DNA from: a virus | Reading direction: 5' to 3' (one strand) | IMG/VR virus record: IMGVR_UViG_3300044627_004293 | Coordinates: 1-26,796 of that record | Length of the DNA: 26,796 bases | In this document: positions 1 to 26,796 of the stretch, one piece after another | Layout: every line of letters starts with the position of its first letter | Position numbering within the stretch: position 1 is the stretch's first letter | Notes under the pieces: generated by a model | Seen by the model: only the letters and a program-made list of their open reading frames with translations | Database searches by the model: none | What the model was told of the DNA's origin: nothing | Program-made: the position numbers and the translations under genes

Positions 1-614
1 CTGCAAAGGGTGCGTATATGCAGACAGCTTCGCTTTGTGTTAGATATGAAATTGAAAATACTGGAAGCACTGCAGGATCAAGCATATTAAAGCAGATTTG
101 CTCTACCGTGTTATCAGAAGGTGGATACGAGTTAAACGGAAAACCACGCGACATAGGTGTAGAACCAGCGACAGCAAATCAGATCGCTCTTGCATCAATC
201 GGAACATATTATCCAGTGGTATCAATTAGATTGAATCCTAGTTATCTAGATGCTATAGTTATTCCAAAAAATATAAGTCTATTGCCAATTAATGCCGCTA
301 ACTATAGGTATAAACTCATATCGGGCGGCACATTGACTGGCGGTGTATGGGCAAATGTTACTACCGATTCTGTAGTGCAGTATAATACTAATACTACAGC
401 TACAATTAGTGGCGGTAATACTTTTACTAGCGGTTATACTGCTGCTACTCACCAGTCTACAAATAGCATAGATTTAAAAGATAGCATTTTTAAGTATCAA
501 TTAGAAAGAAACAGTTTTACTTCTACCCCGCTTACACTTACGCTGGCTGTTACTTGCAGCGCAGCAACAAGCAACGTGTGTGCAAGTATGACTTTCGAAG
601 AAGTGGTATACTAA
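1..614 (+). CDS. Virion structural protein, C-terminal part (truncated by window edge)
   Basis: The reading frame is open to the left edge (first complete codon at position 3), so the first Met at 18 need not be the start and the gene probably begins outside the window. The visible ~200 residues open with VRYEIENTGSTAG and continue with many Thr, Ser, Asn and Gly, with alternating hydrophobic residues typical of beta-rich virion proteins. Similar VRYEIENTG segments occur, from memory, in structural proteins of T4-like cyanophages. It is followed without a gap by a 70-residue ORF and by other virion genes, which fits. There is no transmembrane segment or catalytic motif. The precise position in the particle cannot be inferred. 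Confidence 0.7.
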   Translation, partial: AKGAYMQTASLCVRYEIENTGSTAGSSILKQICSTVLSEGGYELNGKPRDIGVEPATANQIALASIGTYYPVVSIRLNPSYLDAIVIPKNISLLPINAANYRYKLISGGTLTGGVWANVTTDSVVQYNTNTTATISGGNTFTSGYTAATHQSTNSIDLKDSIFKYQLERNSFTSTPLTLTLAVTCSAATSNVCASMTFEEVVY

Positions 615-827
615 ATGAAAAAACAATTAAAAGAAGCATCAAACCCAGCTCTTATTCATGCTAAACTCATCAAACGAATATTAAACACAGCTCATGGCAA
701 ATCTGTTCATTTTAAAACCGGTGAAACTTCTGAACTTCAATCAAGAAACTCAGATGATCCAGAATCACGCTTTCATGGAACAACTTCAGTCGCAAGAATT
801 TATAAAAAAAGCACTCCAGGTCAATAG
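615..827 (+). CDS. Small hypothetical protein (70 aa)
   Basis: The ATG directly follows the TAA of the upstream structural gene, so translation is probably coupled. The product starts MKKQLKEASNPALIHAK and is polar and basic, without Cys pairs or membrane segments. The end includes KSVHFKTGETSELQS and FHGTTSVARIYKKS. I do not recognise a family. The start fits a small T4-like accessory or virion protein. The late promoter for the next gene lies just after its stop. Confidence 0.6.
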   Translation: MKKQLKEASNPALIHAKLIKRILNTAHGKSVHFKTGETSELQSRNSDDPESRFHGTTSVARIYKKSTPGQ

Positions 828-836
828 ATCTTATAA

Positions 837-844
837 TATAAATA
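837..844 (+). promoter_or_regulatory. T4-type late promoter (TATAAATA)
   Basis: An exact TATAAATA lies 22 bases before the ATG of the Dps-like gene, in a 39-base gap. Exact matches to this T4 late consensus concentrate in gaps before genes in this window. The Shine-Dalgarno-like TAGGTAA follows it. The position predicts late expression of the Dps-like protein. Confidence 0.65.
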
Positions 845-866
845 ATCGAAACATAGTAGGTAATTA

Positions 867-1310
867 ATGGCTGATAATAGACTAATAGAACAACTTAAAG
901 TGCTACAGGCTTCAACATTTGCTTTGTACTTAAAGTGTCATAATTATCATTGGAATGTTGAAGGTACAGATTTTGCACAGTATCATACATTTTTAGGCGA
1001 TTTATATAATGAATTATGGCTTGCTGTAGATGTTATCGCTGAGCATACACGTACACTTCAGTCATACGTGCCAGGTTCTCTTACTAGATTTAAAGAACTT
1101 TCAGTTGTAGACGATGCTATTAGTATTCCTACAGCAAAAAATATGTTAATTAATATTAGAGATGATAATCAAAAAGTTATAGAAGTATTACAAAAAGCAC
1201 ATGAATATTCAGAAGATAATAAAACATTTGGTATAACTAATTTTCTTGAAGATCGTATTGATATACATTTTAAGCATGACTGGATGCTTAGATCTATAAC
1301 AAAGGCGTAA
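867..1310 (+). CDS. Dps-like / miniferritin protein
   Basis: The 147-residue protein matches the Dps (ferritin-like, DNA-protection) family in length and pattern. Residues 20-60 read as the Dps helix A-B signature: HNYHWNVEG at 25-33, H40, D55 and E59. H28, H40, D55 and E59 have the spacing of the intersubunit ferroxidase ligands of Dps (H, +12 H, +15 D, +4 E). The acidic residue usual four positions after the second His is Gly44 here, with Asp45 next to it. The C-terminal FLEDRIDIHFKHDWMLRS also matches the last Dps helix. Dps proteins oxidise and store iron and some bind DNA; the short N-terminus gives little basic tail for DNA binding. A late promoter precedes it and it sits among virion genes, so it may act late or be packaged (inference). 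Confidence 0.85.
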   Translation: MADNRLIEQLKVLQASTFALYLKCHNYHWNVEGTDFAQYHTFLGDLYNELWLAVDVIAEHTRTLQSYVPGSLTRFKELSVVDDAISIPTAKNMLINIRDDNQKVIEVLQKAHEYSEDNKTFGITNFLEDRIDIHFKHDWMLRSITKA

Positions 1311-1311
1311 T

Positions 1312-2988
1312 ATGTCTATTGTAAGTCAAGGTAAATTTATAGGAAGATCTTCTTCTTTTAAGTATAGAAAGTCCGGTGGTATAGGTTCTGGTATAAATTT
1401 ATCAGCTCAGCGCAAAGATAGTTTAGAAAAAAGAGCTATTAGTGACAAGCAAGATAAAGAAACTGCAAGAACAAAGGAAGTATCTCGTAGAGAAAAAGAA
1501 AGAAAACAGAGGCGGATTCAAATGGTTAAACGGGTATCAGAAGAGACTAATACTGAAAAAAGACAAAAAGTCGTGGCAGTCAGTCGACCAGATACTGCAA
1601 ATACACCTTTGGATGCTCGCTCTAAACTATATAAACAGACTCAAATTAAAAATAAAATCATCGATGAAAACGAGGTAAAAACAATGACTTTTCAGAAGTA
1701 TCACGGTCTGCCAGACTCATTGGTCTCGGCTGTTACTGCAATTTTAGAAAAAGTAAAGAATCCTTTTGAGGATGATGATAAGAAAACAAAGTCAAAGAAA
1801 GATGATGATCAGGATGATACTGATGATATGGATATGAAGTCCAATAAGAACGATGATTCTGATGATAATGAAGACGATGATTCTGATCGAAAGGTTGGTA
1901 CGAATGGCAAAAAGACTAAGGTAGAACTTAATCCAAAGACACAGTCGGCCAATGAAGAGCTAAAAGGTAATCAGCATAAGCTTGATAAAAACAAAAATGG
2001 CCGTTTAGACAAGCACGACTTTAAGCTACTTCGTAAAGAAGAAGTCGAGCATATTGAAGAAGGTAATACTCATACCGTTTGGTTCCAGAAAGGAACTAAG
2101 GTAGGCGCTCGCTCAGCCCGTGGCATTGGTGTAATTGCCAAAAATGAAAAGCATGCTATTGAAGTTGCTAAGCAGAAGTTTCCTGATCACAAAAATGGCT
2201 GGTTTGTTGACAAAATCAAGTCGTATGCTAAAGAAGAAGTCGAGGAGATCGACGAACTCTCAAATAAGACTCTTGGAAATTACGTTAAGAAAGCTGGTCG
2301 TCAGCTAAGAAGCGGAACTGCTCCTAAGGGACGCGATGAAAGATCAGATCTTGCTAAGTTAAAGATTGCTAAGCGTAGTTCTAATAGTCGTGATCCATAT
2401 ATGGATGAGGAAGTTGAATTAGATGAAGCAATGAAGTGGGATAAGAAGAGTCACGCATCATTGCCAGCTATGGATCAGCCTAACATGAAGGCACATAAAG
2501 AAGCAGCCAATTGGCATAGAGAAAATTATGAAGATAGTTCAGGAGATGCAAAGCAGTATCACAAGAAAAGAATGCTGCATCACACTACTCAAGCTGACGC
2601 TATGAAGTCAATGTCTGAATCAAAGCAGTTCGACATTGGTCTCTCCGACGAGGAAACGCAGCGTATTCTGACTAAGCTAAAAGAAAGTGATGATAAAGCT
2701 TATAAGTATCGTGATACAGATCCAGCCGATAAGAACAATGATTATGATGCATCTAAAGATAAGAATCCAGAACATATTGTTATGCAATTACGCAAAGCTA
2801 AGTCTTTAGGCGCTGCTAATCGGCCTATTCATTTTCATGATGGTTCAAAGGCAAATGTATCTTCAGCCCATGTTCATAAGGCACTGGATATGCATAACTC
2901 TTTCAAGAAAGCTCCAGATAGAGACGACTTTACTCAGAAACTTCAAGCTTCTCACGCATCATTCAAGAAAGCTCTGGGAGAACAATGA
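1312..2988 (+). CDS. Modular acidic T4-like phage protein with EF-hand loop and prohead-protease-like sites
   Basis: A 558-residue, highly charged protein. Residues 1-120 are Lys/Arg-rich and probably helical. At about 124 a new module begins (MTFQKYHGLPDSLV), preceded in the DNA by GAGGT about nine bases before ATG 1684, so an internal start is possible. Residues ~150-195 are Asp/Lys low complexity. Residues 225-236 (DKNKNGRLDKHD) form an EF-hand-like calcium loop. The acidic motifs EEVEHIEEG (243-251), EEVEEIDEL (308-316) and EEVELDEA (366-373) each contain (I/L)-x-E, the T4 gp21 prohead protease consensus, and separate small domains. The motif followed by a TL-x-x-Y-x-x-KA helix is common in T4-like phage proteins. 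A head-internal or scaffold-associated protein is a fair inference; enzymatic function is not visible. Confidence 0.75.
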   Translation: MSIVSQGKFIGRSSSFKYRKSGGIGSGINLSAQRKDSLEKRAISDKQDKETARTKEVSRREKERKQRRIQMVKRVSEETNTEKRQKVVAVSRPDTANTPLDARSKLYKQTQIKNKIIDENEVKTMTFQKYHGLPDSLVSAVTAILEKVKNPFEDDDKKTKSKKDDDQDDTDDMDMKSNKNDDSDDNEDDDSDRKVGTNGKKTKVELNPKTQSANEELKGNQHKLDKNKNGRLDKHDFKLLRKEEVEHIEEGNTHTVWFQKGTKVGARSARGIGVIAKNEKHAIEVAKQKFPDHKNGWFVDKIKSYAKEEVEEIDELSNKTLGNYVKKAGRQLRSGTAPKGRDERSDLAKLKIAKRSSNSRDPYMDEEVELDEAMKWDKKSHASLPAMDQPNMKAHKEAANWHRENYEDSSGDAKQYHKKRMLHHTTQADAMKSMSESKQFDIGLSDEETQRILTKLKESDDKAYKYRDTDPADKNNDYDASKDKNPEHIVMQLRKAKSLGAANRPIHFHDGSKANVSSAHVHKALDMHNSFKKAPDRDDFTQKLQASHASFKKALGEQ

Positions 2989-3149
2989 AGAAATTCTTAA
3001 GCTTCGTTGAAGCTAAGAAACAAAACAAGAAAAAAAAGTTGGTGCCAATGGCACCAACTGTAGTTTCTTCTCCTTTAAGAGGAGCTAATCAAGATTATTC
3101 TGGCATAAGCCCAAGTCACGATACTGCTGATTATACAGTAAGTGATTAA
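2985..3149 (+). CDS. Small hypothetical protein (54 aa), overlaps preceding stop
   Basis: The ATG overlaps the TGA of the 558-residue gene (ATGA), the usual sign of translational coupling. The 54-residue product starts MKKFLSFVEAKKQNKKKK, resembling the N-termini of small T4-like phage proteins, and ends DTADYTVSD. The DNA holds a perfect 10-bp inverted repeat (3037-3059) in the codons for K-L-V-P-M-A-P-T, so this stretch may work mainly as RNA structure instead. No family recognised. Confidence 0.5.
   Translation: MKKFLSFVEAKKQNKKKKLVPMAPTVVSSPLRGANQDYSGISPSHDTADYTVSD
3037..3059 (-). terminator. Perfect 10-bp hairpin with T-tract on the minus strand
   Basis: AGTTGGTGCC, AAT loop, GGCACCAACT. 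The plus strand has a run of A just before it, so on the minus strand the hairpin is followed by TTTTTTT, the layout of an intrinsic terminator for leftward transcription. There is no leftward gene nearby; on the plus strand the hairpin lies inside the small ORF at 2985-3149. It could stop antisense transcription or shape the sense mRNA. Confidence 0.5.
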
Positions 3150-3153
3150 GAAA

Positions 3154-3161
3154 TATAAATA
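3154..3161 (+). promoter_or_regulatory. T4-type late promoter (TATAAATA)
   Basis: Exact TATAAATA in the gap before the structural gene at 3195, 33 bases ahead of its ATG. The strong Shine-Dalgarno AGGAG (3180-3184) lies between. Late control fits a virion protein. Confidence 0.65.
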
Positions 3162-3194
3162 TCAAAAGAAATTATATTCAGGAGAATAGAAAAC

Positions 3195-3932
3195 ATGGCA
3201 CAATGGGGCAGAAACGATCAGGCTGTTACAGCAAACAGCACTACGACAAAAGAAACCTCTAATGGTGCACCGATTGGTACATATGCATTGGTTAAGTTAG
3301 GTGGCGGTGCTAATGCGCACTATGGCAATACTTCTGCCGGATCACGTGCTGCAACTGATGTTAACATGTTTAGTAATGTCACTCCTGGCGCATTTATGCC
3401 TAATATGGCTGCTGGCATTTTTGGTGTATCTGCCGGCGAAATGGCTAACAATACTACAAATAAGGTAGCCGATCAGCCAGCGCATGCTGGTTGGGTATAT
3501 CGTAAAGCTGGTACAGGTCCAATTGTTTCTGTAACTATGACGGCAACAGGTGCTAGTGCCTATAACAATAATGATTTACTTGTAGTTAGATCTACACAGG
3601 CCGGGGGAAATGCAAGTATTGCATTTACTACTAATGCAACTGGTGGCAGTCTTACATTTAATATTGTAAATCCTGGAGCTGGATTCCTTGTTACATCTAT
3701 TCCTGTATCAAATCTAGTAATTACTAATGCTACAGGCGGAACCGCGGCTGGCAACTCTACAGTAACTAATATTACTGTTACGGCGGGTGGTAGAGCCGGG
3801 CGCATACATTCTGAAACTTTAGTAGCATTTGGTTCGCTTGGTTCAAATACAACTTCATCTACTGGTGTAGTTGGTGATGCAACCACAGTTGCTGATGCTA
3901 CAAGTGATAATACTTACTATCCTGGTCGTTAA
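3195..3932 (+). CDS. T4-like virion structural protein (MAQWGRND type)
   Basis: A 245-residue protein rich in Gly, Ala, Thr and Asn. The start MAQWGRNDQAV, the central GVSAGEMANN and HAGWVYRKAGTGP and the late GGRAGRIHSETLVAFGS match, from memory, a virion protein common in T4-like cyanophages. Residues ~110-190 form a beta-rich insert (VSVTMTATGASAYNNNDLL, ATGGTAAGNSTVTNI) that looks like an added decoration or adhesion-like domain between the conserved flanks. ATG 3195 is fixed by an AGGAG site and a late promoter. Its exact place in the particle is not visible. Confidence 0.75.
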   Translation: MAQWGRNDQAVTANSTTTKETSNGAPIGTYALVKLGGGANAHYGNTSAGSRAATDVNMFSNVTPGAFMPNMAAGIFGVSAGEMANNTTNKVADQPAHAGWVYRKAGTGPIVSVTMTATGASAYNNNDLLVVRSTQAGGNASIAFTTNATGGSLTFNIVNPGAGFLVTSIPVSNLVITNATGGTAAGNSTVTNITVTAGGRAGRIHSETLVAFGSLGSNTTSSTGVVGDATTVADATSDNTYYPGR

Positions 3933-3954
3933 TATTATTTAAATATAATTTATC

Positions 3955-4203
3955 ATGACAGACAATGCAAAAAGAACATCGGAGCTGCCTACAGCCAATA
4001 CTATTGGCGGCTCCGATAGATTAGTATTTCTTTATCAAGCGAATACTTCTTCACCTTCAACACGTACTATTACTCGTCAAAATTTTATAACTAGTATAGT
4101 ACCAGGTCCATATGCAAATGATACTGGTGCCAATAATGCCGGTGTATCTATTAATGGACTTTATTATGATGCATCAGGATCAGTGAGGATTAGACTAGTA
4201 TAA
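3955..4203 (+). CDS. Small putative virion protein (82 aa)
   Basis: The product begins MTDNAKRTSELPTANTIGGSDRLVFLYQANT and includes TRTITRQNFITSI. The pattern SELPTA...DRLVFL...TRTIT..NF is one I associate with short phage structural or fibre-associated proteins. The second half (GVSINGLYYDASGSVRIRLV) looks beta-stranded. It follows the structural gene by 22 bases with no strong ribosome site. The role is inferred from neighbourhood. Confidence 0.6.
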   Translation: MTDNAKRTSELPTANTIGGSDRLVFLYQANTSSPSTRTITRQNFITSIVPGPYANDTGANNAGVSINGLYYDASGSVRIRLV

Positions 4204-4209
4204 TATAAT

Positions 4210-4599
4210 ATGAATGAAAAACTTACTGATGATAACTTTTTAATATATGCAGCAAAATATTATGATACAGCTTTATGTTGCTCAACCGATGAATTTTTAC
4301 AAGATTTAAAAAGACTTAAATATATAAAAAAATTATTGACTAGATATAATGAAGGTGGAGAACTTAAAGAACAATTAATATTGAATCATATTATTGTACT
4401 TAATAATGTATTTGGCGCTGAGCATGCATGCAGAATATTATATTTGAAATTGAGCAAATATTTTGAACAAATTATACCATTTTTAGTATTGCTAAATATA
4501 TTACCAGATAAACTATACAATATAGGCAATGATGCCGTAATAAATCTTGATGTTATTATTATGGATTCTAAGATAGTAGATAAGCTTAGGAAGATCTAA
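4210..4599 (+). CDS. Conserved T4-like hypothetical protein (probably DUF7207)
   Basis: 129 residues, helical, starting MNEKLTDDNFLIYAAKYYD. The blocks FLQDLKRLKYIKKLLTRY, GELKEQLILNHIIVLNNVFG and IIPFLVLLNILPDKLYNIG match a protein conserved in nearly all marine T4-like phages, which I believe is DUF7207. Function unknown. It is followed by the 97- and 129-residue genes, an order usual in such phages. Its TAA overlaps the next ATG (TAATG), suggesting coupled translation. Confidence 0.7.
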   Translation: MNEKLTDDNFLIYAAKYYDTALCCSTDEFLQDLKRLKYIKKLLTRYNEGGELKEQLILNHIIVLNNVFGAEHACRILYLKLSKYFEQIIPFLVLLNILPDKLYNIGNDAVINLDVIIMDSKIVDKLRKI

Positions 4600-4892
4600 T
4601 GTCAAAAAATAAGAAACCAAGCAGAACAGCTCGCAGGGCTTTGGAATTATTTAAAGACAATCGCTTTGCTAAGCGAGTGATCAAGAGTAAGAAAGCATAT
4701 GATAGGAAGCGCGACAGGAAAATGGTTAATGAAACTGACTCTGTCGTTCCAGTAAATGCTATGGGCGCATCATCTTCTTCATCTGGTCCAATTCAAACAT
4801 ATGATCCATTGCTGCAAATAAAAAATCGTAAAATTAAGAAATTTTCTTCTATGTTCAAGCGTAAAATGATGGAACATAGCAATGGCAACTAA
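4599..4892 (+). CDS. Conserved basic hypothetical protein (97 aa)
   Basis: Strongly basic (SKNKKPSRTARRALELFKDN, KSKKAYDRKRDRK, KNRKIKKFSSMFKRKM). The central PVNAMGASSSSSGPIQTYDPLL is a segment I recall from T4-like phage proteins at this position. There is no catalytic motif. The charge suggests nucleic-acid contact, but this is inference. The gene overlaps the one before by one base and the one after by eleven, so the three are probably co-translated. Confidence 0.65.
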   Translation: MSKNKKPSRTARRALELFKDNRFAKRVIKSKKAYDRKRDRKMVNETDSVVPVNAMGASSSSSGPIQTYDPLLQIKNRKIKKFSSMFKRKMMEHSNGN

Positions 4893-5271
4893 TAGATCAT
4901 CTAATTCAAACTGGCATAGAAATTTAGAAAAGCTTTCGGATATTCAGGCAGATATTAGTAAGATTTTAGCTGTGCACGAACAAAGATTAAATCAACACGA
5001 AAAAGTTCATGAAACACTCATGAGCGATGTAGAAAAGCGCAGAATAGAAATTAATGAAGTAACAGGCGACTTATATAAAGCTATTGATATCAAAACTGAT
5101 AAAATTATGGATGAAATTAAAGAAAATTATAGCAAGAGTTCAGAACAAACAAGCAAATTACGAGACAGAATGGTTAATTTTGAAAAGTATATTTGGATGG
5201 CAATTGGTGCCAGTGTTGGCCTTAGTTGGATATTCTCCTTTATAGTCAATTATCATAATTTAACAAAATAG
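4882..5271 (+). CDS. Coiled-coil protein with C-terminal membrane anchor (129 aa)
   Basis: Residues ~12-100 are charged and heptad-like (LEKLSDIQADISKILAVHEQ, HEKVHETLMSDVEKRRIE, DIKTDKIMDEIKENYSK), consistent with a coiled coil. Residues ~105-125 (YIWMAIGASVGLSWIFSFIV) form one transmembrane helix near the C-terminus. The layout recalls XhlA-like holin-associated proteins and a family seen in T4-like phages (possibly DUF7201). A role at the inner membrane, perhaps in lysis, is possible but not shown. It ends four bases before the -35 box of the primase promoter. Confidence 0.65.
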   Translation: MATNRSSNSNWHRNLEKLSDIQADISKILAVHEQRLNQHEKVHETLMSDVEKRRIEINEVTGDLYKAIDIKTDKIMDEIKENYSKSSEQTSKLRDRMVNFEKYIWMAIGASVGLSWIFSFIVNYHNLTK

Positions 5272-5274
5272 TAG

Positions 5275-5303
5275 TTTACAACATGTGCAAAGCATGGTAT
5301 AAT
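5275..5303 (+). promoter_or_regulatory. T4-type early promoter for primase (TTTACA-N17-TATAAT)
   Basis: GTTTACA with the hexamer at 5275-5280, 17 bases, then TATAAT at 5298-5303 with an extended -10 (TGGTATAAT). GTTTACA is the T4 early -35 form. The predicted start is near 5310, ahead of the primase ATG. Confidence 0.75.
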
Positions 5304-5328
5304 CCATATATGGTCAATGAAATAATGG

Positions 5329-6402
5329 ATGATCAATATGGATTGGCTAGAAACAAAATACATTGGATTGCTATCGTCTAAATTAGACGGTTTTAAACGC
5401 AAGTCTGGTTCATCCTATAATTTTAGATGTCCAGTATGCGGAGACTCTAAGAAAAGTACATCTAAAGCTAGAGGCTGGATCTTTGATCGATCTGGTAAAT
5501 CTAGATTCTATTGTCATAACTGTAATGCATCAATGTCTTTCATTGGCTTAGTTAAGCATGTCGATACACAACTTTATCAAGAATTAAAGATTGAAAGACT
5601 TAAAGAACATGCTACAAATACTAATAAGTCTAAAGATGTAGTAGAGACTATTCAGCCATATAGACCATTGTTTGAAAAAGATACTGCTCTTCGTGGATTA
5701 AAGAGAGTATCACAATTGCATCACGATGACCCGTATAAAAAATATATAGTTTCTAGACGTATTCCATTTAAGTTTCATTATAAACTATATATTGTTGATG
5801 CATTTTTTGCATACATTAATACACTTATTCCAAATAAATTTGATGAAAAAGTTCTCTTAAATGATGAGCCTAGATTGCTAATTCCATTTATTGACAAAAA
5901 TAATAGAGTTCATGCTTTACAAGGTAGATCATTTAATGAACGTTCTAAATCAAAGTATATAACTATAGTACTAGATGATACTGTACCAAAGATTTATGGT
6001 TTAGATACAGTAAATGAAAATGATAATATCTATGTTACTGAAGGCCCAATTGATTCTATGTTTTTAGATAATGGAATTGCAACTGCTGGTGGAGATCTAT
6101 CATCTGCTGCAAAATGTTTAGATAAAAATAAACTTGTTATTGTTTATGATAATGAACGCAGGTCTAAACATACTGTTGAAAAAATTGCAAAGTGTATTAA
6201 TGATGGATATAAAGTTTGTCTATGGCCTGAATCAGTAGTGTACAAAGACATCAATGATATGGTAAAATCGGGTATGAAACCTGAATATGTGCAGCTTATT
6301 ATCGAGCAAAACATATATTCAGGACTTGCCGCTGAAATGGAATTGAGTAAATGGAAGCGCGTCGACCTCTCAAAGAACAAGAATTATTCTATGCAAAACT
6401 AG
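5329..6402 (+). CDS. 61: DNA primase (T4 gp61-like)
   Basis: Makes RNA primers at the fork with the gp41 helicase in T4-type systems. The 357 residues begin with a zinc-ribbon: CPVCGDS (C34, C37) and YCHNC (C62, C65), with KARGWIFD between. A Toprim domain follows: YVTEGPIDSMF with catalytic Glu238, and IVYDNE (274-276) as the acidic motif. Length is close to T4 gp61. An in-frame ATG at 5338 (MDWLETKYIG) has a slightly better ribosome site (GGAT seven bases upstream) and may be the true start. It has its own early promoter. The last 52 bases overlap the next ORF. Confidence 0.92.
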   Translation: MINMDWLETKYIGLLSSKLDGFKRKSGSSYNFRCPVCGDSKKSTSKARGWIFDRSGKSRFYCHNCNASMSFIGLVKHVDTQLYQELKIERLKEHATNTNKSKDVVETIQPYRPLFEKDTALRGLKRVSQLHHDDPYKKYIVSRRIPFKFHYKLYIVDAFFAYINTLIPNKFDEKVLLNDEPRLLIPFIDKNNRVHALQGRSFNERSKSKYITIVLDDTVPKIYGLDTVNENDNIYVTEGPIDSMFLDNGIATAGGDLSSAAKCLDKNKLVIVYDNERRSKHTVEKIAKCINDGYKVCLWPESVVYKDINDMVKSGMKPEYVQLIIEQNIYSGLAAEMELSKWKRVDLSKNKNYSMQN

Positions 6403-6581
6403 AAGGTAAACATAGCGCATTAGATGATGTAGCTAATAAACAATTTAGCTATAATAGTTTTATACAAATTTATAGATATAATAATAAAGTATTAATTGAA
6501 TATATTAGGAGTTATCATGAATCACGCCATGCTAGTAGCAGTAACACAACCGATAATAAAAGAAGTCAATACAGGAGATGA
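6351..6581 (+). CDS. Small hypothetical protein overlapping primase and thyX (76 aa)
   Basis: Starts MEARRPLKEQELFYAKLEGKHSALDD and continues FSYNSFIQIYRYNNKVL, an amphipathic pattern resembling small conserved T4-like proteins. It overlaps the primase end by 52 bases and the thyX start by 65. It is the only frame that fills 6403-6516, which supports it. The last ~20 residues (SSSNTTDNKRSQYRR) are encoded inside thyX and look unconstrained. No function can be assigned. Confidence 0.55.
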   Translation: MEARRPLKEQELFYAKLEGKHSALDDVANKQFSYNSFIQIYRYNNKVLIEYIRSYHESRHASSSNTTDNKRSQYRR

Positions 6582-7179
6582 TTTTATTGCATATGTAGCA
6601 CGTGTTTCTAATCCATCTAATCAATCTAATACTCAGACCGCACCAAAGCTTATTAAGTATCTGCGTAAAAATAATCATTGGTCGCCATTTGAAATGGCGC
6701 ATGCTATAATGGAGATTACTACAACACGCGATATTGCGCGTCAGATTTTGCGTCATCGCTCATTTTCATTTCAAGAATTTTCACAGCGTTATGCGGATCC
6801 AACGAATGATCTAGGGTTTGTTACACGAGATGCACGTCTACAAGATTTGAAAAATCGACAAAATTCAATTGATATTACTGATGATACTGAACTTAAGCAT
6901 GAATGGGTACAACGCCAAGAAGTAGTTATTGAGAGTATTAACCGTCACTACAGTTGGGCTGTAGCTAATGGTATTGCTAAAGAACAAGCACGTGCATTAT
7001 TGCCAGAAGGACTAACAGTTTCAAGACTCTATATGTCTGGATCCGTTCGATCATGGATTCACTATTGCCAGTTGCGTATGGGTGTTGAAACTCAGAAAGA
7101 GCATCGTGATGTTGCAACTTCAGCATGGTATGAATTGACTAATCACTACACTTCAATAAAAGATTCCCTTCGAGATTAA
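6517..7179 (+). CDS. thyX: FAD-dependent thymidylate synthase ThyX
   Basis: Converts dUMP to dTMP with methylene-tetrahydrofolate, NADPH and FAD. The 220 residues contain the ThyX signature RHRSFSFQEFSQR (79-91), the RHR-x7-S motif that binds dUMP and flavin, together with WSPFEMAHAIMEI and the C-terminal RSWIHYCQLRMGVETQKEHRDVA. ATG 6517 is chosen because TAGGAG lies six bases before it; a further upstream TTG at 6496 would include the ribosome site in the coding region. It lies between primase and nrdA, in a dNTP synthesis block. Confidence 0.96.
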   Translation: MNHAMLVAVTQPIIKEVNTGDDFIAYVARVSNPSNQSNTQTAPKLIKYLRKNNHWSPFEMAHAIMEITTTRDIARQILRHRSFSFQEFSQRYADPTNDLGFVTRDARLQDLKNRQNSIDITDDTELKHEWVQRQEVVIESINRHYSWAVANGIAKEQARALLPEGLTVSRLYMSGSVRSWIHYCQLRMGVETQKEHRDVATSAWYELTNHYTSIKDSLRD

Positions 7180-7222
7180 TTGAATAAATATTATTATAAT
7201 AGATTACTTTGGAAAAAATATA

Positions 7223-9508
7223 ATGACATTGACTGTAGTAAAACGTGATGGACGGCGTGAACCTCTTAATCTAGAAAAATTTCATAAAGTTACTATGTGG
7301 GCATGCGAAGGTTTGTCCAATGTATCAGCTTCTGAAATTGAAATGAAGTCTAGTATTCAATTCTATAATGGAATAAAGACTTCCGATATTCAAGAAACTC
7401 TTATTAAAGCAGCTGCTGATCTTATTTCAGAGGAAACCCCTGGATATCAGTATGTCGCGGGACGTTTGATTAATTATCATCTTCGTAAAGAAGTATATGG
7501 TAATTATACTCCATGGGAACTAGGTAATCATATTCTAGAAGTAGTATCTTATGATTACTATGATAAAGATATTCTTAAGTACTATACACTCGATGATATG
7601 GCAGAATTAAGTTCATATATTAATCATGAACGTGATTTTAATATTGCATATGCTGGTATGGAACAGTTTCGTGGTAAATATCTAGTTAAAAATAGAGTTA
7701 CTGGCAAGATCTTTGAGACACCGCAGATGTCTATGATGCTTATTGCTATGATTTTATTTAAAGACTATCCAGCTAATACAAGGCTGGGATGGGTAAAGGA
7801 TTTTTACGATGCAGTATCTACTTTTCAAATTTCTCTCCCAACTCCAATTATGGCTGGACTCCGTACTCCACAGAAGCAATTCAGTTCGTGTGTTCTTATC
7901 GAGTCAGATGATTCGTTGGATTCAATCACCGCTACAACTTCTGCGATTACTAAGTATGTTTCTCAAAAAGCTGGTATTGGAATCAATGCCGGTAGGATTC
8001 GCGCTATTGGGTCTCCTATTAGGAACGGGGATACTTCACATACTGGTGTTATTCCATTCTTCAGGCTATTCCAGTCAGCAGTACGTTCTTGCTCACAAGG
8101 CAGCGTACGAAACGGTGCAGCGACTCTTTACTATCCTGCATGGCATTTGGAAGTAGAAGATCTACTAGTATTAAAGAATAATAAAGGCACTGAAGATAAT
8201 AGAATTAGACATATGGACTATTGTGTCCAGTTCAATAAAGTTATGTATGAACGTCTATTAACTGGCGGTAATATTACTTTATTTTCTCCTAATGATGTTC
8301 CAGAACTTTATGATTCGTTTTTTATTGATGTAGATAAGTTTCGCGAATTATATGAGCGTGCTGAAAAAAACACAAAGCTACGTAAGAAGATAATTCCAGC
8401 AATTGAATTATTTTCGAAATTCTTACAAGAGCGTAAAGATACTGGACGTATCTATTTAATGAATGTTGATCATGCAAATGATCATGGTTCATTCATTAAG
8501 CATTTGGCACCAATACATCAAAGCAATCTTTGCTGTGAAATTGATTTACCTACAAAGCCTATTAATAATATTCTTGATACTAATGGAGAGATTTCACTTT
8601 GCACACTTGCTGCTATAAACTGGGGAAAAATTCGTGAACCATCTGATTTTGAGCGGCCCTGTACTCTTGTTGTGCGGGCTCTTGATGCTTTGCTGGACTA
8701 TCAAGAATATCCAGTGGCAGCGGCCTGTATCTCGACTATGGATCGTCGTCCTCTCGGTATTGGGATTATTAATCTCGCTTATTGGCTTGCACGAAATGAT
8801 CTACGTTACAGCGAAATCGATTCCTTGGGCTTGGCTAAACTCCATGAATATCTCGAAGCATGGTCTTATTATCTTATTAAAGCCTCAGTAGAATTAGCTC
8901 AAGAAAAAGGATCATGCGAAAAAACTAGTGAAACAAAATATTCACAGGGTATTTTTCCAATTGACACATATAAAAAAGAAGTAGATGAATTAGTACCACC
9001 AGTGTATAAGATGGATTGGGAAAAGTTAAGAAAAACTGCATCTCGTTCTGGAATTAGAAATTCTACACTTATGGCTATCATGCCGGCTGAAACATCTGCA
9101 CAAGTTTCTAACTCTACTAATGGCATTGAACCACCACGATCTCTCGTGTCTATTAAACAGAGTAAAGATGGTGTGATGAAGCAGGTTGTGCCTGATATTA
9201 GACGACTTAAAAATAAGTATGATTTGCTTTGGGATCAAAAGTCTCCAGAGGGTTATCTAAAAATCTGTGCTGTAATTCAGAAGTTTGTTGATCAGGGTAT
9301 TTCAGTTAATACTTCATATAATCCGCTTCATTATGCTGGTGAACAGATTCCAATGTCTGAACTTATGCAGCATATTGTAATGTGCTATAAGTATGGTCTT
9401 AAGCAACTTTATTATTTTAATACATTCGATGGTGCTGGAGAAATTGAATTACCTGAGTTAGAAGCAGTATTTTCTGAGGATGATTCCTGTGAGTCATGTG
9501 TAATTTAG
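7223..9508 (+). CDS. nrdA: Class Ia ribonucleotide reductase, large subunit
   Basis: Reduces ribonucleoside diphosphates together with NrdB. It has 761 residues, as in E. coli NrdA. The N-terminal ATP cone is VVKRDGRREPLNLEKFHK. The active-site pair is C223 (FSSC) and C460 (SLCTL), the radical site is N435, C437 and E439 (SNLCCEID), and the C-terminal redox pair C756/C759 is in CESCVI. These sit two residues before E. coli numbering in the core. The loop NSTNGIEPPRS is present. No intron or intein interrupts it. It is followed by a small ORF and nrdB, with glutaredoxin 3 kb downstream as a likely reductant. Confidence 0.98.
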   Translation: MTLTVVKRDGRREPLNLEKFHKVTMWACEGLSNVSASEIEMKSSIQFYNGIKTSDIQETLIKAAADLISEETPGYQYVAGRLINYHLRKEVYGNYTPWELGNHILEVVSYDYYDKDILKYYTLDDMAELSSYINHERDFNIAYAGMEQFRGKYLVKNRVTGKIFETPQMSMMLIAMILFKDYPANTRLGWVKDFYDAVSTFQISLPTPIMAGLRTPQKQFSSCVLIESDDSLDSITATTSAITKYVSQKAGIGINAGRIRAIGSPIRNGDTSHTGVIPFFRLFQSAVRSCSQGSVRNGAATLYYPAWHLEVEDLLVLKNNKGTEDNRIRHMDYCVQFNKVMYERLLTGGNITLFSPNDVPELYDSFFIDVDKFRELYERAEKNTKLRKKIIPAIELFSKFLQERKDTGRIYLMNVDHANDHGSFIKHLAPIHQSNLCCEIDLPTKPINNILDTNGEISLCTLAAINWGKIREPSDFERPCTLVVRALDALLDYQEYPVAAACISTMDRRPLGIGIINLAYWLARNDLRYSEIDSLGLAKLHEYLEAWSYYLIKASVELAQEKGSCEKTSETKYSQGIFPIDTYKKEVDELVPPVYKMDWEKLRKTASRSGIRNSTLMAIMPAETSAQVSNSTNGIEPPRSLVSIKQSKDGVMKQVVPDIRRLKNKYDLLWDQKSPEGYLKICAVIQKFVDQGISVNTSYNPLHYAGEQIPMSELMQHIVMCYKYGLKQLYYFNTFDGAGEIELPELEAVFSEDDSCESCVI

Positions 9509-9530
9509 AAATTTAACCAAAGATAAAAAT

Positions 9531-9785
9531 ATGAAAACATATGTTTATAACGAATATATCGATATTGATAACAGTAATATATCTGACGTAAATAGTATAA
9601 AAGAAATAACTGAAGATCAAATTATTGAGCAATATTGGGATTATTGGTTTCATAAAATGATTATAGCGTATCATAGTCCAAATGCTAGTAATGCAAAACA
9701 GACTATTATGAAAGCTTTAAGAGAACATTGTATTGATGATTGGGTTACTGTAAATTGGGCATCGGAAAAAAATGAGTGTATTTAA
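9531..9785 (+). CDS. Small conserved protein between nrdA and nrdB (84 aa)
   Basis: Acidic and aromatic: MKTYVYNEYIDIDNSN, then EITEDQIIEQYWDYWFHKMI and HCIDDWVTVNWASEKN. The pattern I-x-E-x-Y-W-D-Y-W ... DDW-x-V-x-NWA is one I recall from small proteins at this position in T4-like phages. Function unknown; a link to the reductase is suggested only by position. The end overlaps the nrdB start by 14 bases. Confidence 0.65.
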   Translation: MKTYVYNEYIDIDNSNISDVNSIKEITEDQIIEQYWDYWFHKMIIAYHSPNASNAKQTIMKALREHCIDDWVTVNWASEKNECI

Positions 9786-10869
9786 TATAACTGCAACACG
9801 TGATAGAACTAAGTCTAAGTTATTCTTTGATGATACAGTTGCTATTGCTAGATATGATGTGCATAAATATGCATGGCTAGATAAACTTACTGAAAAACAG
9901 TATGGATTTTTCTGGCGTCCTCAGGAAGTAGATATTATTAGAGATGCTAAAGATTTTAGATCTCTTTCACGACATGAACAACATATTTTTACTTCTAATT
10001 TAAAAAGACAAATTCTATTAGATTCTGTTCAAGGGCGAGCACCTTCTGCAGCTTTTGGTCCAATTTGTTCTCTTCCAGAACTTGAACTATGGTTAGCAGC
10101 TTGGACATTTTCTGAGACTATTCATTCTAAATCATATTCATATATTATTCAAAATGTGTATTCAGATCCATCTTCGATATTTAATAGCATTTTGGATATT
10201 AAAGAAATTGTAGATTGCGCTCAAGATATATCACATTATTATGATAATCTTATTGCGCTTAATAATACTAAATTTGGAGATGCAAGTTCATATATTGGTA
10301 ATGAATATGAGCATAAGAAAGCACTTTGGCTAGCTATTATGTCCGTGAATATTCTTGAAGGTATTCGTTTTTATGTATCATTTGCATGTTCATGGGCTTT
10401 TGCTGAAGTAAAAAAGATGGAAGGTAATGCAAAGATTATTAAGTTAATCTGTCGCGATGAAAATCTGCATCTTGCAGCAACTCAACAGCTTATAAAAGTA
10501 CTTCCTCAAGATGATAAAGACTTTGCTAAGATTGCCAAGCAAACTGAAAAACAATGTATTGCCATGTTTAATTCAGCTGTTGAGCAAGAAAAAACATGGG
10601 CAAAATACTTATTTAAAGATGGTTCAATTGTGGGTTTAAATGAAAATCTTCTTATCAATTATATTGAATGGATTGCTAATAAAAGAATGACAGCAGTTGG
10701 ATTGAATACAACTTATAAGGGAGGTTCTAATCCTCTTCCATGGACTTCTAAATGGATATCAGGTTCTGAAGTTCAAGTGGCTCCACAGGAAACACAGATT
10801 AGTTCCTATATTGTCGGTGGTGTTATACAAGATATTAATCAAGAAACGTTTAAAGGTTTATCACTTTAG
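9772..10869 (+). CDS. nrdB: Class Ia ribonucleotide reductase, small subunit
   Basis: Carries the diiron-tyrosyl radical used by NrdA. In its 365 residues the metal ligands are visible: D84 (LLDSVQG), E115 and H118 (FSETIHSKSY), E196 (NILEGIRF), and E230 and H233 (RDENLHLA). Y122 in SKSYSYII is at the radical tyrosine position, the same number as in E. coli. The C-terminus FKGLSL is the tail that docks NrdA. The ATG lies inside the preceding small ORF, so the three genes form one operon. No intron is present, although a nuclease gene follows directly. Confidence 0.97.
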   Translation: MSVFNITATRDRTKSKLFFDDTVAIARYDVHKYAWLDKLTEKQYGFFWRPQEVDIIRDAKDFRSLSRHEQHIFTSNLKRQILLDSVQGRAPSAAFGPICSLPELELWLAAWTFSETIHSKSYSYIIQNVYSDPSSIFNSILDIKEIVDCAQDISHYYDNLIALNNTKFGDASSYIGNEYEHKKALWLAIMSVNILEGIRFYVSFACSWAFAEVKKMEGNAKIIKLICRDENLHLAATQQLIKVLPQDDKDFAKIAKQTEKQCIAMFNSAVEQEKTWAKYLFKDGSIVGLNENLLINYIEWIANKRMTAVGLNTTYKGGSNPLPWTSKWISGSEVQVAPQETQISSYIVGGVIQDINQETFKGLSL

Positions 10870-10870
10870 A

Positions 10871-10878
10871 TATAAATA
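10871..10878 (+). promoter_or_regulatory. T4-type late promoter (TATAAATA) directly before GIY-YIG gene
   Basis: Exact TATAAATA begins just after the nrdB stop and ends five bases before the ATG at 10884. If used, transcription would start at or next to the ATG, giving a nearly leaderless mRNA. The same spacing is seen at the HNH gene on the other strand. Confidence 0.5.
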
Positions 10879-10883
10879 GGTCC

Positions 10884-11288
10884 ATGACATGGACATATGG
10901 TATTAAAAAATTCACTAGTGATGATATAAAATCCAATTATGGATTTGTCTATATCATCACTAATACAGTTAATGACAAAAAATACATTGGAAAAAAATGG
11001 TTTTGGTCTTTACGAAAGAAAAAGATTAAAGGAAAGAAACGTGCTAAACGCATTAAGCTTGAATCTGATTGGAAAGACTATTATGGTTCATCAGCAGATT
11101 TAATTGCTGACATAGTAAAATATGGAAAAGATAAGTTTAAGCGCGAAATACTAATACTCTGTAAAACAAAAGGAGATGCGTCTTATCATGAGGCCAGACT
11201 TCAATTTGAATATAAGGTATTAGAATCTGATCAGTATTACAACCAGTGGATTATTTGTAAAGTAAGGAAGAATCATATTTCGCGATAA
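10884..11288 (+). CDS. GIY-YIG family endonuclease
   Basis: 134 residues. The GIY-YIG core appears as GFVYIITN (20-27) and KKYIGKKWF (32-40), followed by a basic stretch (RKKKIKGKKRAKR), DWKDYYGSS, and a late Glu region YHEARLQFEYKVL. The C-terminal YYNQWIICKVRKNHI is typical of a phage GIY-YIG group I recall from T4-like phages next to nrd genes. It is a free-standing nuclease, possibly a homing endonuclease; the target cannot be told. The only ribosome site is a weak AGG inside the late promoter. Its last 38 bases overlap the convergent HNH gene. Confidence 0.85.
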   Translation: MTWTYGIKKFTSDDIKSNYGFVYIITNTVNDKKYIGKKWFWSLRKKKIKGKKRAKRIKLESDWKDYYGSSADLIADIVKYGKDKFKREILILCKTKGDASYHEARLQFEYKVLESDQYYNQWIICKVRKNHISR

Positions 11289-11784
11289 AATTTGCTTTTC
11301 CTTTCCACCATCCTTCAGGAACATTTTCATCTGGCCATATATGCGAATTCATAACACCATTAGTAATTCTTATTTTTCCACTGGTAGATGGTGGACCTTT
11401 TTTAACTATTCTACCTTTTTGCCAACCCATCTGAACAAAAATATCTACTTCATGTTGTTTTAAGAATTTACTCATAAGACCATTATTATACCATCTAGAT
11501 CCTGAATGACCATGATCTAGATTGATTTTTTTTCTCATTAATTTAAATGATGCGGGAGTAATATGTTTATACTTTGCACAATAAGTACATCTTATTGCAA
11601 CATTATTTAAATTATAGTTTTCTTTATCACCATTTTTATGGTATAATGAAAGATATGATGGTAGACTTTTAGTTTGCTCGAATTTCTTAAGCCATATTCC
11701 AGCTTTGCATATTTCGCAGCAACAGCCTCTTTCATTGGCAAGCCACCATATTAGTTGTTCAATTGTGTTTTCAATTGTGTTCAT
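11251..11784 (-). CDS. HNH homing-type endonuclease
   Basis: 177 residues from ATG 11784. Two zinc-type pairs flank an HNH core: CEIC (C23, C26), LSLYHKNGDKENYNLNN (H49 to N60) and CTYC (C66, C69), followed by KYKHITP. The C-terminal KIRITNGVMNSHIWPDENVP with EGWWKGK is a short DNA-binding motif found at the end of phage homing nucleases. A longer frame to 11832 exists but would run into the tRNA gene at 11806, so M17 is preferred. It is the only leftward gene between 1 and 24,000, supporting an inserted mobile gene. Confidence 0.85.
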   Translation of the reverse strand: MNTIENTIEQLIWWLANERGCCCEICKAGIWLKKFEQTKSLPSYLSLYHKNGDKENYNLNNVAIRCTYCAKYKHITPASFKLMRKKINLDHGHSGSRWYNNGLMSKFLKQHEVDIFVQMGWQKGRIVKKGPPSTSGKIRITNGVMNSHIWPDENVPEGWWKGKANFIAKYDSSLLYK

Positions 11785-11789
11785 ATATA

Positions 11790-11797
11790 TATTTATA
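11790..11797 (-). promoter_or_regulatory. T4-type late promoter (TATAAATA) for HNH gene, minus strand
   Basis: TATTTATA on the plus strand reads TATAAATA leftward and ends five bases before ATG 11784. No Shine-Dalgarno is present, so any transcript would be nearly leaderless. Confidence 0.45.
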
Positions 11798-11805
11798 CAA
11801 ATAAA

Positions 11806-11881
11806 GCGGGATTGGTATAGATAGATGTGCACTAGCCTTCCAAGCTAGAAAGGACCGGAGCGTTACCGGCATCCCGCTCCA
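11806..11881 (+). tRNA. tRNA-Gly (anticodon UCC), atypical D and T loops
   Basis: A 76-base cloverleaf with encoded CCA. The acceptor GCGGGAT pairs with ATCCCGC (7/7), the discriminator is T73 as in bacterial tRNA-Gly, and the anticodon arm CTAGC-CTTCCAA-GCTAG gives anticodon TCC, reading GGA/GGG. The D stem is weak (GTAT/GTGC, two G-T pairs) and its loop AGATAGAT lacks the usual GG at 18-19. The T stem is CCGG/CCGG plus an A-C mismatch, and the T loop is AGCGTTA instead of TTCRANY. It lies between the divergent HNH gene and the RNase H-like gene. Confidence 0.85.
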
Positions 11882-11899
11882 TTATCATAAGAGTATAAA

Positions 11900-12379
11900 A
11901 TGCGTTCTAAAATGAATCTAGATTATGTAAGAGACTTTATTTCTAAGTCATCTCAGACAAGTAAAATATATCTGGGTGCAGACTCAGCAAGATATATTAA
12001 AAATGAAGTGTGGCATGCAGATTATACTCTTGCAGCAGTTATTCATTATGATGGCTGCCGTGGTTGTAAAATCTTTGGTGAGATTCAATCTCAACGCGAT
12101 TTTGATCAGCGCCGGGATCGACCGCGTTTCCGTCTTATGAATGAAGTATACAAAGTTGCCGGTTTGTATCTTGAATTAGCCGATTCAATCGGCGATCGTC
12201 ATTTTGAAATTCATCTAGATATTAATTCAGATTCAAAGCAAGGTTCACATTGTGTTATGCAGGAAGCAATTGGTTACATACGCGCTATGTGTAATGTAAT
12301 ACCCATGGTTAAGCCAAATGCATTTGCTGCTACTTATGCTGCTGATAGATATAAAAGTATAACAAAAATGTCAGCCTAA
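11900..12379 (+). CDS. RNase H-like fold protein (DUF458-like)
   Basis: 159 residues. IYLGADSARY near the start matches the first acidic strand of an RNase H-like fold. Later EIHLDINSDSKQGSHC and IPMVKPNAFAATYAADRY resemble the DUF458/YkuK family, which is predicted to be RNase H-like. The middle (EIQSQRDFDQRRDRPRFRLMNEVYK) fits homologues I recall in T4-like phages. A nuclease activity is inferred, not shown. An in-frame ATG at 11912 is an alternative start. It follows the tRNA by 18 bases, so it may share its transcript. Confidence 0.75.
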   Translation: MRSKMNLDYVRDFISKSSQTSKIYLGADSARYIKNEVWHADYTLAAVIHYDGCRGCKIFGEIQSQRDFDQRRDRPRFRLMNEVYKVAGLYLELADSIGDRHFEIHLDINSDSKQGSHCVMQEAIGYIRAMCNVIPMVKPNAFAATYAADRYKSITKMSA

Positions 12380-12398
12380 TTATTAAAGGAGTTGATTA

Positions 12399-12659
12399 AT
12401 GCATGTGGAAATTTATACAAGACCTGGATGTAGTTTTTGTGATAGAGCTAAAGATTTAATGAATACAAAGGGGATAGTTTACAAGGAACATAAATTAAAT
12501 ATAGACTTTACACGTTCTTTTATTAGTGAAAAATTTTCAACTGCAAAGACTTATCCGGTAATAGTAGTTGATGGTTTCTATATTGGTGGTTTTAACGAAT
12601 TTCAAATGATTGTAGAACAGCAATCACGAGATACTAAACAATATCTAAGAGAGGCATAA
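12399..12659 (+). CDS. Glutaredoxin
   Basis: 86 residues with a thioredoxin fold. The active site is C11-S-F-C14 in TRPGCSFCDRAK, and the cis-proline strand is KTYPVIVVDG, followed by IGGFNEF, which binds glutathione in this family. It probably reduces the NrdA C-terminal cysteines, as T4 NrdC does. A clear AAAGGAG lies before ATG 12399. Length is normal for a phage glutaredoxin. Confidence 0.93.
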   Translation: MHVEIYTRPGCSFCDRAKDLMNTKGIVYKEHKLNIDFTRSFISEKFSTAKTYPVIVVDGFYIGGFNEFQMIVEQQSRDTKQYLREA

Positions 12660-12662
12660 ATT

Positions 12663-12944
12663 ATGATTTATAAGCGTGATGAACTACTTAAGGATCTTAA
12701 GGAAAATATTATTGAAGTACAATTTACTAAGGTTAATGGCCAGTCTAGAACAATGCGCTGTACATTAATGCCAAAGTATCTTCCAGCTTCGTATTCTGAA
12801 AATATTAATGAACAGGAAACTGAAAAGAAGTTTCATGATGAAAATAAGGAAACTCTTGCAGTCTGGGATCTTCAGAATGGTGGCTGGCGATCTTTTAGAA
12901 TTGATTTAGTAGATTATGCGCAAGTACTAGATAATAGTTTTTAA
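12663..12944 (+). CDS. SH3 beta-barrel fold protein (DUF2693-like)
   Basis: 93 residues. IIEVQFTKVNGQSRTMRCTLMPKYLP and TLAVWDLQNGGWRSFRIDLV match a small phage family (DUF2693-like, annotated as SH3-type beta-barrel), where a K-x-[DN]G-x-x-R-x-M-x-CTL strand pair precedes a VWD...WRSFR ending. Its role in phage is unknown; nucleic-acid or host-protein binding is possible. It starts three bases after the glutaredoxin stop, so they are co-translated. Confidence 0.75.
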   Translation: MIYKRDELLKDLKENIIEVQFTKVNGQSRTMRCTLMPKYLPASYSENINEQETEKKFHDENKETLAVWDLQNGGWRSFRIDLVDYAQVLDNSF

Positions 12945-12994
12945 TAAATATATTTTGCAACTGTTTATCTATTAAAAATAAGAAAGTTTATATA

Positions 12995-14017
12995 ATGAAT
13001 AATTATGATTTGCTTGAAAAGAATGAAGTATCAATGAATGCCAGTGGTGGAACGGAGCTAATGCTCCGTTCTGTCTATGATGGGACTATTGATCGAGCTT
13101 TACTTGAAAATTTTCAAATTATTCCATCACGTGTGCGCAATATAAAGAACGATAAGATTAGAATTATGAATGTTCATGATCTTCCAGAAGATCCTGAGTC
13201 GCTAAAGTTTAAAGATCCACAATTTAGACTTAATTTTCATAAGTTTATATTTGTATCTAATTGGCAGTATTCGCGTTATCAGTATGTTCTTGGTATGGAA
13301 TATTCTGATAGAGATATTGTAATTGAAAATGGTGTTACTCCAATTAGTCCAGACTGGGAATCTAAGCTTGCGGATGATACTATTCGTCTTGTATATTGTT
13401 CTACTCCACACCGCGGCTTAGAAATTCTTGTTCCTGTATTTGAAAAGTTGGCAGAGAAGTATAATAATATTCATCTAGATGTATTTTCTAGTTTTAAGAT
13501 TTATGGATGGGAAGATGCTGATAAGAATTTTCAGCCGCTATATAATCGCATTTCTCAGCACCCACAGATGACATATCATGGTTTTACTCCCAATGATCAA
13601 GTTAAATCGCATCTAGCAAAGTGTCATATTTTAGCATATCCATCTATCTGGCTTGAGACGGGATGTCGTGTATTGATGGAATCTATGTCAGCTGGACTAG
13701 CGTGTGTTCATCCTAATTATGGAGCACTGCCTGATACAAGTGGCTCATTGACTCATATGTATCATGGTTCAGCTGATAAAACTATTCATGCTAATATATT
13801 TGCAGCAAATTTAGATTACGTAATTGAACAGTATAATACTAATAGGCAACAGCTCTTGAATCGTGCTGAAGCTGTCAGCCATTATGCTAATCAGCGCTTT
13901 GATATTGCGCTAATTCTTAAGAAGTGGGAAAATGCTCTATTAGAACTTAACGATAAATATCCGCATGATTCCAGACTTCCAGCGAAGTACGAAAAGAAAT
14001 TCATTTATAAAGTGTAA
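12995..14017 (+). CDS. Glycosyltransferase (GT4-like)
   Basis: 340 residues with a GT-B layout. The N-terminal half has MNASGGTELMLRSVYDG and FIFVSNWQYSRYQ. The C-terminal half has IRLVYCSTPHRGLEIL, the nucleotide-sugar region HILAYPSIWLETGCRVLMES with the EX7E pair (E221, E229), and SAGLACVHPNYGALPD. It transfers a sugar from an activated donor, but whether to DNA, protein or host surface cannot be said. Similar genes occur in T4-like cyanophages. A second in-frame ATG at 13034 is possible. The gene has no clear promoter. Confidence 0.85.
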   Translation: MNNYDLLEKNEVSMNASGGTELMLRSVYDGTIDRALLENFQIIPSRVRNIKNDKIRIMNVHDLPEDPESLKFKDPQFRLNFHKFIFVSNWQYSRYQYVLGMEYSDRDIVIENGVTPISPDWESKLADDTIRLVYCSTPHRGLEILVPVFEKLAEKYNNIHLDVFSSFKIYGWEDADKNFQPLYNRISQHPQMTYHGFTPNDQVKSHLAKCHILAYPSIWLETGCRVLMESMSAGLACVHPNYGALPDTSGSLTHMYHGSADKTIHANIFAANLDYVIEQYNTNRQQLLNRAEAVSHYANQRFDIALILKKWENALLELNDKYPHDSRLPAKYEKKFIYKV

Positions 14018-14025
14018 ATTAGTAG

Positions 14026-14054
14026 TGTACATAATCATGAATTATAAATATAAT
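14026..14054 (+). promoter_or_regulatory. Early promoter (TGTACA-N17-TATAAT) overlapping a late TATAAATA
   Basis: GTGTACA with the hexamer at 14026-14031, exactly 17 bases, TATAAT at 14049-14054. A TATAAATA late element at 14043-14050 shares two bases with the -10 box. The unit would drive the replication genes from 14081 onwards both early and late. Confidence 0.75.
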
Positions 14055-14080
14055 GACTATATAAACAATCATAGAATCAT

Positions 14081-14458
14081 ATGACAGCTGAGATTATCTC
14101 TTTTCCTGTTAAAAATAATGTTAAAAATACGCGTATTCCGCCTAATGATGTCGAGTCGCAGCATGCTGTAGATACTATGAAAAGCCAACATATACAAGAA
14201 ACACTTCTTGCTATTTCGCCAATGTTATTTGAAAGATTACAAGCAGCTGGATTTGACTTTTCAGATTTTAAGAATGAAAATGAACTTAAATATGGATCAT
14301 TTCTCATTGAATCTATGCATGCACTTCTTTCTAAATATTATGATCTCTATCATCCATTTCAAACAGTAGCGGAACACATATTTGTAAGAACTGATGACGA
14401 AGACTTTACCATAGCAGATGAAATTCATCTAAAATTTATTGATACAAAAACAGAGTAA
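14081..14458 (+). CDS. Conserved hypothetical protein before RNase H (125 aa)
   Basis: Starts MTAEIISFPVKNNVKNTRIPPND, then a helical core (HIQETLLAISPMLFERLQAA, ESMHALLSKYYDLYHPFQ) and an acidic beta-like end (RTDDEDFTIADEIHLKF). I recall proteins with this plan in T4-like phages near replication genes but know no function. It is first in the unit behind the early/late promoter pair and is followed by RNase H after 14 bases. Confidence 0.65.
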   Translation: MTAEIISFPVKNNVKNTRIPPNDVESQHAVDTMKSQHIQETLLAISPMLFERLQAAGFDFSDFKNENELKYGSFLIESMHALLSKYYDLYHPFQTVAEHIFVRTDDEDFTIADEIHLKFIDTKTE

Positions 14459-14472
14459 AAGAGAAATACATT

Positions 14473-15321
14473 ATGATTATTTTGGACCTTAATCAGGTCA
14501 TGATTTCTAATTTGATGGTACAGATTGGTAATCACACCAATGCTGCTGTTGAAGAAAATATGTTTCGACATATGATTCTTAACACTATTCGTTCTTTGAA
14601 TATAAAGTTCCGGGATGAATATGGTGAGTTTGTAATTACAGCTGATGGTGGCAACTGTTGGCGTAAAAAGTGTTTCCCTTACTATAAGGCCAATCGTAAA
14701 AAGGGACAAGAAACATCTGAAATCAATTGGCCTAGTATTTTTGAGTGTATGAACAAGATTCGTACAGAACTAAAAGAATATTTCCCATATCGTGTTATTC
14801 ATCTAAATGAATGTGAAGCTGATGATGCAATTGCATGTCTAGTAAACACTTTTCATAAGACTGATAATATTCTAATTGTATCAGGTGATAAAGACTTCAA
14901 TCAATTGCAATATGATAGTGTTAAGCAATATGATCCTACACGTAAAAAGTTTATTAGTTGCGCAGCTCCAGATGAATATCTAGAAGAGCATATTCTGCGT
15001 GGTGATAAGGGTGATGGAATTCCAAATATTCTATCCGATGCTGATACATTTGTAGTTGGCAAACGTCAGAAAACACTTACTCAAAGAAAGATAGATGAAC
15101 TTAAGCATCTTGGGTTGGCTGGCAAGTTCGATCATCCATTGTATCGTAATTATATTAGAAATAGCATTCTTATTGATCTGTCTAGAACGCCTGATGAGCT
15201 AAAGCAAAATATTATTAATTCATATGAAGAACAGTCTAATAAGAATGGATCTAAACTTATGAATTATTTTATGACTAATAGATTGAAGAATTTAATGGAA
15301 CATATGGGAGATTTTGTATGA
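14473..15321 (+). CDS. rnh: RNase H / 5'-3' exonuclease (T4 Rnh, FEN-1 family)
   Basis: Removes RNA primers of lagging-strand fragments. The 282 residues carry the FEN-1/T4 RNase H acidic clusters: D5 (ILDLNQVM), D58 (TADGG), E115, D117 and D118 (CEADDAI), D139 and D141 (SGDKDF), and D178 and D181 (RGDKGDGIPN). The basic arch WRKKCFPYYKANRKK follows the second cluster. Length is near that of T4 Rnh (305). The stop overlaps the next ATG (ATGA). Confidence 0.95.
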   Translation: MIILDLNQVMISNLMVQIGNHTNAAVEENMFRHMILNTIRSLNIKFRDEYGEFVITADGGNCWRKKCFPYYKANRKKGQETSEINWPSIFECMNKIRTELKEYFPYRVIHLNECEADDAIACLVNTFHKTDNILIVSGDKDFNQLQYDSVKQYDPTRKKFISCAAPDEYLEEHILRGDKGDGIPNILSDADTFVVGKRQKTLTQRKIDELKHLGLAGKFDHPLYRNYIRNSILIDLSRTPDELKQNIINSYEEQSNKNGSKLMNYFMTNRLKNLMEHMGDFV

Positions 15322-15746
15322 AATTAGGTGTCGCGGAGATTCTTGAACAGATCTCTAAGATTCCCAAGAAAGTAGATAAACTTGCTGAACTACAAAAGCA
15401 TGCTGGTAATTCTACTCTTTTAACAATTCTGCAAGGGGCATTCGATCCACGTATTGAATGGCTCTTACCAGAAGGTGTACCACCTTATAATAAGAATAAT
15501 TTACATGATCTTGAAAATGTATTATATACAGAAGCACGTAAATTATATCTGTTTGTTAAAGGTGGTAATGATAGTCTTAAACCACTTAGACGCGAGGCGT
15601 TGTTTATACAACTTCTCGAGTCATTAGCGCCCGCGGATGCTGATCTTCTATGTGCCATTAAGGACAAGAAGATGCCATACAAGGGAATTACTCAACAACT
15701 AGTGAAAGAAGCATTTCCAGGTTTATTGCCAAATGAGCAAAAGTAG
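15318..15746 (+). CDS. DUF6433-like conserved phage protein
   Basis: 142 residues. The blocks LLTILQGAFDPRIEWLLPEGVPPY, LYTEARKLYLFVKGG, LRREALFIQLLESLAPADADLL and KKMPYKGITQQLVKEAFPGL match a T4-like phage family I believe is DUF6433. Function unknown. It is translationally coupled to rnh and overlaps the next small gene, so it may work with replication proteins. Confidence 0.75.
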   Translation: MKLGVAEILEQISKIPKKVDKLAELQKHAGNSTLLTILQGAFDPRIEWLLPEGVPPYNKNNLHDLENVLYTEARKLYLFVKGGNDSLKPLRREALFIQLLESLAPADADLLCAIKDKKMPYKGITQQLVKEAFPGLLPNEQK

Positions 15747-15912
15747 AAATAAGTACGAAGACGATTATAATGACGGCGCATCTTATAATCCATATTCTCG
15801 CCGATCAGAATATCTTGAAAAGAAGCGCAAAAAGCGCATGCAGAAAGCATTGAGAATTAAAGATATTGATAGTCTTTTGCAGCAAAATGACGATTATGAA
15901 GATAATGAATAA
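15733..15912 (+). CDS. Small charged protein (59 aa)
   Basis: Starts inside the end of the preceding gene (14-base overlap). The product is MSKSRNKYEDDYNDGASY... followed by YLEKKRKKRMQKALRIKDID and an acidic tail (DDYEDNE). The acidic-basic-helix-acidic layout is common in short proteins beside these genes in T4-like phages. No family is named with confidence. A near-consensus late element follows its stop. Confidence 0.6.
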   Translation: MSKSRNKYEDDYNDGASYNPYSRRSEYLEKKRKKRMQKALRIKDIDSLLQQNDDYEDNE

Positions 15913-15915
15913 TAG

Positions 15916-15923
15916 GATAAATA
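15916..15923 (+). promoter_or_regulatory. Possible late promoter variant (GATAAATA)
   Basis: One mismatch to TATAAATA, 19 bases before ATG 15943, in a 30-base gap. Weaker than the exact matches. Confidence 0.35.
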
Positions 15924-15942
15924 TAGAAAGAAATAATTATTA

Positions 15943-16188
15943 ATGCCAATCTATAGTTTTAGAAATAAAGAAACAGGGGAGGAGACGGAAGAAATTATGT
16001 CAATGTCTTCTCTTAATAAATTCATTAAAGACAATTCTCATCTTGAATTTATTGTTGGCGCACCAGCAATTGGCGATTCCATTAGATTAGGCCTAAGAAA
16101 GCCTGATGCTGCTTTTAGAGATCGTCTTAAAGAAATTAAGAAGCAACATTCTAAGGGATTTAGCAAATCAACTGTAAACACTTTTTAA
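15943..16188 (+). CDS. FmdB-like small protein without zinc cysteines (81 aa)
   Basis: Starts MPIYSFRNKETGEETEEIMSM, the start of FmdB-type regulatory proteins (MPIYeyrc..CG), but the Cys pairs of the zinc ribbon are absent. The rest (GAPAIGDSIRLGLRKPDAAF, FRDRLKEIKKQHSKG, STVNTF) matches a protein I recall from T4-like phages. The function is unknown. It lies between the late-element variant and phoH. Confidence 0.7.
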   Translation: MPIYSFRNKETGEETEEIMSMSSLNKFIKDNSHLEFIVGAPAIGDSIRLGLRKPDAAFRDRLKEIKKQHSKGFSKSTVNTF

Positions 16189-16201
16189 CCAGTAGAGTAA
16201 A

Positions 16202-16951
16202 ATGCAGCAAAGAAGATTGACTAGAAAAGAAAAAAGAAAACTTCAAAATGCTGGTGTGAATGATAAAAATAAAGATGGATTATCTAAGAATACTCTTCAA
16301 ATAAAAAATATAACACCCTTAACAAATAATCAAAAATTAGTATTTGATTATTTTTCAGATAATGAAAATATATTATTGCATGGCGTAGCTGGTACTGGTA
16401 AAAGCTTTTTATCTTTATATTTATCTATTAAACAAATTATTGATGGTAAATCGCCTTATGAAAAAGTCATCATTGTTCGGAGCGTTGTTCCAACGAGAGA
16501 CATGGGATTTCTTCCTGGAAGCAATAAAGACAAATCAAAAGTTTATGAAGCTCCATATACAGCTATATGTACAGAGCTTTTTGGCAGAAGTGATGCTTAT
16601 ACGATGTTATGCAATAAGGGCCACTTGGAGTTCATATCTACTTCTTTCGTACGTGGCACTACTTTTAATGATTCTATTATTATCGCCGATGAGATTCAGA
16701 ATATGGACTTGGGCGAACTCGATTCTGTAATTACTAGAATTGGAAAAAATTGTAAAATATTAATGTGTGGTGATTTTAGACAATCTGATTTTCGTCGTGA
16801 AAACGAAAAAAGCGGTATTATAAAATTTATGTCTATTATTAAACAGATGAAGTCGTTTAAATTTGTAGATTTTAATAGCGATGATATTGTCAGATCAAGT
16901 CTTGTGCGCGATTATATTATTACTAAGGATAGATTGGGAATAAGTGTTTAA
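16202..16951 (+). CDS. phoH: PhoH-like ATPase
   Basis: 249 residues. Walker A is GVAGTGKS (61-68), Walker B is IIADEIQNMD, and the segments VIIVRSVVPTRDMGFLPG, FVRGTTFNDSIII and KILMCGDFRQSD are diagnostic of the PhoH family. PhoH proteins are ATPases/helicases linked to RNA; they are frequent in marine phages, but their phage role is unsettled. The first ~30 residues are basic (RRLTRKEKRKLQ). The gene end overlaps the next start by eight bases. Confidence 0.93.
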   Translation: MQQRRLTRKEKRKLQNAGVNDKNKDGLSKNTLQIKNITPLTNNQKLVFDYFSDNENILLHGVAGTGKSFLSLYLSIKQIIDGKSPYEKVIIVRSVVPTRDMGFLPGSNKDKSKVYEAPYTAICTELFGRSDAYTMLCNKGHLEFISTSFVRGTTFNDSIIIADEIQNMDLGELDSVITRIGKNCKILMCGDFRQSDFRRENEKSGIIKFMSIIKQMKSFKFVDFNSDDIVRSSLVRDYIITKDRLGISV

Positions 16952-17597
16952 GTATGAATTGCTAGAAAAGCAAGAATTAAAATCTATAACTACTGATACA
17001 GGAAGATTTTATACAACACCTGACGGTAAAAAATATCCATCTGTTACTACTGTTATTGGTTCATACTCAGATAAAACATGGCTCTGGGAATGGCAAAAAC
17101 GAGTAGGTAAAGAAAAAGCTCAAGAAATTACAAATAGAGCAGCTGTCAGAGGCACAGCTGTTCATAAGATGTTTGAAAAATATCTTATGAATGATATTGA
17201 TATCGATAAAATCATGCCATTCAATAAGATGCTTTTCGATGAAATGAAACCTATTGTTGACAAGAGACTAGATGTAGTATATGGAGTAGAACATCCACTA
17301 TATTCTCATCGTCTTCGTACAGCAGGTAGATCTGATGTAATAGCTAGATTTGATGGAATTCCATCTATTGTAGATTTTAAGACAGCATCACAACCAAAAG
17401 ACATTAATAATATACGCGGTTATTTTCAGCAAGCTACATGTTATGCTCTTATGACTGGCGAGCTGCATAACATAAACATACCACAAATTGTAGTACTAAT
17501 CTGTACTCAACATGATGGTCCTCAGGTGTTTGTACAGAATACTATGGATTACGTACAAGAAGTTGTTTCTATGTTCAAAAATCATAAGTTTCAATAG
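16944..17597 (+). CDS. Cas4/RecB-like PD-(D/E)XK exonuclease
   Basis: 217 residues with GTG start overlapping phoH. Motifs in order are YPSVTTVIG, the His motif AAVRGTAVHKMFE (H74), GRSDVIARFDG (D131), VDFKTA (D144, K146) and the QxxxY helix QQATCYALM. These define a RecB-type nuclease core. There are no iron-sulphur cysteines as in Cas4. It most likely processes DNA ends in recombination or degrades DNA. The GTG start has weak GGGAATAA before it; coupling to phoH is likely. Confidence 0.85.
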   Translation: MFKYELLEKQELKSITTDTGRFYTTPDGKKYPSVTTVIGSYSDKTWLWEWQKRVGKEKAQEITNRAAVRGTAVHKMFEKYLMNDIDIDKIMPFNKMLFDEMKPIVDKRLDVVYGVEHPLYSHRLRTAGRSDVIARFDGIPSIVDFKTASQPKDINNIRGYFQQATCYALMTGELHNINIPQIVVLICTQHDGPQVFVQNTMDYVQEVVSMFKNHKFQ

Positions 17598-17635
17598 TTA
17601 TCAAATAAAAATAATAAAATTACATCATTTAGTTG

Positions 17636-17664
17636 TGTACATTTAGATCTATATGATATAGAAT
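17636..17664 (+). promoter_or_regulatory. Early promoter (TGTACA-N17-TAGAAT) for DUF932 gene
   Basis: GTGTACA with the hexamer at 17636-17641, 17 bases, TAGAAT at 17659-17664. The predicted transcript start near 17671 lies after the first possible ATG (17663), which shows that ATG 17723 is the real start of the gene. Confidence 0.65.
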
Positions 17665-17722
17665 GACTATATTGGATGGGAATTCCATCCTATACAGTGA
17701 AACAGTGAATAGGATATTTGTT

Positions 17723-18673
17723 ATGGCACATGAAATTGAAATGGTTGATGGTAAGGCTTCGATGGCGTATGTTGGTCAGAAGCCCTGGCACGGCTTGGGT
17801 AAGGAAGTTCTTCCTGATCTGACTCCTGAGCAGATGCTTAAGGCTGCTAATCTTGATTGGACAGTGGAAAAGATTCCGGCTTATGCTAATATCAATGGTA
17901 AGAATGTAGCTATTGGTAAGTCTGCTCTTGTCCGAAATACTGATCATCACATGATTGATGTTGTTTCGGAAGACTGGAATCCTGTACAGAATCAGGAAGC
18001 CTTTGAATTCTTTAATGAATATATTATGGCAGGCGATATGCATATGGAAACTGCAGGCTCACTTAAGAATGGCCAGATTGTCTGGGGTCTTGCCAAGGTA
18101 AAGGAATCCTTTGAACTCTTCAAGGGTGATAGAATTGATTCCTATATGCTTTTCAGTAATTTCCATAAGTATGGATTTTCTACTGATGTGCGTTTTACTC
18201 CAATTCGTGTTGTGTGTAATAATACTCTTACTCTTTCACTTAACTCTGCTGTAGAGCGAATGATTAAGATTTCACATCGTACTCAGTTCAATGCTGGTGA
18301 CGTCAAGACCATGCTTGGTATTGCTACCGGTAAACTGGCTAAGTACAAGGATATGGCTCAGTTCCTTGGCTCTAAGCAGGCTACCGCTGAAAATGCCATG
18401 GACTATTTTAGGTTTGTCTTCCCCACGGCAGCTAATGCTACTGGTGATCTGAAGCTCTCTCGTAATGCAAATACTGCTCTTAGCATTGTCGAGACTCAGC
18501 CTGGTGCTGAGTTTGCAAAGGGCAGCTTCTGGCAGTTGTTTAATACTGTAACATATATGACTGATCATCTTCTTGGTAAGAGTGTAGATAATCGTCTTAC
18601 CAACTCTTGGTATGGATACAATCGAAATCTTAAAACCAAGGCAATGGAAAAGGCTCTTGAAATGGCAGGTTAG
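17723..18673 (+). CDS. DUF932 phage/plasmid-like protein (TIGR03299 type)
   Basis: 316 residues from ATG 17723, chosen because AGGAT lies before it and the promoter excludes the upstream ATG. The start MAHEIEMVDGKASMAYVGQKPWHGLG is the family signature, followed by VLRNT-like LVRNTDHHMIDVVSEDW, the FRFTPIRVVCNNTL-like segment and the C-terminal NRLTNSWYGYN with a late Lys/Ala helix. Some DUF932 proteins are linked to plasmid or phage antirestriction, but no activity is established here. It uses more C/G-ending codons than its neighbours and forms a single-gene unit between its own promoter and terminator, so it is probably highly expressed early. Confidence 0.88.
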   Translation: MAHEIEMVDGKASMAYVGQKPWHGLGKEVLPDLTPEQMLKAANLDWTVEKIPAYANINGKNVAIGKSALVRNTDHHMIDVVSEDWNPVQNQEAFEFFNEYIMAGDMHMETAGSLKNGQIVWGLAKVKESFELFKGDRIDSYMLFSNFHKYGFSTDVRFTPIRVVCNNTLTLSLNSAVERMIKISHRTQFNAGDVKTMLGIATGKLAKYKDMAQFLGSKQATAENAMDYFRFVFPTAANATGDLKLSRNANTALSIVETQPGAEFAKGSFWQLFNTVTYMTDHLLGKSVDNRLTNSWYGYNRNLKTKAMEKALEMAG

Positions 18674-18674
18674 T

Positions 18675-18708
18675 TAAAAAGGGGGAGAATTCTCCCCCTT
18701 TTTTTTTA
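18675..18708 (+). terminator. Strong intrinsic terminator after DUF932 gene
   Basis: A perfect palindrome AAAAAGGGGGAGAATTCTCC... gives a GGGGGAGA/TCTCCCCC stem followed by about eleven T. The A run on the left means it could also work leftward. It separates the DUF932 unit from the next promoter, which starts two bases later. Confidence 0.93.
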
Positions 18709-18709
18709 T

Positions 18710-18738
18710 TGTACATTGGTCTAGATATATGGTATAAT
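18710..18738 (+). promoter_or_regulatory. Early promoter (TGTACA-N17-TATAAT)
   Basis: TTGTACA, 17 bases, TATAAT at 18733-18738 with extended TGGTATAAT. It begins right after the terminator and drives the 386-residue gene. GGAG at 18751 is the ribosome site. Confidence 0.8.
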
Positions 18739-18761
18739 TATCATATGATGGAGAATTATTA

Positions 18762-19922
18762 ATGGCTGCTACTAAACGAATCCAAGACCGTCGTTTCAAG
18801 CGACCAAAGAAAAATCGCATTTCTAGTACTGAAGAGTTTCTTATTAACTCTAAGTATATTGGTGAAGAGCCAGTTCACGATGGTCATGTTCTTACTGACA
18901 CTGAACTTGGCAAGATTTATTCTTGGTATAGTTATATGTGTAGTGCAGCCGATGCACGCGACTACATTGTAGATTATATGAATAAACTTGGCAAAAAGCA
19001 GATTGCCCACCAGTGCGCAGCAATTCCTGATGGCCGTGTTCCCACGACTGCTGGCTGGATTTGTCGAACCATTATGCTCGGTGGCTCAGTTACTGAACGT
19101 TCGAAACTGTTTCTTATCGATCGTATTACGAAAGCTATTGCTATTAAAGAAGATGATCCTCTTAAGACTACTAAGAAAGAAAAACAAAAAGTTGAAAAGA
19201 TTCCAGTAGATATTCAGGCAAATATCCGTGAACGTGCCAGAGATATTATTGGTGGAATTGAAACCCTTATCGATAAGGGTGATACTTTCTCTACATATGA
19301 ATATCTTCAGAAGAATATGATTCCTCCGACATATTCTACGTTTATCTGTGATTATTATATCAAAATGGTTCTAGAACTCGAAGAAGTTCTGGAAGGAACC
19401 GATCTGCAACTCAAAGAAGCGTATTCACGGTATAGCAAGCAACGCGTTAAAAAGATGCTAGAAATGTATAAGTCTATTATACATGATGCTACTGTCTTTG
19501 GCGAAAATGCTAAGAAAGTTCGTAAGGCTAATCGTAAGCCGAAGACTATTTCTACTGAAAAACTTCTTCGTAACTTCAAGTATAAAAAGAATGATCAGGA
19601 ATATAAGCTAGTATCTATTGATCCGCAGCAAATATTTGCTGCACAAGAATTGTGGACTTTCAATACTAAAACACGCATCTTGAGTGTATATAGAGCTCAA
19701 GATCAAAGCGGTCTTGGTGTGAAGACTGTTAATATTACTGGATTCGCTGATACTACTTCATTCAGTAAAAAACTGCGTAAGCCGGAACAAGTACTTTCTA
19801 AGATTTTGTCTGGTGGTAAAGTAACTCTAAAGAATATTATGAATGAAATTACTAGTAAGAATATTGTATGTAAGTCGCGAATTAGTTCTGATACTATTCT
19901 TCTTAAAGTAGTAAAACTGTAG
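18762..19922 (+). CDS. Conserved T4-like hypothetical protein (386 aa)
   Basis: A basic N-terminus (KRIQDRRFKRPKKNR) precedes a helical first half with SYMCSAADARDYIVDYMNK and VPTTAGWICRTIML, a charged linker (KTTKKEKQKVEK) and a long helical region. The C-terminal third (QELWTFNTKTRILSVYRAQD, SGLGVKTVNITGFADT) looks beta-rich and ends in basic KSRISSDTILLKVVKL. I recall related proteins in marine T4-like phages, but know no function. It has a dedicated early promoter, which is unusual for a structural gene, so an early host-takeover or nucleic-acid role is a guess. Confidence 0.75.
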   Translation: MAATKRIQDRRFKRPKKNRISSTEEFLINSKYIGEEPVHDGHVLTDTELGKIYSWYSYMCSAADARDYIVDYMNKLGKKQIAHQCAAIPDGRVPTTAGWICRTIMLGGSVTERSKLFLIDRITKAIAIKEDDPLKTTKKEKQKVEKIPVDIQANIRERARDIIGGIETLIDKGDTFSTYEYLQKNMIPPTYSTFICDYYIKMVLELEEVLEGTDLQLKEAYSRYSKQRVKKMLEMYKSIIHDATVFGENAKKVRKANRKPKTISTEKLLRNFKYKKNDQEYKLVSIDPQQIFAAQELWTFNTKTRILSVYRAQDQSGLGVKTVNITGFADTTSFSKKLRKPEQVLSKILSGGKVTLKNIMNEITSKNIVCKSRISSDTILLKVVKL

Positions 19923-19951
19923 TGTACTTATACTAATAATTGGTGTAATAT
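19923..19951 (+). promoter_or_regulatory. Probable early promoter for RNA ligase gene (TGTACT-N17-TAATAT)
   Basis: GTGTACT with a 17-base spacer to TAATAT. It starts at the stop of the 386-residue gene. The predicted start site is close to ATG 19957, so the ligase transcript would have almost no leader. Weaker than the other members. Confidence 0.45.
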
Positions 19952-19956
19952 TAATT

Positions 19957-21087
19957 ATGACTTTACATTATGAATTCCCCAAAAATATAACGCTTGAAGA
20001 AGTTCAAGCAATTGTTAATGACAATCCCAATTTTTATATTGGCGAGCGTGATGGCTATGTAGTTGCCAATTATCTAGTTGCAGGAAAAGACACTCATCCA
20101 CAAGTGATCGATCGTCGTACTGCAGTAATGCGTGAAATGCGCGGGCTTATCTTTGATACTGATGGTAAAATTCTATCACGGCGTCTTCATAAGTTTTTCA
20201 ATTTCGGTGAACGTGAAGACGTGTCCATGATTGATTTGTCTAAGCATCATGTAATTCTTGAAAAGCTAGATGGTTCTATGATAACTCCATTGATGATTAA
20301 TAGCCAATTGAATTGGGCTACTAAGATGGGTATTACTGATGTCAGTGCGCAGGCAGCAGAATTTGTATCTAAATCTACTATTCCTTATGAACGATTTGTG
20401 TTGAATGTAATTGAGCAAGACTGTACTCCTATTTTTGAGTGGTGCTCACGTTCGCAACAGATTGTTATTGACTATCCTGAAGATCGCCTTGTTCTTATTG
20501 CTGTGCGTGATAATGAAACTGGAGAGTATGTTTCATTTGATCGACTATGTCATGATTTGCAAATTCCCATGGTACAGACCATGGAACCTATTTCTGATCT
20601 AGATACATTTATACAGGAACTGCGTAAGAGAGAAGATATTGAGGGAGTAGTTATTAGATTTGACGATGGACACATGGTAAAGCTAAAAACTGATACGTAT
20701 GTGTCACTTCATCGTGCTAAGTCTCTTTTGGAAAATGAAAAAGATGTAATTGCTCTTATTCTTGATAATAAAGTAGATGATCTTTATTCATTGCTTTCTG
20801 ATGTTGATAAGGCACGACTTAAAAAGTTTGCAACTGATATTATGCATGATATTACTGTATTTTGTGATGAAGTTAATTATATTTTGGAAGATCTTCATAA
20901 AAAAACAGTAACTCGTAAAGATTTTGCTCTCAACTTTAAGCATATTGATGACACTATGAGAACTTTTGTATTTGCTAATTGGGATAGTCGATGCACTATT
21001 GAATCAGTAATTACTTTTGTAATGTCACATCTTGGATCTAATCGATCATTTCAAAAATGTAATACTATTATTAAACACGATTGGTAA
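19957..21087 (+). CDS. rnlA: RNA ligase 1 (T4 Rnl1/RnlA family)
   Basis: Joins RNA ends, using ATP and a covalent lysyl-AMP. The 376 residues match T4 Rnl1 in length. Motif I is E102-K103-L104-D105-G106-S107 with K103 as nucleophile. Around it are EMRGLIFDTDG and LHKFFNFGE as in T4. Motif IV is EGVVIRFDDG and motif V is VKLKTDTYVSLHR. The C-terminal ~130 residues are helical, like the tRNA-specificity domain of Rnl1. It overlaps or abuts the kinase gene, forming an RNA-repair pair that in T4 reverses host anticodon-nuclease damage. Confidence 0.93.
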   Translation: MTLHYEFPKNITLEEVQAIVNDNPNFYIGERDGYVVANYLVAGKDTHPQVIDRRTAVMREMRGLIFDTDGKILSRRLHKFFNFGEREDVSMIDLSKHHVILEKLDGSMITPLMINSQLNWATKMGITDVSAQAAEFVSKSTIPYERFVLNVIEQDCTPIFEWCSRSQQIVIDYPEDRLVLIAVRDNETGEYVSFDRLCHDLQIPMVQTMEPISDLDTFIQELRKREDIEGVVIRFDDGHMVKLKTDTYVSLHRAKSLLENEKDVIALILDNKVDDLYSLLSDVDKARLKKFATDIMHDITVFCDEVNYILEDLHKKTVTRKDFALNFKHIDDTMRTFVFANWDSRCTIESVITFVMSHLGSNRSFQKCNTIIKHDW

Positions 21088-21092
21088 TAATA

Positions 21093-21569
21093 ATGTCTAA
21101 GAATATTCATTCATTTATTGTATTGGTAGGCTTGCCGGGTGTTGGCAAGTCTACCTACATCAATAACAATAAGAATCCAGGTACAATAGTTCTTTCTACA
21201 GACGCTATTGTAGAAAAAATGTGTGCCTTGCAGGGAATTACTTATACCCAGGGATTTAAACTTTTTATTGATGAAGCAACTAAACGTTTTAATAAGCAGT
21301 TGGCTATTGCTCTTAAAAACAAGAATGATATTATTATTGATAGAACTAATCTTACACGTGCATCACGTAAACGCTTAATGTCTCAGGTGCCTGAGCATTA
21401 TTCTAAGTATGCATATTATTTTCCTACACCTGAAAAAGATGAATGGCAGCACCGACTTGCTTCTAGACCTGGGAAGTATATTCCACAAAATGTTATTGAT
21501 GATATGATTTCTAATTTTGATTTTCCAAATAAAGAAGAGGGATTTGATGCCATTTTTACTATTGCATAA
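21093..21569 (+). CDS. Polynucleotide kinase-like P-loop kinase (no phosphatase domain)
   Basis: 158 residues from ATG 21093 (an ATG at 21081 is possible but has no ribosome site). The P-loop is GLPGVGKST (13-21), followed by IVLSTDAIVE and DIIIDRTNLTRASRKR, the arrangement of the 5'-kinase domain of T4 Pnkp. T4 Pnkp has about 300 residues with a C-terminal DxDxT phosphatase; this protein ends after the kinase domain and no DxDxT is visible. It directly follows rnlA, so it should phosphorylate RNA 5' ends for ligation. The missing 3'-end healing activity must come from elsewhere or not be needed. Confidence 0.85.
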   Translation: MSKNIHSFIVLVGLPGVGKSTYINNNKNPGTIVLSTDAIVEKMCALQGITYTQGFKLFIDEATKRFNKQLAIALKNKNDIIIDRTNLTRASRKRLMSQVPEHYSKYAYYFPTPEKDEWQHRLASRPGKYIPQNVIDDMISNFDFPNKEEGFDAIFTIA

Positions 21570-21599
21570 AGTAAATTGTTTAATTTTGGGAGTTGTATT

Positions 21600-21827
21600 G
21601 TGGGCGTAATTAATATTACAGAATTTATTTCTGATATTGAAACTATTCATCAATCTCTCAATCTTAGTTACATGGAATCAGTTGTATATTGGTGTGAAGC
21701 AAAAGGACTAGAAGTTGAAACTGTATCTTCTATAGTCAAAAATAATCGTGTTCTTAAGTCTAGAATCAGACAAGAAGCAGAAGATCTTAATTTTATGAAG
21801 AAGAAAGGCGCTAAACTGCCAATCTAA
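21600..21827 (+). CDS. 33: gp33-like late transcription accessory protein
   Basis: 75 residues from GTG 21600, chosen because TTTTGGGAG lies seven bases before it; the upstream TTG at 21576 lacks a site. The core TEFISDIETIHQSLNLSYMESVVYWCEAKGLEVET... and KSRIRQEAEDLNFM aligns by eye with T4 gp33 (SYLEATTAFLEENSIPE... EKIQSEAIDENLL). In T4, gp33 bridges RNA polymerase and the gp45 clamp at late promoters. The product is shorter than T4 gp33 (112) and ends GAKLPI without an obvious clamp-binding tail. It precedes gp59 and gp32 as in T4, with two extra genes between. Confidence 0.7.
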   Translation: MGVINITEFISDIETIHQSLNLSYMESVVYWCEAKGLEVETVSSIVKNNRVLKSRIRQEAEDLNFMKKKGAKLPI

Positions 21828-21828
21828 A

Positions 21829-21856
21829 AGTAGTATATATACTCATGAATACTACT
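21829..21856 (+). other. Inverted repeat before SprT-like gene
   Basis: AGTAGTAT (21829-21836) and ATACTACT (21849-21856) form an 8-bp stem with a 12-base loop containing TATATACT. It ends next to the CGGAG ribosome site for ATG 21867, so it could regulate translation or bind a protein. No promoter match to the early or late types. Confidence 0.4.
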
Positions 21857-21866
21857 CGGAGATTCT

Positions 21867-22334
21867 ATGCAGCTTACTATCAAGGGCAGAACCACCAAGA
21901 AAGTAAATAAAAAACTAATAAAGTTTGCAGCTAGATGGTATGGTCGCCATCTTTTTGGTAGTAAAATATATAGAAAAATGAAATTGACCATACATATTGC
22001 ACCTTTGTCCATGGATCTTTTTGGCGAATGCACATATAAAAATCCAAAACAGTGTAAATACAAGTATGATATTTTTATCAATAAAAAATTGAGTCAAAAA
22101 CCACTACTTATTACTCTTGCGCATGAAATGGTACATGCACATCAATATGCATCATACCAATATGTGCATTATAATAGAAAAACCATGCATCATTTAGTGA
22201 AATTTAACGGCAAAAAATATGACATAAATGAAGTAGATTATTGGGATCAACCATGGGAAATAGATGCTGCTGGTAGAGAATTTGGTCTTTATATTAGATT
22301 CATAAATGATATGATAGAAAAAGGTAAGATATGA
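21867..22334 (+). CDS. SprT-like zinc metalloprotease
   Basis: 155 residues. The zincin motif HEMVH is at 86-90 in ITLAHEMVHAHQYA, and PWEIDAAGREFG (129-140) gives a downstream Glu as a possible third ligand. The N-terminal half (KFAARWYGRHLFGSKIY, LTIHIAPLSMD) and a polar middle fit the SprT-like fold. SprT/Spartan proteins cleave DNA-protein crosslinks in cellular organisms; the phage substrate is unknown. It is preceded by CGGAG and its TGA overlaps the next ATG. Its position beside gp59 and gp32 is compatible with work at replicating DNA. Confidence 0.8.
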   Translation: MQLTIKGRTTKKVNKKLIKFAARWYGRHLFGSKIYRKMKLTIHIAPLSMDLFGECTYKNPKQCKYKYDIFINKKLSQKPLLITLAHEMVHAHQYASYQYVHYNRKTMHHLVKFNGKKYDINEVDYWDQPWEIDAAGREFGLYIRFINDMIEKGKI

Positions 22335-22498
22335 ATAAATTTGAATTTGATGATAGAAAGTCTATGAATTCTATGACCACGAGCCGATTCTTGGATGAGA
22401 TTCATAATCTTTATATTGCAAAAATAACATTATCACACACCGATTTTGATCAAAAACTTAAGCATTTTTTTAAAGATATTCTAGATAAGCAGCCATGA
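22331..22498 (+). CDS. Small protein coupled to gp59 (55 aa)
   Basis: ATGA overlaps link it to the SprT-like gene upstream and to gp59 downstream. The product is MNKFEFDDRKSMNSMTTSRF... with a helical end (FDQKLKHFFKDILDKQP). It fills the gap exactly and has both coupling signals, which supports a real gene. No family recognised. Confidence 0.65.
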   Translation: MNKFEFDDRKSMNSMTTSRFLDEIHNLYIAKITLSHTDFDQKLKHFFKDILDKQP

Positions 22499-23076
22499 GC
22501 CCATTTGAAGTTTATAAGACTTATTCTGCTTTAAAACTGCATTTTACTTCTGACTATAACTATTTTCATTATAAAGGTCAAACTAAACTCAAACCAGAAT
22601 CATTTGAAAAACGAAATGATAAGATCTTTTTTGCTAAAATTGCAAAGCATAATGATCCACTTAATTTTTTGATGGTTAATATTCTAGATAATCCAAAGAT
22701 ATGGATTAGAACACTTGCATATGATAAACAAGCAGAAATAAAGTATGCAGACTGGCTTAAGAAAAAGCAGTCTATGTCATATATGTTTAAACAAGATCTT
22801 AGAAAATTAAACTCCGATTTTAATTCTAACTTAATTGTGGAGGCTAATACACATCCTAAAATAGTAGTACAGTACTTATCTGGTGAGATTATGTTTGAAA
22901 CACTTTGTATTATATGTACACTTACAGGGTGTATAAAACATTGGAATAAGAAAATGGCTGATGATCCTGTGTGGGATGAACTATCGCATAAGATTGCAAA
23001 GTATATGCCATTCATGGATATTGATACAACAAAATATAAACAAATTATTCTTGACACATTCAAGATGCAAGATTGA
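22495..23076 (+). CDS. 59: DNA helicase loader (T4 gp59-like)
   Basis: 193 residues, slightly shorter than T4 gp59 (217). The start MSPFEVYKTYSALKLHFTSDYNYFHYKGQTK matches the gp59 N-terminal domain, and KRNDKIFFAKIAKHN and LLVEAN-like NLIVEANTHP follow, with a C-terminal helical region. gp59 loads the gp41 helicase onto gp32-coated forked DNA. The gene is directly followed by gp32, the T4 order. It begins inside the preceding small gene (ATGA). Confidence 0.88.
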   Translation: MSPFEVYKTYSALKLHFTSDYNYFHYKGQTKLKPESFEKRNDKIFFAKIAKHNDPLNFLMVNILDNPKIWIRTLAYDKQAEIKYADWLKKKQSMSYMFKQDLRKLNSDFNSNLIVEANTHPKIVVQYLSGEIMFETLCIICTLTGCIKHWNKKMADDPVWDELSHKIAKYMPFMDIDTTKYKQIILDTFKMQD

Positions 23077-23078
23077 CA

Positions 23079-23086
23079 TATAAATA
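23079..23086 (+). promoter_or_regulatory. T4-type late promoter (TATAAATA) before gene 32
   Basis: Exact TATAAATA three bases after the gp59 stop, 67 bases before ATG 23154, leaving a leader that contains a hairpin. Confidence 0.6.
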
Positions 23087-23090
23087 ATTG

Positions 23091-23105
23091 AGGACACGCT
23101 GTCCT
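23091..23105 (+). promoter_or_regulatory. Leader hairpin of gene 32 mRNA
   Basis: AGGACA-CGC-TGTCCT, a perfect 6-bp stem with 3-base loop, followed by ~45 A/T-rich unstructured bases up to the ribosome site CGGAG. T4 gp32 represses its own translation by nucleating at a leader pseudoknot next to an unstructured stretch; this arrangement is similar in outline. Confidence 0.45.
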
Positions 23106-23153
23106 AAGAAAATATGTTCAATACAACAATACACATTAATACGGAGAAATAAA

Positions 23154-24044
23154 ATGGTAGATTTTGCACGACTTAAGGCAATGCGCGGTGAACAGTCACT
23201 TTCGACTTTGACATCAGAGCTTGAGAAGCTTAATGCTAAGTATGAGCGCAAGAATGACGAGCGATTTTGGGCACCAACTGTAGATAAGGTTGGCAATGGT
23301 TATGCAGTCATTAGATTTCTTCCTGCACCAGGAGATGAAGAAGTTCCCTTTGTACGTATCTTTGATCATGGTTTCAAGGGTCCATCTGGTTCTTGGTATA
23401 TTGAAAACTCTCTTACTACAATTGGACAGAAAGATCCAGTTAGTGAAGTAAATTCGGCTCTCTGGAATTCTGGTGTAGAGTCTGATAAGGATACCGCGCG
23501 TAAGCAGAAGCGACGTCTTCACTTTATCTCTAATATCTATGTTGTTGAAGATCATGGAAATCCAGAGAATAATGGTAAGGTTTTTCTATTCAAGTATGGT
23601 AAGAAGATTTTTGATAAGTTGAATGAGGTTATGAATCCTCAGTTTCCTGATGAAAAGCCGCTAAATCCATTTGACTTCTGGGAAGGCGCAAATCTCGCAC
23701 TTAAGATTCGTAATGTTGAAGGATATCGCAACTACGATAAGTCAGCTTTCATGAATCCTTCAGTACTTCATAAGGATGATAGTAAGCTAGAGATGATTCA
23801 CTCACAGGAATACTCACTACAGGAATTCTTGAAGCCATCTAACTTTAAGACGTATGAAGAGCTTAAGGAAAAGCTAACCCGCGTACTTTCAACTCCTATG
23901 GAAGGACGCACTTCAAATGTTATGGAGCAGGAAGATACTATTGCTCCTCCACAGTCAAGATCGCGTGTTGCTCCATCTCCAGTAATGGATGAAGCAAACG
24001 AAAAAGATGATGATCTTAATTTCTTCCGGAAGTTAGCTTCCTAA
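23154..24044 (+). CDS. 32: Single-stranded DNA-binding protein (T4 gp32-like)
   Basis: 296 residues from ATG 23154, set by CGGAG upstream; the frame extends to 23088 only through the leader. The core matches gp32 of T4-like cyanophages: FWAPTVDKVGNGYAVIRFLPAPG, FDHGFKGPSGSWYIENSLTTIG, NIYVVEDHGNPENNGKVFLFKYGKKIFDK and DFWEGANLALKIRNVEGYRNYD. T4 gp32 binds zinc through H64 and three Cys; here H72 remains but no Cys are present in the region. The N-terminus has basic ARLKAMRGEQSL for cooperative binding, and the tail is acidic (MDEANEKDDDLNFF). It coats ssDNA at forks and in recombination. Confidence 0.95.
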   Translation: MVDFARLKAMRGEQSLSTLTSELEKLNAKYERKNDERFWAPTVDKVGNGYAVIRFLPAPGDEEVPFVRIFDHGFKGPSGSWYIENSLTTIGQKDPVSEVNSALWNSGVESDKDTARKQKRRLHFISNIYVVEDHGNPENNGKVFLFKYGKKIFDKLNEVMNPQFPDEKPLNPFDFWEGANLALKIRNVEGYRNYDKSAFMNPSVLHKDDSKLEMIHSQEYSLQEFLKPSNFKTYEELKEKLTRVLSTPMEGRTSNVMEQEDTIAPPQSRSRVAPSPVMDEANEKDDDLNFFRKLAS

Positions 24045-24045
24045 A

Positions 24046-24076
24046 ACAAAAAGGACCCAGTTGGGTCCTTTTTTTT
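24046..24076. terminator. Bidirectional intrinsic terminator between gene 32 and tail gene
   Basis: GGACCC-AGTT-GGGTCC flanked by CAAAAA on the left and eight T on the right, so it works for both convergent genes. The leftward gene's stop codon lies in the T run. Confidence 0.93.
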
Positions 24077-26525
24077 ATCCACCTGGATTATAATCTGGTG
24101 CATTTTTCATATCAAATAGTTCACTTAGTATTTGCTGTGAAGGCAAAGCTGGCGGAACATTATTATTCTGATATGCATCTGGTGTAAATGTAGGATTTGG
24201 TGCTCTTACATTATTATTTTTGCCGCTGCTTATAGCATTAAGTATACTTCCAAACATGCCAATCATATCCATTGGAGATTTTGGTATTAATGAACCACCA
24301 GTTGACACAGTGCTTATTAGACCAGCCATTTGTCCTATTCCAGGTGTTCTAGTTACCATGCCAAGTGGACCAGGAATCTGTGCTTTAGATGTCTGTATAG
24401 ATCCCGATGACATACCTTGAGAAGTTGCACCCATTCCTTTGAAATTCATACCACTTAAACCAGCAGTACTACCTTCAAAAGAAGTTGTAGATCTGCCTGG
24501 ACTCGTAGTATTTGTATTACCTGTTTCAGAAATATTTGCTTTTGTTCCTGCAGCAGTAGCATCATACTGACCCCATTGCCCAGTCATATGAGCCTGTAAT
24601 GCACCGGCTGCCCATTTAGGAATTGAATTTTGTGTAAAATCTGGGCCCCATACTCTGCGTGATTCTGTATCTAGATGTACAACACCTGGTTTGTATACAC
24701 CTATTCCACCAATACCAGCTTTAGATGCAATTTCTACAAGTTTTAATGTCTTAACTTCATCACCACTAAATGTAACATCAACAGCATTTGCTCTTGTATG
24801 CGCTGAATTTTTAGCGCCACCCACCGCATCATTTTTCTTTTGATCTCTATAACCGCTTGTTACACTAAGTTTACCAAAGCTAGATTCAATTGATGATATT
24901 TTTTCTGCAATACCTTTGTTAATACCCTGTGTTGAGGTTGTTGACGAATCACTGCCAGTTACTGGTGCATTACCGGCAACCGGTTTAACAAAAGTTTCAC
25001 CAGGTGTAGCTACACCGGTTTCTACTGGCACTGCATTTGGCGCTGAAGTGCCTTCCGGCGCCGCTGTTGGTGAAACTGCTTGTTGATTATTTTTAATTAA
25101 AGCAATAGCATTAGCAGCGCGCTGACCTGTTTTATCTGCTGATCTTTCATATAGTCTATTAATTAAATCAGCAGCTTCTTCTGCAGTTTTTGCTGCTCTT
25201 AAAGCACGACCAGCTGCGATTTCTGTATTATTTAATTCCCAATTAACATATGCTAATTGCTCTTTAAATCCAGCTTCTCTTATATCTTTATTATATACTT
25301 TTTTAAAGACTGCTTGACGATCTGGGTGCCATTGAGCTATACCATACGCTTTTCCACCATCACCTATTGAGTCAGTTTTCATATTTGGTCCGGACTCTGC
25401 CTGTAGATTTCCTACAATTCCAGCTGCTTGCTCGCGTGTCCAACCATTTTGTGTAAAATAGTTTATAGCTTCTGTAGCATTACCGGTTTCGCCTATACCT
25501 TTTAGTTGTGGTTGCGATTTATCGCCAGATAATCCATTACCAGCAGTTGTTGTTGTCACACCAGGTGTCATACCAGGAGATGGAGAAGATACTGATGTGC
25601 CAGACTTAGAATCACTCGGTTTTTCTCGATCTTCACGCGATTTTTTTATAGCATCAGATTCTGCCGGTTTCTTTTTACCAAAAATCCAGTCATACCCAGA
25701 TTTAGCTAATTCTTCCCCAGCCATTGAACCAGCCAAACCACCAGCAGCGGTACCAACAGGGCCAAGAGCAGATCCAAGAACACCGCCGAGTATACCACCT
25801 AAAATAGTACCAGCACCAGCTGCAATTGAACGACCTAATTCACCACCTTCCATATATTCAGCCACACCACTTACTAGGCCGCCAACACCAGGAAGTGTTT
25901 TAAGACCAAGTTTAGCGGCTGAGCTTACCGATTTCAATGCACTATTTGCTGTAGATACAGTTTTGGCTGGAGCTTTTGCGGCATTTGCTTTGGATTTATT
26001 ATTTTGTATTCCAGATGTTAAATCACTTATAGTGCCAAGTATACCACCGCTTGAACTATCTGATTGTTTACTTATTTTTTCAAATTGTTTACTGGTTTCA
26101 TTTTTAAATTTATTGAATTCAGATATTAAATCTCCAAGCATACCGAGTGTTTTATTAGATTGCTCGGTTAAATCTCCTACACGTGTTTCTAAAATACTTA
26201 CAGAAGAAGATACACGTCTTATGGATGAAGCATTATCATTAATATTTTTTTTAATTGCTATAGTATCACTGTCAGTTTTTTTAGAATCACCGCTTATTTT
26301 ACGAATAATTGGATCTAATTGCTTAAGCGCTCCACCTGTTGCGCCTTTACTTTTTTCTTGAGCAAATTTGCGTATATCAATAATCTTAGCAGATTGTTTC
26401 GTGTCAGATGAATTTGATGCTGATGTTTTATTATCGAACATATCATCGACGAATTTCAATACACCTTCTTTTGTGTTGAAATTATCTGTTTGTTGTTTTG
26501 ACTTCCTACCGCGTTTTTTTTTCAT
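24075..26525 (-). CDS. Tail/baseplate protein with tail-lysozyme and M15 peptidase domains
   Basis: 816 residues. Residues 1-60 are basic and polar; ~85-155 are a predicted coiled coil (SIRRVSSSVSILETRVGDL); 203-275 are hydrophobic and Gly-rich (GGILGGVLGSALGPVG). Residues ~347-480 match the phage tail lysozyme family: GWTREQAAGIVGNLQAESG with Glu377 as candidate catalytic acid, then AYGIAQWHPDR. Residues ~535-630 match an M15 peptidase (SVTSGYRDQ, SAHTRANAVDVTF, VVHLDTE), with H576, D583 and H617 at zinc positions. The rest is a Ser/Gly/Thr-rich linker and tail. This predicts a cell-wall-degrading tail protein with glycan and peptide cleavage, perhaps in the role of T4 gp5. It overlaps the upstream gene (stop and start share a base), so expression is coupled. 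Confidence 0.85.
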   Translation of the reverse strand: MKKKRGRKSKQQTDNFNTKEGVLKFVDDMFDNKTSASNSSDTKQSAKIIDIRKFAQEKSKGATGGALKQLDPIIRKISGDSKKTDSDTIAIKKNINDNASSIRRVSSSVSILETRVGDLTEQSNKTLGMLGDLISEFNKFKNETSKQFEKISKQSDSSSGGILGTISDLTSGIQNNKSKANAAKAPAKTVSTANSALKSVSSAAKLGLKTLPGVGGLVSGVAEYMEGGELGRSIAAGAGTILGGILGGVLGSALGPVGTAAGGLAGSMAGEELAKSGYDWIFGKKKPAESDAIKKSREDREKPSDSKSGTSVSSPSPGMTPGVTTTTAGNGLSGDKSQPQLKGIGETGNATEAINYFTQNGWTREQAAGIVGNLQAESGPNMKTDSIGDGGKAYGIAQWHPDRQAVFKKVYNKDIREAGFKEQLAYVNWELNNTEIAAGRALRAAKTAEEAADLINRLYERSADKTGQRAANAIALIKNNQQAVSPTAAPEGTSAPNAVPVETGVATPGETFVKPVAGNAPVTGSDSSTTSTQGINKGIAEKISSIESSFGKLSVTSGYRDQKKNDAVGGAKNSAHTRANAVDVTFSGDEVKTLKLVEIASKAGIGGIGVYKPGVVHLDTESRRVWGPDFTQNSIPKWAAGALQAHMTGQWGQYDATAAGTKANISETGNTNTTSPGRSTTSFEGSTAGLSGMNFKGMGATSQGMSSGSIQTSKAQIPGPLGMVTRTPGIGQMAGLISTVSTGGSLIPKSPMDMIGMFGSILNAISSGKNNNVRAPNPTFTPDAYQNNNVPPALPSQQILSELFDMKNAPDYNPGG

Positions 26526-26796
26526 TACATTCCGCTGTTTCTTTGTTTTTCTTCTTGCTCACGGATGTATTCTTTCAACATATTTACATATATATCTAAT
26601 TCAAATGGTATAATATTCTCTAAATCGTTAATACTATATTTATGATGCTGAGCCAGACCAAATAAAGTCTTATAATAATTTTCTAGAGTATTATGACTCA
26701 GCGCAATGTAAAAAAATCAGTTAGAGTCGTTAGCTCAATTTTACGATCATTTCCAAGTGAATTTTTATAATTTATCACATATCTCATAGTAGGTGA
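26525..26796 (-). CDS. Tail/baseplate assembly protein, probable -1 frameshift gene (partial)
   Basis: Read leftward. Frame 0 is open from the window edge (an ATG at 26787 gives MRYVINYKNSLGNDRKIELT) and stops at 26698-26700. The -1 frame holds 63 residues (26716-26525) with no usable ATG: LSHNTLENYYKTLFGLAQHH..., KYSINDLENIIPFELDIYVN and a charged helical end. Both frames join in-register at T7, giving ...TLTDFF-YIALSHNT.... The HHxYS-x(2)-DLE-x-[IL]IPFE-x-DIY pattern belongs, from memory, to gp26/gp51-type baseplate hub assembly proteins of T4-like phages. The gene lies directly before a large tail protein. Alternatives are two overlapping genes with a non-ATG start, or an indel in the A7 run. 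The gene may begin beyond the window. Confidence 0.65.
26647..26716 (-). promoter_or_regulatory. Putative -1 ribosomal frameshift signal (T TTT TTT plus stem)
   Basis: On the minus strand: slippery T TTT TTT in the 0-frame phase (GAT TTT TTT ACA; plus 26710-26716), a 7-base spacer, then GCTGAGTC (26702-26695) that can pair with GGCTCAGC (26654-26647), 8 bp with one G-T. The 0-frame stop falls inside the first arm. This is the standard layout of a bacterial or phage -1 frameshift site. Confidence 0.55.

Follow-up and report, generated by a model that had tools for sequence, protein, structure and literature searches.

The window analysed here, the whole stretch of 26,796 nucleotides of record IMGVR_UViG_3300044627_004293, is a 26.8-kb IMG/VR fragment of an uncultured virus that encodes a Dps protein, a PHROG virion structural protein, a DUF7207 protein and a primase, together with ribonucleotide reductase genes assigned by reading the sequence. 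An open reading frame on its plus strand, at positions 1312-2988, encodes a modular protein of 558 residues (P0001) for which searches of the Pfam and PHROG families returned nothing above the cut-off. The gene is situated in the block ahead of primase and nrdA, not between portal and gp21, and the Dps/ferritin-like gene (867-1310; PF00210, E = 1.1e-20) lies directly upstream.

P0001, whose features all lie on the plus strand, begins with a helical domain (residues 1-124; 1312-1683), which is also N-terminal in the relatives in L002, L171-L174 and L147 (34%) and ends with KIIDE plus five residues. An Asp/Lys-rich stretch at approximately residues 147-208 (1750-1935), probably disordered, is followed by an EF-hand module (residues 219-242, loop 225-236; 1966-2037). 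Linkers and modules then alternate: EEVEHIEE (2038-2061), with a predicted cut after E250, precedes a module common to L172 and L173 (residues 251-307, GNTHTVWFQKGTKVG...; 2062-2232); EEVEEIDE (2233-2256), with a predicted cut after E315, precedes a module of the [ILV]SKxTLxSYxxKA type (residues 316-365; 2257-2406); and EEVELDE (2407-2427), with a predicted cut after E372, precedes a module common to L003, L007 and L008 (residues 373-436, AMKWDKKSHASLPAMDQ...; 2428-2619). The C-terminal domain (residues 446-558; 2647-2985) remains constant while the centre varies.

An earlier, sequence-only reading had described three prohead-protease-like sites separating compact segments. The three motifs are present as claimed, namely EEVEHIEE|G at residues 243-250, EEVEEIDE|L at 308-315 and EEVELDE|A at 366-372, with P1 residues E250, E315 and E372 spaced by 65 and 57 residues. 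Three EEVE(x)[IL]xE motifs arose in 0/20000 shuffles of the protein; bare [IL]xE, found seven times against 3.8 in shuffles, is unremarkable alone. Cleavage by T4 gp21 follows L/I-x-E, according to PMC9026906, and P0001 carries L/I-x-E at its three predicted cut positions, as gp21 substrates do; the same is seen family-wide. Conservation of the motifs had been proposed as a test of that reading, and the sites do recur in relatives that keep the modules: those at E250 and E315 in L172 (EHIEE|G, EQIDE|I), and that at E372 in L003, L007 and L008 (EEVELDE|A). L002 and L171 are without the modules, one linker of the P0001 type being left in L171 and only KEEV in L002. The compactness of the segments gains no support from a poor AlphaFold2 model (mean pLDDT 46, 7 sequences used), in which values of roughly 60-75 are reached only at about residues 486-556, apart from a helix near residues 40-80.

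The calcium-type loop upstream of the first linker had been regarded as an extra oddity. The loop itself, DKNKNGRLDKHD at D225-D236, is real: it fits DxNxNGxLDxxD, and a profile of 12 EF-hand modules searched against the PDB gave calbindin D9k first (E = 7e-5) and then mostly troponin C, P0001 alone matching Pfam EF-hand_6 at E = 0.085, under the cut-off. It is no oddity, being a module that is shared among shuffled proteins.

Searching viral contigs with P0001 yielded 44 loci, and later searches a further 80 and 13; all-against-all comparison of these left 142 non-redundant modular ORFs. Judged by sequence, P0001 belongs to a large group, as yet without a name, of proteins that T4-like aquatic phages build from shuffled modules and in which the EF-hand, [ILV]SKxTLxSYxxKA, GLWxNIHAKRKRI, GGLNxKGxxSYRRENPGS, AMKWDKKSHASLP and other modules recur in varying order. 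Only two of the modular proteins scanned had a Pfam match over the cut-off (DUF5824), and their PHROG matches are nearly all of unknown function. Near-identical phages have gained or lost whole modules at the linkers. A 616-bp cassette block of the window (2046-2661, plus strand) is represented by 25 bp in L002, which is 98.5-98.6% identical to the window in both flanks; in L172, linkers 1 and 2 and the module between them are as in P0001, and the third module differs; a single linker remains in L171, which lacks the central module; L174 carries other modules; and L141 equals L007 minus one module, lost between two KEEVE-coding repeats. From these comparisons it follows that P0001's family varies in its centre and is constant in its N- and C-terminal frame.

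Such precise gain and loss at the linkers, with AAAGAAGAAGT duplicated at both ends of the module that L141 lost relative to L007, would also be expected if the linkers were only flexible joints and recombination seams for cassette swapping. This account is quite unlikely, as synonymous codons in the linkers vary nearly as they do elsewhere (GAA for Glu 0.87 versus 0.81, Ile and Asp alike) and the x-Glu phase is kept, though recombination would not need it. Since codon use is much as elsewhere, the feature that is kept is the protein sequence; a reading of the linkers as DNA sites was disfavoured on the same ground.

Across the 142 modular proteins there are 152 EE[VATI][ED] stretches, and in 118 of these [ILVMF]xE comes next, at offset 0 or 1, as against about 8 after shuffling; 83 of the 152 linkers fit if only Ile or Leu is admitted, as in the published T4 rule, and 21 have no [ILVMF]xE within 15 residues. 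Among the 122 sites that were aligned, P3 is occupied by Leu (44), Ile (40), Val (30), Met (5) or Phe (3), P2 is mostly Asp, and P1' is Ala in 35 and Gly in 19. Some of this counts against cutting: the Val at P3 in 30/122 sites is outside the published [IL], Thr or Gln occupies P3 in some cyanophage linkers (VTNE|G, VQME|G), and Leu, Lys or Ile is frequent at P1' too. Homology borders are enriched near [IL]xE, both for starts (197/1020 versus 112.5 random) and for ends (213/1051 versus 116.7 random), which have their peak exactly at P1, the HSPs being mutually dependent. The decoys [IL]xD and [IL]x[KR] were near expectation; because the [KR]xE decoy was enriched as well (z 6-7), the border test is unspecific alone. 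The SKxTLxSY modules stand directly after [ILV]xE in 22 of 23 cases by script, and the remaining one, Cr30 gp064 (MRSKILAE|ISKKTL), missed through the script's length rule, fits by eye.

Three of the modules occur in other phages as free small proteins, which start at the position of the predicted cut. The GLWxNIHAKRKRI module has [ILVMF]xE within five residues upstream in 9/9 T4-like cases (for example, MIKFSEFIDE|GKRGLWDNIH), and in non-T4-type phages, where it forms a tiny protein or an N-terminus, it starts near Met in 5/5 (MAKRGLYANIH or similar), these five having been picked for variety from 71 records. For the GGLN module, P1 lies 13-14 residues before GGLN in seven of eight cases, and the free GGLN protein of HTVC034P starts MAKTPLWQRKAGKN; the EF-hand protein of HTVC023P starts MLKGNQKKLDKN, compared with KSFME|ALKGNQHKLDKN in the modular form. 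As the free proteins start where the linker is predicted to be cut, cutting would recreate them. These homologues bear on a further possibility, that the acidic-hydrophobic linker serves as a recurring motif for docking, for instance to the gp22 scaffold core, and stays uncut. Its conserved part does exceed what gp21 needs, with EE(V/A/T)E on top of I/L-D-E, and relatives adjoin the scaffold gene; docking is nonetheless unlikely, for it explains neither why free homologues begin where the cut is predicted nor the preference for Ala or Gly at P1' (54/122). The free GLYANIHAKRKRI protein of T7-like phages (L163-L165) has its gene, in several of these, close to those of the scaffold or capsid, a hint of a role in the head; the accessible text of the P-SCSP1u cryo-EM paper has no bearing on the free GLYANIH protein.

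Some relatives of P0001 are encoded next to the gp21 protease. In L007 and L053, the gene for a modular protein containing P0001's AMKW module precedes, in this order, an ORF of 80 aa, a PF03420 protease gene, a gp22-like ORF and the capsid protein gene. In Caulobacter phage Cr30, gp275 has the portal and a 55-aa ORF on one side and the PF03420 protease gp276 on the other. The L007 and Cr30 relatives thus occupy the portal-to-gp21 slot, as modular proteins just upstream of gp21-22-23. PF03420 was detected in 6/43 records, including all 4 contigs >100 kb and P-TIM68, and, in a separate count, in 3/12, including Cr30; most records in which it was not detected are short fragments, and none was found on the 26.8 kb of the window. 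A neighbouring ORF of 97 aa within the window (4599-4892, plus strand) copies, by alignment, the N-terminal segment of the major capsid protein around the presumed gp21 site, with 43% identity over 44 residues (E = 7e-8 in a pairwise comparison on a small scale and 2e-5 when the record was searched) and VNE|TDSVVPVNA... matching the presumed capsid cut SLNE|ISSLLPVNA.... Capsid N-terminal copies are also present in L152 at 28343-29236 (S-CREM2 gp160) and in L181 at 27806-28354 (S-SM1 197); short capsid-segment matches occur in 6/10 records searched, and that of the window ORF includes the presumed gp21 site.

Relatives have also been recovered from virions. The virion proteome of S-CREM2 comprises 52 proteins, including cytidylyltransferase gp154 and the hypothetical proteins gp136, gp137, gp155, gp156 and gp160, as given in Table 3 of PMC10665884; PMC3037559 likewise records cytidylyltransferase in S-SM1 virions. 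By their sequences, gp160 and gp137 are modular proteins of P0001's kind. gp160 carries EETEISE|G and two modules in common with P-TIM68 AIR93496, which in turn carries KEEVEKIDE|VSKGTLGNY, like P0001; the link between P0001 and gp160 is hence indirect, via P-TIM68, and this counts against the cutting reading. The gp160 gene lies in the same block, from cytidylyltransferase to primase/nrdA, as P0001's family. That block, before primase and nrdA, would also suit a non-virion protein of the infected cell, such as a scaffold for replication enzymes, as would the lack of a strict capsid-targeting N-terminus on P0001. This is very unlikely to be its role, however, given that the same S-CREM2 block (cytidylyltransferase to primase) provides four virion proteins (gp154, gp155, gp156 and gp160) and that the neighbour at 4599-4892 copies a capsid segment.

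Targeting to the capsid of T4 IPIII needs residues 4 and 7, and its processing residues 8 and 10 (PMC9026906). A loose targeting pattern, which matched 35/132 modular ORFs and 42/416 others, was dropped; because many of those others were neighbouring cytidylyltransferase and DUF6267 genes, a stricter T4-derived pattern, M..[FY]..[FY][ILFVM].E, was adopted. Within 149 of the 168.9 kb of T4 it selects only ipII, ipIII and 61.1, and in the collected loci it occurs in 29/741 ORFs, compared with 1.2 in column shuffles (maximum 5, 1000 shuffles). In S-CREM2, it selects the annotated starts of four proteins, gp6 (SAM hydrolase), gp14 (kinase), gp136 and gp154, and one further, internal site in nrdA. 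All four belong to the virion set, which covers 52 of 219 genes (chance ~0.003), with gp136 and gp154 known before the scan and only gp6, gp14 and the S-SM1 enzyme unseen. The last of these, the S-SM1 cytidylyltransferase, starts MKKFSAFLNE|A. Beside a relative of P0001, in L003, are MKTFTRFLLEEA (DUF6267) and MKKYSRFITEEG (cytidylyltransferase). Targeting N-termini of this kind would explain the packaging of enzymes in cyanophage virions. No window ORF, P0001 included, matches the strict pattern. A candidate internal start is predicted at 1672-1686 (plus strand), where GAGG (1672-1675) stands eight bases before the ATG codon of M125 (1684-1686); this possible start would open a leader MTFQKYHGLPDSLVSAVTAILE|K resembling the N-termini of proteins in L003, L133, L150 and L075.

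Several observations accompany the scan. T4-type targeting starts are found on virion enzymes in L153 (S-CREM2 gp6, gp12-gp15), L152 (gp136, gp154) and L181 (S-SM1 GC190), the targeting sequence of gp12 lying behind an N-terminal extension and that of gp13 being a near match. DUF6267-type and cytidylyltransferase-like neighbours of modular genes, with the same N-terminus, are encoded in L003 (3639-5487), L030, L038, L136, L137, L149 and L150, and DUF6267 has a KxDG-like stretch. T4 gene 61.1 (L156, 18966-19130; 54 aa, MKTFKEFIKEDM) fits the targeting pattern and, from its sequence, is possibly an unrecognised T4 internal protein.

The best reading among those tested, and a reasonably probable one, is that P0001 is a modular head-core or cargo precursor whose (I/L)xE linkers are cut by a protease of the gp21 type. 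The sequence-only reading had already suggested a precursor cut into peptides; that suggestion has gained much indirect support from the linkers, module boundaries, free homologues, gp21 slot and virion mass spectrometry of relatives, and is unproven because the protease gene is absent from the 26.8-kb contig and the strict T4 targeting N-terminus from P0001. We infer that P0001 would enter the T4-like prohead as a core or internal protein, where a gp21-family protease would cut it after the linker residues E250, E315 and E372, with further cuts probable at, for example, IIDE119, AILE146 and LKE458. The EF-hand piece, two or three cassettes and the C-terminal domain would be released, and these modules may either remain with the DNA or exit as core peptides. 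The linkers would double as exchange points, so that the cassette set is phage-specific between a constant N- and C-terminal frame. A broader proposal, advanced tentatively, is that T4-like aquatic phages join shuffled modules by protease-site linkers, target them to the prohead by T4-type leaders on the modular proteins or on partners, cut them with gp21 and inject them as phage-specific small effectors along with capsid-targeted (CTS-tagged) enzymes, which on the same tentative footing would be the cytidylyltransferase, SAM hydrolase, kinase and Cas9-like proteins.

If these readings are right, many of the proteins now labelled "hypothetical" in T4-like phages of the sea and of fresh water become readable, and head contents and released pieces could be predicted from sequence. 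The strict T4 targeting N-terminus would be a simple rule that accounts for unexplained cyanophage virion enzymes, a natural cargo-loading grammar testable against existing mass-spectrometry data. Searches of an open-access collection brought up no paper whose title or opening of the abstract describes such linkers or targeting sequences in cyanophages.

In T4, gp22 and gp67 are cut by gp21 into peptides. The Glu-ended L/I-x-E sites of the T4 core proteins gp67, gp68 and gp22 are also found in P0001, which has an Asp-rich stretch as gp67 does; P0001 is, however, several-fold longer than gp67 and gp68 and built of shuffled modules, and none of the searches made, including Pfam and PHROG, gave homology to gp67, gp68 or gp22. 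The T4 core slot between portal and gp21 is held by P0001's relatives, whereas P0001 itself lies before primase/nrdA. The T4 IPII/IPIII pattern MxxFxx[FY][IL]xE is present on neighbours and several modular relatives but not on P0001, and the T4 internal proteins, unlike modular P0001, consist of one piece and are trimmed of an N-terminal propeptide. With calbindin and troponin C, the P0001 module shares the canonical EF-hand loop pattern, although P0001 has a single short hand, a putative calcium binder. Modular like P0001 are S-CREM2 gp160 and gp137, P-TIM68 AIR93496, and syn9 gp114 / S-P4 gp060 (T4-GC119), which contain mostly other modules, are annotated only as hypothetical or structural (S-P4 gp060 as structural) and have no cleavage described in the accessible parts of the sources; gp160 and gp137 of S-CREM2 are found in virions (PMC10665884).
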